Shown here: piece by piece, positions 1 through 64,000 of the stretch | How positions within the stretch are numbered: the first letter of the stretch is position 1 | Layout of the letters: each line of letters begins with the position of its first letter | Assembly: GCF_900465355.1 (NCBI RefSeq) | Contig: NZ_LS483254.1 | Span: 682,001-746,000, forward strand | Direction of reading: 5' to 3' | Source of the DNA: Candidatus Bipolaricaulis anaerobius | GTDB taxonomy: Bacteria > Bipolaricaulota > Bipolaricaulia > Bipolaricaulales > Bipolaricaulaceae | DNA length: 64,000 nucleotides | Made by a program: the position numbers and the translations under genes | The notes under the pieces: generated by a model | Told to the model about the DNA's origin: nothing | The model's database searches: none | What the model saw: the letters and a program-made list of their open reading frames with translations, nothing else

Positions 1-529
1 CCACGAGCCCGGCGAACTCCTCCTCAGCGCCGATCGGGATCACCACCGGCACCGCGCTCGCCCCGAGTTTGTCGCGGATCTCGCGGACTACGCCCCAGAA
101 GTCGGCGCCGGTGCGGTCCATCTTGTTGATGAACGCGATCCGCGGCACCTCGTACTTCGTCGCCTGCCGCCACACCGCCTCCGATTGAGGCTGGACCCCT
201 CCCACGGCGCAGAAGAGGGCCACCATCCCGTCCACCACGCGCAGGCAGCGCTCGACCTCGGCCGTGAAGTCCACGTGCCCCGGCGTGTCGATCACGTTGA
301 TGCGGTGTCCCTTCCAGTTCGTCGTCGTCGCGGCAGAGGAGATCGTGATCCCCCGCTCTCGTTCCTGGGGCATCCAGTCCATCGTCGCCTGCCCATCGTC
401 CACTTCACCGATGCGGTGGACGCGGCCGGTGAAGTACAGGATGCGTTCAGTGACCGTCGTCTTCCCAGCGTCGATGTGCGCTGCGATCCCGATGTTGCGC
501 ACCTTCGTGATGTCGTGTTCCCCGTTCAT
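1..529 (-). CDS. fusA: Elongation factor G, N-terminal part (cut by window edge)
   Basis: This is the first 176 residues of the ribosomal translocase EF-G, a cytoplasmic GTPase that moves tRNA and mRNA after peptide-bond formation. The G-domain motifs are all readable: the P-loop AHIDAGKTT at residues 17-25, RGITI of switch I, DTPGH of G3 and NKMD of G4. The rest of the gene lies beyond position 1. The ATG at 529 is preceded by a good Shine-Dalgarno (GGAGG about 7 nt upstream), which supports this start. No neighbouring translation gene lies upstream in the window, so it may be the first gene of its transcript here. Family assignment is very secure; EF-G cannot be split further into EF-G1 or EF-G2 from this fragment. 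Confidence 0.96.
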
Positions 530-798
530 TCCAGTTCCTCCATCCTTCAGCCAAACCAACCCCATCCCGAGCTAGCGGGAAGAGAGCCCTTCATCCCATG
601 TTCCTCTGAAATGGATCGCGAGTACCCGACAGAGAGGCAAGGGAAATCTAGAGGGTGGCTAGGATAAACGACCGGGCGCTCCCCGTCAACGGCCCCTGGT
701 GTGCGCGGGGAGGCCGGACCTCTTCCCACGGCCGGCGGTCCCCGGACTCCCTTCCCCCGTGGGACGTGCTATCATCGCCCCTCGCTCAAGGAGGATAG
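530..798. other. Intergenic region between divergent fusA and a GNAT gene
   Basis: About 270 bases with no convincing coding sequence; the frames that stay open here are proline- and arginine-rich shadows. The right end carries the extended -10 promoter of the acetyltransferase gene. I see no clear promoter for fusA and no stable RNA gene. Confidence 0.6.
767..775 (+). promoter_or_regulatory. Extended -10 promoter of the tandem-GNAT gene
   Basis: TGC followed by TATCAT forms an extended -10 element (TGn-TATNNT). It predicts a start of transcription near 782 and a 17-nt leader carrying AAGGAGG before the ATG at 799. No good -35 is present, as is common for extended -10 promoters. Confidence 0.45.
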
Positions 799-1839
799 AT
801 GTCCCGATCGAGGACCTGGATCGAGCGGTTCGACCCCGCGACCGCCCGGTCGGATGCGATGCGGGGGTTTCATGCGCTATCGAACCGGATTCGTGCCGAG
901 TGTTGGCCCGATGACCCGCCGCGTGAGCTTTCCGTGCTGCGGGCCGCGATGACGTCGGTCCCCGCATGGTGGGGCGTGCGGTGGTGGGTGGCGTGGCGCG
1001 ACGGACGGGTCGTGGGCAGTGCCGAGCTCGAGATGAACTGCACAAAGGAGAACCGGCACTTGGCGTGGTTCGATGTCTCCGTCCTCCCGGAGTACCGACG
1101 CCAGGGGATCGGCACCGCGCTCCTGGGGACGATGGCCGAAGCGGCCCGCGCCGACGGTCGCCGGCTCCTTACCATGGGCACGGTCGCCACCGCCCCGGAT
1201 GGGGAGGCATTTGTACGTCGCCTGGGGGCGCGGCCAGGGCTGATCCAAGAGATCAACCAGCTCCGCATCCAGGATGTGGACCGGGCGCTCCTCCACGCGT
1301 GGCAGGAGCGGGCCCCGGACGATGCGTTCCGCCTCGGGTTCTGGGAGGGCCCGTACCCGGAGGCGGACCTCGCGGATGTGGTGAAGATGCACGAGGTCAT
1401 GAACACCGCCCCGCGCGGTGAGCTCGAGATGGAGGACTCTCACATGACGCCGCAGATGATCCGCGACCAGGAGGAATCGCTCCGCAAGCGCGGGGTGGAG
1501 CGGTGGACCGTCTACGCCCGCCATATCCCCACCGGCCGGATCGCTGGGTTCACCGAGGTCGCCTGGAACCCGCCCGAGCCGGAGATCGTCCACCAGTGGG
1601 GGACCGGCGTGTTCCCGGAGTTCCGCAACCACGGGCTGGGGCGATGGCTCAAGGCGGCGATGATCGAGAAGATCCTCGCCCAGCGGCCGGGGGCGAGGTT
1701 CGTGCGCACGGGGAACGCGAGCTCGAACGCGCCGATGCTCAAGATCAACCACGAGCTTGGGTTTCGCCTCTACAACACGACCACGGTCTGGCAGGTGCCG
1801 GTGGAGCAGGTCTTGACCTACGTTGCTGAGGTCGGGTAG
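799..1839 (+). CDS. Tandem-domain GNAT N-acetyltransferase
   Basis: A 346-residue cytoplasmic protein with two GNAT folds. Each repeat keeps the acetyl-CoA pyrophosphate-binding motif A: RRQGIGTALL at about residues 100-109 and RNHGLGRWLK at about 276-285. The second domain also has the late GNAT signature of an Asn-rich stretch before ELGFRLYN, typical of proteins that acetylate small molecules. Two-domain GNATs include mycothiol synthase and some aminoglycoside or peptide acetyltransferases, but the substrate here cannot be told from sequence. The ATG has a strong AAGGAGG ribosome site. The gene converges on another GNAT gene with only 15 nt between the stops. Confidence 0.88.
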   Translation: MSRSRTWIERFDPATARSDAMRGFHALSNRIRAECWPDDPPRELSVLRAAMTSVPAWWGVRWWVAWRDGRVVGSAELEMNCTKENRHLAWFDVSVLPEYRRQGIGTALLGTMAEAARADGRRLLTMGTVATAPDGEAFVRRLGARPGLIQEINQLRIQDVDRALLHAWQERAPDDAFRLGFWEGPYPEADLADVVKMHEVMNTAPRGELEMEDSHMTPQMIRDQEESLRKRGVERWTVYARHIPTGRIAGFTEVAWNPPEPEIVHQWGTGVFPEFRNHGLGRWLKAAMIEKILAQRPGARFVRTGNASSNAPMLKINHELGFRLYNTTTVWQVPVEQVLTYVAEVG

Positions 1840-1854
1840 CGGGCGGCGGAGGGT

Positions 1855-2736
1855 TCATCGCCGCGGCGGGGCCAACGGCTCCCCTCGGGGCTCAGGCTCG
1901 AACCGGTACACCGCGCAGTCGGCAAGTGGGCGGTACCCGATCCGACGGTAGATCTCGTTTGAAGTTGGGTTGGCGAGGTCGGTGTAGAGGGTGCAGAACG
2001 CACATCCGCGGTCGAGGAGGAGCTGGCTCAGGGCAGCCACGCACGCCGAGGCGTACCCCCTCCCGCGGCACACGGGCGGCGTGTAGACGAGGCTTACCGT
2101 CGCCCCGCGGGCCGACCGGCGGGAACTCCCGGCCATCGAGACCGGGCCCTGGTGGTCCCACACCACGAGCGTTCCCGATTCGAGGAATCGCTCCACCATC
2201 GCCTGCGGATCGGGCGGAGGATCGTGGGGGGCGGCTTCAGCGTGGAATGCGCTCGCCCAGTCGGCGAGGAGCGGGAGGTCCTCCTCCCTGGCGGGGCGCA
2301 TCGTCCCGGGGACGCCGGCGGGCGGCACGACCGACCGAAGTTCGTAGATCCGCGTTCTCATCGCGATGTGGGCGCGCACTGCTCGTCGCTTCTGCCACAG
2401 GTCCGTGAAGGCGGTGGCGGCGGGGAGCGGGCCGTTGACCCCCGGGAGGTGCGGATCAGCGGTCGCGAGGTGGTCCACCAGGGCCTCGATCGCGCCGCGG
2501 TGTCCGCCCGGGGAGGCGAGGATGAGGGGAAAGGGCGGGGTGCGGATCGCGGCCGCGAAGAGCTCGCGACCTAGCCCGACGGTCAGGAAGTAGGGGGCCT
2601 CGTCCCCGAAGGCGTGGCCATCCCTCACCTGGGCCGCGATCCCGAGGATGAGGTTGTGGAGGGCCTCCTCGCGGAGGAGCGGCCCCTCGGCGGATGAGAG
2701 GAACGCTGCGGCACTGGGATGGATCGTTAATTCCAT
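1855..2736 (-). CDS. GNAT family N-acetyltransferase (FR47-like)
   Basis: A 293-residue protein whose C-terminal third is a GNAT domain of the FR47 type. It contains VSLVYTPP, then the acetyl-CoA-binding CRGRGYASACVAALS, then TLYTDLANPTSNEIYRRIGY, the usual beta-strand plus Asn/Tyr region that closes the active site. The N-terminal 150 residues have no motif I recognise and are probably a degenerate GNAT-like or substrate-binding domain. The ATG at 2736 is preceded by GAGGAGG. It faces the tandem GNAT gene tail to tail and is transcribed alone. Substrate unknown. Confidence 0.85.
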   Translation of the reverse strand: MELTIHPSAAAFLSSAEGPLLREEALHNLILGIAAQVRDGHAFGDEAPYFLTVGLGRELFAAAIRTPPFPLILASPGGHRGAIEALVDHLATADPHLPGVNGPLPAATAFTDLWQKRRAVRAHIAMRTRIYELRSVVPPAGVPGTMRPAREEDLPLLADWASAFHAEAAPHDPPPDPQAMVERFLESGTLVVWDHQGPVSMAGSSRRSARGATVSLVYTPPVCRGRGYASACVAALSQLLLDRGCAFCTLYTDLANPTSNEIYRRIGYRPLADCAVYRFEPEPRGEPLAPPRR

Positions 2737-2861
2737 GGACCACCTCCTCGTTGGCTAGGGGGGAAGTGTACCGGGTTGGGGGGCCGAGGTTCGCTCGCGA
2801 GGGGACAGGGGGCCGGGAGGAACCCTCTCTGCCGGGCTATGCTCGAAGTGGGTGATCGCGC

Positions 2862-3635
2862 ATGCGCAAGACTGTTCTCTCGCTGATGGTCCTCGTTCTC
2901 GTCGCCACGACGGCGTGGGCAGAGCTGGTTCGCCGGGGGCCGATCCTCATCACCTCTGACCAGGACTTCACCCCGGAGAACGGCGTGGTCGGCGGGTGGG
3001 GCGTGTTCGGCGACCCGTACATCATCTCCGGGGTCAGGATCGATGCGGGAGGAGACGACTACGGGATCCTCATCTCGGGCACGATCCGCCCCGTCCTCAT
3101 CCGCGATGTGGAGGTCCTCGGGGCGCGCACGGCCGGGATCAAGGTCCAGAGTGCAAAGGGCGTCACGATCGAGGACGTCCGGGTGCGGGGCTGTGCCGTC
3201 GGGATCAGCGCCTTCCTGAGCACGGAGGTGATCGTGTCCCGGGCCTGGATCGAGGAGTGCCCTGATGGGGTAAGGCTCGTCTTCTCGTCGGGAGTGGATC
3301 TGTATGATCTGCACGTATCCCGGTGCCGAACGGGCGTGTGGTTCGCTGGGACCACCGGGTCGCTCCTCGCGGGGGCGGTGATCGAAGCGTGTGACGTCGG
3401 GATGGCGGTCGAGCTCGGCTGCGAGGGGATCGTGGTAGCCCAGAACGCGTTTCTGGGGTGCCGGCTTCCCGCGCGGTCGGACGGTGGGGCGGCGTGGGAC
3501 AACGGCGTCCGCGGGAACTACTGGGAGGGATTCGTCTCCCCGGACGAGGATGGGGACGGGATCCTTGACCAGCCCTACCCTGTCGGGCCGGAAGAGGAGG
3601 ACCGGTTCCCGCTTGCCTCATGGTCTGAGCTATAG
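2862..3635 (+). CDS. Secreted right-handed beta-helix (NosD/PbH1-like) protein
   Basis: A 257-residue exported protein. Residues 1-20 are a signal peptide (basic MRK, a hydrophobic core, then an Ala-X-Ala site before ELV). The mature part is built of short turns such as GIKVQSAKGVTIEDVRVRG and GISAFLSTEVIVSRAWIEEC, the pattern of parallel beta-helix repeats. The end has the NosD-type hallmark, an NYW motif followed by an acidic DEDGDGILD loop. Such proteins act as carbohydrate-active or surface structural proteins; no catalytic residues are evident. Its last 61 bases overlap the tail of the convergent membrane-protein gene on the other strand. Confidence 0.8.
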   Translation: MRKTVLSLMVLVLVATTAWAELVRRGPILITSDQDFTPENGVVGGWGVFGDPYIISGVRIDAGGDDYGILISGTIRPVLIRDVEVLGARTAGIKVQSAKGVTIEDVRVRGCAVGISAFLSTEVIVSRAWIEECPDGVRLVFSSGVDLYDLHVSRCRTGVWFAGTTGSLLAGAVIEACDVGMAVELGCEGIVVAQNAFLGCRLPARSDGGAAWDNGVRGNYWEGFVSPDEDGDGILDQPYPVGPEEEDRFPLASWSEL

Positions 3636-4108
3636 GTCCGGAGCGCCCGCACGATCAGGATTCCCCCTGTCCACAGGACGAGCGCCCCGCCCACGAGCCC
3701 CCAGAACGGGATCGAGACCCGGACCTGGGTGAACCCCACCCCCACCAGGAGGCCGCCGGCGCAGAGCGCGGTCGCGCGGAGGAGCGCGGCGCGGGCGAGG
3801 CGATGGGTGGCTTCGGGCTCTCCGCGCTGAAGGCGGGAGATCCAGAGGAGACCGAGGTCCCAGCTCCACAGGGCGAGGGCGACCACGGCCAGGGCGCCCG
3901 TGAGGGGGGCGACGAAGCTCAACCCCGCGGCGAGCCCGATGGCGAGGCAGAACCCGAGCGTGAGCCAGCCCCGCTTGCGGAAGGCGATCCCCAACGCCCA
4001 CGCCCCCGGCACAGCGAGGGAGAGCCACCACCAGGGAGCGAGGGTGAACCCGAGGGAGCTCCACGAGAGGAGCCATGCCGCGAGGATCCCCATCGCGGCT
4101 AGGATCAC
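3575..4108 (-). CDS. Small multi-pass membrane protein downstream of DUF58 gene
   Basis: A 177-residue protein with about five hydrophobic helices (starting ILAAMGILAAWLL, ending GALVLWTGGILIVRAL) and a charged tail. I do not recognise a family. I place the start at the GTG at 4108, because GGAGG lies 5 nt upstream and the GTGA overlaps the stop of the DUF58 gene; an upstream frame extension reads as non-coding. It is the last gene of the aspS-MoxR-DUF58 run, so it probably acts at the membrane with that module. The C-terminal 20 residues are read from bases that also encode the end of the convergent beta-helix gene. Confidence 0.65.
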   Translation of the reverse strand: MILAAMGILAAWLLSWSSLGFTLAPWWWLSLAVPGAWALGIAFRKRGWLTLGFCLAIGLAAGLSFVAPLTGALAVVALALWSWDLGLLWISRLQRGEPEATHRLARAALLRATALCAGGLLVGVGFTQVRVSIPFWGLVGGALVLWTGGILIVRALRTYSSDHEASGNRSSSSGPTG

Positions 4109-5364
4109 CTTGCCCTCCGCCACGCGGCCACGGCCTGGGGGGCGAGGGGGTAGCGGACGTCCCACACCAGCGGCCGGGCCCCTGCTGCGAAGGCCTGGCC
4201 GATCATCGCCCCCCGCTCGAGGGCGAGGATCCGGCGGGCCAGCTCGACCTCGGGGCCAGTTCCGCAGGAAGGCTCCGCGAGGGTCGTCGGGTCCACCACG
4301 AGCACAAGCGCACGGTAGCCCCGTGCGATGAGCACCCCGAGGTCCTCGGCATCCCCGGGGAGGAGGGGGGAGACGAGGACGATCTGCGATCCTGGCCGGA
4401 GGAGGCGGGTCGGGAGGTGGGCCAGTTCCGCGAACACCTCCGACGAGCCGATCGTGGCTCGTGCCAATTTGTGCAGAAGGCGCTCCCCATGCCGGCGGCC
4501 GTATCCGGGGAATACCCAGTCCAAATAGGCCCCGTACACGAGCAGCCCCACCCGGTGGCCCTGGGAGAGGAAGGCCTGGCACAACCCCGCCGCGGCCCGG
4601 GCGGCGTGGTCGAGGAGGTCCGGTTGCCCGTGGTACGCGCGAGCCCGCACATCGAGCACCACCGCGACGTCGGCGGCCCGTTCTTCCTCGAACTCGGCGA
4701 CCACGAGCTCGTCCAGCCGAGCCGATGCCGGCCAGTGGATGCGCCGGATCTCGTCACCGGGCCGGTACTCCCGCGTTCCGAAGAACTCGAGCCCGGTGCC
4801 CCCGCGCCGGGAACGGGCGGTCCCGGATTGGGGGAGGGTGCGCCGGGGGGCGATCGCGATCCCGGACAGGACCTCAAATCGCGGCAGGACGACGAGCTCG
4901 GCCGGGCAGGGCAGCTCCTCCTCCCACGTCGCATAGCCGAGGCGGTCCTCGGCCGCAATGCGCACCACGGGCAGGGGGTAGAGGCCCCGTCGGACGCGGG
5001 CCGTGTAGCGGAGGGTGAGCGCTTCTCCCGTCGCGAGCTCCCGGATCTGCTCGGTCGTTCCGTCCACAAGCTCCAGCCCCGGGGGGAGGGGATCCGCAAC
5101 AGCTACGACCTCGACCCGCGAGCCCTTGTTCTCGACCGCGACCGTGATCTCCACTTCCTCCCCCTCCCACACCCGGGCTTGAGACAGGGTGCGGTGGGCC
5201 GCCAGCCGTGGCCGGCGGTCCCAGGCGGCGAGGGCATACCCACCCACGAGGTGGACGGCGATGGGAAGGGAGAGGAACGCCACGGGCGTCAACCGCAGTC
5301 CGAGCCCGACCGCGAGGAGGAGCACCAGGATGGCAAACTCAACCCGCGCCTTGCGGCTGACCAT
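4105..5364 (-). CDS. DUF58 (vWA-like) membrane-anchored protein
   Basis: A 419-residue protein with two N-terminal transmembrane helices (about residues 8-45), a beta-rich CARDB-like middle (VWEGEEVEITVAVENKGSR), and a C-terminal DUF58 domain. The DUF58 hallmark GTREYRPGDEIRRIHW is clear, followed by VVLDVRARAYHG, a degenerate vWA metal-site region. DUF58 proteins are encoded next to MoxR AAA+ ATPases and are thought to act with them in assembling or activating membrane or exported complexes. That arrangement is exact here: its ATG at 5364 shares one base with the MoxR stop. The start is the internal Met of MVSRKARVEF; the longer reading is out of context. Confidence 0.88.
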   Translation of the reverse strand: MVSRKARVEFAILVLLLAVGLGLRLTPVAFLSLPIAVHLVGGYALAAWDRRPRLAAHRTLSQARVWEGEEVEITVAVENKGSRVEVVAVADPLPPGLELVDGTTEQIRELATGEALTLRYTARVRRGLYPLPVVRIAAEDRLGYATWEEELPCPAELVVLPRFEVLSGIAIAPRRTLPQSGTARSRRGGTGLEFFGTREYRPGDEIRRIHWPASARLDELVVAEFEEERAADVAVVLDVRARAYHGQPDLLDHAARAAAGLCQAFLSQGHRVGLLVYGAYLDWVFPGYGRRHGERLLHKLARATIGSSEVFAELAHLPTRLLRPGSQIVLVSPLLPGDAEDLGVLIARGYRALVLVVDPTTLAEPSCGTGPEVELARRILALERGAMIGQAFAAGARPLVWDVRYPLAPQAVAAWRRAR

Positions 5365-6314
5365 CAGCCTGCCTTCGGGACCGGGGTCTGGGCGAGGATG
5401 TCCGCGATGATGTCCTCGGCGCGGATGTCGCGGGTCCACAGTTCGGGGGAGAGGATCAACCGGTGGGCGAGCGCCGGCCCGGCCACCGCCTTTACGTCAT
5501 CGGGGAGGACGTAGTCCCGCCCCGCGAGCGCGGCCCGGGCGCGGGAAATCTTGAGCAGGGCCAGCGTCCCCCGTGGGCTTGCCCCCACCGCGAGCGAAGG
5601 GTGGCGCCGCGTCGCGGCGACGAGGGCCACCATGTACCCGAGGAGATCCGGATCCACGTACACCTCCTCCAGCGCCTGGCGCAGCGCGAGCACTTCCTCG
5701 GGACCGGTCACCGCGGGGAGCGAGACCTCCTCCCTCTCGCGGGCGATCCGGCGGCGGAGGATCTCCTCCTCCTGGGGAGGCTCCGGGTAGCCGAACCGGA
5801 CCCGGACGAGGAACCGGTCCACCTGGGCCTCTGGGAGGGGGAATGTCCCCTCGTACTCGATCGGGTTCTGCGTGGCCAGCACCACGAACGGCTGCGGCAG
5901 TGGCCGCGTGTCGCCCTCCACCGTGGCCTGCCCTTCCTGCATCGCCTCGAGCAGGGCGGACTGGGTCTTGGGGGTGGCGCGGTTGATCTCGTCGGCGAGG
6001 ATGAGTTGGGCGAAGATCGGTCCTGGTCGGAACTCGAACTGCCCCTCCTCGCGGCGGTAGAGGTGCGTCCCCACGATGTCCGCCGGGAGGAGATCGGGGG
6101 TGAACTGGATCCTCCGGAACGAGAGCCCGAGCGTCCACGAGAAACAGCGCGCGGCGAGGGTCTTTGCGAGCCCCGGGTAGTCCTCCAGAAGGACGTGTCC
6201 TCCGGCAAGGATCGCCCCTAGGATGAGGGTCAACGGCTCACGTTTGCCGACGATGACCTCTTCAATGCGCGACAGGACCGCGTCGCCGCGCTCCGCAACC
6301 TCACGTACCGTCAA
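5364..6314 (-). CDS. MoxR-family AAA+ ATPase
   Basis: A 316-residue AAA+ chaperone-like ATPase. Walker A is LEDYPGLAKT, the MoxR form of GxxGxxKT. Walker B is LILADEINRATPKTQ, sensor 1 is VLATQNPIEYEGTFPLPEAQ, and the arginine-finger region VDRFLVRVRFGYP follows. MoxR proteins partner with vWA/DUF58 proteins, and the next gene is DUF58. I set the start at the TTG at 6314 because AGGAGG lies 5 nt before it and it gives the usual MoxR length; no ATG or GTG lies closer. This start overlaps the preceding gene by 14 nt. Target complex unknown. Confidence 0.92.
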   Translation of the reverse strand: MTVREVAERGDAVLSRIEEVIVGKREPLTLILGAILAGGHVLLEDYPGLAKTLAARCFSWTLGLSFRRIQFTPDLLPADIVGTHLYRREEGQFEFRPGPIFAQLILADEINRATPKTQSALLEAMQEGQATVEGDTRPLPQPFVVLATQNPIEYEGTFPLPEAQVDRFLVRVRFGYPEPPQEEEILRRRIAREREEVSLPAVTGPEEVLALRQALEEVYVDPDLLGYMVALVAATRRHPSLAVGASPRGTLALLKISRARAALAGRDYVLPDDVKAVAGPALAHRLILSPELWTRDIRAEDIIADILAQTPVPKAG

Positions 6315-6924
6315 GGTGTCCTCCTTTGGCGTAGTGGGAGAGGGCATCCACTGCCGCCGCGAGCTGTTGGGGGTAGTCGGCCGCGGGGAAGGGGAGGCGC
6401 CGGGTGGGGTGAAGGATCGAGGACAGGGCGTGGTTCGGCGGCCAGCGGCCCGCCTCAAGGTCGTCCCACGCCTGCCGCGGCGAGACCGCGTCGCGCCGGA
6501 CCCTCAGCGCGACTGCGACCTGGGCCAACCGCTGGGCGAGCTCCTCGCGGGCGCGGGGGGAGGTCACCGCCCGCTCGATGACCGCCACGAGGCTCGCGAG
6601 CTCCGAGCGGTCCCGCGGTTGAGGGGAGGGGCGCCCGGTCCCGGTCGGCCGCGGTCCGGCCCGTGCCCCTAGGCGGAGGGTGAGGTAGCCGAGGGTGAGG
6701 ATCACCAGGATCCACACGACCCCCTGATGGAGGGAGTCGAGGAACCAGACCACCCGGACGAGGGCATCGAACACCCACCCCGCTACCCACCGCAGGGCGT
6801 AGGCCAACCCTCCGGCGAGGAGGAGCCCGAGGGCGATTCGCTTTGCCCTACCTGCACGCCCGCTCGATCGCGGCCAGGGCGGCCAGGGCCTCTTCGCGAC
6901 GGGGCTCGCTCTCCTTGTGGCCAT
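6301..6924 (-). CDS. Membrane protein of the MoxR/DUF58 operon, unknown family
   Basis: A 207-residue protein with a basic, proline-rich N-terminus, two transmembrane helices (about residues 29-48 and 62-85) and a mostly helical cytoplasmic region of about 110 residues containing SELASLVAVIERAV and LAQRLAQVAVALRVRR. I recognise no family. The ATG at 6924 has an excellent GAGGAGG site 6 nt upstream, but it overlaps the end of the DUF4129 gene by 77 nt, so a later start cannot be excluded. Its place between DUF4129 and MoxR resembles the extra membrane subunits often found in MoxR-DUF58-transglutaminase loci, and it likely serves the same membrane complex. Confidence 0.7.
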   Translation of the reverse strand: MATRRASPVAKRPWPPWPRSSGRAGRAKRIALGLLLAGGLAYALRWVAGWVFDALVRVVWFLDSLHQGVVWILVILTLGYLTLRLGARAGPRPTGTGRPSPQPRDRSELASLVAVIERAVTSPRAREELAQRLAQVAVALRVRRDAVSPRQAWDDLEAGRWPPNHALSSILHPTRRLPFPAADYPQQLAAAVDALSHYAKGGHLDGT

Positions 6925-7687
6925 AGCGTACCTCCTCGAACAGCCGGGTCAGGGCTCGCACCGGCTCCTCGCGGAACCCAAGGGCGACGAGCCGCTCCGC
7001 GAGCTCGTGCGGGGTGAGGCTGGGGATCCTCGTCTCCCTCACGCGCGGGGAGAGGATCTCCACCATGCGCAGCCAGCACCGGATCACGACGTCGGACACG
7101 GGGAGGCCTCGCGCGAGTTCGGCCGTGGCGGATTCAGCTGCGTCTTGGATCTCATCGGTGACCGACCCCGGGCGCGGCCAGAACCGCCGCCCCCCCCACC
7201 ATGCGAGGAGCCCTCCTCCGACTCCCCCGGCGAGGTAGGCGAGCCACGGGGGCACACGGGGCGGTGGGGGGGCCTCCTCCGCGCCTTTTGGGTCCAGGCT
7301 TGGCCCGGGGAGCGCGAGGAGGGGGGCCTCCTTGCCGGCGAGGACGTCCGCGAGCGTCGGGCGGAGGGATTCCGCAACCGCGTTGGCCACGACGATGAGC
7401 GCGACGAGGAGGAGCAACCCACGCAGGCACTTCGCCCGGTACTCCCGGGAGAGGATGCACCCCACCACCTGAGCCGCGAGCAGGGCGAAGAGCGCGGCCA
7501 TGATCGCGTCAAGCAACCACTCCGGGCCCGAAAGGGGGAGGGCGCCGCCCGGTCCAGGGAGGAGCCCTTCGTCCCCTCCCGCCCCACCGCGCGGCCCACG
7601 GAACTCGATCCCCGCGAGCCCGGCAAGGAGGAGCCCGAGAAGGGCGATGAGAAGCCCGCCGAGGAGGGCCAGCCGCACCCGGGTCAT
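6848..7687 (-). CDS. DUF4129 domain membrane protein
   Basis: A 279-residue membrane protein with four predicted helices: residues about 6-27, one near 60, one near 95 and one near 150. The C-terminal cytoplasmic domain is DUF4129-like, with SLTPHELAERLVALG and RALTRLFEEVRYG, the closing 'LT-LFEE-RYG' signature. DUF4129 occurs at the end of transglutaminase-like proteins and as a separate subunit beside MoxR and DUF58 genes, as here. No transglutaminase domain is encoded in this operon. The ATG overlaps the aspS stop in an ATGA, so the two genes are translationally coupled. Confidence 0.82.
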   Translation of the reverse strand: MTRVRLALLGGLLIALLGLLLAGLAGIEFRGPRGGAGGDEGLLPGPGGALPLSGPEWLLDAIMAALFALLAAQVVGCILSREYRAKCLRGLLLLVALIVVANAVAESLRPTLADVLAGKEAPLLALPGPSLDPKGAEEAPPPPRVPPWLAYLAGGVGGGLLAWWGGRRFWPRPGSVTDEIQDAAESATAELARGLPVSDVVIRCWLRMVEILSPRVRETRIPSLTPHELAERLVALGFREEPVRALTRLFEEVRYGHKESEPRREEALAALAAIERACR

Positions 7688-9399
7688 GGTTCCAGGCGAA
7701 GGCCGAGCTCCCGCAGCTGACCCTCATCCACCGGGGCGGGGGCATCGGTGAGGGGGCAGGCGCCGGTGGTTGTCTTGGGGAACGCGATCACCTCGCGGAT
7801 TGAGTCCTCACCGGCCATCATCATCACCCACCGGTCGAGGCCGAACGCGATCCCCCCGTGGGGCGGCGCCCCGTACTCGAGCGCCCGGAGGAAGAACCCG
7901 AACCGCCGCTCCGCCTCCTCCTCCCCGATCCCCAGGATGCGGAAGATCTGCTCTTGGAGCTCGCGGCGGTGGATCCGGATCGAGCCCGAGGCGAGCTCGA
8001 TCCCGTTCACCACGAGGTCATAGCACTTGGCCCGCACCTTTGAGGGGTCGCGGGCGAGGAACGGGAGGTCCTCGTCGCGGGGGGAGGTGAACGGGTGGTG
8101 CTCGGACTCCAGCCGCCCCTCTCCCTCCTTGAACAGCGGAAAGTCCACGATCCACGCGAGTGCCCAGCGGTCCTGCGGGATCAGGCTGAGTTCGGCCGCC
8201 AGGCGCAGCCGGAGGTCGCCGAGGGCGGTGGAGGCGACCTCGGGCCTGCCCGCGGCGAGGAGGACGAGGTCGCCGCGATGGGCTCCGGTCTGCGCGGCGA
8301 TGGCGGAGAGCGTCTCCGCCGAGACGTGCTTCCCGAACGAAGACGTGACCGCCTCGCCGAGCTTGACCCACGCCAGCCCGGGGAGACCATGGCCCTGCGC
8401 CGCCTCCTCGAGCTTGGCTAGCTCGCCCCGCGATCTCCCGGCCCCGCCGGGCACGGGAAGTGCCCGCACCGCACCCCCCCCGGCCACGACCTCGGCGAAC
8501 AGCCGGAGGGGCCCCGCGGCGAAGAGGGACGACACGTCGGCGATCTCCATCCCGAACCGGAGGTCCGGCTTGTCTGACCCGTAGTGGGCGATCGCCTCCG
8601 CGTACGGGAGACGGGGGAGGGGCAGGGCGATCTCCACCCCGATCGTCTCCCGGAACACGTAGGACGCGAGCCCCTCGAGGAGGGGGAAGAGCTCTTCCGG
8701 GTCCTCGAGGAACGCCATCTCCAGATCGAGCTGGGTGAACTCCGGCTGCCGGTCCGCGCGGAGGTCCTCGTCGCGGAAACAGCGCACGATCTGGAAGTAC
8801 CGTTCGATCCCGGACGTGACGAGGATCTGTTTGAACAACTGCGGCGACTGGGGGAGGGCGTAGAACGTCCCGCGAGCCAGCCGGGATGGGACGAGGAAGT
8901 CCCGTGCCCCCTCCGGCGTGGACCGGGTCAGCATCGGCGTCTCGACCTCTACGAATCCCTCCCGGTCGAGGTAGGTGCGGATGGCCATGCAGGCACGGTG
9001 GCGCAGGCGCAGGTTGCGCTGCATCTGCGGCCGGCGCAGGTCGAGGTACCGGTAGCGGAGCCGGGTCTCCTCGCTCGGCAGGCCCTCCTCGGCGACCGAG
9101 AGCGGGAGCGGCTTCGCGCGCGACAGGACCTCCACTTCCTCCGCCTCGACCTCGATGTCCCCCGTGGGGAGGGACGGGTTCCGCGCCTCGCGGAGGCGGA
9201 CCGTGCCTGCGATGCGGATCACGTCCTCCCGGGACAGGTGGGCTGCGTTGCGTAGGACGAGCTGGACGATCCCTGAGGCGTCGCGGAGGTCCACGAACGT
9301 GATCCCGCCAAGATCGCGCACCCGGTGGACCCAACCGGCGAGGACGACCTTCCGCCCCGCTGCCTCACGCCGCAACTCCCCGCACTTGTCCCGCTGCAT
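7684..9399 (-). CDS. aspS: Aspartate-tRNA ligase
   Basis: A 571-residue class II aminoacyl-tRNA synthetase that charges tRNA-Asp in the cytoplasm. The N-terminal OB-fold anticodon-binding domain contains GWVHRVRDLGGITFVDLRD. Motif 2 reads FQIVRCFRDEDLRADRQPEF and motif 3 is GIAFGLDRWVMMM. The flipping-loop region SPQLFKQIL and a bacterial GAD insertion (about residues 270-400) are present, giving the usual bacterial length. Whether the enzyme also charges tRNA-Asn cannot be decided from the window, which contains no gatCAB or asnS. It starts the operon that continues into DUF4129, MoxR and DUF58; AAAGGAG precedes the ATG. Confidence 0.96.
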   Translation of the reverse strand: MQRDKCGELRREAAGRKVVLAGWVHRVRDLGGITFVDLRDASGIVQLVLRNAAHLSREDVIRIAGTVRLREARNPSLPTGDIEVEAEEVEVLSRAKPLPLSVAEEGLPSEETRLRYRYLDLRRPQMQRNLRLRHRACMAIRTYLDREGFVEVETPMLTRSTPEGARDFLVPSRLARGTFYALPQSPQLFKQILVTSGIERYFQIVRCFRDEDLRADRQPEFTQLDLEMAFLEDPEELFPLLEGLASYVFRETIGVEIALPLPRLPYAEAIAHYGSDKPDLRFGMEIADVSSLFAAGPLRLFAEVVAGGGAVRALPVPGGAGRSRGELAKLEEAAQGHGLPGLAWVKLGEAVTSSFGKHVSAETLSAIAAQTGAHRGDLVLLAAGRPEVASTALGDLRLRLAAELSLIPQDRWALAWIVDFPLFKEGEGRLESEHHPFTSPRDEDLPFLARDPSKVRAKCYDLVVNGIELASGSIRIHRRELQEQIFRILGIGEEEAERRFGFFLRALEYGAPPHGGIAFGLDRWVMMMAGEDSIREVIAFPKTTTGACPLTDAPAPVDEGQLRELGLRLEP

Positions 9400-9493
9400 G
9401 GTGGTCTCCTTTGTGGCCTTGTCGTCCCAGCGCTGGGCTGGGCCGATGTTCCCCTCTCCCCGCGCGGTGGACGGTCCCTAGCCGCGAACGCAA

Positions 9494-9499
9494 ATTGTA
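9494..9499 (-). promoter_or_regulatory. Possible -10 of aspS
   Basis: TACAAT on the minus strand would start transcription near 9487 and give a leader of about 88 nt before aspS. The leader contains a perfect 12-base palindrome (CCCAGC/GCTGGG, 9426-9437). No convincing -35 hexamer is present, so this is weak. Confidence 0.3.
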
Positions 9500-9516
9500 G
9501 TGGGAACGGTCGTGGA

Positions 9517-12429
9517 TCACAGGGGGAGGGCGGACGGGCAGATCGTGCGGTACGCGCAGGAGGAGCAAGCAGCGAACGAGGGTTTTGCCGCGAAGGCACC
9601 GGACCGGATCCCCGCTGTGGCATCGCGGATCGCGGCCAGGGCGCGGTCGGCCAGGCGGTCGGTCGGCGTCGCCCGGCCCACCACCACCTCCGGCGTGAGG
9701 AAGCGGAGCTGCACCTCGTGGGGCCGGTCCCCGAACATCCGCTCATAGCCGAGGGCATAGATCGCCAGTTGGAGCGACTCCCTTGCCCGGTGGTCGGCGG
9801 CCTCCTCCCCCACCTCGGACGTCTTGTAATCGATGATCAGGGCCTGGTTGCCAATCCGGTCCACGCGGTCCCAGTACCCGATCACCTTCGCCTCCCCCTC
9901 CACGAAAGCGAAGAACTTCTCGACGAACGTCGGCTGCGCGCCGGAGGCCTCCTCGAACCGGTGGAACGCGGCCAGGGCGGCCGCGCCGTGGCGGAGCATC
10001 TCCTCCTCGTGGGCGGCGGACAGGAACCCCTCCGAGCGCCAGGCGTGGCGGAACACGGCCTCGAGTTCGGCGAGGGGGAGGGTCCTCCCCTGGACCTTGG
10101 CGAGGTGGTAGGCCTGGATCGCTTGGTGGACCGCGTTGCCGAGGATGACGATCGGATGAAGGCGGATCGGGACGCGCAGCACATGGACGTAGCGGTACTT
10201 GAGGGGACAGGTGAGCCAGTCGTCCACCTGGCGGAAGGAGAGCTGGAGCGGCCCCGTGCCCTCGGAACCCGGGGCGGGTGGCGGGGGTTCCCCCCCTTGG
10301 CGGCGGATCCGGAGCAGGGCCGGCGCCTCGGGGGATCGTTCCCCCTGTTCGCCGAGGGCCTCGAGGACGAACCGCGACACCTTCGCCATCCGCTTTCGGG
10401 GCGCCTCGCCCGGCGGACGGTAATCATCGGCGGAGAGGAGGTACAGACGGCGTTTGGCGCGGGTCATCCCCACGTAGAACAGGCGCCGCTGCTCCTCGAG
10501 GTGGGCGATGTCCTCCGGGATGTCCTCCCCCCGCAGGCCGCGGGGGAGGACGAACGTGGGCCGCGTGATCCGCCCCGGGAAGAAGTCCTCCACCAGCCCG
10601 GTGAGGAACACGGCCACGAACTCCATCCCCTTTGCTTGGTGGAACGTCATCACCTGCACCGCGTCCACCCCCGGCTCCGCCTCCCCGACCATTGGGTTCC
10701 ACCCCAGCTCCCGCAGCTCGTCCACATAGCGCACGAACCACGGCACGCGGTCGTAGCGGGCCACCTCCTCGAACCGATGCACCACCCGCTCGAAGAACTC
10801 GGCGATGTGCTCGACCGCCTGCCCGGCGGCGGGGTCATCGGACTGGGCGAGGGCCTGCAGGTAGCCGGTGCGCTCCATCAGGAACGCGTAGAGGACGCGC
10901 CCGGCCGGGTTGCCCCGCGCGAGGTCCTCGCACGCCGCGAGGTCGGCCAACGCCCGTGCGGCCGCCTGCTGGCCCTCCTCGCTCAGGGAGCCAGCGGCGA
11001 CGGCCGCGGCGAGGACCTGGCGAAGCGGGCGGTGTTCCCGCTGGGAGCGAGAGGTGAGGAGAGCGAGGTCCTCCCCCCCCAGGCGGTAGATCGGGGACCC
11101 GAGGAGATGGTAGAGGGACTGGCTATCCCCGGGGTCGGCGAGCGTGCGCAGAAACGACATCATGAGCCGGATGACCTCTTGGTCGAACATCCCGGCCCGG
11201 AACCGGCCCGCGAGGGTCCACGGGATCCCCTCCTCGGACAGGGCGCGCAGGTAAGGGTCCGGGCGGTACCGGTTCCTGTACAGGAGCGCTATTTCCCGGT
11301 ACGGGACGCCGGCCGCGTTCAGCTTGCGCACTTCCCTCGCCACAAACTCCGCTTCCTCTTCCACCGATGGGAACTGGCGGTGCACAGGGGGGTGCCCTGG
11401 ACCGTGGATCGAGGTGAGCTCCTTGGTGATCGAGTACGGGATCTCCCCGCGGAGGGAGAGAGCCTCCAGGCGGTAGGAATTGGCGCGGATGAGCCTCGTC
11501 GCGGCATCCAGGATCCCTTGGGTTGAGCGAAAGTTCTGGGTCAGCACCACGACCTTGGCGAGGGGGAACGCGCGGAGGAAGGCGAGGAGGTTGTCCCAGG
11601 GCACCCCGCGGAACCCGTAGATTGCCTGGTCGTCGTCCCCCACCGCAGTTGCGTTCCCGTGCCCGGCGAGGAGCTCGATGAGCCGGAGCTCAGCGCGGCT
11701 TGTGTCCTGGAACTCGTCGGCGAGCACGTGGGGGAACCGCTGGTGGTACTCGGCGAGGAGCCCCGGTCGGCCCTCGAGGAGCCGCACTGTGCGCACGATG
11801 AGGTCCCCGAAGTCCATCACCCCGTCCCGCTCGAGGAGCTCCTGGTACGCGGCATAGCAGTCGGCGAGCTCGCGGTGGAGGTCGGCCTCGTCGGAGGGGA
11901 GTGAGGCCGCTGCCCCGTCGCACCACGCGCGGTAGGCCTCGGGCGACACGGCGTCGTCCTTCGCCCGTCCGATGAACGAGAGGAGCGGTGTGAGGAACCG
12001 GAGCGGCTGGCGCAGCGCCCGCGGGCGCAACGTGCGCACCGGCAGCTCCGTGAGGTGGTCGAGGAGAAACACCCGCTGATCCCACTCGTCGAGGACGCGG
12101 AAGTCGGGGGGGAGACCCGCGAGCGGTGCGTTCTCGCGCAGGATCCGCTCGCCCACGGCGTGATAGGTCGCGACCCACGCGTCGAGGGCGGCGTAGCGGA
12201 CCCAGTCGAACGCCCGGTCGAGCATCTCCTCGGCCGCCTGGTGGGAGAAGGTGAACACGAGGAGCTGACTCGGGCGCTCGACGATCCCCTCGGCGATGAG
12301 GTGGGCGATGCGGCGGGTGATGACCGTCGTCTTTCCCGTTCCGACCCCGGCCAGGACGAGGAGCGGTCCCCCGCGGTAGGTGACCGCAGCCCGCTGTTCC
12401 TCGGTGAGCCCGCTCAGGATGTCCGCCAT
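9517..12429 (-). CDS. UvrD/AdnA-like helicase fused to an Fe-S RecB-type nuclease
   Basis: A 970-residue superfamily 1A helicase-nuclease, likely acting on double-strand DNA ends. Helicase motifs in order: Walker A AGVGTGKTT (near 29-37), DEFQDTSR, GDDDQAIYGFRG, LTQNFRST, VMTFHQAKGMEF and RRLFYVGMTRAKRRLYL. The last 250 residues are a RecB-like nuclease: LTCPLKYRY, then the catalytic D-(x)n-DYK in GYWDRVDRIGNQALIIDYKT, then CSSCAYRTICP. The one early and three late cysteines match the 4Fe-4S staple of AddB, Adn and Cas4-type nucleases. No AddA, AddB or second Adn subunit is nearby. I use the ATG at 12429, 7 nt after a TACACT hexamer, rather than the GTG at 12435. Confidence 0.88.
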   Translation of the reverse strand: MADILSGLTEEQRAAVTYRGGPLLVLAGVGTGKTTVITRRIAHLIAEGIVERPSQLLVFTFSHQAAEEMLDRAFDWVRYAALDAWVATYHAVGERILRENAPLAGLPPDFRVLDEWDQRVFLLDHLTELPVRTLRPRALRQPLRFLTPLLSFIGRAKDDAVSPEAYRAWCDGAAASLPSDEADLHRELADCYAAYQELLERDGVMDFGDLIVRTVRLLEGRPGLLAEYHQRFPHVLADEFQDTSRAELRLIELLAGHGNATAVGDDDQAIYGFRGVPWDNLLAFLRAFPLAKVVVLTQNFRSTQGILDAATRLIRANSYRLEALSLRGEIPYSITKELTSIHGPGHPPVHRQFPSVEEEAEFVAREVRKLNAAGVPYREIALLYRNRYRPDPYLRALSEEGIPWTLAGRFRAGMFDQEVIRLMMSFLRTLADPGDSQSLYHLLGSPIYRLGGEDLALLTSRSQREHRPLRQVLAAAVAAGSLSEEGQQAAARALADLAACEDLARGNPAGRVLYAFLMERTGYLQALAQSDDPAAGQAVEHIAEFFERVVHRFEEVARYDRVPWFVRYVDELRELGWNPMVGEAEPGVDAVQVMTFHQAKGMEFVAVFLTGLVEDFFPGRITRPTFVLPRGLRGEDIPEDIAHLEEQRRLFYVGMTRAKRRLYLLSADDYRPPGEAPRKRMAKVSRFVLEALGEQGERSPEAPALLRIRRQGGEPPPPAPGSEGTGPLQLSFRQVDDWLTCPLKYRYVHVLRVPIRLHPIVILGNAVHQAIQAYHLAKVQGRTLPLAELEAVFRHAWRSEGFLSAAHEEEMLRHGAAALAAFHRFEEASGAQPTFVEKFFAFVEGEAKVIGYWDRVDRIGNQALIIDYKTSEVGEEAADHRARESLQLAIYALGYERMFGDRPHEVQLRFLTPEVVVGRATPTDRLADRALAAIRDATAGIRSGAFAAKPSFAACSSCAYRTICPSALPL

Positions 12430-12436
12430 CCCCACG

Positions 12437-12442
12437 AGTGTA
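12437..12442 (-). promoter_or_regulatory. -10 element for the helicase-nuclease gene (leaderless?)
   Basis: TACACT on the minus strand ends 7 nt before the ATG at 12429, so transcription would start at or next to the start codon. No -35 match was found. It lies back to back with a similar promoter for the gene at 12511. Confidence 0.35.
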
Positions 12443-12474
12443 TCCGCCCCGCGACCCCCCTCTGCTCCTACCCG

Positions 12475-12504
12475 TTGGAACCGACCGCGTCGCGAGGCTA
12501 CCCT
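12475..12504 (+). promoter_or_regulatory. Promoter of the small anchored-protein gene (leaderless?)
   Basis: TTGGAA (12475-12480), an 18-nt spacer, then TACCCT (12499-12504), ending 6 nt before the ATG at 12511. There is no Shine-Dalgarno sequence, which fits a leaderless transcript. Confidence 0.4.
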
Positions 12505-12510
12505 TGCCCC

Positions 12511-12939
12511 ATGAACCCGTTCAACCTGTTCCTTGTGTTGGCCCTCGTCGGGACGATCCTCGCGGCGGGGGTGGTGGTCATCTCGGAATGCCGGGATGCG
12601 GAGCTCGTCGCCCTCTCCGCCACCGTCACCGATAAGGCGATCGTGGTCCGGGAGAAGACGGTGACGACGACGGTCCCCTCCGGAGGCTGCTCAACCTGCC
12701 CCGGTAGTGGATCAGGAGGTTCCACCACCGTGACGTCGGTCGTTCAGGAGGAGACCTTCTTCGTGACCCTCGACGTGGTCGAGGACGGCGCGGTGAGCCC
12801 GCAGCGGGTGGAGGTGTCCGAGGCCCTGTACCGTGAGCTGAAGGTCGGGGATGCCGTGGAGTGGCGGGTGCTGCGCGGCAAGGCGTCCGGCCGCCTGTGC
12901 AGCCGGCCGGAGATCCTCATCCCCGAGCCGGTGCCGTAG
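12511..12939 (+). CDS. Small signal-anchored protein, unknown function
   Basis: A 142-residue protein with an N-terminal hydrophobic segment (residues about 5-24, FLVLALVGTILAAGVVVIS) that is either an anchor or a signal peptide. A Ser/Gly/Cys-rich linker (CSTCPGSGSGG) follows, then a beta-rich domain containing ETFFVTLDVVEDG and ALYRELKVGDAVEWRV. The latter looks like a small OB- or SH3-like fold, but I do not recognise a family. It is a single-gene unit divergent from the helicase and convergent with the giant surface protein. The two Cys of the linker could form a disulfide or bind metal. Confidence 0.75.
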   Translation: MNPFNLFLVLALVGTILAAGVVVISECRDAELVALSATVTDKAIVVREKTVTTTVPSGGCSTCPGSGSGGSTTVTSVVQEETFFVTLDVVEDGAVSPQRVEVSEALYRELKVGDAVEWRVLRGKASGRLCSRPEILIPEPVP

Positions 12940-12974
12940 TACCGAGCGGGGGAGCGCCGACCGCCGTACGGGAA

Positions 12975-12998
12975 GGGCCCCAGGATGGCCCGGGGCCC
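12975..12998. terminator. GC-rich hairpin between convergent genes
   Basis: GGGCCCC (12975-12981) pairs with GGGGCCC (12992-12998) across a 10-nt loop. It sits in the 78-nt gap where two genes converge. There is no T-run on either side, so intrinsic termination is only a guess. Confidence 0.3.
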
Positions 12999-13017
12999 GT
13001 TCCTCCCTGAACCGTGG

Positions 13018-16000
13018 CTATTTTGTGACCTCGACCTGATCCACCCGCAGGTCGCAACCGTAGTCGAGGATCACGACCGTGAGCCGCGGCTGGATCACGC
13101 GACGGTTGGCGAACGCGTAGGAGATCGTGTACCGACCGTCGTCGGCCTGGCCGTCCCCATCGAAGTCCCCGCGCTGCAGGTCGCGGCTCAGGATCTCCAC
13201 CCGGAGATCAACAAGAACGTTCGTGTCGATGTCGATCGTGACCGTGTCCGCTGTCCCGTCGTGGTTTGTATCGGTCAGCCACAGTCGGTCATCGCAGACT
13301 CCGTCGAGGTCGAGGTCAGAGCCGAACGCGCATGGGAAGCTCGTCGGGTCATTCGGGTGCGTCCCGGCAGCGATCTCGTCATCATCCGCGAATCCGTCCC
13401 CGTCCGTGTCCACCGGCGTCTGCACCACCGGACGGGCGATCGGGATGAGCTGGGTGTTGCAGGGGTCCTCGTCCAGCCCGTCGATGAACCCGTCCGAGTC
13501 CGAATCGCGGTTCGTCGGGTCGAGCACCGGCACGAACCGGACATAGAAGTCCACGTCGTCTTCATCGATGAGGCCATCCCCATCGTTGTCCACCTCGTCT
13601 ACAGGGTCTTCATCGATGAAGGTGTCGCCGTCGTTATCGAGGCTCACGAACAGGAGCTCGGTACACACCCAGCGCACTTCCGGCCCATCGTAGATCCAGT
13701 CGTTGTCCGTGTCGTGGTCGAGCGGGTCGGTGGGGTTGAACGGGAAGAACGATGGCGGGTTGGCCTGCCCGCGGAGTTCCTCCAGATCCGTGAGCCCGTC
13801 GTGGTCGGTGTCAGGGTCGCACGGGTTCGTCTCGAGCGGGCTCCCGTAGGCGGGGCCAGGGATCGGCCCGTGGTGGCCGTAGTCGAAGTCGCTTGGGAGG
13901 AAGTCGAAGTGCCCGTCGTGGTTCAGGTCCTCTTCCCCATCGAGGAGGCCGTCTTCGTCGGAGTCGGACGTGAGCGGGTTCATGCACCCGCAGGCAGGCT
14001 TCACGTTGTTCGCCTCGGGGTACACGACCGTGATCGGCCGCCCGAAGAGGTCCGTGGCTGGAATGAGGGATTGACGGGACACCGAGAACGAGAGGCGCTC
14101 GAACCCGTCGCCAACGGCATCGCCATCGGTGTCCGGGTTGTTGGGATCCGTTTCTCCTGAATCCCACGCGCCATCCCCATCCTCGTCCTCGCCGATCCCA
14201 AGCGGGTTCGGATGGCCACCGATCCCGGTACGGCACCGTGGGCTAACCACCACACTGGGATGGCCGCTCGTCATGTACGGGGTCCGCGCCCCGCCGTCGC
14301 ACAGGCCGTCGGCATCCGTGTCACAGTTGGCGGGGTTGGTGGGGTTCGACCCGAACACCTCCGCTGAGTCGAGGAGGCCGTCGTCGTCGGTATCCGGGTC
14401 GAACGGGTCGGTCGGGATCGGCCCTCCGCCGGTCTGCTCGTGCCAGTCGTTGCGCCCGTCGTCGTCGGTGTCCCAATCACCGGGATCGGTCCCGATGGCG
14501 ACTTCCTCGCCATCGAGGAGGCCGTCCCCGTCCGAGTCGGGATCGCACACATTCCAGATGGAATCATCGTTCTGCTCGCCACCGGCCGGAGTGACGACCG
14601 TGCGCACGGTTCCAGGTGCTGCATCGGTCGCGCCGGTGACATCGGCGAAGTCCTCGTAGTGGGTCCAGCTGTAGGTGACTCCGACCGCGACGAACGTGCG
14701 TACGACGACCGCACCATCTTGGATCCCGTCGTCATCGGAATCGTCGTCATTCACGAATGGGCACTGCATATCGCGGGTGCCGCCAAGGGCCCCGGCCAGC
14801 GTACTAAGACCGCTACCCGAAAACTCCTGGGGGTCGAACAGGTGATCGTCGTCGGTGTTGATGTCCAGCGGATTGCTTTCTTGATCGAACGTCCTCTGCG
14901 GCCACGTCCCAGCGATGGCGATCAGCTCATCGGAATCCATCAACGTGTCGTTGTCGGAGTCCTGGTCGAGCGGGTCGGTCCCGGTGATGTTCACCTCTTC
15001 GTAGTCTGATAGGCCGTCGTTGTCCGAGTCGTTGTCTAGTGCCGGGATTGTGGCGATCATCGAAGCACCTGCGGCTGGAACGAATGTGTACGGCCCGAGC
15101 TGGCTGTTCCTGGTTCCCGGAGGCGACCCCGCTGGTCCCGTCCCCAACGGAAGGACCGTGGAGACCGCCTCGGGTATCACGGTGTTGAATCCTGGGATCG
15201 GCCGCGGTCGGCCAAGGATCGGTCCGCCGCCAAGCAAGGCCACCTCCTCACCATCGAGGAGCCCGTCGCCGTCGGTATCAGGATTGCACAGATTGCACTC
15301 CCAGTAGTCGACGGATTTCGTCGCCTGAGACCCCCAGTCCCCGATGCTGATTCCCGATCCACCGACGCCCAGCATCCCATCGTGGTTGGCGTCCTCACCC
15401 CCATCCTGGAGGCCATCATCGTCGGAGTCGTCATCGTTGACGTACGGGCACACCAGGTCGTCGACTCCGTCCGTGCTCAGGTGCAGAAAGCGATCACTCC
15501 CGGTCCCGTTGTACTCGACGCTGTCGATCAGTCCGTCGTCGTCCGTGTCGGGATCGAGCGGATCAGACACTTGCGAGAACGTGCGTTGCGGCCACGTTCC
15601 TCCCGTGACCAGCAGCTCGTTCAGGTCGGAGAGCGTGTCGTTGTCTGTGTCCCAGTCCAGGGGATCGGTGTGGGTGACGTTCACCTCTTCGCCGTCGGAG
15701 AGCCCGTCGTCGTCCGAATCCATGTCGAGCGCGGGCACGGTATGCGCAATCGTCGCGCTGTCCTGAGACGTCACGGCCACCGAGCCTGCGCCGAGCTGCC
15801 ACTCCTCCTGACCGTCGTCGAGCCCGTCGCCGTCGGTGTCTGGGTTGCAGAGATTTGTCTCCCCAGTTCCGATCGTTTGGGTGGTTCCGATCGTCCCGAG
15901 GTCGAACTGCCCGTCCTTGTCCAAGTCCTCGTGGCCGTCTTGGAGGCCGTCGTCGTCCGAGTCGTCATCGCCGACGTACGAGCACACGTTGTCCGGCACG

Positions 16001-19000
16001 CCCCCTGAGGTCCTCAGCATTCCGAGCCCCGAACCGGGGTACTCGACCTGGTCGGGCAGCCCGTCGTCATCGCTGTCGGGATCGAGCGGGTCCGAGACCT
16101 GAATGAACGAGCGATTCGGCCACGATGAGCCCACCACGGCAATCAGCTCGTTCGCGTCGCTGAGCGTATCATTATCGCTGTCCTGGTCGAGCGGATTCGT
16201 GTGGGTGATGCTCACTTCCTCACAGTCGGAAAGTCCGTCGTTGTCCGAGTCGTCGTCGAGCGCAGGGATCGTGGCCGTCAAGGCCGATCCGTCCTGCCCG
16301 AACACGGTCGAGACTCCGCGCGGCGCAACTGGCTTGAATCCACTGCTGGTGACCGGAAGACCGCCGAGGAGGGCGACCTCCTCTCCGTCCGTCAGCCCGT
16401 CGCCGTCCGTGTCGGGATCGCAGAAGTCTGTCTCACCGGTCAGGGAGGATTGCGTCAACGAGTCGCCGATGTCGCCCGTCACGCAGGTCCCGTTGCCGTC
16501 CCAGCTCTCGAACCCGTCCTGCAGTCCGTCGTCGTCCGAGTCGTCGTCGTTGACGAACGGGCACCCGGCTGCGATCTCGACGTCGTCCCGCAAGCCGTCG
16601 CCGTCCGTCTCCTCCATCAGTGGGTCCGCGTGGTCTCGGATGTCCGCGAACCCCCAGGTTTCGGCCTCTCCGACCGCGGCGAGGCCTTGTCCGCCGTCGA
16701 TCACCGTGTCGCAGTCGGTGTCGGCCACGCAGAAGTTCGTGTGGGTCAGGCTCTGCTCGTCGCCGTCGGGGATCCCGTCGTCGTCGCTGTCCGAATCATT
16801 TGGGTCGGGGCGCCGGGACCCTCCGTAGTACCCGCTCGCTTCTTCGAGCTCGTCCCAGTCGCCCATCCCGTCGCCGTCGGTGTCCCACTTGTCGTAGTCC
16901 GTGTCGGTGACATTCTCCTCGAGGACATCGGGGAGTCCGTCGTCGTCAAGGTCGGTGTCCATCGACATGATGGCGATGTCGAGGAGGATGCCCGCGCCCG
17001 CGACGACGGCCTTGGCGATGTCGCTGTAGGGAATCGTAACGCCCGTCTGGACGACGACCCCGCCCGTGATGACCCCGTCCGGAATGACGTCAAGGACGAG
17101 AGCTGTTGTGTCAAGGCCGAGCTTCACCGCCTGCAGCGCGACCTCACTCGCGTTCAGGTCGAAGATCATCTGAGCGACGTTCTTGCCGCCGGAGCCGCAA
17201 CCGTCGTCGCACTCGGAGCCGTCCGAACCGTCGCCCAGATCGTCGGGGAACTGGTCGTACCGCTCGATGTTCACGGAGCCCGTCGATCCGAGGTGGGTCC
17301 TGTCAGTCGGCCCGAACTGCACCGTCACGTTGACGAGCGGCGACGTGGTGTTGAAGTTGCCCGTGCAGGTGAGCGTAGCGCCGGAAAGGCCTGTGCACGG
17401 GTACTCGTTCGGCTGGAGCAGATGGATGTTCCCCTGGAGGATCGTGTCGGTCCCCGCATTGCCCGAGTCCTCTTGCACGGTAGCTGTATACGTCACGCCG
17501 GCTGGTGTGCCGGAACCGGTGACCGTGGTGATCGTTGGGCGCCGCTGGATGGCCTGGCCAAACCCGCCCCCGCTCGCAGCGTGGATCCCGTCATTCGGCG
17601 TGTAGTGGGCGTAGATTGTGTCGATGCCGGCATGGCCGTCAAGTCCGAGACACGTGTAGGTGAACGTTCCTGAGGGTGCGGCCCCAGAATTAGGAACCTG
17701 AGTCGCGTCACTGCCCAGGTACGATGAGTAGCTCAACGTCCCGAACGGGGCCGTCGCGGTGCCGGGGATCCCGTCAGCCTCCTCCACCGTGACCGTGTAG
17801 CTGCATTCCTGATTGACGAGGATGGTATTCGTACAGCCGTTGACGGTCACCTCGGTCGGGCGGAGGAGGACGGTCAATAGTTGGGTGGTGGACTTGCCGA
17901 TGTGCACCGCCGACCCGTTATAGGTCGCGGTGATCGTGGTCGTGCCGGCATCGAACGCGCCGGGAGTGTAGATCACACTCAGATTGCCACTTCCATCCAG
18001 CGGCCAAGTGGTACCGGGGGTCCCGCTTACGGTGAAGGCTCCGTTCTTGCCACCATCATCGAAGGTCACGTCACCGGAAGGAGTGATTGGCGTTCCGGCG
18101 GCGGTGTCGTCTTCGACGTGAACCTGACAGGCGACATTCTGGAGAATGTACGCGGTCGTGGGGTCGAGTACGAGCTGGATATCGGCGGCCCGCTTGATGA
18201 TCGCCTGGGCGAAGCTGCCGCTGCTTCCGCTGTGCGTGCTATCGCCGGCGTAGGTGGCGGTGAACGTGTGGGGCGTGGTCTCCCCGCTAGTCGGGGTGTA
18301 GGTGAACGTGAACTCGCCGGCATCCGCGGCGACGAGCGCGTGCGACCACGAAGTGGGTGTTCCCTGGTCGGTAGGGCTGACGCTGACCGATACGGTTCCC
18401 GTGGGCATCGAAGACGCACCGGGAGAGGTGTCCACAACGCGCACCGTGACCGTCACTGTGTCACCCACGACGAGCGCCGTGTCGGATCCCATGACGAGGG
18501 TGGTCGTCTCCCGCTTGCTCGCGGTGTGCTCGGCCGTGGCCGTGCTGCCCGCGAAGCGGCCGTCGCCCGGATATGTGGCGGTGATCGTGTGGGTGCCGAA
18601 CGGGATCTGTGTGGTCACCAGAACTGCCTCGCTCTTATTGGTCCCTGAGCTCACAAGTTCCGCGCTTCCCAGAGGCGTGGTGCCGATGCTGAAGCTCACC
18701 GTGCCTGTCGGGCTGCCGCCACCGGTCTCAGCCGTGGCCGTCGCCGTTAGGGTAACCGCCCCCCCGACCACCGAGGGGTCCGGCTCGTCGGTCAGAGCCA
18801 ACGTGGTCGCGACCGTGGTCACCTGGTGGGTCGTTGATCCGCTCGACCCCGCGTAGTTCGCGTCCCCCTCGTACACGGCGGTCAGCGTCCGCGTCCCCGC
18901 AGCCCCTGACGAGCTGAGGAAGCAGCTCCACGCGCCCTCCACCAGGTTCGCTGCACAGGTCTCCCCGGTGTCGTCGCGCACGGTCACCGTTCCCGTGGGG

Positions 19001-19806
19001 ACGCCAGATCCAGGCGATGTCACGGTCACCTCTCCGCTTACCGTGTATGAGTCCCCGACCCACGATGACCCGCTGGGGATGAATGTGACTGTCGTGCTTG
19101 CCTTGTCCACGGTCTGGGTCAGCGGGTTCAGCACATTGTCGCTTGGGTTGAAGTTCGTGTCGCCGCTGTAGTGGGCAGTGACAGCCACTGGGCTTTCAAT
19201 GTGCGCGAACGAGCGGGAGCACGTAGCGGTCCCCCCGCTCAGGGGACAGTCGGCTGCAATCAGGTTTCCGCTGGCGTAGAAGTCGACCGTCCCCGTGGGG
19301 GTCCCCGAACCAGGGGACACTGCCGAGACGGTCGCGGTGAACGTCACCGATTGCCCGGTGACAGACGGGTTTGTGGAGGATCCAACCGAGACGGTTGTGC
19401 TGGCCTTATCGACTTTCTGGTCAAGCGGAGATGAAGTGCTTGGGTTGTAGTCGGTCGTTCCGGAGTACTCGGCTGTGATCGAATGACTTCCAACAGAGAG
19501 GGAATTTGTGGAAAAGTTCGCTTTGCCTGTGCCTGTATCGACTGTGACGCTGCCCAGGACGGAAGTTTCATTTTTGAAAATCACCGTGCCGCCATCAGGT
19601 ACGGGGTTTACAGTGGCGGTGAACGTCACAGGCTGACCGTGCACCGATGGATTGACGTCTGAAGTCAAGGTGGTCGTGGTATTGGTCGCCCCGAATCCGA
19701 TGAGGCCGAGCGCAAAGACCAGGCCCAGGACCGGGATTAGCACCCGGCGGGATCGGTGACCGGCATGGCCCCGCGCATCTCGATTTCCGCATGAAAACCA
19801 GTTCAT
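13018..19806 (-). CDS. Giant secreted Ig-like / thrombospondin-3-repeat surface protein
   Basis: A 2262-residue exported protein. Residues 1-39 form a signal peptide with a long basic n-region and a VLIPVLGLVFALGLIGFGA core. Residues about 40-848 hold about eight Ig-like (Big_5-type) domains, each with SVTFTATV-like and GTHTITATYPGD-like strands. A cysteine- and glycine-rich linker plus a hydrophobic helical block (about 850-945) follows. Residues about 945-2190 contain roughly 35-40 acidic DxDxDG-type loops such as DTDGDGLLDGEE, typical of calcium-binding thrombospondin-3 repeats. The last 70 residues are a non-repetitive domain. No sorting motif, GEVT-type autotransporter or PEP-CTERM end is visible. 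The ATG at 19806 has GGAGG 5 nt upstream; it lies 25 nt after the barrel-like gene. A role as calcium-stiffened adhesin or sheath is inferred. Confidence 0.88.
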   Translation of the reverse strand: MNWFSCGNRDARGHAGHRSRRVLIPVLGLVFALGLIGFGATNTTTTLTSDVNPSVHGQPVTFTATVNPVPDGGTVIFKNETSVLGSVTVDTGTGKANFSTNSLSVGSHSITAEYSGTTDYNPSTSSPLDQKVDKASTTVSVGSSTNPSVTGQSVTFTATVSAVSPGSGTPTGTVDFYASGNLIAADCPLSGGTATCSRSFAHIESPVAVTAHYSGDTNFNPSDNVLNPLTQTVDKASTTVTFIPSGSSWVGDSYTVSGEVTVTSPGSGVPTGTVTVRDDTGETCAANLVEGAWSCFLSSSGAAGTRTLTAVYEGDANYAGSSGSTTHQVTTVATTLALTDEPDPSVVGGAVTLTATATAETGGGSPTGTVSFSIGTTPLGSAELVSSGTNKSEAVLVTTQIPFGTHTITATYPGDGRFAGSTATAEHTASKRETTTLVMGSDTALVVGDTVTVTVRVVDTSPGASSMPTGTVSVSVSPTDQGTPTSWSHALVAADAGEFTFTYTPTSGETTPHTFTATYAGDSTHSGSSGSFAQAIIKRAADIQLVLDPTTAYILQNVACQVHVEDDTAAGTPITPSGDVTFDDGGKNGAFTVSGTPGTTWPLDGSGNLSVIYTPGAFDAGTTTITATYNGSAVHIGKSTTQLLTVLLRPTEVTVNGCTNTILVNQECSYTVTVEEADGIPGTATAPFGTLSYSSYLGSDATQVPNSGAAPSGTFTYTCLGLDGHAGIDTIYAHYTPNDGIHAASGGGFGQAIQRRPTITTVTGSGTPAGVTYTATVQEDSGNAGTDTILQGNIHLLQPNEYPCTGLSGATLTCTGNFNTTSPLVNVTVQFGPTDRTHLGSTGSVNIERYDQFPDDLGDGSDGSECDDGCGSGGKNVAQMIFDLNASEVALQAVKLGLDTTALVLDVIPDGVITGGVVVQTGVTIPYSDIAKAVVAGAGILLDIAIMSMDTDLDDDGLPDVLEENVTDTDYDKWDTDGDGMGDWDELEEASGYYGGSRRPDPNDSDSDDDGIPDGDEQSLTHTNFCVADTDCDTVIDGGQGLAAVGEAETWGFADIRDHADPLMEETDGDGLRDDVEIAAGCPFVNDDDSDDDGLQDGFESWDGNGTCVTGDIGDSLTQSSLTGETDFCDPDTDGDGLTDGEEVALLGGLPVTSSGFKPVAPRGVSTVFGQDGSALTATIPALDDDSDNDGLSDCEEVSITHTNPLDQDSDNDTLSDANELIAVVGSSWPNRSFIQVSDPLDPDSDDDGLPDQVEYPGSGLGMLRTSGGVPDNVCSYVGDDDSDDDGLQDGHEDLDKDGQFDLGTIGTTQTIGTGETNLCNPDTDGDGLDDGQEEWQLGAGSVAVTSQDSATIAHTVPALDMDSDDDGLSDGEEVNVTHTDPLDWDTDNDTLSDLNELLVTGGTWPQRTFSQVSDPLDPDTDDDGLIDSVEYNGTGSDRFLHLSTDGVDDLVCPYVNDDDSDDDGLQDGGEDANHDGMLGVGGSGISIGDWGSQATKSVDYWECNLCNPDTDGDGLLDGEEVALLGGGPILGRPRPIPGFNTVIPEAVSTVLPLGTGPAGSPPGTRNSQLGPYTFVPAAGASMIATIPALDNDSDNDGLSDYEEVNITGTDPLDQDSDNDTLMDSDELIAIAGTWPQRTFDQESNPLDINTDDDHLFDPQEFSGSGLSTLAGALGGTRDMQCPFVNDDDSDDDGIQDGAVVVRTFVAVGVTYSWTHYEDFADVTGATDAAPGTVRTVVTPAGGEQNDDSIWNVCDPDSDGDGLLDGEEVAIGTDPGDWDTDDDGRNDWHEQTGGGPIPTDPFDPDTDDDGLLDSAEVFGSNPTNPANCDTDADGLCDGGARTPYMTSGHPSVVVSPRCRTGIGGHPNPLGIGEDEDGDGAWDSGETDPNNPDTDGDAVGDGFERLSFSVSRQSLIPATDLFGRPITVVYPEANNVKPACGCMNPLTSDSDEDGLLDGEEDLNHDGHFDFLPSDFDYGHHGPIPGPAYGSPLETNPCDPDTDHDGLTDLEELRGQANPPSFFPFNPTDPLDHDTDNDWIYDGPEVRWVCTELLFVSLDNDGDTFIDEDPVDEVDNDGDGLIDEDDVDFYVRFVPVLDPTNRDSDSDGFIDGLDEDPCNTQLIPIARPVVQTPVDTDGDGFADDDEIAAGTHPNDPTSFPCAFGSDLDLDGVCDDRLWLTDTNHDGTADTVTIDIDTNVLVDLRVEILSRDLQRGDFDGDGQADDGRYTISYAFANRRVIQPRLTVVILDYGCDLRVDQVEVTK
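14290..16563 (-). repeat. Four higher-order repeats inside the giant protein gene
   Basis: Within the thrombospondin-3 region a longer module recurs. It starts each time at a Cys followed by a DDDSDDDG loop, with starts at 16563, 15984, 15450 and 14763. The first three run through a DTDGDGL-DGEE loop, TIPALD, then NDTLSDANEL and WPNRSF, SDPLDPDSDDDGL and an EY-G-G end; the fourth is shorter and diverged. Spacings are 579, 534 and 687 bases (193, 178 and 229 codons), all in frame, so the array grew by in-frame duplication followed by insertion of variable loops. Confidence 0.85.
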
Positions 19807-19831
19807 CTCTTCCTCCCTCTTGCGCATCGCT

Positions 19832-21142
19832 CTAGAACACATAGCCGATCGTCACTCCGAACTGGGCCAGTCCGCCGCGGCCGAACACCACCGTGAACCC
19901 CACCTGAACAGGGCTGAGGTTGAGGCCAAACCGAAGGTTCAGCGCCGAGAACGCCAAGCCCTCATTGGACTGCCACGAGTAGCTGAGCCCGTAGTTGGAC
20001 GTGAACAGCCCCTGGTTGAGCGCCAGGGTGAATGACGCCCCCGTCACCCCCTTGTCAAGGGTGGCGGTGGCGGTGGCCGAGCACGAGCCGCTCGTCCAAC
20101 CGGCGTTGAACTGGTGGCGGTAGCCCATGTTGAGGCTCGCGGAGGACAACCCGCCCGAGGCGTCGAACTGGAGGTTCAGCGTTCCCACCGAGGTCGGGAT
20201 GCTCACCGAGAACCCGCCCCACGTGAGGCCACCGGTGATCCCCAGCGTGAACGAAGTGCCGATCGAGATGTCCTCGAACAGGGTGAGGGAGACGCTTCCA
20301 GTGAGCGAGATGAACGGATCGTCCTTGGGTTGGATCCTGAATGTGATCCCCATGCGTGGGTGGCCGATCGGCCCCACGCACCACGGGCAAGGGAACGGGA
20401 TATCCGTGAACGATACGGTGAGGTACATCGCGTCGGGGTTGGCCTTCCCGCTTGTCGAGTGTTTCTTCACGGTGAACGAGCCCGCCTCGGCGCCGAGGCA
20501 CATCTGTACCGTGATCTTCATCCCTGCTCCGGCATCGGCGCTGAGGGTGATCAGGCTCCCGAGGGCGAAGCTCTGGTCGGAGGCCCGGTAATGGTCGGGA
20601 GCCCCGGGCGGGTTGTATTCTGCGCCGGGGTTGGGGAAGTTGAGGTCCTGGAACACCGCGATCCACTGGACCCCCATCCCGGAGAAGTTCCCCGACGCCT
20701 CCATCCGCGCTTGGGCGAAGAGCAGATCCCCCGGGGGGATGACGGCCACGTTGGGCAGGTTGTTGGCATCCACCACTGATTCGTAGGGCACGGCGAAGCA
20801 CAGCTCCGAGCTGAGCGCGATCCCCGCCCACTTGCCCGCGAGGCCAAGGGCGAGATGCTCGGGCCCGGGGATCCCGAACACCGTGCCGATGGTCACAGCA
20901 AGGGAGTCAAACGAGCACTTGAGGTTGATCCCCACTTCGAGATCCCACGCGAACACCGTTCGCTCGCACGGCGTGTCGAGCTTGATCTCGTCTACGATGC
21001 TGCACGGTAACGGGAACCCCATCAGGCTGACCGTCGTGGATCCACTCATCAGGCCAAACCCGGGTGACGACGCGAGCGCCCAGCTACCCCACCCGGCCCA
21101 TGCACAGCACAAGGCCAAAACCCAACGCCGCTTCCTGCCCAC
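19832..21142 (-). CDS. Exported barrel-like outer-surface protein
   Basis: A 436-residue secreted protein. Residues 1-24 are a signal peptide (GRKRR, hydrophobic core, ALA cleavage site). The mature chain is glycine-, serine- and threonine-rich with alternating hydrophobic residues, for example SVSLTLFEDISIGTSFTLGI and LNLRFGLNLSPVQVGFTVVF. It ends in FGVTIGYVF, a final aromatic strand as in proteins inserted by the BAM machinery. This suggests an outer-membrane beta-barrel, but no family is recognised. Several paired cysteines (PCSIV, PCERTV, FPCPWC) are unusual for a barrel. The GTG at 21142 has GAGGAGGGG upstream. It precedes the giant surface protein by 25 nt, so both are probably co-transcribed and may work together. 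Confidence 0.75.
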   Translation of the reverse strand: MGRKRRWVLALCCAWAGWGSWALASSPGFGLMSGSTTVSLMGFPLPCSIVDEIKLDTPCERTVFAWDLEVGINLKCSFDSLAVTIGTVFGIPGPEHLALGLAGKWAGIALSSELCFAVPYESVVDANNLPNVAVIPPGDLLFAQARMEASGNFSGMGVQWIAVFQDLNFPNPGAEYNPPGAPDHYRASDQSFALGSLITLSADAGAGMKITVQMCLGAEAGSFTVKKHSTSGKANPDAMYLTVSFTDIPFPCPWCVGPIGHPRMGITFRIQPKDDPFISLTGSVSLTLFEDISIGTSFTLGITGGLTWGGFSVSIPTSVGTLNLQFDASGGLSSASLNMGYRHQFNAGWTSGSCSATATATLDKGVTGASFTLALNQGLFTSNYGLSYSWQSNEGLAFSALNLRFGLNLSPVQVGFTVVFGRGGLAQFGVTIGYVF

Positions 21143-22830
<1,688 letters not shown>

Positions 22831-22846
22831 CCCGCGGGGGATCCAA

Positions 22847-22864
22847 CCGTCGGCCGGCTGACGG
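22847..22864. terminator. Near-perfect palindrome between convergent genes
   Basis: CCGTCGGCC faces GGCTGACGG with a single G-T wobble, in the 63-nt gap after the lyase gene and the M32 peptidase gene. It could end transcription on both strands, but there is no T-run. Confidence 0.3.
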
Positions 22865-22893
22865 CTCCGCGCACAAACACCGCGCCCGAACGC

Positions 22894-24378
22894 CTAGAGC
22901 CCGTACACCTCGCTGTACTTGGTGCGCACGTAGCGCAGGAAGGGCTCGGCGGAGAGCCCGCTCCCGGTGACCCGCCGCACGAGCTCATCGGGCAGGTACA
23001 CCCGACCATGGCGATGGACGTTCTCCCTCAGCCATTCCCGGATCGGGGCGAGTTCGCCCGCCTGCACCTTGCCCCAGAACCGCGGGATCTCCCGCTCCGC
23101 CGTCTCCGTGATCTGGGCCCCGTACAGGTTCCCCAGGGTGTAGGATGGGAAGTACCCGAACATCCCCCCCGACCAGTGCACGTCCTGTAGGACGCCGTGG
23201 GCATCGTCGGGTGGGGTCACCCCGAGGTAGTCGACCATCGCCTGATTCCACCGCGCGGGGAGCTCGTCCACCGTTAGCCGGCCCTCGATGAGGTCCACCT
23301 CGAGCTCAAACCTGAGGCAGATGTGGAGGTTGTACGTGACCTCATCGGCCTCGACGCGGATGAGGGACGGTTGGGCGCGGTTCACGTGTCGCCAGATGGC
23401 GTCGGGCTTCGTCCGGGCCAGGGCCGGGAAGTGGCGGATGAGGTGGGGATGGCTGTAGCGCCAGAAGGCGCGGCTGCGCCCAATCTGGTTCTCCCAGAAC
23501 CGCGACTGGGACTCGTGGATCCCGAAGGAGGCCCCCCCGGCGAGCCCGGTCCAGGCGAGCTGGGGATCCACGCCCTGGCCGTACAGGGCGTGCCCGCCCT
23601 CGTGGAGGGCCCCGAACAGCCCCGGGAACGGATCGTCCTCCTGGTAGCGGTTCGTGACTCGCACGTCGCCCGTGCCGACTTCGATCGTGAACGGGTGGAC
23701 AGTGTCGTCGAGCCGTCCGCCTGCGAAGTCGTACCCGATCCACCCCAACGCCTCGCGGCACAGTTGGCGTTGGGCGTCGAGGGGGAACATCCCGGCGGGG
23801 AGCTCGTGGGGAGGCGTGCCGCGGGAGAGCTCCTTCAGGAACGCGACCAGCTCCCGGCGTAGGCTCCCCAACAGGACCCGGAGGGCCGCGGTCGTCATCC
23901 CGGGCTCGTACTCGTCCACGAGGGCGTCATAGGGGCTCTCCTTGTACCCGACCAGCTCCGCTATCTCTCGCACCAGGCTCACGACCTCGGCGAGGTGGGG
24001 GCGGAACAGGGCGAAATCGGACGTGGCCTTGGCCTTCTCCCATACGGTTTCGGCGCGGCTCGTGGCCTCGACGAACTGCTGGTAGAGGTCGGGCGGCACA
24101 GCGCGGTTCCGGGTGTAATCGCGCTTCCAGACGCGGAGAAGGGCCTGATCCACCTCTGTGGGCGCCCCATCGCGCTCGGCGGCGGCGAGGAGTTCGCCCA
24201 TCCGATCGGACACCACCCGCTCGAACGCCAGCCGCTCCAGTCGGCCCAGGACCTTGGATCGCGCTTCGGCGCCTTTCTCCGGCATGTGGGTCCGCTGGTC
24301 CCAGGCGCACAACGCGATGGCCGAGTACAGCTCGCTGATCTCCCGCACGTAGTCCTTCAGTTCCTGCAGGGCGCCCAT
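22894..24378 (-). CDS. Carboxypeptidase Taq, M32 metallopeptidase
   Basis: A 494-residue zinc carboxypeptidase of family M32, which trims C-terminal residues from peptides in the cytoplasm. The zinc site is HEGGH at residues 259-263 with the third ligand Glu289 in GIHESQSRFWEN. The family motifs IRVEADEVTYNLH, WNQAMVDYLGV and GYFPSYTLGNLYGAQ follow in order. I use the ATG at 24378, one base after the stop of the PmbA-like gene and preceded by GGAGAGGA. The longer upstream reading is only the shadow of that gene. M32 enzymes are common in thermophiles. It closes a six-gene operon that begins with an ABC transporter. Confidence 0.95.
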   Translation of the reverse strand: MGALQELKDYVREISELYSAIALCAWDQRTHMPEKGAEARSKVLGRLERLAFERVVSDRMGELLAAAERDGAPTEVDQALLRVWKRDYTRNRAVPPDLYQQFVEATSRAETVWEKAKATSDFALFRPHLAEVVSLVREIAELVGYKESPYDALVDEYEPGMTTAALRVLLGSLRRELVAFLKELSRGTPPHELPAGMFPLDAQRQLCREALGWIGYDFAGGRLDDTVHPFTIEVGTGDVRVTNRYQEDDPFPGLFGALHEGGHALYGQGVDPQLAWTGLAGGASFGIHESQSRFWENQIGRSRAFWRYSHPHLIRHFPALARTKPDAIWRHVNRAQPSLIRVEADEVTYNLHICLRFELEVDLIEGRLTVDELPARWNQAMVDYLGVTPPDDAHGVLQDVHWSGGMFGYFPSYTLGNLYGAQITETAEREIPRFWGKVQAGELAPIREWLRENVHRHGRVYLPDELVRRVTGSGLSAEPFLRYVRTKYSEVYGL

Positions 24379-24379
24379 G

Positions 24380-25717
24380 TCACATCCTCTCCGTGCGACC
24401 GGTGAACGTGAACTGCGCGATCCGCGCTTTGGGCACGAGGACCGCCCCCACCCCTTCGCCATGGGTGATGAGCTGCAGGGTGCGGCCCACCGCCTCCACG
24501 TTCGCCAGGGCGCGCAGGCCGGACTCGGTGACGCGCATGTCCTCCACTGCCCCCTTGATCTTCCCCTCCTCGATGAGGAACACCCCGTCGCGGGTCATCA
24601 TCGTGATCACGCCCCGCATCGGGTCCACGGTGCGTGCGTAGTGGAACCGCGTGACGAGGAGGCCTCGCCCCACCCCGGAGAGGAGCGCGTCATCCGTCGC
24701 CTCCCCAGGCTCCATCACGAGGTGCATCGGCATTGGGGACCACCCCGCTGCCGACGGGGGGAGCGCATGCCCGGTGGACACGGTGTTCATGAGGGCCGCG
24801 GTGCGCGAATCGTGGACCACCCCCTCCGCAACCCCGGCCCGGAAGAAGTACACCCGCGTCTTGGGGACTCCCTCGAAATCGAACGGCATCACCGTCGTCT
24901 GGGGGTGGAGGCCGTCGTCATACACGGTCACGCGCTCGGAGACGAGCTTCTGGCCAAGCTTCCCCACGAAGAAGCTCCGCTTCTCGAGGAGCGCCCGGGC
25001 AGAGAACCCCATCGAGGAGAGCATCCCCAGCAGGGTGGCCATTGCCGGCTCCTCGAGGACGACCGTGTACGCCCCGGGCTCGAGCGGCTTCCGCACCTCG
25101 GCAAGCTGTGCCTTCGCGAGCGCCCGGTCGGCGGCCTCCTCGGGCACGAAGTCGGCGAGCTTGGTGCCGGAGAACTCGGCGTACCCGGACCCGCCGCTCT
25201 TCCCCATGACCACGGTCACGAACCGTACGGAGGAGGCGCGGTGGTGGGCATCCACACCGCGCGTCGTGCGCACCCATAGCTCGCTGCCCCCGGTGGAAAG
25301 CGACCCCGAGGCGTTGAAGCCAATGGCCGCCGCCCCTTTCACTGCCCGCGCCACAAGCTCAGCCCGCTCGTCGGGATGGGCGTTCCACGTCGCCTCGTCC
25401 CAAACGCTCACGGTTGGGATCGGACGCGGGGCAGGAGGGGAGAAGCCGGCAGGGCGGGTTTGGGCCCGGGCCATCGCCGCTGCCTCCCTGGCCGCCCGTG
25501 CCAGACCCTGGGCGGTGAGGTCGTTCGTCGTCACCACGCCCGTCTTCCCCTCCACCCACGCCCGAATGTGAACGGCCGTGTCCACCGCCGCCACGTTCTG
25601 GTGGATCTGACAATCCGTGAACCGCGTCAGCTCCTCCCGGCTGCGGATGGCGACCAACTCCAGGTCGTCGGCGATCCGTTCCTTGAGCACACCCTCTAGC
25701 AATGCATCTACGTTCAT
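24380..25717 (-). CDS. TldD/PmbA family protein, TldE/PmbA type
   Basis: A 445-residue protein of the modulator-of-gyrase family. Motifs include FTDCQIHQNVAAV at the N-terminus, TRGVDAHHRASSVRF, YTVVLEEPAMATLLGML and the C-terminal MTRDGVFLIEEGKIKGAVEDMRV. TldD and TldE form a heterodimeric peptidase; only TldD carries HExxH. This protein lacks HExxH, so it is the TldE/PmbA-like subunit, and no TldD is present in the window. The partner M32 peptidase gene starts 1 nt after its stop, which ties it to peptide turnover. The ATG follows AAAGGGGG. Confidence 0.9.
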   Translation of the reverse strand: MNVDALLEGVLKERIADDLELVAIRSREELTRFTDCQIHQNVAAVDTAVHIRAWVEGKTGVVTTNDLTAQGLARAAREAAAMARAQTRPAGFSPPAPRPIPTVSVWDEATWNAHPDERAELVARAVKGAAAIGFNASGSLSTGGSELWVRTTRGVDAHHRASSVRFVTVVMGKSGGSGYAEFSGTKLADFVPEEAADRALAKAQLAEVRKPLEPGAYTVVLEEPAMATLLGMLSSMGFSARALLEKRSFFVGKLGQKLVSERVTVYDDGLHPQTTVMPFDFEGVPKTRVYFFRAGVAEGVVHDSRTAALMNTVSTGHALPPSAAGWSPMPMHLVMEPGEATDDALLSGVGRGLLVTRFHYARTVDPMRGVITMMTRDGVFLIEEGKIKGAVEDMRVTESGLRALANVEAVGRTLQLITHGEGVGAVLVPKARIAQFTFTGRTERM

Positions 25718-25729
25718 CGTTCCCCCTTT

Positions 25730-26527
25730 CTAGTCTGACAGATTGAGCTTGCCCCTCAGTCGCGTGAAGAACGACCCTGTGCCCGCCAGGCGGACGAGGA
25801 GGGTCTCCGCCGGAGCCGTGGTCACGTTCACCATTGCCTCCGGCTCCAGCTCGCAGACGGAGTTCCCATCGAGGAGGAGGCGGCCCCGTCGCCGCAGGCG
25901 GATCGAGATCTGCGCTTGGGGGGGCACGAGGCATGGCCGGACCCCCAACCGGTGCGGGGCAAGCGGGACGAGGAGGAGACCCGCCACGGATGGGGCGAGA
26001 ACCGGCCCCCCGGCGGCGAGGGCGTAGGCGGTGCTCCCGGTGGGGGTGGAGATGATCAAGCCATCGCCCTCCACGGCCAGCGCCGGCTCCCCGTCCACCG
26101 CCACTTCGAGCGCAGTGAACCGCTCGGCATCCGGTCCCACTGCCACCGCGTCGTTCAACGCGGAACGGACGAACCCCGGTCCCGCGGCCAGGAGGCGCGC
26201 CCGGCGCTCCACCCGATACTGCCCCGTCGCCACCAGATCGAGGGCGCCCTCGATCTCCTCCCCGTCGCAGGCGGCGAGGAACCCGAGGCCTCCCGCGTGC
26301 GCGGCCAGGACCGGGGTCGGGTGCGGGTAGACGAGCGCCGCGGCCCGGAGGAGCGTCCCATCGCCCCCCACCGCGACCACGAGGTCCGCTTCGCTAGGGG
26401 CTCCCTTCCCCGGAACGGTCGCGACGGCGATTCCTTCCCTGCAGCACCAGGCCAGCCCCCGCTCCGTCGCGGCGACCGCGGCCGGGCGGGCCAGATTCGG
26501 GACGAACAGGACGCGCCTAAGTGCCAC
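25730..26527 (-). CDS. nadK: NAD kinase
   Basis: A 265-residue enzyme that phosphorylates NAD+ to NADP+. The conserved motifs are all present: VAVGGDGTLLRAA (GGDG), LNDAVAV (NE/D motif), GDGLIISTPTGSTAYALAAGG and the C-terminal LLLDG. The length is normal. The GTG at 26527 overlaps the permease stop by 11 nt; earlier residues in this frame belong to an unrelated reading. It lies between a transporter and peptidase genes, a mixed operon with no obvious pathway link. It may supply NADP for the NADP-type isocitrate dehydrogenase encoded elsewhere in the window, but that is general cofactor supply. Confidence 0.93.
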   Translation of the reverse strand: MALRRVLFVPNLARPAAVAATERGLAWCCREGIAVATVPGKGAPSEADLVVAVGGDGTLLRAAALVYPHPTPVLAAHAGGLGFLAACDGEEIEGALDLVATGQYRVERRARLLAAGPGFVRSALNDAVAVGPDAERFTALEVAVDGEPALAVEGDGLIISTPTGSTAYALAAGGPVLAPSVAGLLLVPLAPHRLGVRPCLVPPQAQISIRLRRRGRLLLDGNSVCELEPEAMVNVTTAPAETLLVRLAGTGSFFTRLRGKLNLSD

Positions 26528-27302
26528 CCCGCGCCCCCACGAACTTCCACCGGCACAGGACCCGCTCCCCAAGCTCGAGGACGACGTAGAACAGGAGCCC
26601 GAGCAGGGCCAACCCCACCACGCCGGCGAGCGAGATGTCCCCCCGGAACGTGTAGTACTCGATGAACCGTCCCAGACCTGCCCCCGGCCCAAGGAGCACC
26701 CCGAGCTTCGTCTCCGCGATGTAGAGCATGGTGATCCCCAGCCCGACCGATACCCGCGCCGCGGTGAGGACGCTCGGGAGGGTCGCGGGGAGGACGACGT
26801 GGCGGTAGATCTGCCACCGCGTTGCACCGGCGGAGCGGACCGCGGTGACGTGGGAGGGGACGATGTACTTGGCTGCTCCCTGGGCAGCGACGACGACCTG
26901 GAAGAAGAGGGCCATCACCACCACCACCAGCCGCACCACTTCCCCGAGCCCGAACGCAAGGTAGAGGAAGAGGAGGAGCGCCACCGGCGGCATCGGGTAG
27001 AGGAGGTAGATGAGGGGCGAAAGGTACCGATCCAGTTTGGACTCGAACCCCACGGCCAGGCCGAGGGGGAGGCCGAGGAGGAACGCCACGACGAGGGCGA
27101 TCAGGAACCGCAGGGCCGAGGTCCCGAACGCGCTCGCCAGGGTGCCGATGTTGTCCACCGCCGCGGCGAAGGTGACCCACGGCGTGGGGAGGATCTCCCG
27201 CCCCCGCGATACCTCGAGGAGCCACGACACCCCCGCCCACAGCAGGACGACGACCGCCATCGCCAGGAGGTAGTTCAGCATAACCCGCAGCGTCCGCATC
27301 AT
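26517..27302 (-). CDS. ABC transporter permease, SsuC/TauC type
   Basis: A 261-residue inner-membrane permease with six predicted helices. The EAA-loop that contacts the ATPase is visible as SHVTAVRSAGATRWQIYRHV followed by VLPATLPSVL. The family (nitrate/sulfonate/taurine importers) is clear; the substrate is not. The ATG at 27302 forms an ATGA overlap with the stop of the ATPase gene, so translation is coupled. Downstream it overlaps nadK by 11 nt. Confidence 0.92.
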   Translation of the reverse strand: MMRTLRVMLNYLLAMAVVVLLWAGVSWLLEVSRGREILPTPWVTFAAAVDNIGTLASAFGTSALRFLIALVVAFLLGLPLGLAVGFESKLDRYLSPLIYLLYPMPPVALLLFLYLAFGLGEVVRLVVVVMALFFQVVVAAQGAAKYIVPSHVTAVRSAGATRWQIYRHVVLPATLPSVLTAARVSVGLGITMLYIAETKLGVLLGPGAGLGRFIEYYTFRGDISLAGVVGLALLGLLFYVVLELGERVLCRWKFVGARGGT

Positions 27303-28036
27303 GATCCGTTGCTCCCCAACAGGGCCTGCCGCAGGTGGGCGACCTGGGCCGTGAACTCCGGCGTCCCCCGGTACCCCGGCTCGCCCATCCCCGGGTTCTC
27401 GATGACCTCCACCACCCGCGCTGGCCGCGGAGAAAGGACGAGGATCCTCTTCCCGAGGAACACCGCTTCCTCCATGTCGTGGGTCACGAGGACGCCGGTG
27501 AACCCCATCTCCCACCACAGGCCAAGGATGAGGTTCTGGATGTGCTCGCGCGTGAGCGAGTCGAGGTTTGCGGTCGGTTCGTCCATGAGCATCACCCGCG
27601 GCTGGAGGGCGAGCGCCCGGGCGATCCCCACCCGGCGCTTCATCCCCTCCGAGAGCTCGCTCGGGAAGCGCCGCTCGAACCCAGCCAACCCGAGCTCGGC
27701 GAGGACCCGCCCCGCGGATTCCTTGCGCCCTTGAATGCGCAGGGCCAGCTCGGCGTTGGCGCGCACGGTCTTCCACGGGAGGAGCCCCGCGTCCTGGAGG
27801 ATGAGGGCCACGTCGCGCCGTACCCCGCGCACCTCCTCCCTGTGGATCCGGATCCGCCCCGCCGTCGGGTGGAGGAGCCCATCGAGGGCGAAGAGGAGGG
27901 TCGTTTTTCCACACCCCGACGGCCCGACGACGGACACGAGCTCGTAGCTGTCCACGGCCATAGACAGGCCAGCCACCGCGGGCACGGCGGCCCCCCCGCG
28001 CCCGTAGATCAGGGTGAGGCCCTCGACCTCGATCAT
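27299..28036 (-). CDS. ABC transporter ATPase, SsuB/TauB type
   Basis: A 245-residue nucleotide-binding subunit. Walker A is GPSGCGKTT, the Q-loop lies in ALILQDAGLLPW, the signature is LSEGMKRRVGIARA (Glu replaces the usual first Gly of LSGGM) and Walker B is VMLMDEPTANLD. The H-loop is LVTHDMEEAV. The ATG at 28036 overlaps the substrate-binding protein stop in an ATGA. It energises the importer formed with the flanking permease and binding protein. Confidence 0.93.
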   Translation of the reverse strand: MIEVEGLTLIYGRGGAAVPAVAGLSMAVDSYELVSVVGPSGCGKTTLLFALDGLLHPTAGRIRIHREEVRGVRRDVALILQDAGLLPWKTVRANAELALRIQGRKESAGRVLAELGLAGFERRFPSELSEGMKRRVGIARALALQPRVMLMDEPTANLDSLTREHIQNLILGLWWEMGFTGVLVTHDMEEAVFLGKRILVLSPRPARVVEVIENPGMGEPGYRGTPEFTAQVAHLRQALLGSNGS

Positions 28037-29052
28037 CCGGGAGGGGGGACGACCGCGGCCTCGTAGGGGAGCGGAGACCGCAGGTAGTTCTTCCCGAGGG
28101 CCCACGCCATTACCCGGTCGTACACCTCCGGGTCCACCGCGCCGGGCGCGGGGAAGGTTGGGATCACGATCGCCGCGATCGCGGCCTCGATCTGGGTCCG
28201 CACCTCGGGGGCGGCGGTCTCCGGCCCGCTGCCGGGGAAGAAGAGGTCCACCGCCCACGGGAGGGCCGCTGCCACCACCGACTCGCGGTCCTCGCTGTTG
28301 AGCTGCGCCACGGACTGCCGCACGGCGCGGAAGAACGCGGCGAGGATCTCCGGCTGGGATTCGAGGAGCGATCGGCGGACCACGAACACCTCGGGTGGGA
28401 AGCTCGCCCCAGGTACCCACGTCAGGACGGTGAGCGTCGGCTTGCCGGGGAAGGTGTAGGTGAGGATGTAATCCGCGTGGGGCCGCGGAAGAACCCCTAC
28501 GGCCACCATCCCGAGAAGGGTCCAGGTGGAGTTGACGAGGAGGTCGTCCTGGCCAATGTACAGGTCCGCAGGGACCGTGACCCCACACTCCTGGAACACC
28601 CCGTCCACGACGAACTCGAGATCCGACTGGCGCGGAACAGCGATCTGGACACGGCTTCCGCTTGCAATGCGCGCCATAAGATCGTCCCAAGTAGCGATCC
28701 GCGACAACGCCGGCGGGGTGATGAAGGCGAGGTGATCCTTCGCCGGTTCAGGGGAGAAGGCGGTCCCCCCGATCACCGCCTCCCGGGGAGCGCTCGCCAC
28801 GAGGAGGATCGCGCCGGTGAGGTCGGTCACGATCGCGTCCACCTGGCCGGCCTGGAACGCGAGCATCCGATCGCGCTGGCTGGGGAGGGGGATCAGCTCG
28901 ACCTCGATCCCCTCAGCGCGGAACAGGTCCCACGCCGTGGCCATCACCACCGGCACTGCGCCCATCGCCGGCGGGAGGGACACCTTGAGGGGGGCGGCGA
29001 GGGACACGATGGGGACCGCGGTCACAACCGCGAGTACGGTCAGAGTACGCAT
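28033..29052 (-). CDS. ABC substrate-binding protein, SsuA/NMT1-like
   Basis: A 339-residue exported binding protein. Residues 1-19 form a signal peptide (MRTLTVLAVVTAVPIVSLA). The mature part has the NMT1/SsuA pattern: RAEGIEVELIPL, then FQAGQVDAIVTDL for the ligand pocket, then HLAFITPP and a hinge. Members bind sulfonates, taurine, nitrate or pyrimidine precursors; nothing here selects one. No lipobox cysteine is present, so it is soluble in the periplasm or held otherwise. It is the first gene of the operon, with its -10 only 8 nt before the ATG and no Shine-Dalgarno sequence. Confidence 0.88.
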   Translation of the reverse strand: MRTLTVLAVVTAVPIVSLAAPLKVSLPPAMGAVPVVMATAWDLFRAEGIEVELIPLPSQRDRMLAFQAGQVDAIVTDLTGAILLVASAPREAVIGGTAFSPEPAKDHLAFITPPALSRIATWDDLMARIASGSRVQIAVPRQSDLEFVVDGVFQECGVTVPADLYIGQDDLLVNSTWTLLGMVAVGVLPRPHADYILTYTFPGKPTLTVLTWVPGASFPPEVFVVRRSLLESQPEILAAFFRAVRQSVAQLNSEDRESVVAAALPWAVDLFFPGSGPETAAPEVRTQIEAAIAAIVIPTFPAPGAVDPEVYDRVMAWALGKNYLRSPLPYEAAVVPPPG

Positions 29053-29060
29053 GGCATCGC

Positions 29061-29090
29061 ATTGTACCGCAGGCGCCGGCGACCCAGCAA
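29061..29090 (-). promoter_or_regulatory. Promoter of the ABC-nadK-peptidase operon (leaderless)
   Basis: TTGCTG (29085-29090), 18-nt spacer, TACAAT (29061-29066). Only 8 nt separate the -10 from the ATG at 29052, so the first transcribed base should be at or within 2 nt of the start codon. Confidence 0.55.
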
Positions 29091-29154
29091 TCCCGCGGCT
29101 GGTGGTCCCGGGGATGGGGCCTCCCGCTCCCGACGCGGTAGCCGGGGAGGTTCT

Positions 29155-30006
29155 TCACCCGCTTGGGTAGGGGGGAGGGGATCCTCCGTCGTGGAGGCCG
29201 TGGAGGAGGGCGTCGGCCGCGGGGCCCATGATCTCCGGGATGTACCCCCCCTCGAGCACGCAGAACGCAGGGAGCTTCAGATCCCCGAGCACGTAGCCGA
29301 CGTCGTAGAAGGCCTCCACATCCAACCCCAGCGAGGCCAGCGGATCCTCCCGGTACGTGTCGAACCCGGCGGAGATGGCGAGCTCCTCGAACCCACTCCC
29401 CGCTTCGTGGAGGGCCCGTTCGAGGGTCTCCACATACAGCGCCTTCCCACACCGTGGGGGGAGCGGGTAGTTGAGGCAGTTCCCGCGCGACGCGTGGCCC
29501 GTGCCGGGGTAGTTGTAGATGCGGTGGAGCGAGATGTAGGTCACGCGCGGATCCCCATAGAACACGGCCTCCGTCCCGTTCCCGTGGTGCCCGTCGATGT
29601 CCACGATGAGGGTCCGCTTCCCGGAGCGCCGCACGGCGATGGCGAGGTTGTTGTAGTAGCAGAACCCGCCCAAGAACGATGGCCCCGCATGGTGTCCCGG
29701 AGGGCGGAGGATCGAGAACCCGCGGCGGAGCTCGGCGAGGAGGGCTCCTCCGACCGCGAGGCGGGCGTAGAACCCGATGTTGGGGTAGTGCGGGCAGTCC
29801 GGATCGTGGAAGTCCCCGCTCTCGACGCGGCGGACGTGGTCGGGGGTATGCACGGAGAGGAGGTCTTCGTCGGTGGCCGGCGTGGGTTCCACGAACGGGT
29901 AGCCGAGGCGGGCGAGGTAGTGCTGGAGCATCCGCACCCGGGCCGGTCCCTCCGGGTGTCCCACGGCGTGGTACTCCAGGCACCTCTCGCTGAAAATGAC
30001 GTCCAT
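29155..30006 (-). CDS. Histone deacetylase-family (HDAC/AcuC/APAH) amidohydrolase
   Basis: A 283-residue zinc hydrolase of the arginase-deacetylase fold. The catalytic tandem histidines are in ILRPPGHHAG, the zinc-binding Asp-x-His in IVDIDGHHGNG, the second zinc Asp in ISAGFDTYREDPL and the glycine loop in CVLEGGYIPE. Bacterial members deacetylate acetylpolyamines or acetyl-lysine proteins such as acetyl-CoA synthetase; substrate is not decidable. Its length is short for the family (often 300-370). The ATG at 30006 overlaps head to head with the start codon of maf, and its promoter lies inside maf. It may have a leaderless mRNA. Confidence 0.92.
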   Translation of the reverse strand: MDVIFSERCLEYHAVGHPEGPARVRMLQHYLARLGYPFVEPTPATDEDLLSVHTPDHVRRVESGDFHDPDCPHYPNIGFYARLAVGGALLAELRRGFSILRPPGHHAGPSFLGGFCYYNNLAIAVRRSGKRTLIVDIDGHHGNGTEAVFYGDPRVTYISLHRIYNYPGTGHASRGNCLNYPLPPRCGKALYVETLERALHEAGSGFEELAISAGFDTYREDPLASLGLDVEAFYDVGYVLGDLKLPAFCVLEGGYIPEIMGPAADALLHGLHDGGSPPPYPSG

Positions 30007-30604
30007 GGCCCCGGATTATGGTGATTCCCGCCCCCCAGGACAACGGCTGATCCTCGCCTCAGGTTCTCCGCGAAGGATCGAGCTCTTGCGGCTCCTCTGG
30101 CCGGAGTTCGAAACGGTGACCCCCGCGGTGGAGGAGGGAGAAGTGGCCGCGCCGGAGGGCCTCGTCCGGATCGCCCATCGCAAGGCGGAGCGGGTGCGCG
30201 CCCTGCGGCCGGAGGGGATCGTGATCGCGGCCGACACGGGCGTGTTCCGGAACGGGAAGGCCTACGGAAAGCCGCGCGACCTCCGGGAGGCATGGGGCGT
30301 CCTCCGGGCCCTGAGCGGCGGATGGCACTCCGTGTTCACGGGCCTCGTCGTGGCCGCGCCGGGGGCCACCCGGGAGACCCTCGTTGAGACCCGCGTCGAG
30401 TTCAAGCCCCTCTCCGACGACGAGATCCGGCGCTACCTCGCCCGGGAGGCCGTGCTCGACAAAGCGGGCGCGTACGCGATCCAAGGGGGAGCGGCCCCGT
30501 TCGTGACCAGGATTGAGGGCGAGTTCTTCAACGTGATGGGCCTCCCCCTGGCGACCCTCTACGCCCTCCTCCGCGATGTCGGATGGCAGCCCCCCGAACG
30601 TTGA
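30005..30604 (+). CDS. maf: Maf-family nucleotide pyrophosphatase
   Basis: A 199-residue protein of the Maf/HAM1-like family, which hydrolyses dTTP, UTP or modified nucleotides and so cleans the nucleotide pool. Signatures: LILASGSPRRIELL near the N-terminus, IAADTGVFRNGKAYGKP with the catalytic Asp, and DKAGAYAIQGGAAPF near residue 155, the form found in the dTTP/UTP-specific YhdE branch. About 14 residues precede the usual start of the family, and no Shine-Dalgarno is seen before the ATG at 30005 or the ATG at 29996, so the exact start is uncertain. The radical SAM gene begins one base after its stop. Confidence 0.9.
   Translation: MAPDYGDSRPPGQRLILASGSPRRIELLRLLWPEFETVTPAVEEGEVAAPEGLVRIAHRKAERVRALRPEGIVIAADTGVFRNGKAYGKPRDLREAWGVLRALSGGWHSVFTGLVVAAPGATRETLVETRVEFKPLSDDEIRRYLAREAVLDKAGAYAIQGGAAPFVTRIEGEFFNVMGLPLATLYALLRDVGWQPPER
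30015..30043 (-). promoter_or_regulatory. Promoter of the HDAC-family gene, inside maf
   Basis: TTGTCC (30038-30043), 17-nt spacer, CATAAT (30015-30020), ending 8 nt before the ATG at 30006. Transcription would start next to the start codon. The whole promoter lies within the first codons of the divergent maf gene. Confidence 0.5.
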
Positions 30605-30605
30605 G

Positions 30606-31508
30606 ATGGCTCAGCCTGCCTACCTCGGCCTGACGGAAGGCGCGCTGCGCGAGCGGGCGGAAGGACTGCGGGCCCTCGCCTCCCCGTGCCGCCTGTGTCC
30701 ACGGGCGTGCGGGGTCCACCGGGACAGGGGAGAGAGGGGGTTTTGCCAGGCCGGGCTCGCCGCCTGGGTGGCAAGCTTCGGCCCCCACTGCGGCGAGGAG
30801 GGGGTGCTGGTAGGGGAAGGTGGGTCGGGGACGATCTTCTTCTCCGGTTGCGTCCTCCGTTGCCTGTTTTGCCAGAACGCCACGATCTCCCAGCTCGGGG
30901 AGGGGGAGGAACTGCGCGTCGCGGACCTGGCGCGGATCATGCTCCACCTCCAGGAGCTGGGGTGCACGAACGTGAACCTCGTCACCCCGACCCATCAGGC
31001 CCCCCAGATCGTGGCTGCACTCTCCCTGGCCCGGGAAGCCGGGTTGCGGCTCCCTCTGGTATGGAACTGCGGTGGATACGAGTCGGTGGAGGCGCTGCAG
31101 CTCCTCGCCGGGATCGTGGACATCTACATGCCGGACTTTAAGTATGGCGATGACGCGGCTGCCGCTTCCCTCTCAGCTGCGCCGGACTATGTGGAGCGGG
31201 CGCAGGAGGCCCTCCGCGAGATGCACCGCCAAGTGGGGGATCTCGTGGTGGAGAACGGGGTCGCCGTGCGCGGGCTCCTCGTCCGGCACCTCGTCCTCCC
31301 CCACGGGATCGCCGGGTCGGAGGCCGTCTTCCGCTACCTCGCTCGCGAGATCTCGCCCCAGACGTTCGTCAACGTGCTGGCCCAGTACCGGCCTGCCCAC
31401 CGGGCGTGGGAGAGGGCGGAGCTCGCACGACCCATCACCCGCGCCGAACACGAGGCCGCCCTCGCCTGGGCGCGGCGGTTTGGGCTCGATCGCGCCGGCC
31501 CGCACTGA
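30606..31508 (+). CDS. Radical SAM protein, PflA-like (COG1313 type)
   Basis: A 300-residue cytoplasmic radical SAM enzyme. The 4Fe-4S cysteines are in CVLRCLFCQNATISQ. An N-terminal cysteine set, CRLCPRACGVHRDRGERGFC, is the second hallmark of the group annotated as putative pyruvate formate-lyase activating enzymes. Later parts include VTPTHQAPQI, WNCGGYESVE, YMPDFKYGD and LVRHLVLP. No pyruvate formate-lyase or other glycyl-radical enzyme is encoded nearby, so the target is unknown. I use the ATG at 30606, one base after the maf stop; an ATG at 30576 would overlap maf. Both lack a clear ribosome site, so coupling to maf is likely. Confidence 0.87.
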   Translation: MAQPAYLGLTEGALRERAEGLRALASPCRLCPRACGVHRDRGERGFCQAGLAAWVASFGPHCGEEGVLVGEGGSGTIFFSGCVLRCLFCQNATISQLGEGEELRVADLARIMLHLQELGCTNVNLVTPTHQAPQIVAALSLAREAGLRLPLVWNCGGYESVEALQLLAGIVDIYMPDFKYGDDAAAASLSAAPDYVERAQEALREMHRQVGDLVVENGVAVRGLLVRHLVLPHGIAGSEAVFRYLAREISPQTFVNVLAQYRPAHRAWERAELARPITRAEHEAALAWARRFGLDRAGPH

Positions 31509-31509
31509 C

Positions 31510-31538
31510 TTGAATTGTAGATCAGTTTCGGCAATGAT
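31510..31538 (+). promoter_or_regulatory. Promoter of the serine module
   Basis: TTGAAT (31510-31515), a 17-nt spacer and AATGAT (31533-31538). It predicts a leader of about 25 nt holding AAGGAGGGG before the ATG at 31571. Confidence 0.4.
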
Positions 31539-31570
31539 CCCCGCGACAAAACCTACCCAAGGAGGGGTTC

Positions 31571-32647
31571 ATGCGTAACGTCCATAGCAGGTTGTTTACC
31601 CCGGGGCCCACCGAGGTTCGCCCGGAGATCCTCCAGGCCATGGCCACTCCGCAGATCTACCATCGCTCTCCCGAGTTCCGCGAACTGTACGCGGAGATCC
31701 AGCCCAAGCTCCAGAAGTTCCTGTACACGGAGCAGACGGTGCTCCTCTTCACGTCCTCCTCGACGGGAGCGATGGAAGCTGCGGTGCAGAACTGCGTCAA
31801 GAAGAAGTGCCTCAACCTCGTGAATGGGGCATTCAGCGACCGGTGGCACGAGATCACGGCCACGTGCGGGATCCCGTGCGAAGCCCTGAACGTGCCGTGG
31901 AACGTCGCGATCAAGCCGGAGATGGTGGAGGAGAAGCTCGCCAGCGGCGAGTTCGACGCCGTAACGCTTGTGTACAACGAGACCTCGACCGGCCTCATGA
32001 ACCCGCTCCCCCAGATCGCGGAGGTGGTCGGGAAGTTCCCGGGCGTGCTCCTCCTCGTGGATGCTGTGTCGGCGATGGGGGGCGTGAAGATCGAGTTCGA
32101 TGCCCTCGGCTTGGACGTGTGCTTGGCGGGGGTCCAAAAGGCGTTGGCCCTCCCGGCCGGGCTCGCGGTGTGTGCCGTCTCCGATCGCGCCCTGAAGCGA
32201 GCCGAGGAGATCAAGCCCCGCACCTACTACTTCAGCTTCCCAGTGATGGTGAAGTCCCACCAGAAGAACGAGACCCCGGCCACCCCCTCGATCCCGCACT
32301 TGTTCGCCCTCAATGCTCAGCTCGATGCGATGTTCGCCGAAGGCCTCGACCGCCGGTTTGGCCGTCACGAGACGATGGCATCCCTCGTCCAGACGTGGGC
32401 CAAGCGGCACTTCGGCCTCTACCCTGAGGAGGGATACTGGTCGCGGACGGTGAGCTGCATCACGAACACCCGCGGAATCTCCGTGGATGACCTGAACAAG
32501 ACGTTGGTCAAGGATTACGGGATGCGCATCTCCAATGGCTACGGCGATCTGAAGGGCAAGACGTTCCGCATCGCCCATATGGGGGATCTCACCGTGGTTG
32601 ACGTCCGCGGCCTCCTCGGTGTGATCGACACGATCCTCGGGCTGTAG
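31571..32647 (+). CDS. Class V aminotransferase (serine-glyoxylate / phosphoserine type)
   Basis: A 358-residue PLP aminotransferase of the alanine/serine-glyoxylate group. It opens with RLFTPGPTEVRPEIL, has VLLFTSSSTGAMEAAV around the phosphate-binding loop, LVDAVSAMGG with the cofactor Asp, and the Schiff-base lysine in AGVQKALALPAGL. It lies 9 nt before serA and is followed by a DUF1015 gene, a trio I recall from Thermotoga-like bacteria. That context suggests it acts as the phosphoserine aminotransferase of serine synthesis in place of SerC, rather than as a photorespiratory enzyme. A strong AAGGAGGGG ribosome site precedes the ATG. Confidence 0.9.
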   Translation: MRNVHSRLFTPGPTEVRPEILQAMATPQIYHRSPEFRELYAEIQPKLQKFLYTEQTVLLFTSSSTGAMEAAVQNCVKKKCLNLVNGAFSDRWHEITATCGIPCEALNVPWNVAIKPEMVEEKLASGEFDAVTLVYNETSTGLMNPLPQIAEVVGKFPGVLLLVDAVSAMGGVKIEFDALGLDVCLAGVQKALALPAGLAVCAVSDRALKRAEEIKPRTYYFSFPVMVKSHQKNETPATPSIPHLFALNAQLDAMFAEGLDRRFGRHETMASLVQTWAKRHFGLYPEEGYWSRTVSCITNTRGISVDDLNKTLVKDYGMRISNGYGDLKGKTFRIAHMGDLTVVDVRGLLGVIDTILGL

Positions 32648-32656
32648 GGAGGGGGT

Positions 32657-33565
32657 ATGCGGGTCCTAATATGCGATCCAGTGGAAGAGAAGGCCCTCGC
32701 CCGGCTCCGTGGGGCCGGGATGGAGGTCGTGGTCCGCACGGGGATGGCCCCGGATGATCTCGCGGCGGAGCTCGCCAAGGGGTACGACGCGATCGTCGTT
32801 CGATCGGCGACGAAGGTGCGCAAGCCCGCGCTCGACGCGGCGCGGGGCCTCAAGCTCATCGTCCGCGCCGGGGTGGGGCTGGACAACGTGGATAGCGACC
32901 ACGCTCGGGCGAAGGGGATCGAGGTCGTGAACACGCCCAAGGCCAGTTCGGACTCCGTGGCGGAGCTCGCCTTGGCCCACATGTTCGCCCTCGCCCGCTC
33001 CCTCCCCCAGGCCACGCGCTCCATCCAGGACGGCAAGTGGGAGAAGAAGGCATTCGTGGGGATTGAGCTCCAGGGGAAGACCCTCGGCGTGGTGGGGATC
33101 GGGCGGATCGGCCAGGCCCTTGCCCGGCGTGCCCTCGCCCTCGGGATGAAGGTGATCGCCTGCGACAAGTTCCTCACGGCCTCGCCCATCCCCGGCGTTC
33201 CCCTCGTTCCCTTCGCCGATCTCCTCCGGCAGAGCGACTTCGTCTCCCTCCACGTCCCGGCTGACCCGGCCGGTCCCGTGCTCGGGGGGCGCGAGTTCGC
33301 CCAGATGAAGGACGGGGCCTACCTCGTCAACTGCGCCCGCGGCGAGGTGGTGGACGAGGGAGCGCTTCTCGTCGCCCTCCGGTCGGGCAAGCTCGCCGGG
33401 GCGGGGCTCGACGTGTTTTCGGTCGAGCCACCCACCAACCTGGAACTCGTCCGCCATCCCAAGGTCACCCTCACCCCCCACATCGGGGCCCAGACGAAGG
33501 AGGCCCAGGAACGGATCGGGGACGAGGTGGTGGAGATCCTCCTCCGGCACGCGCGGGCGGGTTGA
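32657..33565 (+). CDS. serA: D-3-phosphoglycerate dehydrogenase, short type
   Basis: A 302-residue NAD-dependent 2-hydroxyacid dehydrogenase that should oxidise 3-phosphoglycerate in the first step of serine synthesis. The nucleotide motif is GVVGIGRIGQALARRAL, the catalytic Arg lies in LVNCARGEVVDEGAL, and the Glu/His pair in VFSVEPP and TPHIGAQT. It lacks the C-terminal ACT domain, so feedback inhibition by serine through that domain is absent; this short form is common in anaerobes. It lies between the class V aminotransferase and a DUF1015 gene in one operon. Confidence 0.9.
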   Translation: MRVLICDPVEEKALARLRGAGMEVVVRTGMAPDDLAAELAKGYDAIVVRSATKVRKPALDAARGLKLIVRAGVGLDNVDSDHARAKGIEVVNTPKASSDSVAELALAHMFALARSLPQATRSIQDGKWEKKAFVGIELQGKTLGVVGIGRIGQALARRALALGMKVIACDKFLTASPIPGVPLVPFADLLRQSDFVSLHVPADPAGPVLGGREFAQMKDGAYLVNCARGEVVDEGALLVALRSGKLAGAGLDVFSVEPPTNLELVRHPKVTLTPHIGAQTKEAQERIGDEVVEILLRHARAG

Positions 33566-33567
33566 CG

Positions 33568-34902
33568 ATGGCGGTCGTCTACCCCTTCCGCGGCCTCCGC
33601 TATGACCCCTCGCTCGTGGGGGACCTCTCGAACGTCGTCACCCAGCCCTACGATCGGATCGGCCCCGACGAGGAACGGGCCTACCTTGCGCGCTCGCCCT
33701 ATAGCTACGTCCGCCTCATCGGGACGAAGTCCCCTCCCCCGGACGAGGCGGACTACGCCCGCCGGGCGGAGCTCCTCCGGGCGTGGATTCGCGATGGGAT
33801 CCTGGTCCACGACGAGGAACCGGGGATCTACCTCTACCGTCAGAGGTTCCGGATGTCCCTCGACCCTCATCCGTCGCTCGGGGACCGGAAACCGGAGGCC
33901 GTCCTCACCCGGCAAGGTCTGATCGCCCTCCTCGACCTCGCGCAGAGCGGGGCGAAGGCCCACGAGCACACCCTGCGCGGCCCGAAGGAGGACCGGCTGA
34001 AGCTCCTCCGGGCCACGGAAGCCCACCTCGAGCACATCTTCCTCCTCTACCGCGATCCGGCGCGCACGGCGACGGCTGTGGCCGAAGGGGCGATCGCCGG
34101 GCGCCCCCCCGACCTCACTGCGCGGGACGACTTCGGGAACATCCATGACCTCTGGTACATCGCGGATCCGGACACGGTGAGGACCATCCAGGGCGCCTTC
34201 GTTCCTCTTGAGCTCTACATCGCCGATGGGCACCACCGGTTCGAGACGGCGCGGGCGTTCATGCGTGAGTGCGGGGCCAAGGGGTGGAGACCAAAATCCC
34301 CTCAAAGTTTCACAGCATTGCCCGTCACCCTCGTCAACGTCGAGGAGCCGGGGTGCGTCATCCGTCCGACACCGCGGGTCGTGCACAGCCTGCCCGCGTT
34401 CTCCCCTCAAGCGTTCCTGAAGGAGGCGGGGCGGGAGTTCGCCGTCGCGCCGGTGGGGTCGCTCGCTGAGGCGAAGGCGGCCCTCGCCGCCGCGCAGGGG
34501 GCAAGGCACACGTTCATCCTCTACGCCGAGGGGAAGTTCTGGTCCCTCACCCTCCGTGACGAGAGCCGGCTGGACCACCTCATCCCGGGCGATCATCCCC
34601 CGGCGTGGAAGCGGCTCGATGTGGCGATCCTCCACAAGGCGATCCTCGATCCGCTCCTCGGGATCGACGATGAGGCCCTCGCCCGTCAGGCGAACGTGGA
34701 CTACGCACACACCGCCGAGGAGGCGATCGCCCTCGTGGATGCGGGGAGGGGCCAGGCCGCGTTCCTCCTCAACCCGACCCGGGTCGAGGACGTGCTCACC
34801 ATCGCCGACCTCGGGGTCTCGATGCCCCAGAAGTCCACCGACTTCTACCCCAAGCTCCTGTCGGGACTTGTGGCGATGACGATGGAGATCGAGAAGCCAT
34901 GA
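33568..34902 (+). CDS. DUF1015 family protein of the serine operon
   Basis: A 444-residue cytoplasmic protein. It opens with the DUF1015 start VVYPFRGLRYDP and continues with NVVTQPYDRIGPDE, YLYRQRF and ELYIADGHHRFETA, all typical. The family (also called HTSC-like or kinase-like DUF1015) has no well-defined activity that I can state, but it is repeatedly found next to serA and an aminotransferase, as here. DGHHR with an acidic partner may be a nucleotide or metal site. The ATG at 33568 lies 2 nt after the serA stop. A hairpin-rich intergenic region follows the stop. Confidence 0.9.
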   Translation: MAVVYPFRGLRYDPSLVGDLSNVVTQPYDRIGPDEERAYLARSPYSYVRLIGTKSPPPDEADYARRAELLRAWIRDGILVHDEEPGIYLYRQRFRMSLDPHPSLGDRKPEAVLTRQGLIALLDLAQSGAKAHEHTLRGPKEDRLKLLRATEAHLEHIFLLYRDPARTATAVAEGAIAGRPPDLTARDDFGNIHDLWYIADPDTVRTIQGAFVPLELYIADGHHRFETARAFMRECGAKGWRPKSPQSFTALPVTLVNVEEPGCVIRPTPRVVHSLPAFSPQAFLKEAGREFAVAPVGSLAEAKAALAAAQGARHTFILYAEGKFWSLTLRDESRLDHLIPGDHPPAWKRLDVAILHKAILDPLLGIDDEALARQANVDYAHTAEEAIALVDAGRGQAAFLLNPTRVEDVLTIADLGVSMPQKSTDFYPKLLSGLVAMTMEIEKP

Positions 34903-35236
34903 GCCATCGCCCGCAGCCCCCCATGATCTTCTGGTAGGAAGAGGGTGGGGCGGAGGCACTGGCCTCCGCCCCTTGGGTGGGATCGCCGTGGATGTGGCCA
35001 CGGCGGGGGTGGCAGATCCTGATCACCTTGCGCTGCCAACTTCTCTTGCCAGGAGCGCATCCTGGTGGGGCAAGGACCCCTGGGCTTGCCCGCCCATCAC
35101 GGCGGATGGTGCCCCCTCGCCCTGGACGTAACGTGTAAAACCTATGGACTTCCGATGGAGGCAGGAGCGCACCGCCGAGGTTTGCGATCGGACCCGCGGA
35201 GCCACGTTGCCTGGCCGGCGCGGATGGGGGACGATC
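34903..35236. other. Hairpin-rich intergenic region before carbonic anhydrase
   Basis: A 334-base gap without a convincing gene. It contains five consecutive inverted repeats between 34947 and 35091 (listed separately). The right part, 35092-35236, can be read as an N-terminal extension of the carbonic anhydrase, but the reading is arginine-rich and unlike the family, so I leave it as leader. Confidence 0.6.
34947..35091. ncRNA. Candidate structured RNA: five tandem stem-loops
   Basis: Five inverted repeats follow one another: 34947-34972 (11-bp stem GGGGCGGAGGC, 4-nt loop), 34984-35005 (8 bp, CGCCGTGG, 6-nt loop), 35010-35038 (6 bp, TGGCAG), 35049-35065 (6 bp, CCAGGA, 5-nt loop) and 35068-35091 (7 bp, GGGCAAG). 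The first may be the terminator of the serine operon. The others could form a leader of the carbonic anhydrase mRNA or a separate small RNA. I see no match to SRP RNA, 6S RNA, RNase P or a known riboswitch. Strand is unknown. Confidence 0.35.
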
Positions 35237-35857
35237 ATGGGGAGGAACGACCCCGTGGACCCTGCACCGCTCCTACAGCTCCTCGCGGACGGGAACCAGC
35301 GCCACGCGCGTGGCGCCCACCGCCATCCCCATCAGGACGTGTCCCGGAGGGTGGACCTCGCCTCCGGCCAGAGGCCGTGGGCCGCGATCCTCGGCTGTTC
35401 CGACTCGCGGGTCCCGCCGGAGATCGTGTTCGACCAAGGGCTGGGTGACCTGTTCGTCGTCCGCACCGCGGGCCACGTGTGCGATGCCGCGGTGACGGCC
35501 AGCCTCAGCTACGCTGTCGTGCACCTGCACGTGCCGCTGGTGGTCGTCCTCGGCCACGGGGGGTGCGGCGCCGTTCAGGCGGCCCTCAACCGGCGTCCTG
35601 CTGAGCCCGCGGACTGCCTGTGCACCGCGATCGAGCCGGCGATCGCGGTGGCGCGCCTCGGCCCAGGTGACTTGAGTGCCCTGACCGTGCGGTTCCACGT
35701 TCAACGGACGGTGGAGCACGTGCGCGGTGCCCTGCCCGGCCTCCCCCGCGCGGATGTGGTGGGCGCGGTGTACGACCTCGCGTCGGGCATTGTGGAGTTC
35801 CTTGACCTCCTCTCCCCGCTTGACTTAGCGTGGCCACCGGGTAGGATGCCTCAGTAA
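35237..35857 (+). CDS. Beta-class carbonic anhydrase
   Basis: A 206-residue zinc enzyme that interconverts CO2 and bicarbonate. The zinc ligands and Asp-Arg dyad are in CSDSRVPPEIVFDQGLGD and in GHGGCGAVQ (His-x-x-Cys), so it is a complete beta-class enzyme. I use the ATG at 35237 after GGGGGA; an earlier in-frame ATG at 35144 would add 31 arginine-rich residues unlike the family. It lies 55 nt before aconitase and in the same direction as the isocitrate dehydrogenase and ATP-citrate lyase genes. A link to CO2 supply for reductive carboxylation is therefore attractive, though inferred. Confidence 0.92.
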   Translation: MGRNDPVDPAPLLQLLADGNQRHARGAHRHPHQDVSRRVDLASGQRPWAAILGCSDSRVPPEIVFDQGLGDLFVVRTAGHVCDAAVTASLSYAVVHLHVPLVVVLGHGGCGAVQAALNRRPAEPADCLCTAIEPAIAVARLGPGDLSALTVRFHVQRTVEHVRGALPGLPRADVVGAVYDLASGIVEFLDLLSPLDLAWPPGRMPQ

Positions 35858-35866
35858 CTGGGACGT

Positions 35867-35885
35867 TGTCTCGTATTTTGAGACA
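35867..35885. promoter_or_regulatory. Inverted repeat before aconitase, possible IclR operator
   Basis: TGTCTC (35867-35872) and GAGACA (35880-35885) flank a 7-nt AT-rich centre, in a 55-nt gap. The centre contains TATTTT, a possible -10. An IclR regulator is encoded in the same cluster, so this is a reasonable operator candidate. Confidence 0.4.
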
Positions 35886-35912
35886 CGCCCCTCTTTCTGA
35901 GGAGTGATGCGC

Positions 35913-37805
35913 GTGGCGAAAACGTTGACGGAGAAGATCCTCGCCGAGCACATCGTGGACGGCACGCTCGGCAAGGGACGCGAAGTCGGGATCCGGATCG
36001 ATCAGTGCCTGACCCAGGACTCCACGGGGACGATGGCGTGGCTGGAGTTCGAGTCCCTCGGCCTGGACAAGGTCCAGGCTGAACTGGCTGTTTCCTACAG
36101 CGATCACACCTCGCTCGGGTTCAAGGGGGAGTCCACCGACGATCACCTGTTCCTGCAATCCATCGCCTCCCACTATGGGGCGAAGTTCTCCAAGAACGGG
36201 AATGGGGTCTGCCACCAGGTCCATTACGAGCGGTTCGGGATCCCGGGGAAGACGCTTCTCGGGTCAGACTCCCATACTCCCACCGCCGGCGGGCTGGGGA
36301 TGCTCGGGATCGGAGCCGGCGGGGCCGACGTCGCGGTGGCGATGGGCGGGGGCCCCTTCTACCTCACCGTGCCCAAGGTGATGAGGGTCGTCCTCACCGG
36401 GAAGCTCCCATGGGGGGTCACGGCGAAGGACGTGGCCTTGGAGATCCTGCGCCGGATCTCGGTAAAGGGGGGCGTGGGATACTTCCTCGAGTTCACCGGC
36501 CCGGGGGTGAAGATCCTGTCCGTCCCTGAGCGGGCCACGATCACGAACATGTGCACCGAGACCGGGGCTACGTCGTCCATCTTCCCATCCGATGCGGTGA
36601 CGAAGGAGTTTCTGGAGCTGGAGGGCCGCGGATCGGACTGGCGGCCGCTCGTCCCCGATCCCGATGCGATCTACGATGCGACGGTCGAGATCGATCTCTC
36701 CGCGCTCGTCCCCCTCGTCGCCATGCCGGGAAGCCCCGACAATGTGGTCCCGGTGACGGAGGTGGCGGGGACGAGGATCGATCAGGTGTACATCGGCTCG
36801 TGCACGAACGGCTCGTACCGTGACATCAGGGTCGTCGCGGAGCTGCTCCGAGGGAGGCGGGTTGCCAAGGAGATCGACGTCATCGTGTCCCCCGGATCCC
36901 GCCAGGCGTGGGAGATGCTCATCGCCGACGGCAGCTTCCTTGCCCTCACCCAGGCCGGGGTGCGGATGATCGAGCCGGGGTGCAACGCCTGCATCGGGAT
37001 CGGGTTCGTGCCGGGGACGAACTCGCTATCGCTGCGCACGGTGAACCGGAACTGGAAGGGCCGCGGCGGGAACGAGCTCGCGAAGCTCGCCCTCGCGAGC
37101 CCGGAGGTGGCGGCGGCGTCCGCCCTCAAGGGTGTGATCGCCGACCCGCGGGAGCTCCCCCCGGTCGCGGTCCGCGTGACGGATCTCATCGTGGACGACA
37201 CGCTCATCATCGAGCCGGAAGGGGGGGCCGTCCCCGTCCGGCGGGCGCCGAACATCGTCAAGATGGCCCCTCCGCGGCCGCTCCCGGCGGTCCTGAAGGG
37301 CGAGGTCCTGATTGTGGTCGGGGACGGGGTCTCCACTGACGCGATCCTCCCCGCGGGCCCCCTCACCCAGCACCTGCGCTCGAACCTGCCTGAGATCGCG
37401 AAGTTTACCTTCCACTACGAGGACAAGACCTTCGCCGCCCGGGCAGTGGAGAAGGGCGGCGGGTTCATCGTCGCGGGGGAGAACTATGGCCAGGGCTCGT
37501 CGCGCGAGCACGCGGCCCTTGCCCCGTGGCAGCTCGGGATCACGGCCGTCATCGCCAAGAGCTACGCCCGGATCCACAAGGCGAACCTCGTCAACGTGGG
37601 GATCCTCCCCCTCGTCGGCGACACCACGGGGATCGATCAGGGAGACATGTTGGAGATCGATATCTCCGATCTCACGCGCCCGCTCGTGGTGCGCAACCTC
37701 ACCAAGGGGACGGAGGTCCCCGTCCGGGCTGAGCTCTCCGAGCGCGAGCGGCGGATGGTCAAGGCCGGGGGGCTTCTCGCGATGGCCCTCGCTGGCCGCC
37801 GGTAG
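35913..37805 (+). CDS. acnA: Aconitate hydratase
   Basis: A 630-residue 4Fe-4S enzyme isomerising citrate and isocitrate. It has the short single-chain form: SDSHTPTAGGLGMLGIGAGG near residue 120, the cluster cysteines in IGSCTNGSYRD and in EPGCNACIGIG, and the swivel domain with GENYGQGSSREHAAL carrying the catalytic Ser. I place the start at the GTG at 35913, which has AGGAG 8 nt upstream; the ATG at 35907 is too close to that site. It is the first TCA gene of the cluster and runs in either direction. The symbol is chosen loosely; the length differs from E. coli AcnA. Confidence 0.94.
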   Translation: MAKTLTEKILAEHIVDGTLGKGREVGIRIDQCLTQDSTGTMAWLEFESLGLDKVQAELAVSYSDHTSLGFKGESTDDHLFLQSIASHYGAKFSKNGNGVCHQVHYERFGIPGKTLLGSDSHTPTAGGLGMLGIGAGGADVAVAMGGGPFYLTVPKVMRVVLTGKLPWGVTAKDVALEILRRISVKGGVGYFLEFTGPGVKILSVPERATITNMCTETGATSSIFPSDAVTKEFLELEGRGSDWRPLVPDPDAIYDATVEIDLSALVPLVAMPGSPDNVVPVTEVAGTRIDQVYIGSCTNGSYRDIRVVAELLRGRRVAKEIDVIVSPGSRQAWEMLIADGSFLALTQAGVRMIEPGCNACIGIGFVPGTNSLSLRTVNRNWKGRGGNELAKLALASPEVAAASALKGVIADPRELPPVAVRVTDLIVDDTLIIEPEGGAVPVRRAPNIVKMAPPRPLPAVLKGEVLIVVGDGVSTDAILPAGPLTQHLRSNLPEIAKFTFHYEDKTFAARAVEKGGGFIVAGENYGQGSSREHAALAPWQLGITAVIAKSYARIHKANLVNVGILPLVGDTTGIDQGDMLEIDISDLTRPLVVRNLTKGTEVPVRAELSERERRMVKAGGLLAMALAGRR

Positions 37806-37820
37806 CCACCGGGGGAGCAG

Positions 37821-38570
37821 GTGAACACGCTCGACAAGGCCCTGCGGATCCTCACCCTATTGGGGGAAAGCCGGTGCGAGCTGAGCGCTGCGGATATCGC
37901 TCGCTCGCTTGCCCTCCCCCGGAGCACGGCCTACCGCCATATCCTCGCCCTCAAATCCCAGGGCTTGGTCGAGGAAGACCCGGGCACGGGCCGCCTTCGG
38001 CTGGGAGCGAGGCTCCTCCAGTTGGCAGGGGGGGTGCGGAGGCAGGGCCTCGTCGAGGTTGCGCTCCCGCAGATGGAGCGCCTCGTCGCTGAAACTGGGG
38101 AGACCGTCATCCTCGCCGGGCTGCACGGGACGAGCGGGATCTGCCTCGAGCGGGTGGAGGGACACCACGCGTTGCGCGTCTCCCACGAGCGGGGGGCGAT
38201 CTTCCCCCTCCATGCCGGGGCGACGGGGAAGGTCCTCCTTGCCTACCTCCCCCGAGAGGATCAGGAGCGGATCATCGCCCAGGGCCTGCCCCGCTTCACC
38301 GCGACCACGATCACCGCCCCGGGGGAGCTGAGGGCCGAGCTCGCCACGATCCGGCGCCTCGGGTACGCGGAGAGCGACGGGGAAGTGATCCCCTACACCT
38401 ACGGCCTCGCCGCGCCCATCCTGACCGGTGCGGACCGCATCGTCGCCGCGCTGGGCGCCTCGGCCCCGAGCACGCGGCTGGACGCGAAGAGCAAGGGGCC
38501 TTTCTTGAAAGAGCTTTCCGCCACGGCACGGGCCATCGCCCGGGAGCTTGTGGGCCAAGATGCGAACTAG
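37821..38570 (+). CDS. IclR-family transcriptional regulator
   Basis: A 249-residue DNA-binding regulator. The N-terminal winged helix-turn-helix reads [21 protein letters not shown] with the wing near GRLRLG. The effector domain starts near residue 75 and contains [21 protein letters not shown], the IclR signature. IclR proteins sense small carboxylates and aromatic acids. It sits between aconitase (15 nt before) and isocitrate dehydrogenase (22 nt after) on the same strand, so it very likely regulates this operon, perhaps through the palindrome at 35867-35885. The GTG is preceded by GGGGAG. Confidence 0.92.
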
Positions 38571-38592
38571 AGGCTACCGAAGGAGGTTCACT

Positions 38593-39891
<1,299 letters not shown>

Positions 39892-39900
39892 GGGGAGACC

Positions 39901-41184
39901 ATGGCCCAGAGAGGGATCCGAGAGTACGATGCGAAACGGATGCTCGCCCGCGCGATCGGTGAGTACTCCCGAGGCAAGTTCCGGCTCGACGATCGCCTCG
40001 TCCTCGTCACGCCGGAGACGGACCTCGCCACGCTCGAGGCCGACCACCCGTGGCTGGCGAAGGAGAGGCTCGTCGTGAAACCCGACCAGCTATTCGGGAA
40101 GCGCGGAAAGAACAAGCTCATCCTCCTCAATGCCGACCTCGCGGCGGCCAAGGCGTGGATCGCCGCGCGGATGGGGAGCGAGGTGACGATCGAGGGCGCC
40201 GGCGGCACGACGACCGGGGTCCTCACCCACTTCCTCATTGAGCCGTTCGTTCCCCACGACGCGGAGTACTACCTCGCGTTCACGAGCTCCCGCGATGTCG
40301 ACACGATCCACTTCTCCCCCCAAGGGGGCGTGGACATCGAGTCCGTGTGGGACACCGTGGTCTCGATTGACGTCCCGGTGCTGGCCGACCCGATGCAGGT
40401 GCGCGTCCTCCCCGAACTCCCCGACATCCCCCACCGGGATACGGTCGCGGAGTTCATTCAAGTGCTGTACAGGATCTACGTGGACTACCACTTCACCTAC
40501 CTCGAGTTCAACCCGCTCGCGTTCTTCCGCGGGAGGCTCATTCCGTTGGACACGGTGGCCAAACTCGACGACACGGCGGCGTTCCAGTGCGCGGAGAAGT
40601 GGGGGGAGATCACGTTCCCCCGCCCGTTCGGTCGGCCGACGACCAAGGAGGAAGCCTACGTGGAATCGCTCGACGCGAAGACCGGGGCCTCGCTCAAGCT
40701 GACCCTCCTCAACCCCAACGGCCGGGTGTGGCTCCTCGTCGCCGGCGGCGGGGCGAGCGTCATCTACGCCGACACGGTGGTGGACCTCGGGTTCGGGGAC
40801 GAGCTCGCCAACTACGGGGAGTACTCCGGCGACCCCTCGACCGAGCTCACCTACGAGTACACGAAGACCCTTCTCGACCTCATGACCAGGAACCCCGATC
40901 CCCAAGGGCGGCCGAAGTACCTCCTCATCGGGGGCGGGATCGCCAACTTCACCGACGTTGCCAAGACGTTCACCGGGATCATCCAGGCCCTCGAGGAGTA
41001 CAAGGACAAGCTGCAGAAGAACCACGTCAAGATCTACGTCCGGCGGGGGGGGCCCAACTACAAGGAGGGGCTAGAGAACATGCGGCGGCTGGGGGAGCGG
41101 ATCGGCGTCCCGCTCGAGGTGTACGGCCCGGAGACGCACATGACGCGCATCGTATCCCTCGCCCTCGAGGAGGCCCAGCGATGA
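39901..41184 (+). CDS. aclB: ATP-citrate lyase, small subunit (ATP-grasp / citrate binding)
   Basis: A 427-residue subunit of the enzyme that splits citrate with ATP and CoA to acetyl-CoA and oxaloacetate. It corresponds to the N-terminal ATP-grasp and citrate-binding part of animal ACLY. Visible features: GIREYDAKRMLA and LVVKPDQLFGKRGK of the ATP-grasp fold, the metal-site YLEFNPLAF, then VWLLVAGGGASVIYAD, and GGGIANFTDVAKTFTGII with RRGGPNYKEGL for citrate. The order aclB-aclA matches green sulfur bacteria. The ATG lies 9 nt after icd; the stop overlaps aclA in an ATGA. Confidence 0.93.
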   Translation: MAQRGIREYDAKRMLARAIGEYSRGKFRLDDRLVLVTPETDLATLEADHPWLAKERLVVKPDQLFGKRGKNKLILLNADLAAAKAWIAARMGSEVTIEGAGGTTTGVLTHFLIEPFVPHDAEYYLAFTSSRDVDTIHFSPQGGVDIESVWDTVVSIDVPVLADPMQVRVLPELPDIPHRDTVAEFIQVLYRIYVDYHFTYLEFNPLAFFRGRLIPLDTVAKLDDTAAFQCAEKWGEITFPRPFGRPTTKEEAYVESLDAKTGASLKLTLLNPNGRVWLLVAGGGASVIYADTVVDLGFGDELANYGEYSGDPSTELTYEYTKTLLDLMTRNPDPQGRPKYLLIGGGIANFTDVAKTFTGIIQALEEYKDKLQKNHVKIYVRRGGPNYKEGLENMRRLGERIGVPLEVYGPETHMTRIVSLALEEAQR

Positions 41185-43031
41185 GAAACGACTACGAACT
41201 CTTCACCGCGGACACGAAGGCGTTCATCTACGGCGAGCAGCTGCGCGCCGCGCAGCGGATGCTCGACTTCGACTACCTGTGCCGGAGGGCGGAGCCGTCG
41301 GTAGCGGCCCTCATCACCCCCGAGCGCGGCGGGTTCGAGAAACTGTTCTGGGGGACGAAGGAGATCCGCATCCCGCGGATGACGAGCCTCGCCGAGGCGG
41401 CGGCCCTCTTCCCCGAGGCCGATGTGCTCGTCAACTTCGCGAGCCAGCGCTCGGCGTACGACGTCACGGTGCAGGCCCTCGACATCCCCACCATCCGCAC
41501 GATCGCCGTGATCGCGGAGGGGATCCCCGAGCGCCAGTCGCGGCGGATGGCGGCCCTCGCTAGGGCGAAGGGGAAATGGATCATCGGCCCCGCCACGGTG
41601 GGCGGGGTCAAGGCCGGCTGCTTCAAGATCGGGAACGCCGCGGGCACGATGGAGAACATCCGCGAAGCGAAGCTGTACCGGCCCGGCTCGGTCGGGTTCG
41701 TGTCCGTGTCCGGCGGGCTCTCCAACGAGGCGTACAACATCGTCGCCCGGGCCACAGATGGCCTGAACGAGGGGATCGCGATCGGCGGTGATGCCTACCC
41801 CGGCTCGACCCTCCTCGATCACCTCCTCCGGTTCGAGAGGAACCCGGCGATCAAGCTCCTCGTCTGCTTGGGGGAGGTAGGGGGCACCAAGGAGTACGAG
41901 ATCGCGGAGGCGGTGAAGGCGGGCCGGATCACAAAGCCCCTTGTGATGTGGGTCACAGGGACGTGCGCCAAGGTCCTCCCCGGCCAGGTCCAGTTCGGTC
42001 ACGCCGGGGCACGGGCGGACACCGCGGCCGAGACGGCCGATGCCAAGAACGCCGCCCTCCGCGAGGCGGGGGTGATCGTTCCCCACTCGTTCGACGACTA
42101 CGGCCTCATGATCGAGGAAACCTATGAGCGACTGGTTGCAGAAGGGGTCATCGTCCCCGCGCCCGAGGTCACGCCGCCCACGATCCCGCTCGACTATGCC
42201 CAAGCGCGGGCCGAGGGGCTCGTGCGGCGGCCAACGCACTTCATCTCCACGATCTGCGACGAGCGGGGCGATGTCCACAACTACTGCGGCGTCCCTATCG
42301 ATCGGGTGATCGAGGAGGAGTACGGGATCGGTGGGGTGATCGGGCTCCTGTGGTTCAAGAAGGACATCCCCCCTTACGCCCGTGAGTTCATCGAGATGGT
42401 GATCCAGGTCATCGCCGACCACGGGCCGGCGGTCTCGGGGGCCCACAACACGATCGTCGCCGCCCGGGCGGGAAAGGACCTCATCAGCTCGCTTGTTTCG
42501 GGGATCCTCACCATCGGCCCGCGGTTCGGGGGGGCCGTCAACGGGGCCGCGGATCACTTCCTGTACGGGCTACGGAACAAGCTCGCCCCACGGGAGTTCG
42601 TGGACGAGATGAAGAGGCGCAATGTGCGGATCCAGGGGATCGGCCACCGCCTGCACTCTCTGGAGAACCCCGACGCGCGGGTCGAGCTCATGAAGGCGTT
42701 CGCCAGGGAGCACTTCCGGGCGACCCCCCTCCTTGACTACGCCCTCGCCGTGGAGGCCGTGACGACCCAGAAAAAGGGGAACCTCATCCTCAACGTGGAC
42801 GGTTGCATCGGGGTCCTCCTCGTGGACCTCCTCACCGAGCTCAAGTTCACCGATGCCGAGATCGACGAGATGATCCGGGCGGGGCTCTTCAACGCGTTCT
42901 TCGTCCTCGGCCGCTCGATCGGCCTCATCGGCCACTACTTCGACCAGGTGCGGCTGGAGCAGGACCTGTACCGCCATCCGCTCGACGACATCCTCTACGA
43001 CGTCCCACCGGCCCCTGAGAAGGTTGGGTAG
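41181..43031 (+). CDS. aclA: ATP-citrate lyase, large subunit (CoA ligase / citrate synthase-like)
   Basis: A 616-residue subunit with a CoA-binding and ligase half (residues about 1-330) and a citrate synthase-like half (about 345-616). The phosphohistidine is His274 in GQVQFGHAGARAD. The second half has THFISTICDERGD, GAHNTIVAARAGKDLISSL and GIGHRLHSLENPD (the CoA- and citrate-contacting region), and ILNVDGCIGVLLVDLL. Together with aclB this is the two-subunit bacterial enzyme, a marker of the reductive TCA cycle in known autotrophs. The ATG at 41181 overlaps the aclB stop. A stem-loop follows the gene. Confidence 0.94.
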   Translation: MRNDYELFTADTKAFIYGEQLRAAQRMLDFDYLCRRAEPSVAALITPERGGFEKLFWGTKEIRIPRMTSLAEAAALFPEADVLVNFASQRSAYDVTVQALDIPTIRTIAVIAEGIPERQSRRMAALARAKGKWIIGPATVGGVKAGCFKIGNAAGTMENIREAKLYRPGSVGFVSVSGGLSNEAYNIVARATDGLNEGIAIGGDAYPGSTLLDHLLRFERNPAIKLLVCLGEVGGTKEYEIAEAVKAGRITKPLVMWVTGTCAKVLPGQVQFGHAGARADTAAETADAKNAALREAGVIVPHSFDDYGLMIEETYERLVAEGVIVPAPEVTPPTIPLDYAQARAEGLVRRPTHFISTICDERGDVHNYCGVPIDRVIEEEYGIGGVIGLLWFKKDIPPYAREFIEMVIQVIADHGPAVSGAHNTIVAARAGKDLISSLVSGILTIGPRFGGAVNGAADHFLYGLRNKLAPREFVDEMKRRNVRIQGIGHRLHSLENPDARVELMKAFAREHFRATPLLDYALAVEAVTTQKKGNLILNVDGCIGVLLVDLLTELKFTDAEIDEMIRAGLFNAFFVLGRSIGLIGHYFDQVRLEQDLYRHPLDDILYDVPPAPEKVG

Positions 43032-43348
43032 ACGAGCAGCGACTGGACGCCTCCCGGCGGTCGGGCCGCCGGGGGGCTCCACACCCGGTTCCGCTCGTTC
43101 GCTTTGGGGAGCGCAGATGCTGGTCTCTTTCGACCCGGTTGCTAGGCGGAGGGGGGGAGGCGTGAACCTGCGGCCGGACAGTGAAAAAGGATCGATCGAG
43201 CTGAACAGCCTCAGCCCATTCGCGGTCGTCCGGTCCGGGCGGGAGGGCCGTAGCCTGGCCGTGCCGATCGAGCGCGTCCCCCGAATCGGAAGCCAGGGTG
43301 GACCGCAGCCCCCTTGACCGCCACTGCGGATCCCATCACACTCTTCCC
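43032..43348. other. Intergenic region after aclA
   Basis: A 317-base gap. It starts with a strong hairpin (43051-43077). A 51-codon frame from a GTG at 43162 has a good purine-rich ribosome site but no family resemblance, so I do not call it. A possible -35/-10 pair (TTGACC at 43314, CACACT at 43337) precedes the cyclase gene. Nothing else is evident. Confidence 0.5.
43051..43077 (+). terminator. Hairpin after ATP-citrate lyase operon
   Basis: An 11-bp stem with one wobble pair (CCTCCCGGCGG against CCGCCGGGGGG) and a 5-nt loop, 20 nt after the aclA stop. There is no T-run, so it may act with Rho or as an RNA-stabilising 3' end. Confidence 0.45.
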
Positions 43349-44335
43349 GTGGACGTCCGCCCCTCGATGGATCCGCCCGCGGTTGCGCCCGGTGTTCATC
43401 GCGCGCGCGAAGGGGGAGGCCCGGAGAAGCCCGGGCAGGCGATCCTGTTCGCCGACATCCGCGGGTTCACCTCCTACACGCGCGAACATGGGGACGAGCA
43501 GGCCTACCGCCTCGCCAAGGCGTTCACGACCCTCGCCGAGGGCCGCGTGGCGGAGCACGGCGGCCGGGTCGTGAAGACGTTGGGGGATGGGATCATGGCC
43601 GCCTTCCCCGCGGCGCCGGCGGGCGTCCTGTGCGCCAAGGGGATCCAGGAGGAGGTCGCCCGCCGCAACGTGGCCCATCCCGATGACGCTGTCACCAGCG
43701 GGATCGGGATCGCCTGGGGAACCCCCATTGAGGAGGACGGCGACCTGTTCGGCTTCGTGGTCAACCTGGCCCAACGCCTGGCGGATCGGGCACGGGGCGG
43801 CCAGATCCTCGTCTCCCCGTCCGTGGTCGAGCGCACCGCCGGGGAAGGGATCCGCTACCTCTACCTCGGAATCCACGAACTGAAGGGGCTTGGACCTCAG
43901 GAGATCTACGAGCTCATCTGGCGCGACGAGATCGCCCGCATCACGACGAAGGAGGGACGTCTGAACCTGGTCCTGACCAAGGACGCCCTGGTCGTGGAAC
44001 TGGGGAAGGCAGTTCAAGAGCAGGTGCAGCTCGTCCGGAAGCTCCTCTCCGACCGCGCCGGGCGCCGTCGGGGCCTGCGCGGATTCCTCACCAACCAGAC
44101 GGTGGGGTTCCTCGAACGGCGCATCCCCCAGATGGTGGATCGGGCCCTGTTCCAGGCCGGCTTCGGGCTCGAACATCCGTTGACGGACGTCACTGCCTCG
44201 TTCAGCCGGAACACGCTCACCGTGAAAATCCGTGGCCACCGCGGGATCCGGCTGGGGCCGAAGGACGTGGATCCCTGGCTTGCCGCCGAGTTCGTCGCGA
44301 AGCTATCTCAGCTCAAGGCGGGTCTGGTTCAATAG
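43349..44335 (+). CDS. Class III adenylate/guanylate cyclase-domain protein
   Basis: A 328-residue protein with one class III nucleotide cyclase domain (about residues 30-185). Metal Asp36 is in ILFADIRGFTSYT, metal Asp80 in VVKTLGDGIMAAF, and the transition-state Asn139 and Arg143 in FVVNLAQRLADRA, so the site looks complete. Lys76 and the Asp before LFGF suggest ATP as substrate. The last 130 residues, including KEGRLNLVLTKDALVVELGKA and ERRIPQMVDRALFQAGF, match nothing I know. No membrane helix or sensor domain precedes the cyclase. Start is uncertain: the GTG at 43349 fits a short-leader promoter, the ATG at 43367 is the alternative. Confidence 0.85.
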   Translation: MDVRPSMDPPAVAPGVHRAREGGGPEKPGQAILFADIRGFTSYTREHGDEQAYRLAKAFTTLAEGRVAEHGGRVVKTLGDGIMAAFPAAPAGVLCAKGIQEEVARRNVAHPDDAVTSGIGIAWGTPIEEDGDLFGFVVNLAQRLADRARGGQILVSPSVVERTAGEGIRYLYLGIHELKGLGPQEIYELIWRDEIARITTKEGRLNLVLTKDALVVELGKAVQEQVQLVRKLLSDRAGRRRGLRGFLTNQTVGFLERRIPQMVDRALFQAGFGLEHPLTDVTASFSRNTLTVKIRGHRGIRLGPKDVDPWLAAEFVAKLSQLKAGLVQ

Positions 44336-44356
44336 GTCGGGGTCGACCTCGCTGGG

Positions 44357-45148
44357 TTAGGCGTGGGGGAGCACGAGTTCGCTCACCGTGGTGATGATCC
44401 CGAGGACGAGGAACGCGGCCCCGATCACCTTCCCCAGCCGTTCTTCGGAGGCTAGGTTGGCAAACCGTGCCGCCATCCAGGCCCCAATCGCCCCACCGGC
44501 CGCCCCGATCAAGGCGGCGGATATGGGAAATGGCCCATAGAGGCTGTGGCCTACAGCGCCGGTGAACGCGGTGAACACCATGATCAGTACCGACGTCCCC
44601 ACCGCGCTGTGAACGGGATAATCGAGGACGAAGAGGAGGATCAAGGACATGGCCTCTCCTCCTCCGGCTCCGACCGTGCCGCACATGAGCCCGATCCCAA
44701 GCCCGAAGAGAGCGGACCACACGGAGCTGTGCCGCTTAAATAGCGAAAGATCGACGCGTTCCTTGAATGCCTGGGCCCGTACATTGATGGGCTTCCGCAT
44801 GAAGCTGATCCCCATGAGAAGGATGATGATTCCGGTCGCCCCCCCGAGGCTCGCCGAGGGGATGTACGTAGACCCCCAGCTCCCGATCAATACGCCGACC
44901 ACCGCGGCGGCGGCCATGGGAAGGCTGGCGCGAAACTTGACGCGGCCATTGTGGGCGTAGGTCAATGCGGCCACCAAAGAAGCGATCACATCGGTGGCCA
45001 GGCTTACGCCGATCGCCTGGTATGCCTCGTAATCGAGAAAGGTTACAAGCATGGGGACAACCACCGTGGCCGCTGAGGCCCCGATGATCCCGGTGACCAC
45101 CCCTGCCCCCCACCCGGCCAAAAGCGTGACCAAAATGGAAGTGATCAT
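44357..45148 (-). CDS. TauE/SafE-family membrane permease
   Basis: A 263-residue inner-membrane protein with about eight helices in two homologous halves. The half-repeat signatures are GVVTGIIGASAATVVVPML near the N-terminus and GLMCGTVGAGGGEAMSLIL near residue 160. Family members export sulfite, sulfoacetate or other organosulfur anions; several are uncharacterised. It is the last gene of the padR-ABC-2 operon, 15 nt after the permease. Substrate not determinable. Confidence 0.9.
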   Translation of the reverse strand: MITSILVTLLAGWGAGVVTGIIGASAATVVVPMLVTFLDYEAYQAIGVSLATDVIASLVAALTYAHNGRVKFRASLPMAAAAVVGVLIGSWGSTYIPSASLGGATGIIILLMGISFMRKPINVRAQAFKERVDLSLFKRHSSVWSALFGLGIGLMCGTVGAGGGEAMSLILLFVLDYPVHSAVGTSVLIMVFTAFTGAVGHSLYGPFPISAALIGAAGGAIGAWMAARFANLASEERLGKVIGAAFLVLGIITTVSELVLPHA

Positions 45149-45163
45149 GGCCTTCCGGGAAAA

Positions 45164-45946
45164 CTACTCCACCGTGGCCCGGCGGAAGGCAAAATGGGCC
45201 ACGGCCATGAAGGCGATGGCTAACCCGACCACCACGCCCAAGCTGGGGGCCATCCCCGCCCAGTTCCAGCCCGAGATGGTGAGCTCCCGGAGCGGGGCCA
45301 CCGCGTGGGAGACGGGGTTCACGCTCGCGATCGCCGCCAGCCAGCCGGGCATGGCCTCCTTGGGGAACAGGGCGTTGCTGGTGAACATGAGGGGCATGGT
45401 GATGAAGTTCACGATCGCCATCAGCGTCTCCTGAACCTTGATCGTGGCGGCAAGTGCGAGGGAAAGCCCGCTCAGGATCAGGCTGAAGCACATGGCGATC
45501 GCCAGGATCACCACCACCCCGCCCCAGCCGGCCGCGAACCGCACCCCAAGCGCGTAGGCGATGAGGACGATGATCAGCACCTGAATGCCGCTTTGGATCG
45601 CGGCGGCGAGCATCTTCCCGAACGGGATCGCCGCCCGGGAGATAGGGGAAGCCATGAGCTTCTCCAGGTATCCGATCCGCCGGTCCCAGACGATGGACAT
45701 CCCGGCGAACACCCCCCCGAAGAGGACGGTCATCAGGATGATCCCCGGGGTCATGAACGCCAGGTAGTTTTCCGTCCCGAACATCTGGACCGCCATGGGA
45801 TTTTGGGTCAAGCCCTGCATCATGTTCCCCATGAGCCCGAGCCAGATCACCGGCTGGATCACGGTCATGATGAGCCGCACCCGGGCCCGGAAGAACTTGA
45901 TGAGCTCCCGCCAAGCGACGTACCAAACATCGGAGAGAAGGGTCAT
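45164..45946 (-). CDS. ABC-2 type transporter permease (DrrB-like)
   Basis: A 260-residue permease with six predicted helices. The ABC-2 core region reads PGIILMTVLFGGVFAGMSIV then WDRRIGYLEKLMASPISR, typical of drug or polyketide exporters. It pairs with the ATPase encoded just upstream; their genes overlap in an ATGA. The cluster begins with a PadR regulator, which often responds to toxic small molecules, so drug or metabolite efflux is likely. Substrate unknown. Confidence 0.92.
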   Translation of the reverse strand: MTLLSDVWYVAWRELIKFFRARVRLIMTVIQPVIWLGLMGNMMQGLTQNPMAVQMFGTENYLAFMTPGIILMTVLFGGVFAGMSIVWDRRIGYLEKLMASPISRAAIPFGKMLAAAIQSGIQVLIIVLIAYALGVRFAAGWGGVVVILAIAMCFSLILSGLSLALAATIKVQETLMAIVNFITMPLMFTSNALFPKEAMPGWLAAIASVNPVSHAVAPLRELTISGWNWAGMAPSLGVVVGLAIAFMAVAHFAFRRATVE

Positions 45947-46959
45947 CGGCGCAGCCTCCTTTGGGCGCGGCGAGCTCGGTGGAGCTCCTCCCGCGATCCC
46001 CCTTCCTCGCGGATATCCCGGCCGGTGAAGTGGAGATAGACGTCGTCCAGGGATGGCCGCTTGAGGCGCACGGAGTCAATCCTCACCCCGTGCTGAACCG
46101 CCAAGGAGAACAGTTCCGGGATCACCTGGTCGCCGTGTTGGCGGACCACGATCCGCTGAATGCCATCCTCGGCCTGGCTCACCTCCACGATCTCGGGAAG
46201 GGAGCGGATCGCCTCGAGCAGGGACAGGGTCGCCGGCCCGGAGTCGAGGAACCTGACGGTGATCACATCTCCGCCGATCTGGGCCTTGAGGGCGCCGGGG
46301 CGGTCCAGGGCCGCGATCTTCCCGTGGTCGATGATCGCCACCCGGTCACAGAGGGCATCGGCCTCCTCCATGTAGTGGGTGGTGAGGAAGATCGTCATCC
46401 CGTGCTCAGTCCGGAGATTCTGGATGTAGTCCCAGATCACCGCTCGGGTCTGAACGTCCAGGCCCAATGTCGGCTCGTCCAAGAACAGGATCCGGGGGCG
46501 ATGGATGAGGGCGATGGCGATATCCAGGCGCTTGAGCATCCCCCCGGAGTAGGTCTCCGTGAGGTCGCTTCTCCTCTCCCACAGGCCAAATAGCTCGAGG
46601 ATCTCCCGCCCGCGCGCGAGGACCTCCTCCCGGGAGAGATGGAAGAACCGGCCCTGGAGGTAGAGGTTTTCCCAGCCCGTCAGCCGATCGTCGATCGCGG
46701 TCTCCTGGGCGGCGTAGCCGATGTAGCGCTTCACCGCTCCTGGATGGCGGATAGCGTCCACCCCGTGGACCCGGATCCTCCCTTGGGTGGGGCGGAGGAG
46801 GCCGATCACACACTTGATGGTCGTGGATTTCCCCGCCCCGTTGGGGCCCAAAAAGCCAAAGATCTCCCCTTCGCCGACCGCAAACGAGATATCATCCACG
46901 GCAACGAGGTTGTCGTGGTAGATCTTGGTCAGTTCCTCAACTTCGATCATGTCTTTCAT
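45943..46959 (-). CDS. ABC-2 transporter ATPase (DrrA-like)
   Basis: A 338-residue ATPase. Walker A is FLGPNGAGKSTTIK, the signature ETYSGGMLKRLDIAIAL, Walker B RILFLDEPTLGLD and the H-loop LTTHYMEEAD. A C-terminal extension of about 100 residues (VITVRFLDSGPATL onward) is typical of the DrrA group. The ATG at 46959 has GGAGG 6 nt upstream and overlaps padR by 23 nt. It works with the following permease as an exporter. Confidence 0.94.
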   Translation of the reverse strand: MKDMIEVEELTKIYHDNLVAVDDISFAVGEGEIFGFLGPNGAGKSTTIKCVIGLLRPTQGRIRVHGVDAIRHPGAVKRYIGYAAQETAIDDRLTGWENLYLQGRFFHLSREEVLARGREILELFGLWERRSDLTETYSGGMLKRLDIAIALIHRPRILFLDEPTLGLDVQTRAVIWDYIQNLRTEHGMTIFLTTHYMEEADALCDRVAIIDHGKIAALDRPGALKAQIGGDVITVRFLDSGPATLSLLEAIRSLPEIVEVSQAEDGIQRIVVRQHGDQVIPELFSLAVQHGVRIDSVRLKRPSLDDVYLHFTGRDIREEGGSREELHRARRAQRRLRR

Positions 46960-47410
46960 TCTGAACCTCCGCGAGCCCTTCGAGCTTGGCAAACGTTTCC
47001 CCGAGGATCGCGAGGGCCCGTTCTCCCTTGCCCTCCTGAAAGGCGCGGAGGAGGAGCGAGGCCAGGCGAGGCATGATGCCCCACGGCCAGTCCTCCCCGA
47101 TCGCGGTCCCAACGAATCTCTCCGCTTCCCCAAACCGCCTGACCCACTCCTCACAATTGGCCGCGGATTCCGCCAACGCGTCCTGGCCGGCCGCGGTGAG
47201 GGACCACAGGGTCCGGTCCCCCTCGCGGCGGCCTTGGATGAGGCCGGAATCGGCGAGCAGTTGAAGGAGCGGGTAGACCGAGCCCGGCGAGGGCCGCCAG
47301 CCCACCCTGACCCCAAGCTCGCGCATGACGTCATAACCCGTCCGCTCCCCTTCGGAGAGGAGGCGCAAGGTCCAATGGCGCAATAATCCTCCGGGATACA
47401 CGGGATACAT
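46937..47410 (-). CDS. PadR-family transcriptional regulator
   Basis: A 157-residue repressor-type regulator. The winged helix has LLSEGERTGYDVMRELG and the PadR hallmark PSPGSVYPLLQLLADSGLI, with the wing at GDRTLWSLTAAGQ. The C-terminal half is the usual helical dimerisation region. It is the first gene of the exporter operon. Its promoter overlaps a perfect palindrome (47420-47431), so autoregulation with the exporter is likely. Typical ligands are phenolics or antibiotics; here unknown. Confidence 0.92.
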   Translation of the reverse strand: MYPVYPGGLLRHWTLRLLSEGERTGYDVMRELGVRVGWRPSPGSVYPLLQLLADSGLIQGRREGDRTLWSLTAAGQDALAESAANCEEWVRRFGEAERFVGTAIGEDWPWGIMPRLASLLLRAFQEGKGERALAILGETFAKLEGLAEVQNERHDRS

Positions 47411-47419
47411 TGTTCGGCT

Positions 47420-47431
47420 CCGATATATCGG
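47420..47431. promoter_or_regulatory. Palindromic operator candidate for PadR
   Basis: The perfect 12-base palindrome CCGATATATCGG lies at the predicted transcription start of the padR operon and 9 nt before its ATG, the right place for autorepression. Confidence 0.5.
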
Positions 47432-47436
47432 GCCCG

Positions 47437-47464
47437 ATTATGCCCGCCCGGCTTCCTACGTCAA
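47437..47464 (-). promoter_or_regulatory. Promoter of the padR-exporter operon
   Basis: TTGACG (47459-47464), 16-nt spacer, CATAAT (47437-47442) on the minus strand. The predicted start near 47430 falls inside the palindrome listed above. Confidence 0.55.
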
Positions 47465-47533
47465 GGCTTCGCCGCTGCGGCCGGAGGAGGGGGGTTCCCT
47501 GCCCGTCTCCGCCGGCGCGCGGTGGTGGGCAGG

Positions 47534-47562
47534 TTGCAGCGAGCGGGCGCCCTCGCTATACT
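47534..47562 (+). promoter_or_regulatory. Promoter of the glycosyltransferase gene before rho
   Basis: TTGCAG (47534-47539), an exact 17-nt spacer and TATACT (47557-47562). It predicts a leader of about 19 nt before the ATG at 47588. This is the best sigma-70-like match in the window. Confidence 0.6.
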
Positions 47563-47587
47563 GCGCTTTTGTAGATCAAGATACCCC

Positions 47588-48223
47588 ATGAAGGTCTCCG
47601 CTATCATTCCAGCATTCAACGAAGCGGAACGCATCGCGGCTGTGCTTGCCCCCCTCACCTCCTCGCCCGCGGTGGACGAGGTCATTGTCGTGGACGATGG
47701 GTCCACGGACGCGACCTCCGCGGAAGCGGAGCGGTTCGGCGTGCGCCTGGTCCGCCTGCCGGAGAACCGCGGCAAGGCGGCGGCGATGGCCGCTGGGGTG
47801 GAAGAGGCCCGCGGTGACGTTCTCCTGTTCCTCGATGCTGACCTCACCGGCCTCACCCCGTCGCACATCGCGACGATGGTGGATGCCTACCGGGCAGGGG
47901 ACGCCGACGTGGTGATCGGCGTGTTCTGCGATGGGCGCCTTGGGACCGACCTCTCGCAGCGGATCGCGGGGTTCCTGTCCGGACAGAGGGTGATGTCCCG
48001 CGCTCATTGGGAGCGGGCCCGCGGCGCGGTGGAGGACACCGAGTTCGGCATCGAGACCGCGCTGACACGGCTGGCGCTGAAGGAAGGATGGCGGACGAAA
48101 AAGGTCATGCTGAGTGGGGTGAGCCACATCCGCAAGGAGGAGAAGCGGGGGTTCTGGCTCGGGTTCACCGACCGGATGGCGATGTACTGGGATGTCGTTC
48201 GGTCGTTCTTCCGCAAGCTGTGA
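47588..48223 (+). CDS. Family 2 glycosyltransferase
   Basis: A 211-residue single-domain GT-A enzyme. It has KVSAIIPAFNEAERIAAVL, the nucleotide-sugar motif VIVVDDGSTDAT, and DVLLFLDADLTGL with the DxD metal site. There are no transmembrane helices, so it resembles dolichol-phosphate-mannose-type soluble transferases or glucosyl-3-phosphoglycerate synthase-like enzymes. It probably transfers a sugar to a lipid or phosphate carrier; exact substrates unknown. It has its own strong promoter, and a hairpin follows before rho. The ATG at 47588 lacks a clear Shine-Dalgarno. Confidence 0.88.
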   Translation: MKVSAIIPAFNEAERIAAVLAPLTSSPAVDEVIVVDDGSTDATSAEAERFGVRLVRLPENRGKAAAMAAGVEEARGDVLLFLDADLTGLTPSHIATMVDAYRAGDADVVIGVFCDGRLGTDLSQRIAGFLSGQRVMSRAHWERARGAVEDTEFGIETALTRLALKEGWRTKKVMLSGVSHIRKEEKRGFWLGFTDRMAMYWDVVRSFFRKL

Positions 48224-48231
48224 CGAGGGGG

Positions 48232-48251
48232 GCGGAGGCTCTGGCCTCCGC
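48232..48251. repeat. Intergenic hairpin shared with 34947-34972
   Basis: An 8-bp stem GCGGAGGC/GCCTCCGC with a TCTG loop, 8 nt after the glycosyltransferase stop. The arms are identical to the core of the hairpin after the DUF1015 gene and the loop differs by one base, so the two are copies of one small palindrome. It may act as a terminator without a T-run. Confidence 0.5.
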
Positions 48252-48287
48252 GACCCGTACGAACTGGATCGTCAGGGGTGATGTGCC

Positions 48288-49535
48288 ATGGAGATGAGCG
48301 AGGTCCGCAGTCTGGGGTTGGAGAAGCTGACGGGACTAGCGCAGTCCCTCGGGGTCGACGGAACCGGCGACCTCTCCTCCGTTGAGCTCGAGCTTGCCGT
48401 GATGCGCGCCCTGGCTGAACGGCAGGAGTTGGTGGTGGAAGGGATCCTCGAGATCATGCCCGACGGGTACGGGTTCCTCCGCGAGCGTTCCTGCCTCCCC
48501 AGCCGGTACGACGTGTACGTGTCCCCGTCGCAGATCAAGCGGTTCGGCCTCAAGGACGGCGACCTCATCCGCGGTCCGGTCCGCCAACCGCGGGAGGGTG
48601 AGCGGTACTTCGCCCTACTCAAGCTGGATCAGGTGAGCGGGCTCGATCCGGAGCAGGTGCGCAAGAGGGTGGACTTCCAGCAGCTGACGCCGCTCCACCC
48701 CAACGAACACCTCGTCCTCGAACACGACCCCGATGAGCCCTCGACGCGGATGATCGACCTCTTCGCCCCCATCGGGAAGGGGCAGCGTGGCCTGATCGTG
48801 TCCCCCCCCAAGGCCGGGAAGACGACCCTCCTCAAGCACATCGCCCATGGGATCGAGGCGAACCACCCCGACGTGCGCCTCCTGATCCTCCTCGTGGACG
48901 AACGGCCGGAGGAGGTGACCGACTTTCGGCGATCCGTGAAGAAGGCGGAGGTCATCGCGGCGACGTTCGACATGGAACCGCAACACCACACGCGCATTGC
49001 CGAGCTCGCCACTGCTGAGGGGAAGCGCCTCGTGGAGTCGGGGTACGACGTGGTGATCCTCATGGACTCCCTGACCCGGCTTGGGCGGGCGTACAACCTC
49101 TCGATTAGCCCCTCCGGGAAGCTCCTCTCCGGCGGCATTGACCCCACCGCGCTCTACAAGCCGAAGGAGTTCTTCGGCGCCGCCCGGAACATCGAGGAGG
49201 GTGGGTCCCTCACCATCATCGCCACCGCCCTCATCGACACGGGGTCCCGCCTCGATCAGGTGGTGTTCGAGGAGTTCAAGGGCACCGGGAACATGGAGCT
49301 CGTTCTGAACCGCGATCTCGCCAACCGCCGCATCTTCCCGGCGATCGACCTCGTCCAATCGGGCACGAGAAAAGAGGAACTCCTTCTCCAGCCAGATGTC
49401 CTTCGCCGGGTGTGGATCCTCCGTAAGCTCCTCATCGAGATGCCGGACCCGGGAGCAGCGCTGGAGTTCATCAAGAGCAAGATGGAACAGACGCGAACGA
49501 ACAAGCAGTTCCTGGAGCTGATGAACAGTGAGTGA
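48288..49535 (+). CDS. rho: Transcription termination factor Rho
   Basis: A 415-residue hexameric RNA-dependent ATPase that ends transcription. The N-terminal RNA-binding part has [16 protein letters not shown] and [12 protein letters not shown]. The P-loop is [12 protein letters not shown] (about 172-183), Walker B and catalytic region [16 protein letters not shown], the Q-loop [20 protein letters not shown] and the R-loop region [12 protein letters not shown] follow. All key residues are present and no long N-terminal insertion is seen. It heads an operon with an M23 peptidase, murA and hflX. Its presence fits the absence of T-tracts in the terminator-like hairpins here. Confidence 0.97.
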
Positions 49536-50370
49536 GAACCCCCTCCTCGCGGCAGCGTTGGCGTTGCTGCTCTTCCCCTTGCTGTTGGCCTCGTTCCTCC
49601 CGCCGGCGTCCGTCGGCGGGCCGGTCCTCCCGATCGCGGCGACTCAGGCCACGTGGTCCACGTACACGGTCCAGGCCGGGGACACCCTGTCCGGAATCGC
49701 CCAGCAGGCCGGGGTGCCGCTCGACTACCTCATCGCCAGCAACGATGTGGATCCGTCCCGCCTGCGGCCTGGTCAGCAACTCGTCCTCCCCACGGGGGGG
49801 GTCCTGCACACGGTGAAACTTGGCCAGACGCTCGCTGACATCGCCAAGAGCTACGAGGTCGCGGAGGCTGCGATCCGACTCGCCAACCGCCTGACTGGGG
49901 AACCCACCGCCGGGATGCGGATCCTCATCCCCGTCCCTCCGGTCGTCCCCCAGGCCACGGCACTGGCGTTGGGCAAGGGTGAGGCGACGCGGTTCTCCTG
50001 GCCCGCCCGCGGCCCGATCTCCTCCCCGTTCGGCCCCCGCATCCACCCCATCTACCGTGTCTCCTCGTTTCATTCTGGGGTTGACCTCGCCATTCCCGAG
50101 GGAACGCACGTCCACGCGGCCGCGTCGGGGCGGGTCGTCACCGCGGGGTGGGAGGGAGGGTACGGCCTCCTCGTGGTGGTGGACCACGAGGATGGCTACG
50201 CCACGTACTACGGCCACCTGTCGCAGCTCCTCGTCTCGGTCGGGCAGTTCGTGGAGATCGGGCAGGTCGTCGCCCGCTCAGGCAACACCGGTCTCTCCAC
50301 CGGTCCTCACCTTCACTTCGAGGTCCGCTGCGACGGTGTGGCCGTGGACCCGCTTCTGTTCCTCCCGTGA
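49528..50370 (+). CDS. LysM-M23 metallopeptidase, cell-wall hydrolase
   Basis: A 280-residue exported protein. An N-terminal hydrophobic segment (residues about 5-24) acts as signal or anchor. Two LysM peptidoglycan-binding domains follow (YTVQAGDTLSGIAQQAGV near 46 and HTVKLGQTLADIAKSYEV near 94). The C-terminal M23 domain has the zinc residues in SSFHSGVDLAIPEG and HLHFEVR, plus YYGHLSQ, so it is probably catalytically competent. It cuts peptide cross-links in peptidoglycan. It overlaps rho by 8 nt and murA by 4 nt, grouping cell-wall turnover with cell-wall synthesis. Confidence 0.93.
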   Translation: MSENPLLAAALALLLFPLLLASFLPPASVGGPVLPIAATQATWSTYTVQAGDTLSGIAQQAGVPLDYLIASNDVDPSRLRPGQQLVLPTGGVLHTVKLGQTLADIAKSYEVAEAAIRLANRLTGEPTAGMRILIPVPPVVPQATALALGKGEATRFSWPARGPISSPFGPRIHPIYRVSSFHSGVDLAIPEGTHVHAAASGRVVTAGWEGGYGLLVVVDHEDGYATYYGHLSQLLVSVGQFVEIGQVVARSGNTGLSTGPHLHFEVRCDGVAVDPLLFLP

Positions 50371-51608
50371 TCGGGATCGAGGGCGGGCGGCCGCTGCGCG
50401 GGACCGTGCGCGCTGCGGGCGCGAAGAACGCCGCCCTGCCCGCGGTGATGGCGAGCCTCCTCACCACCGAGCCCGTGGTCCTCGAGAACGTCCCCCACCT
50501 CCTCGACGTGGACGCGGCGGTCGCGTTGGCCCAGGCGGTGGGGAAGGAGGTCACGTGGCAGGATTCGGTGATCCTCCTCCGTGGCGGGGATGAACTCGCC
50601 CCCGAGGCGCCAGCCGAGCTCGTCCAGCGCATGCGGGCGTCGTTCCTCGCCCTGGGGCCGATCCTCGCCCGCACCGGCGAGAGTCGGATGCCCCTCCCCG
50701 GCGGGTGCGCGATCGGCCCGCGACCGGTGGACCTCCACCTCGTCGGGCTGCGGCAGCTGGGGGCGACGTTCGACGTTCGGGGGGGGATGGTCCACGCCCA
50801 CGCCCCGCGCCTGCGGGGGACCACGGTCTACCTCGACTACCCCTCGGTTGGCGCCACCGAGCAGCTCCTCCTCGCCGGCGCGCTGGCTCACGGGACGACG
50901 ACGGTCGTCAACCCGGCCCGGGAGCCGGAGGTGGTCGACCTCGGCTGGCTCCTCTCGGCGATGGGAGCGGAGGTGACCTGGCACGAGGACCGGGTGACGG
51001 TGTGGGGACAGAGGACGCTCGGCGGGGCGACCCACCGCGTGATCCCGGACCGCATCGAGGCCGGGACGTACCTCCTCGCCGGGGCGATCACCCGCGGCGA
51101 GGTCACGGTGGAGGGCGCGCGCCCTGACCACCTCGATGCCCTCCTCGCCAAGCTCAGCGAAGCGGGGGCGCGGGTGGAGACGAACGGGGACCGGATCACG
51201 GTGGGGGTCGAGGGCCGGCCGGAGGCAGTGAACGTGCAGACCCTCCCCTACCCGGGGTTCCCGACAGACCTGCAGCCGCCGCTGATCGCGTTCCTCGCCA
51301 CCGCTCGCGGCCGGTCCACGGCGCGGGAGACCGTGTTTGCATCCCGGTTCAACTACGTCGGGGCGTTGGCGCAGATGGGGGCCCAGGTCCAGGTGAGCGG
51401 GGACACCGTCCTCACCGACGGCGTGGAGACGCTCCACGGGGCGGAGGTAGAGGCGACCGACATCCGGGCCGGGGCGGCCCTCATCCTCGCCGCCCTCGCC
51501 GCGGACGAGAGGACCGCGATCCGCGGGGAGATGCACATCGCCCGCGGCTACGCCGATCTTCCGGCGAAGCTGCGGGGCCTGGGCGCGGAGGTATGGGCCA
51601 CAGGCTGA
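50367..51608 (+). CDS. murA: UDP-N-acetylglucosamine 1-carboxyvinyltransferase
   Basis: A 413-residue enzyme that adds enolpyruvate to UDP-GlcNAc, the first committed step of peptidoglycan synthesis. Lys20-Asn21 lie in RAAGAKNAALP, the active-site Cys114 in PGGCAIGPRPVDLH and Arg/Asp residues in GFPTDLQPP. The cysteine form is the one inhibited by fosfomycin. The GTG at 50367 forms a GTGA overlap with the peptidase stop. Confirms a peptidoglycan-containing cell. Confidence 0.96.
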   Translation: MIGIEGGRPLRGTVRAAGAKNAALPAVMASLLTTEPVVLENVPHLLDVDAAVALAQAVGKEVTWQDSVILLRGGDELAPEAPAELVQRMRASFLALGPILARTGESRMPLPGGCAIGPRPVDLHLVGLRQLGATFDVRGGMVHAHAPRLRGTTVYLDYPSVGATEQLLLAGALAHGTTTVVNPAREPEVVDLGWLLSAMGAEVTWHEDRVTVWGQRTLGGATHRVIPDRIEAGTYLLAGAITRGEVTVEGARPDHLDALLAKLSEAGARVETNGDRITVGVEGRPEAVNVQTLPYPGFPTDLQPPLIAFLATARGRSTARETVFASRFNYVGALAQMGAQVQVSGDTVLTDGVETLHGAEVEATDIRAGAALILAALAADERTAIRGEMHIARGYADLPAKLRGLGAEVWATG

Positions 51609-52741
51609 TCGAGGATTACCTCGGGCGGCGGGCGCGGGCCTACGGTGGAGAGAGGGTCCTCCTCGTCGACGTTGTCTCGCCTGGGTCGGACGAAACAGAG
51701 CGCATGGCGGAGCTCCGTTCTCTTGCCGCCACCGCTGGCGTCCTCGTTCTGGGAACCGTGGTCCAGCACCAGCCTCACCCCCACCCCGGCACGTTCTTCG
51801 GGCGGGGGAAGGCGGGCGAGATCCGCGACCTCGGGCACAGCCTTCAGGCGGACACGCTCGTCGTGGGGTCGGAGGTCTCCCCGGCCCAGGCCCGCAACCT
51901 CGAGGAGGCAACGGGACTCAAGGTCGTGGACCGCTCCCAGCTCATCCTCGATATCTTCGCCCAGCGGGCGGGGACGAAGGAGGCCGCCCTCGCGGTGGAG
52001 CTGGCCCAGCTCGAGTACCTCCTCCCGCGGCTGCGGGGCTGGGGGCAGGCCCTCACCGACCCCGGTGCGGGGATCGGGACGAGCGGCCCCGGGGAGACGC
52101 GCCTCGAGCAGGGGCGGAGGGCGGTCCGCCACCGGATCCAGGTCGTGCGCCACGAGCTCCGGAAGGCGGCCCAGGATCGAGCGATCCAGCAGGCGCGCCG
52201 CCGCCGCGCTGGCCCCCCCGAGGTCGTGCTCGTGGGGTACACGAACTCCGGCAAGTCCACGCTCTTCAACCGCCTCACGGGGAGCGATGTCCTGGTCGAG
52301 GACAAGCTGTTCGCGACCCTCGACACGCGGGTACGGCAGGTCGCGTGGCCCACCGGGGAGGCCCTCGTCACGGACACGGTGGGGTTCATCCGGGACCTGC
52401 CCCATGAGCTCGTGCCGGCGTTCCAGGCTACCCTCGGCGCGGTGCGCGATGCCGCGGCCCTCCTCCTCGTCCTCGACGTGACTGCCCCCGCGGCGGAGGA
52501 TCACCTGCGGGTGGTGCGGGAGGTGATCGCCGACGTGCTGGGCCCGGACCGGGTCCCCCCTCCAACCCTCCACGTGCTCAACAAGCTCGACCTCGTCTCC
52601 ACTCAGGAACAGGAAGCGCGCCTCGCGGCCCTGGAGAGGGAAGCGGTGCCCCACGTCGTCGTGTCCGCGAAGACCGGAGGAAACATGGCATCCCTCCTCT
52701 CCGCTCTGGACTCAATCCTCACGGTTCGCAGCCGCGGCTGA
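51593..52741 (+). CDS. hflX: Ribosome-associated GTPase HflX
   Basis: A 382-residue GTPase that splits or rescues stalled ribosomes. The N-terminal HflX domain has the glycine-rich GTFFGRGKAGEI. Then GIGTSGPGETRLEQGRR leads into the G domain: VGYTNSGKSTLFN (G1), VTDTVGFIRDLPHELV (G3) and LNKLDLVS (G4). The ATG at 51593 overlaps murA by 16 nt and GGAGGT lies directly before it, a cramped ribosome site, so coupling to murA is likely. It ends 12 nt from the convergent patatin gene. Confidence 0.95.
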   Translation: MGHRLIEDYLGRRARAYGGERVLLVDVVSPGSDETERMAELRSLAATAGVLVLGTVVQHQPHPHPGTFFGRGKAGEIRDLGHSLQADTLVVGSEVSPAQARNLEEATGLKVVDRSQLILDIFAQRAGTKEAALAVELAQLEYLLPRLRGWGQALTDPGAGIGTSGPGETRLEQGRRAVRHRIQVVRHELRKAAQDRAIQQARRRRAGPPEVVLVGYTNSGKSTLFNRLTGSDVLVEDKLFATLDTRVRQVAWPTGEALVTDTVGFIRDLPHELVPAFQATLGAVRDAAALLLVLDVTAPAAEDHLRVVREVIADVLGPDRVPPPTLHVLNKLDLVSTQEQEARLAALEREAVPHVVVSAKTGGNMASLLSALDSILTVRSRG

Positions 52742-52753
52742 GGCGAGAGGGGT

Positions 52754-53707
52754 TCACCGTTCGCTTTCCGCGGCCCGGGTGGCTTGTTCGATCAGGAGGC
52801 GGAGGGCCGGGAGGGAAGCCTCCATCGCCTCCTCTCCTGCCCGGACCCCCTCCGCAGCGTGGAGGTAGCTCACCCCGACGGAGGATAGGTCGGGCCGAAC
52901 GAGGAGGTCGGCCGGCCAGAGGGCGAGTTTGAGGTGCACGATCTCCTGCTCAAGGATGGCCACCGCCTGGTTGAGGATGCGGTAGATCCCCGGGACGGAA
53001 CGCCCCGCACCCGGTTGTTCCCCGAATGCCTCGTCGCGGGGCCTGGCCACGGTTGCTGCCACCAAGGTCCGGGCGCTCAACTCCTTCCCCAAGCGGGCGG
53101 GGAGGCGTCGCCCGGGACGGTGCCGCTCGGCGCTCAGGGGCCGGGGGACGGGGACGATGTCCACCCCGATCACGATCTCTGCTCCGAGGTCACGGCACGC
53201 GCGCACCGGCAGGGGTTCGACGAGGCCACCGTCCACGAGGAACCGGTCCCCCCACCGGAGGGGCGGGAAGATCCCGGGGATGGCGGAAGAGGCCCGCAGG
53301 GCGTCCACCAGGGGCCCCTCCCGCAGCACGACCGCCTCCCCCGTGTCGATGTCGCATGCCACCGCCGCGAAGGGAACGGGGAGGTCCTCGATCCGGATGT
53401 CCCCGAGGGCGGAGCGGAGGTAGCTGCGCAGCCCGCTGCCCGAGCTCAGCCCGGCGCGGGGGAAGGTGGGGAGGAAGCTCCGCACCACCTTGGGGAGGTC
53501 CGTGTTCAGCCACTCTTCCTCGATCCGCTCCGGCGATAGCCCCGCCGCGTAGGATCCGCCCACCACGGCCCCGATGCTGGACCCGCTCACGGCGGAGATT
53601 GGGATCCCCTCCTGGGCGAGCACCTTGAGGACGCCGGCGTGGGCCGCCCCGCGCGCCCCACCCGACGCGAGCGCAAGCCCGATCTTCGTTTGATTCTGTT
53701 CCGTCAT
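52754..53707 (-). CDS. Patatin-like phospholipase (RssA-type)
   Basis: A 317-residue serine hydrolase of the patatin family. The oxyanion loop is ASGGARGAAHAG, the nucleophile elbow VSGSSIGAVVGG (G-x-S-x-G) and the catalytic Asp in LVDGGLVEPLPV. No membrane segment is present. Such enzymes release fatty acids from lipids. The ATG at 53707 follows GGGGGAG. It lies 74 nt after the radical SAM gene on the same strand and may share its TetR control. Confidence 0.92.
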   Translation of the reverse strand: MTEQNQTKIGLALASGGARGAAHAGVLKVLAQEGIPISAVSGSSIGAVVGGSYAAGLSPERIEEEWLNTDLPKVVRSFLPTFPRAGLSSGSGLRSYLRSALGDIRIEDLPVPFAAVACDIDTGEAVVLREGPLVDALRASSAIPGIFPPLRWGDRFLVDGGLVEPLPVRACRDLGAEIVIGVDIVPVPRPLSAERHRPGRRLPARLGKELSARTLVAATVARPRDEAFGEQPGAGRSVPGIYRILNQAVAILEQEIVHLKLALWPADLLVRPDLSSVGVSYLHAAEGVRAGEEAMEASLPALRLLIEQATRAAESER

Positions 53708-53781
53708 CCCACGCTCCCCCGCCTGAGCGCGAACGCCGCGGCCTCGCCCGGTCGGACGTCGCCCCACGACGAGCCCTTCTC

Positions 53782-55287
53782 TCACCGCTGCTGCGCGACC
53801 GCCTCCGCGGGGACCCCGGCCACGCGGTCTGCCTCCCGGTCGAGGTACTCGCGAACCCACACCGGATCCAGCACTTCCGCACAGGCTGCCCCGTAGGCGA
53901 GGAGCCCCTGGATGTAGGCCGGGTCCTCCAGGGCCATCTGCGCTTCGCGGTTGATCGGTTGTGGGCCGTGCCGTTTGATCAGGGGAAGGAGGAAGTCGAA
54001 ATGGTCCCGATGAGGACAGGGACGGATGAGGTTGCGGGTTGCCTCGGGCTTGGTCTTGTAGCCGTAGCCCAGCTGCCACTGGCGGATGTCCGCGAAGAAC
54101 GGGATCTTCATGAGGTCGTTGATCGTCCCCCCCGCCGCGTAAAGGCGGTGGATGTTCGCTCCCGCGTAGGGGATGAACACGCAGGGGGTCACATCGCCGT
54201 TCCAGTTGATGTAGAAATAGCCACCGGACCGCCCAGCTGCCACGCAGCCATGGCAGGCCGTCCCACTGTTCCAAAAGTCCATGAGGAAGACCTTCTTCGT
54301 CCGGATGACGTCCCACATCCGGCGCTGGAGCCGCAGCCGCTGTTCGGGGGTGACCATGAGGGCGAGGTCGTACCCCCGGCCGATCGGCATGTACTGGAAG
54401 ATCCAGCCGTAGAGGGCCCCTTGCTCCTCGAAGTAGAACCTGACCACCTCATCCGAGAGGAGCTCGTCGCAATTGTCGCGGGTTGCGGTCATAGAGATCC
54501 CAAATGGGACCCCTTCCGCGCGGAGGTGACCGAACGCCTCCACCACCTCGGCGAACACCCCCTCCCCCCGCCGTCGTTCCGTCGTCGGTGCCTTCCCCTC
54601 CACCGAGATCGCCGGGGTCACGTTCCCCACTTCGGCCAACCGCTTGGCAACGGACCGATCGATGACGGTGCCGTTGGTGTAAACGAGGAAGTAGAGCTTG
54701 GGGTGCCGTTCCGCCACATCGAGGAGGTCGCGGCCCTCGCTTCGGTACAGGAAAGGTTCCCCACCCGAGATGACGGCGAACCGTGCCCCCCAGAGGTCCT
54801 CCATCTCCTGCACGATGCGGTCGAAGGTGCTGAAGCTCAACGTGCCTGGGCTCTCCTCGGTCCCCGCGTAGCAGCCCGTGCAATTCAGGTTGCAGGCCCG
54901 CGTCGGGCTGATGGTGAGGAAGCCGGGAGGGGACTGCCCGTACGTTTTACAAAACGCTTCCCGGGCGGGGTGCGGCCCCAACGCGTGGGCAGCGAACTCG
55001 AGGAACCCCTGCCAGGCACGGGGGGAGATCGTGCCCGTCTTGAGCCCTCGGTGGAAGGAGTAGAGGAGGGAGCGGAGGGTGAGCCACTCGTCCCGCGCCA
55101 CCCCCGGCAGGTTGTCCGTACGCCGGAGGAACTCCCCCACGGCCCGGTCCGCCAGCCGCACCGCGCTCCCCCGCACCGGCCGGGCCGAGAGGACCCGGAA
55201 CAGGGCGCGCAGCGCGCCGGGGCTGGGGGCGACGAGCACGGGCCGCTTCAGTTCGCGCCGAGGAACGGGAGAAGCTTCCGTTTCCAT
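53782..55287 (-). CDS. Radical SAM protein with SPASM-like C-terminus
   Basis: A 501-residue cytoplasmic enzyme. About 110 N-terminal helical residues precede the radical SAM core, whose cluster cysteines are in TRACNLNCTGCYAG, followed by VISGGEPFLY and AISVEGKAPTTE. Additional cysteines later (ACHGCVAAG, GDVTPCVFIPYAG, IRPCPHRD) look like a SPASM region binding extra Fe-S clusters. Such proteins modify peptides, haem-like cofactors or proteins. I find no short precursor peptide in the flanks, so the substrate is open. The ATG has GAGGAGG 5 nt upstream and lies 10 nt after the TetR gene. Confidence 0.9.
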   Translation of the reverse strand: METEASPVPRRELKRPVLVAPSPGALRALFRVLSARPVRGSAVRLADRAVGEFLRRTDNLPGVARDEWLTLRSLLYSFHRGLKTGTISPRAWQGFLEFAAHALGPHPAREAFCKTYGQSPPGFLTISPTRACNLNCTGCYAGTEESPGTLSFSTFDRIVQEMEDLWGARFAVISGGEPFLYRSEGRDLLDVAERHPKLYFLVYTNGTVIDRSVAKRLAEVGNVTPAISVEGKAPTTERRRGEGVFAEVVEAFGHLRAEGVPFGISMTATRDNCDELLSDEVVRFYFEEQGALYGWIFQYMPIGRGYDLALMVTPEQRLRLQRRMWDVIRTKKVFLMDFWNSGTACHGCVAAGRSGGYFYINWNGDVTPCVFIPYAGANIHRLYAAGGTINDLMKIPFFADIRQWQLGYGYKTKPEATRNLIRPCPHRDHFDFLLPLIKRHGPQPINREAQMALEDPAYIQGLLAYGAACAEVLDPVWVREYLDREADRVAGVPAEAVAQQR

Positions 55288-55297
55288 CCTGACCTCC

Positions 55298-55912
55298 TCA
55301 TGTGGTTGGGCATAACCCGCTCCACAGGAACGCCGTGAGTTCCTGAGCGGCCTGATCGGCAACGCGCGCCGCTGACTTTCCGGACGCGGAGAGGCGCAGG
55401 GCCACTGCCTCCACCGCCCCCAACATGGCGTACGCGGTCAGCACGGGATCACAAGGCTGGATCTTCCCTGCAGCGATGCCCTCCTCGATCACTTGGGCCA
55501 GGTATCCGGCCCCCTCGTCATAGATCCGCTGGGTCTTGACGTGGAGGCCAGGGGTCGGGTCTAGCCACTCGCGGCGGATCAGGCGCGCCACGTCCTTCCG
55601 TTCTCGGAACAGGGCGAAGTGCTCCGCCATGATGGCGCGGATCTGAGCCTCGAGGGGCTCTCCCCGCGCCCGCAGCTCGTCGAGAAACCGCCGCCTCCGT
55701 TCGATCTCCCCCCGGAGGAGGCACTCGAGGATCGCCTCCTTGCTCCGAAAGTAGTGGTACACGGTGCCGATGGACACCCGCGCCGCCTGGGCTACATCCC
55801 GGATCCCCGCCCGGTGGAAGCCGCGCTCGGCGAAGAGGCGGGCGGCTGCGCTCAGGAGTCTGCGTTCCAATGCACTTTTCTCTTGATCTTTAGAACGAGC
55901 GTTCGTTCGCAT
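55298..55912 (-). CDS. TetR-family transcriptional regulator
   Basis: A 204-residue repressor-type regulator. The helix-turn-helix is RLFAERGFHRAGIRDVAQAA then RVSIGTVYHYFRSKEAIL; the C-terminal ligand domain is helical and diverged. I place the start at the ATG at 55912 (MRTNARSKD). An in-frame ATG at 55933 lies between the -35 and -10 hexamers, so it cannot be in the mRNA from that promoter. Its first codons contain an operator-like palindrome. It heads the transcript that runs into the radical SAM gene. Confidence 0.92.
   Translation of the reverse strand: MRTNARSKDQEKSALERRLLSAAARLFAERGFHRAGIRDVAQAARVSIGTVYHYFRSKEAILECLLRGEIERRRRFLDELRARGEPLEAQIRAIMAEHFALFRERKDVARLIRREWLDPTPGLHVKTQRIYDEGAGYLAQVIEEGIAAGKIQPCDPVLTAYAMLGAVEAVALRLSASGKSAARVADQAAQELTAFLWSGLCPTT
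55893..55908. promoter_or_regulatory. TetR operator candidate inside the tetR start
   Basis: GAACGA and TCGTTC arms with a 4-nt centre, 7 of 8 base pairs matching, over codons 2-6 of tetR and about 7 nt after the predicted transcription start. The placement fits autorepression by blocking elongation or initiation. Confidence 0.5.
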
Positions 55913-55921
55913 GGCCCAATA

Positions 55922-55950
55922 TCTATAGCTCATCGAGGTTTCCTTGTCAA
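55922..55950 (-). promoter_or_regulatory. Promoter of the tetR-radical SAM operon
   Basis: A perfect -35 TTGACA (55945-55950), 17-nt spacer and TATAGA (55922-55927) on the minus strand, 9 nt before the ATG at 55912. The transcript has at most a few leader bases. Confidence 0.55.
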
Positions 55951-56069
55951 GAGGTGGAGCCGACTGCGGCCCCGGGGCGGCCGACGGCTTCCCCCCCGTG
56001 CGGCGCGAGGAGAAGCCCGTTGCGGACTCCCGTCCGCAGGGTAAGATGGCGCCAAGGTAGGTGATCCCC

Positions 56070-57311
56070 ATGCGAAGGATGATTGCGATTGGGGTGTTGG
56101 TGTTGGGAGCGGTGGCTGCGGCGGGCAGCCCTGTCGTCACCCTCTACTCCGGTGGCTTTGGGTATGTCCGCGAGCTGCGCGAAGTGGAGCTGGCTTGGGA
56201 GGGGGACCTCCTCCTTGATGGCCTCCCCCTCACCATGCTCGTGGATAGCCTGGTCGTGGACGGGTTGACCGTGGCCCGGGTGGATCCCCTGGAGCGGGGC
56301 AGCACCGCGATCGAGGACCTCGTCGGGGCCAGGGTCACGGTGTTCGCCCACGGGGAACGGTTTGCGGGCCGCCTCCTTGCTACGGGGCCGGGGCTCGTCC
56401 TTGCCACTGCGGACGGCCTCATGTTCCTCTCCTCCTACGATCGGATCGTGGCCCCGTTGCCCGTCGAGCCACCGCTGGTGGACCACCTCTCTCTGAAGGT
56501 CCGGTACCGGGATGCCCAGCCGGGGCGGACCGAGATCGGGGTGCGGTACCTCGCCGAGGGCCTGTCGTGGAACGTGACCTACACCGCCACGCTCGCTGAC
56601 GCCGCGCTTCAGTTGCGCGGAGTGGTGGCCGTTGAGAACCGGACCGGGGTCGAGTTCAGGGGGGCGCAGGTCTCGCTCGTCGCCGGTGAGGTGTACCGTC
56701 CGACGGCGAAGGCCCCCGAAGGGCTGGGGGTGCGGGCCCTCGCCCTTTCCTCCGAGTACGAAGCCGCTCCGGCGTTCGAGTACCACCGCTACACCTTCCC
56801 GGAACCGCTCGACCTCACCCCCGGGGTCGCGTGGGCCCCGTTCATCTGCGGGACCCTGTCCTTCACCCGTGCCTACCGGTTCTCCGGCGGGGCCGTCGAG
56901 GTGAGGGTCCGGTTCACGAACGCCCTTGCGCCCCTCCCCGCGGGCGAGATCCGGTTCTACGACGAAGGGGAGGAGCTCTTCGTGGGGGCAGCAGCGATCG
57001 GCCATACCCCGCTCGGCAGCGACGTTGATCTCGCCGTGGGGGCCGCGTTCGACCTCACTGGGGAGCGGGTCCAGGAGTCGCGGCAACGGATCACGGACGC
57101 CCTCTACCGGGACACGTACCGGATCGCCCTTCGCTCGGCCAAGGACGCGCCGGTCGAGGTCGAGGTGGTGGAGACCCTCCCTGGTACATGGACGATCATC
57201 GACCCTAGCCTTCCCTACGAGCGCCTCGATGCCCAACGGGTCCTGTTCCGGGTTCTGGTGCCGGCGGGCGGAACGGCGGACGTCCACTACACCGTGGAAT
57301 GGCAGTACTAG
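56070..57311 (+). CDS. Exported DUF4139-domain protein
   Basis: A 413-residue secreted protein with a signal peptide (residues 1-18, MRRMIAIGVLVLGAVAAA). The family signature lies in RYLAEGLSWNVTYTATL followed by VAVENRTGVEFRGAQVSLVAGEV, the start of DUF4139. The C-terminal half is beta-rich and ends in EWQY. The function of the family is unknown to me. An upstream TAAGAT (56042-56047) with TTGCGG could be its promoter. I use the ATG at 56070 with AAGGTAGG upstream; a GTG at 56061 is an alternative. The small gene after it starts 9 nt downstream. Confidence 0.85.
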   Translation: MRRMIAIGVLVLGAVAAAGSPVVTLYSGGFGYVRELREVELAWEGDLLLDGLPLTMLVDSLVVDGLTVARVDPLERGSTAIEDLVGARVTVFAHGERFAGRLLATGPGLVLATADGLMFLSSYDRIVAPLPVEPPLVDHLSLKVRYRDAQPGRTEIGVRYLAEGLSWNVTYTATLADAALQLRGVVAVENRTGVEFRGAQVSLVAGEVYRPTAKAPEGLGVRALALSSEYEAAPAFEYHRYTFPEPLDLTPGVAWAPFICGTLSFTRAYRFSGGAVEVRVRFTNALAPLPAGEIRFYDEGEELFVGAAAIGHTPLGSDVDLAVGAAFDLTGERVQESRQRITDALYRDTYRIALRSAKDAPVEVEVVETLPGTWTIIDPSLPYERLDAQRVLFRVLVPAGGTADVHYTVEWQY

Positions 57312-57320
57312 GCACCGGCT

Positions 57321-57569
57321 ATGGAGACCCTCGAGCAGGAGCTGGCTCGATTCCCGGACGGGTATCGGCGGGCGATTGAGAAGGCGCTGGAACGGGTTCC
57401 GGTACGGAACGGGGTGGTTTCGATTCGCGATCTGTGGTTGGAGACCGCCCTCCCGATGGACCTGATCGCCGACCTCCTTCAGTCGGATGGGATCCAGATG
57501 CCTCCCCACATCGTGCGGGTGGACCTTGAGCGTTCCCCCCGGAGGGGGCGACATGGCTCTAGCAGCTAG
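57321..57569 (+). CDS. Small protein, unknown function
   Basis: An 82-residue, mostly helical, charged protein containing ETLEQELARFPDGYRRAIEKA and WLETALPMDLIADLLQS. It looks like a small DNA- or protein-binding helix bundle, but I recognise no family. It is flanked by co-directional genes, 9 nt after the DUF4139 stop and overlapping the phosphohexomutase start by 17 nt. The protein-like composition argues for a real gene; the last 15 residues are basic and Ser-rich and may be read through the ribosome-binding region of the next gene. No Shine-Dalgarno is obvious. Confidence 0.65.
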   Translation: METLEQELARFPDGYRRAIEKALERVPVRNGVVSIRDLWLETALPMDLIADLLQSDGIQMPPHIVRVDLERSPRRGRHGSSS

Positions 57570-59013
57570 GATCAAGTTTGGGACCGATGGTTGGCGCGGC
57601 GTGATCGCCGACGACTTCACGTACGCCAACGTGGCGCGGGTGGGAGCGGCGATCGCGGCTTCCCTCCACGATCCCCGGCGGAGTGGCCTTGCCCCCTATC
57701 GGGAGTGGGGCGTGCCGTGTCGTCCCGCGGCGGCAGGTTTGATCGTGGGCTACGACACGCGCTTCCTGTCTGCGGAGTTCGCCCGCCATCTCGGCCGCGC
57801 CGTGGCCGAGGCGGGGATCCCGGTCCAGGTCACGGATGGTCCCGTCCCCACCCCCGCCGTATCGGCTGCGGTCGTGAAGCGGGGATTGGCAGGGGGGGCG
57901 ATGATCACCGCCTCCCACAACCCGCCCCAGTGGAGCGGGGTGAAGTTCAAGCCCGAGTACGGCGGATCGGCCACCGCCGAGATCACAGCCCTCATCGAAT
58001 CGCACCTTCCCCCCCACGCCCCGGAGATCGGGGATCCCCCGGTGGAGGCGGTGGCGATCAAGGAGGAATACCTCGCTCGGCTGAGGGACGCGGTGGACCT
58101 GCGGGAACTGGCCCGCGCCCCCCTCTACGTGGTGGTGGACGCGATGTACGGCTCTGCGCAGGGATACCTCGCTAGCCTCCTTAGGGCGGTGCGCATCCCC
58201 CACCTCGCGGTCCGCTCGACCGTGGATCCCCTGTTCGGCGGCAAGAAGCCGGAACCCTTGCCGGAGAACGTGGTTCCCCTCAAGGCAGTGATCCGCTCCC
58301 TGCGGGCGCGGGCGCGGGGGCGGATCGTGGTTGGCCTGATCACGGATGGCGATGGAGACCGGGCGGCAGCGATGGACGAGCGAGGCCAGTTCCTCGACAC
58401 CCACCGCACGGCTGCCCTCCTCGTGTGGCACCTCAGCCAGCATCGGAACCTGGACGGGATGATCCTCAAGTCGTTCGCCCTCACGGACATGATCGGGAAG
58501 CTCGCGGACCACGTGGGCGTTCCGTGGCGGGAGATCCAGGTCGGGTTCAAGTGGGCGGTGGAGGACCTCGTGACGGGGAAAGCAGCGTTCGCGGGCGAGG
58601 AGTCCGGCGGGTATGGGTACGCCTGGCACCTGCCCGAGCGGGATGGGGTGCTCTCGAACCTCCTCCTCCTCGAGCTCGTCGCTGCGACCGGCAAGCCCCT
58701 CGGCGCCCTCGTCGAGGAGCTGTTCGAGCTCGTCGGGCCGCACCACTACGCGCGGCGCGACCTTGCCCTCCCGACCCGTCTCGAGGTCATGGAGCGCCTG
58801 GCCGCCGCCCCCCCGGAACGGCTGGCCGGCCAGAGGGTGGTCAAGGTGGAGACCTTGGATGGGCTCAAGCTGCGCCTTGATCGGGGCTGGGTCCTTTTCC
58901 GGGCCTCCGGGACGGAGCCTATCTTGCGGCTCTACTGTGAGATGGACTCCCCCGCCGCCGTGCAGCTCGTCTTGGGCGAGGCGGAACGGCTGGCAAGGGG
59001 GGGGCTCCTGTGA
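57553..59013 (+). CDS. Phosphoglucomutase/phosphomannomutase family enzyme
   Basis: A 486-residue alpha-D-phosphohexomutase that interconverts sugar 1- and 6-phosphates. It opens with [16 protein letters not shown]. The phosphoserine loop is [17 protein letters not shown], the metal site [17 protein letters not shown], the sugar-binding loop [11 protein letters not shown] and the phosphate-binding [12 protein letters not shown]. The preferred sugar cannot be told. The ATG at 57553 has GGAGGGGG upstream. It supplies sugar 1-phosphates for nucleotide sugars and could feed the glycosyltransferases that follow. Confidence 0.94.
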
Positions 59014-61571
59014 ACCAGGAATCCTACGATCCTCACGCGATCGAGGAAAAGTGGCGGGATTTCTGGCGGGAGAGGGGCTACTTCCGGGTCGACACCGCCC
59101 ACCCGAAGAGGAAGTTCTACTACCTGAACATGTTCCCCTACCCGTCCGGGTACCTCCACGTCGGCCATGGCCGGAACTACATCATCGGCGACGCGATCGT
59201 GCGGTTCCTCCTCATGCGCGGCCACGACGTCCTCAACCCGATGGGGTGGGACGCGTTCGGCCTCCCGGCGGAGAACGCTGCCATCGAGCGGGGGATCCAC
59301 CCGCGGGACTGGACGCTCGCCAACATCGCCTACGCCAAGAACCAGTTCCGGGCGTGGGGGATCGAGTACGACTGGGAGCGCGAGGTCACGACCTGCCTCC
59401 CCGACTACTACCGCTGGACGCAGTGGCTGTTCTTGAAGCTTCATGAGAACGGCCTCGCCTACAAGAAGCGGGCCGCGGTGAACTACTGCCCGAACTGCAA
59501 GACCGTGCTCGCCAACGAACAGGTGGTGGGTGGGGCGTGCGAGCGGTGCGGGACCCCGCCCGAGCAGAGGGAACTCGACCAGTGGTTCTTTCGGATCACG
59601 GCCTACGCGGACCGGCTGCTCGCGGATCTGGCGGACCTGGCGTGGCCCGACCACGTGAAGAAGATGCAGGAGAACTGGATCGGCCGCTCCGAGGGGGCCA
59701 CGATCGCGTTCCGCTGCGAGGGGGGGGAGGAGATCCGCGTGTTCACGACCCGTCCCGACACCCTGTGGGGAGCGACGTTCCTCGTGCTCGCCCCCGAGCA
59801 TCCGCTCGTGGACGCGCTCACCGTCCCGGAGCGACGGGCGGAGGTGGAAGGGTACCGACGCGCGGCGGGCTGTGCCTCCGAGATCGAGCGGCTGTCCGCG
59901 GAGCGAGAGAAGACCGGCGTATTCACGGGATCCCGCGCCCTGAACCCGGTGACGGGGGAGCCGATCCCGATCTGGGTCGCCGATTACGTGATGCCGACCT
60001 ACGGCACAGGGGCGATCATGGCCGTGCCCGCCCACGACGAGCGTGACTTCGCGTTCGCGCGGGCATTCGGGCTCCCGATCCGCGTCGTCGTCGCTCCCCC
60101 GGACGGGCCGGCCCTCGACGCGCGCGCGATGGGAACCGCCTACACCGGACCGGGGACGATGGTCCGCTCCGGCCCGCTCAGTGGGACTCCGGCCGCGACG
60201 GCCATCGCGCGTACGATCGCCTACCTCGAAGAGCAGGGGATTGGGGAACGGACAGTGGTCTACAAGCTGCGGGACTGGCTCATCTCCCGCCAGCGGTACT
60301 GGGGGGCCCCGATCCCGATCGTATACTGCGACCGCTGCGGGGTCGTCCCTGTGCCCGAAGAGGCCCTCCCCGTCCTCCTCCCCGAGGTCCCGTTCATCGG
60401 GAAGATGGGGCTCGCCGACATCCCCGGCTATGCGGACACGGTCTGCCCCCGCTGTGGAGGGGAGGCGCGACGGGACACGGACACGATGGATACGTTCGTG
60501 GACTCGTCGTGGTACTTCCTCCGCTTCGTGTCCCCCCACGCGGAGGAGGTCCCGTTCGTGACGGAGGATGTGAACCGCTGGCTCCCGGTGGACCTCTACG
60601 TAGGGGGGGTCGAGCATGCTATCCTCCACCTCCTCTACGCCCGGTTCATCACCAAGGCCTTCCACGACCTGGGGTACGTGGGGTTCACGGAGCCGTTCCG
60701 CCGCCTGTTCACCCAGGGGATGGTCTGCCATACCGCCTACAAGTGCCCCCAGCATGGCTGGCTGTACCCGAAGGAGGTGGACGACCTACGGTGCACGAAG
60801 TGCGGCCGGGAGGTCGCGACCTCGTACTTCGCGATGTCGAAGTCGAAGAAGAACGTGGTCGAGCCCGCGGACATCATCCAGCGCTACGGGGCGGACACGG
60901 AGCGGCTGTACACCCTGTTCATGGGCCCGCCGGACCGGGACATCGAGTGGTCGGAAGAGGGGATCCGCGGGGCGTGGCGGTTCTTGAACCGGTTCTGGAA
61001 CCTGGTGGTCGGACAACTGCCCCACCTCGCCGGGATCGCTGGAGAGCCGGACCCCTCGCGGTTCGGCCCTGCCGAGCGCGCCCTGTGGCAGAAGCTCCAC
61101 GCCACGGTGAAGAAGGTGACAGAGGAGTTCGGGGAGAGGCTGGGCCTGAACACGGCGATCGCGGCGATCATGGAGCTCGCCAATGAGGCTGCGGCGTACG
61201 TGGAGGGTCCGGATCCTGACCAGCGACTCGTGCGCGCGGTGCTCTCCCGGATGATCCTCCTCCTCTCCCCGTTCACCCCGTTCCTCGCCGAGGAGCTGTG
61301 GCACAGATTAGGGGAGGAGAAGGCCATCCTCGACACGCCGTGGCCGGAGTACGATCCGCGCGCGGTGGCAGGGGACGAGGTGGAGGTCCCGGTCCAGATC
61401 AACGGCAAGGTGCGGACCAGGCTGCGCCTGGCGGCCCACGCCGCCTCCGATCCGGACGCCCTGCGGGAGGCCGCCCTCGCGGCTCCCGATGTCCAGGAAC
61501 GCCTCCGCGGCCACGAGGTCCAGCGGGTGATCGCTGTCCCGGGGAAGCTCGTGTCGATCGTCGTGCGATGA
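59010..61571 (+). CDS. leuS: Leucine-tRNA ligase
   Basis: An 853-residue class I synthetase charging tRNA-Leu. HIGH motif HVGH at residues 50-53 and KMSKS as AMSKSKKN near residue 608. A zinc-ribbon CPNCKT...CERCG near 155-180 and the CP1 editing domain with a Thr-rich [14 protein letters not shown] are present. GTG at 59010 overlaps the mutase stop in a GTGA, an unusual operon partner for a synthetase. Normal bacterial length. Confidence 0.97.
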
Positions 61572-61597
61572 GGCGCCCATGGCGGGGCAGGTGAAGC

Positions 61598-62335
61598 GTG
61601 AGTGAACCGACGATTACGGTCGTCGTTCCCGTGCTGAACGAGGAAGGGTTCCTTGCGGAGACGCTCCGTTCGCTCCGCGCGCAGACGTTCACCGACTTCG
61701 AGCTCATCGTGGTGGACAACGGGAGCACCGACGGGAGCCCGGAGATCGCCGCACGGTTCGCGGACCGGGTCCTCGTTGAGGGGAGGAGAGGTCCCGCGTG
61801 GGCAATGGCGCGGGGGTTCGCGGAATCCCTAACCGGCTACATCACCGCCGCCGACGCCGACACCCTCTATCCGCCGGACTGGCTGCAGAGGATGGTCGCC
61901 GCCTTGGAGCGGCCGGAGGTGGTGGCGGTGTACGGCCCGATCGGGTTCCGGGAGTACAGGAACCCGATCCGTGCCGCGACGGTCGTCGGGTATACCCTCC
62001 TCGTCTGGGCATCGCGGCCCTGTGGGGTGCACCAGGTAGGGGCCGCGAATTTCGGGATGAGGCGGGCGGCCTACCTCGCAGCGGGGGGGTATCCCCCATT
62101 CGCTGACCTCGTCGCCCCCGACTTGCGCCTCGCTCGCCGGCTAGCCCAGCTCGGAAAGGTGAGGTATGTCCCTGATCTTGTATGCTATACCTCCAACCGG
62201 CGGTTCGCGGGGAGGAACGTGGTCCCCGCAAGCTGGAAGGCATTTCGGACATGGCTCGAGGTCGCCACGGGTCAGGAGAAGCTTCGCTGGCAGAGCTTTT
62301 GGGCGCGCGGTCCGTCGGCGAAGCCTCCGCGATGA
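61598..62335 (+). CDS. Family 2 glycosyltransferase
   Basis: A 245-residue GT-A enzyme with ITVVVPVLNEEGFLAETL, the sugar-nucleotide motif LIVVDNGSTDGSP and ITAADADTLYPPDW with the metal-binding Asp residues. The acceptor region includes VGAANFGMRRAAYLAAGGYP. No clear membrane segment. It lies 26 nt after leuS and 16 nt before a GT4 gene, so it probably acts in glycolipid or polysaccharide synthesis. The GTG at 61598 follows a purine-rich tract with GGGGCAGG. Confidence 0.92.
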   Translation: MSEPTITVVVPVLNEEGFLAETLRSLRAQTFTDFELIVVDNGSTDGSPEIAARFADRVLVEGRRGPAWAMARGFAESLTGYITAADADTLYPPDWLQRMVAALERPEVVAVYGPIGFREYRNPIRAATVVGYTLLVWASRPCGVHQVGAANFGMRRAAYLAAGGYPPFADLVAPDLRLARRLAQLGKVRYVPDLVCYTSNRRFAGRNVVPASWKAFRTWLEVATGQEKLRWQSFWARGPSAKPPR

Positions 62336-62351
62336 GGCGGGGGGCGATGGG

Positions 62352-63530
62352 ATGAAGATCGGGATCTTCACGGATACCTACACGCCGGACTCGAATGGGG
62401 TGGTCACCGTGGTCCGGCTCATGGAGCGCGAACTGAGGAAAGGGGGCCACGAGGTCCGCATATTCGCCCCCGCCCATCCCGAAGTGCGGGAGAAGAGGGA
62501 GGATGTGTACCGCTTTCGCTCGGTGCGGTTCATCCTCTACAAGGGGTTGCGGGTCGCCCTCCCCTACAACCGCCGGGCCTTCGCGGCCCTGAAGGACCTG
62601 GACATCGTGCATAGCCACGACCCCTTCTCCGTGGGACTGGTTGGGTTCTGGGCTTCTCTCCGCTATGGGATACCCCATGTGCACACCTACCACACCCAAT
62701 ACGTGGAGTACCGCAAGTACTTGCCCTATCCCTTTCGCCCGTCGCGCCAGGTGGTGGAACGGCTCAGCCGCATGCTCTGCAATCGCTGTGATGCCGTGAT
62801 CGCTCCCTCCAGTCACATTGAGCGCGAGCTGCGCCGGTACGGGGTCAAGGTCCCTGTCCATGTCCTTCCGTTTGGAGTGGATGAGGAGGCGTACACCCGT
62901 CCCCCGACGTGGGACGTTCGCCAAGCCCTCGGGCTCCCCCCAAGCTCGGAGATCCTCCTCTATGTGGGGAGGCTAGGGTGGGAGAAGAACATCGAGTTCC
63001 TGATCCGGTCCTTCCGCCGGATCGCCAGGGAGCGTTCCGGGGCGTGGCTGGTGCTTGTCGGGGATGGCCCCCACCGCCCGAAGCTGGAGGGACTCGTACG
63101 TGAGCTGGGGTTGAGCGAGCGGGTGGTGTTCGTCGGTTACCTCCCGTGGGAGCGCTTGATCGATCCCTACCGTCAGGCCACGCTGTTCGTGTTCGCCTCG
63201 AAGACGGAGACCCAGGGGCTGGTGGTGATGGAGGCGATGATGGGCGGGACCCCTCCGGTCGCGGTGGAGGCGATGGGGGTGGCGGATCTGATCGTCTCGG
63301 AGGAGACAGGGCTGCTCGTTCGGGAGGATGAAGCCGCGTTCGCTGACGCGTGTCTGTCCCTCCTCGCGGACGAGGAGCGGCGGAAGGAGATGGGGGAGAG
63401 GGCGCGGAGATGGGCGGCAGCGCACAGCGCCCGGGCGTCGGTGGCCCGGTTGATGGAGATCTACGAGGGCCTCCGGAGGGAGTGGGCCAGAAGGCACACC
63501 TGCGCTCAGATCGCTGGCCCCATGGCCTGA
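62352..63530 (+). CDS. Family 4 glycosyltransferase, diacylglycerol glucosyltransferase-like
   Basis: A 392-residue GT-B enzyme. The start KIGIFTDTYTPDSNGVVTVV matches the group that includes diacylglycerol glucosyltransferases and PimB/MgtA. The donor side has VGRLGWEKNIEFLIRSF, then FASKTETQGLVVMEAMMGG, the EX7E motif. It would attach glucose or mannose to diacylglycerol or another lipid. The ATG at 62352 has GGGGGGCGATGGG before it. The next gene is a PlsC-like acyltransferase, supporting a glycolipid role. Confidence 0.9.
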   Translation: MKIGIFTDTYTPDSNGVVTVVRLMERELRKGGHEVRIFAPAHPEVREKREDVYRFRSVRFILYKGLRVALPYNRRAFAALKDLDIVHSHDPFSVGLVGFWASLRYGIPHVHTYHTQYVEYRKYLPYPFRPSRQVVERLSRMLCNRCDAVIAPSSHIERELRRYGVKVPVHVLPFGVDEEAYTRPPTWDVRQALGLPPSSEILLYVGRLGWEKNIEFLIRSFRRIARERSGAWLVLVGDGPHRPKLEGLVRELGLSERVVFVGYLPWERLIDPYRQATLFVFASKTETQGLVVMEAMMGGTPPVAVEAMGVADLIVSEETGLLVREDEAAFADACLSLLADEERRKEMGERARRWAAAHSARASVARLMEIYEGLRREWARRHTCAQIAGPMA

Positions 63531-63544
63531 GCAGAGGTCGCGCT

Positions 63545-64000
63545 ATGATCGGCCGCGCGCTCGCGGTGGGGAAACGCGCGATCCTCTCCCTGCCCTGCGG
63601 CCTGGGGGTGTTGGCCCTCCCGCTCTTGGTCGAGGTTCGGGTCGAGGGGCCTCGCCCCCATGGGCCATGTGTGCTCGCCGTGACGCACAGCGGGGGGCCC
63701 GATCCCCTCTACGTGGCGAGGGCTGTAGGTTCATGGCGCACCCCGGCCCTGTTCTCGATCGACCCGCGCTATCCCTTCCTGCGCCCGTTCTACAGGGCAC
63801 TCTGGCGGTTCGAGATCCGCGAAGGAGAGAAGGAGTTCAACCGGCGGACCCTCCGCGCGGCCGTGGAGCACCTCCAGAAGGGGGGGCAGATCATGGTCTT
63901 CGCCGATGGCCCGGACTTCCGGCGCGGGACACTCAAGCCGGGGGCGGCCGTCCTGGCGCGCCGGGCGGGGGTCCCCGTTGTCCCGATCGGCCTCGAGAAC
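63545..64000 (+). CDS. PlsC-like 1-acylglycerol-3-phosphate acyltransferase (cut by window edge)
   Basis: The first 152 residues of an acyltransferase that adds an acyl chain in phospholipid synthesis. The catalytic HxxxxD is in VTHSGGPDPLYVA, the usual second block (FPEGTRS) reads FADGPDFRRGTLKPG, and the third block PVVPIGLEN is just reached at the edge. A hydrophobic N-terminal stretch (LPCGLGVLALPLLV) suits membrane association. The altered second block suggests a lipid or acceptor variation. The ATG is 14 nt after the GT4 stop. The gene continues beyond position 64000. Confidence 0.9.
   Translation, partial: MIGRALAVGKRAILSLPCGLGVLALPLLVEVRVEGPRPHGPCVLAVTHSGGPDPLYVARAVGSWRTPALFSIDPRYPFLRPFYRALWRFEIREGEKEFNRRTLRAAVEHLQKGGQIMVFADGPDFRRGTLKPGAAVLARRAGVPVVPIGLEN

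Follow-up and report, generated by a model that had tools for sequence, protein, structure and literature searches.

A conserved, hairpin-rich intergenic element of one Bipolaricaulota genus: a candidate stand-alone noncoding RNA

The locus and its features

The window is the whole stretch of 64,000 nt that was analysed, namely positions 682001-746000 of the 1.32-Mb one-contig genome G000. The genome belongs to the Bipolaricaulota, which are known almost only from metagenomes. On its left the element described here is bordered by a DUF1015 gene (33562-34902) and on its right by a carbonic anhydrase gene, which is followed by the genes for an aconitase and an IclR-type regulator. The parts of the element and the features next to it are listed below with their positions in the window.

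34939-35015, + strand: invariant core of 77 nt, AAGAGGG-Y-(hairpin 1)-UUGGGUGGGAU-(hairpin 2)-GGGGUGGCAG, defined by alignments and a covariance model
34943-34945, 34975-34977, 34979-34981 and 35006-35009, + strand: four G-tracts outside the hairpins, invariant in 11 of 11 sequences
34947-34972, + strand: hairpin 1, a perfect inverted repeat of 11 bp with a 4-nt loop
34984-35005, + strand: hairpin 2, a perfect inverted repeat of 8 bp with a loop of 6 nt, the length of the loop being its sole variable part
35049-35065, + strand: linker hairpin P4, 6 bp with a loop of 5 nt, a perfect repeat in the window and covarying
35068-35091, + strand: hairpin of 7 bp with a loop of 10 nt, intact only in the window and in its nearest relative (G007), outside the conserved element
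35095-35111, + strand: linker hairpin P5 (in the window CAUCA/UGGUG), its arms being those of a seven-sequence consensus fold
35120-35161, + strand: box 2, a second conserved block found by alignment, with predicted hairpins at 35123-35137 and 35142-35158 and a direct repeat CCTRTGGA
35237-35857, + strand: downstream gene of a beta-type carbonic anhydrase (Pro_CA; Pfam PF00484, E 7e-31), with its start at 35144 or 35237
35820-35847, + strand: promoter-like site of the aconitase, TTGACT-N16-TAGGAT, located within the last part of the carbonic anhydrase gene and read from the sequence

The preliminary description had reported five tandem hairpins with stems of 6-11 bp in 145 bases (34947-35091). 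This span contains four inverted repeats that are perfect, do not overlap and have stems of at least 6 bp (11, 8, 6 and 7 bp), and they are beyond chance. At least four perfect repeats per 145 nt occurred in none of 300 dinucleotide shuffles and in one of 440 segments of 145 nt tiled over the 64 kb, and the total of 32 stem bp was reached by no dinucleotide shuffle (n = 300) and by no tiled segment (n = 440). The fifth hairpin is an imperfect predicted stem after 35005 and is not among the perfect repeats of at least 5 bp. The hairpins do not form one series across the genus either, as two of them are kept genus-wide, one covaries in seven of 11 sequences and one is confined to the nearest relative. 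The conserved feature runs on beyond this span to approx. 35161.

The structured nature of the element, which had been made to depend on GC-matched shuffles folding less well and on compensatory changes in relatives, was borne out on both counts: dinucleotide shuffles folded worse, and compensatory changes were found. A region of 181 nt folded with z -2.5 on the + strand and z -2.4 on the - strand, and on each strand 2 of 200 dinucleotide shuffles were as good. The folding excess was located in hairpins 1 and 2, while the linker and the downstream box had a z of 0.0 in the window itself.

Distribution of the element

With the 338-nt gap as query, blastn was run on 60 genomes, i.e. the window's own and 59 relatives, and the element was detected in 10 of the 11 other members of the genus with E 2.7e-24 or better. 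The twelfth genus genome, G008, is 73% complete and gave a best E of 0.077. Its aconitase match begins at base 4 of the contig, so the region upstream is not assembled there. A covariance model of the core (R1) was built from ten sequences, with one of two near-identical rows omitted; it scored 95-111 bits in 11 of the 12 genus genomes, and the core is single copy in G000 at E <= 0.001. Outside the genus, the best score was 30 bits among 28 other genomes of the family and 32 bits among 100 genomes of the phylum. Twelve weak loci in other genera (23-32 bits) were considered as distant homologues and rejected, being by eye terminator-like hairpins or coding-like sequence, none with both hairpins and the joint sequence. 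In the screen of other genera, an aconitase match at E <= 1e-100 was obtained in 4 of 26 genomes, one of which is G008; the other three matched with 55-56% identity, and the core model found nothing in these three.

The exact pattern of the two joints was searched in 84,980 species and returned nine records, all of the window's genus. One of the nine, the metagenome assembly DYGJ01000026.1 (L032), is filed as Thermotoga sp. under a name that looks wrong. In viral contigs, the exact pattern had no match.

Conservation and structure of the core

In an 81-column alignment of the core, 68 columns were identical in 10 of 10 sequences. The variation lies mostly in the hairpin loops, a loop-closing pair and one joint base: the variable sites are the Y base that precedes hairpin 1, the loop of this hairpin with the pair that closes it, the length of the hairpin 2 loop and one base at the 3' edge. 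For comparison, four-fold degenerate third positions were invariant at 32 of 139 sites (23%, ten sequences) in the DUF1015 gene and at 92 of 283 sites (33%, eight sequences) in the aconitase gene, and 77-nt segments of these two genes had at most 63 and 67 invariant bases, respectively. The core columns are far more invariant than the four-fold sites of the neighbours, and the core is thus under much stronger constraint than they are.

Ten pairs of hairpin 1 are constant, and the loop-closing pair is U-A, C-G or U-G, a two-sided change in one of the 11 pairs. The stem of hairpin 2 shows no variation and hence has no compensatory pairs. For both hairpins together, 61 of 500 shuffles reached the observed covariation score; as the two stems hardly vary, covariation cannot prove either of them. 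The stems, too, are nearly free of change, which suggests that the sequence of the core, and not its shape alone, is recognised by a protein or RNA partner. On the + strand, z for folding of the core ranged from -1.9 to -4.3 over all 11 sequences. In every one of them UUGGG comes after hairpin 1 and GGGGU after hairpin 2, and the combination of a GC-rich hairpin with a U-tract that marks an intrinsic terminator was found at neither hairpin. No reading frame can run through the core, since the loop of hairpin 2 has indels of 1 and 2 nt.

Linker hairpins and box 2

The linker between the core and box 2 varies in length. Picked like P5 after inspection of the sequences, P4 was paired in 35 of 35 cells (five pairs in seven sequences) with two-sided changes in three pairs, and 0 of 500 shuffles were as good; this count omits four of the 11 sequences (L010, L013, L017 and L018), in which the hairpin is missing or not alignable. 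The position of P4 coincides with the place where MAFFT aligned the sequences without structure. P5 was paired in 43 of 45 cells in nine of the 11 sequences, and both breaks are in G005.

In the alignment of box 2, 19 of 42 columns are invariant in 11 sequences. The box 2 hairpins were paired in 91.7% of cells with a two-sided change in one of 12 pairs, and 21 of 500 shuffles were as good. The block also holds a dyad, TGGACGTAACGTGTA, and TGCACA-N3-TGTGCA is found in two genomes. In the consensus folds of both seven and nine sequences, RNAalifold offered a possible pairing of GGGU of the G-rich joints with ACCU of box 2, the Y base showing no covariation.

At 35142-35158, different frames of box 2 give MDFLWR or LDVPCKTCGLPVE, and the block contains a direct repeat spaced by 11 bp. 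A coding reading was rejected: both frames look protein-like, but the ORF tails and the frames differ between genomes. The tails of these mini-ORFs mostly leave the carbonic anhydrase frame, and the variable columns of box 2 have no preference for third positions (by eye).

Neighbouring genes and a possible leader function

The gene on the left of the element is DUF1015 in G000 and G007, that of a Lar_N protein in G005 and a divergent gene for a DOMON protein in the others. The DOMON gene adjoins the core in eight of the 11 genomes (e.g. L012:1930-2829, minus strand), truncated to 129 of 300 residues in G004. It is absent from G000 and G007, and in G005 fragments of it lie on another contig. 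On the right, carbonic anhydrase directly follows the element in nine of the 11 genomes with its start approx. 41-147 nt past box 2. It was absent at E <= 1e-5 from G004 and G005, both of which have the core; a tie of the hairpins to carbonic anhydrase, upstream of which the preliminary description had placed them, was therefore not supported. Identity at four-fold sites among G004, G005 and the window is 0.71, 0.71 and 0.67, with 0.71 for G004 versus G005, and in a tree of eight aconitases with modest support (87/91) the two are not sisters. Given this distance and branching, two separate losses of carbonic anhydrase may have occurred, the element being retained both times. The element is independent of carbonic anhydrase and of the DOMON gene. 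As it outlives its neighbouring genes, it is probably a small RNA gene rather than a carbonic anhydrase switch.

The aconitase gene lies downstream in all eight loci in which its start is within reach. Its promoter-like site, TTGACT-N16-TAGGAT, also stands between the element and the aconitase start in G004 and G005, and an aconitase leader as the main reading was rejected because of this separate site. Right after the promoter-like site, the window contains a palindrome, TGTCTC-N7-GAGACA (35867-35885), which is likely an operator for aconitase; a like palindrome precedes aconitase in G004 and a less exact one in G005. In a promoter scan (score >= 8.5), no site was detected upstream of the core on the + strand in 11 sequences, and none in the 300 nt after box 2 before carbonic anhydrase in nine genomes. 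At this cut-off, carbonic anhydrase has no promoter-like site before it and may thus depend on read-through. No U-tract terminator was noticed at the end of the element.

The main rival to a stand-alone RNA is a cis-acting leader, riboswitch-like or an attenuator, of the downstream unit. Its target would be carbonic anhydrase in nine genomes and aconitase in two, with the core as sensor and the linker and box 2 as the switch. The order of core, linker and gene on the + strand in all genomes is consistent with a leader, as are the short distance to carbonic anhydrase and the result of the promoter scan after box 2. The invariant core with its variable linker also looks like an aptamer, since aptamers typically have this appearance. 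However, the core is kept without carbonic anhydrase in G004 and G005, which are as distant from each other as each is from the window, and the aconitase that a leader would serve there has its own promoter-like site past the element. In addition, box 2 is conserved although it lies 100-166 nt from the core and away from the start codon. The constant association with a gene that is typical of riboswitches and leaders was not found, with carbonic anhydrase missing in two of the 11 genomes that bear the element. A leader is overall a possible reading of the locus, though not a probable one.

Strand and remaining alternatives

Consensus folding of the whole element beat shuffles on both strands, and folding of the core was stronger on the - strand (z -4.6 to -6.4) than on the + strand. 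For linker and box 2 in nine sequences, 1 of 60 column shuffles had a consensus energy as good on the + strand and 13 of 60 on the - strand. The two consensus folds had 79 G-U and 12 A-C cells on the + strand, against 28 and 26 on the - strand. Helices H1, P4, P5 and P6 had 20 G-U cells and no A-C cell, a count that is biased by the choice of P4 to P6 on the + strand. The linker shuffles and G-U counts favour the + strand, though with this bias in the choice of helices.

An element acting as DNA would be a protein-binding site, or a replication or recombination site at which hairpins or a G-quadruplex are extruded once the DNA is single-stranded, with box 2 as an operator. The invariant stem sequences are what a bound DNA site would have, and the dyad and direct repeat of box 2 point the same way. 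It is nevertheless unlikely, since the changes cluster in hairpin loops, G-U prevails over A-C in the four helices (biased, as most of them were picked on the + strand), and the element has no fixed chromosomal place relative to dnaA. A replication origin or terminus was rejected, as dnaA is 538 kb (0.41 of the circle) away in G000 and 0.35 of the circle away in G009, both one-contig genomes.

A minus-strand RNA would be a 5' UTR or a small RNA on the DOMON side, and its C-rich single strands could pair with G-rich mRNA starts. The divergent DOMON gene beside most cores and the good folding of the core on this strand would suit such an RNA. It is very unlikely in view of the unchanged core where the DOMON gene is gone (G000 and G007) or not at the locus (G005), and of the linker folding and G-U wobbles that favour the opposite strand.

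That hairpin 1 is a terminator-like 3'-end hairpin of the upstream gene and the rest is chance is hardly credible: hairpins resembling it do follow stop codons at 48232-48251 and in L047, L048 and L050 of other genera, but the same 77 nt stand beside three different left neighbours, which contradicts this reading, no U-tract is present, and the conservation reaches hairpin 2 and box 2. The hairpin at 48232-48251 shares the inner stem of hairpin 1 (GCGGAGGC-N4-GCCTCCGC) and lies 9 nt past the stop codon of an ORF that ends at 48223.

A candidate stand-alone RNA

The best explanation, with a probability of about 50%, is an independent structured noncoding RNA gene on the + strand of approx. 220 nt (roughly 34939-35161) that would be special to one Bipolaricaulota genus. 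The element is conserved, is present in single copy and has hairpins with compensatory changes, as a stand-alone noncoding RNA should have; two-sided changes occur in three of five pairs of P4, one of 11 of hairpin 1 and one of 12 of box 2. Counted against this reading are the lack of a + strand promoter-like site upstream in the scan, the lack of a U-tract at the end and a gene order like that of a leader.

The element would be transcribed as one RNA from the + strand. The 5' part of this RNA would be the near-invariant core, whose two GC-rich hairpins are linked by single-stranded G-rich segments, followed by the variable linker with the small covarying hairpins P4 and P5 and then by box 2 with two short hairpins. 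The RNA would act in trans or as a protein-binding RNA, and its core would probably be read by a partner. Where carbonic anhydrase is present (nine genomes), the RNA may extend into its gene. An RNA that has stayed almost identical in sequence throughout the genus while its neighbours were lost would be likely to have an indispensable task.

The four invariant G-tracts are possible strands of a G-quadruplex or could make other tertiary contacts, and there is no conserved C-rich segment to pair with the three G-rich joints. The arrangement could fit a putative hairpin-looped quadruplex with the layout GGG-hairpin 1-UU-GGG-U-GGG-AU-hairpin 2-GGGG. The spacing pattern of the tracts starts at 26 places on the + strand and at 15 on the - strand of the window and is thus common by chance in this G-rich DNA. 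A genus-wide stand-alone RNA whose core is a three-layer G-quadruplex (GGG / GGG / GGG / GGGG) with the hairpins as long loops, and which acts in trans or as a scaffold for proteins in a lineage of thermophiles without a recognised 6S RNA, is doubtful as a whole. The hairpin-looped fold is known mainly from selected aptamers; if the core did adopt it, the element would be a natural example.

Comparison with known RNAs

The earlier statement that the hairpins match no known RNA class was supported for the families of Rfam 15. Rfam 15 gave no match in the 64-kb window at the gathering threshold and none over the element in the relatives L010, L013, L016 and L018; the best hits were at chance level with 20 bits against thresholds of 73-95. 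6S RNA (RF00013) was detected in none of the 12 genus genomes at E <= 1, and as the control search found it in just 6 of 14 genomes known to have it, a test of low power, this miss says little. An identity with SRP RNA was ruled out, since its gene lies elsewhere in 11 of 12 genomes, and the same applies to RNase P RNA and tmRNA, the genes of which lie elsewhere in G000 and G009. A keyword search of narrow scope for literature on noncoding RNA, riboswitches or small RNAs in Bipolaricaulota, Acetothermia or Bipolaricaulis found none.

The element resembles 6S RNA in being single copy, stand-alone and about 200 nt long, and no 6S RNA is recognised in the window's genus. However, 6S RNA folds into one long rod with a central bubble, while the consensus of the element consists of separate hairpins with at best a closing helix of 4 bp. 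With riboswitches and leader RNAs it shares the invariant core, the variable linker and a downstream gene, but it is retained where this gene has been lost, and a promoter-like site of its own precedes the following gene. G-tracts joined by hairpins, as in the core, are also found in hairpin-looped RNA G-quadruplexes, both natural ones and selected aptamers; in the core such a fold would be putative. Lineage-specific structured noncoding RNA motifs from comparative genomics (e.g. PMC2864571, a study of 104 motifs, and PMC11109978, a study of 50 genomes) are likewise intergenic, conserved, hairpin-rich, limited to one lineage and of function not known. In contrast to such motifs, the element is not in Rfam 15 and comes from a phylum for which the keyword search found no such paper; a small RNA gene of a new kind is its probable nature.
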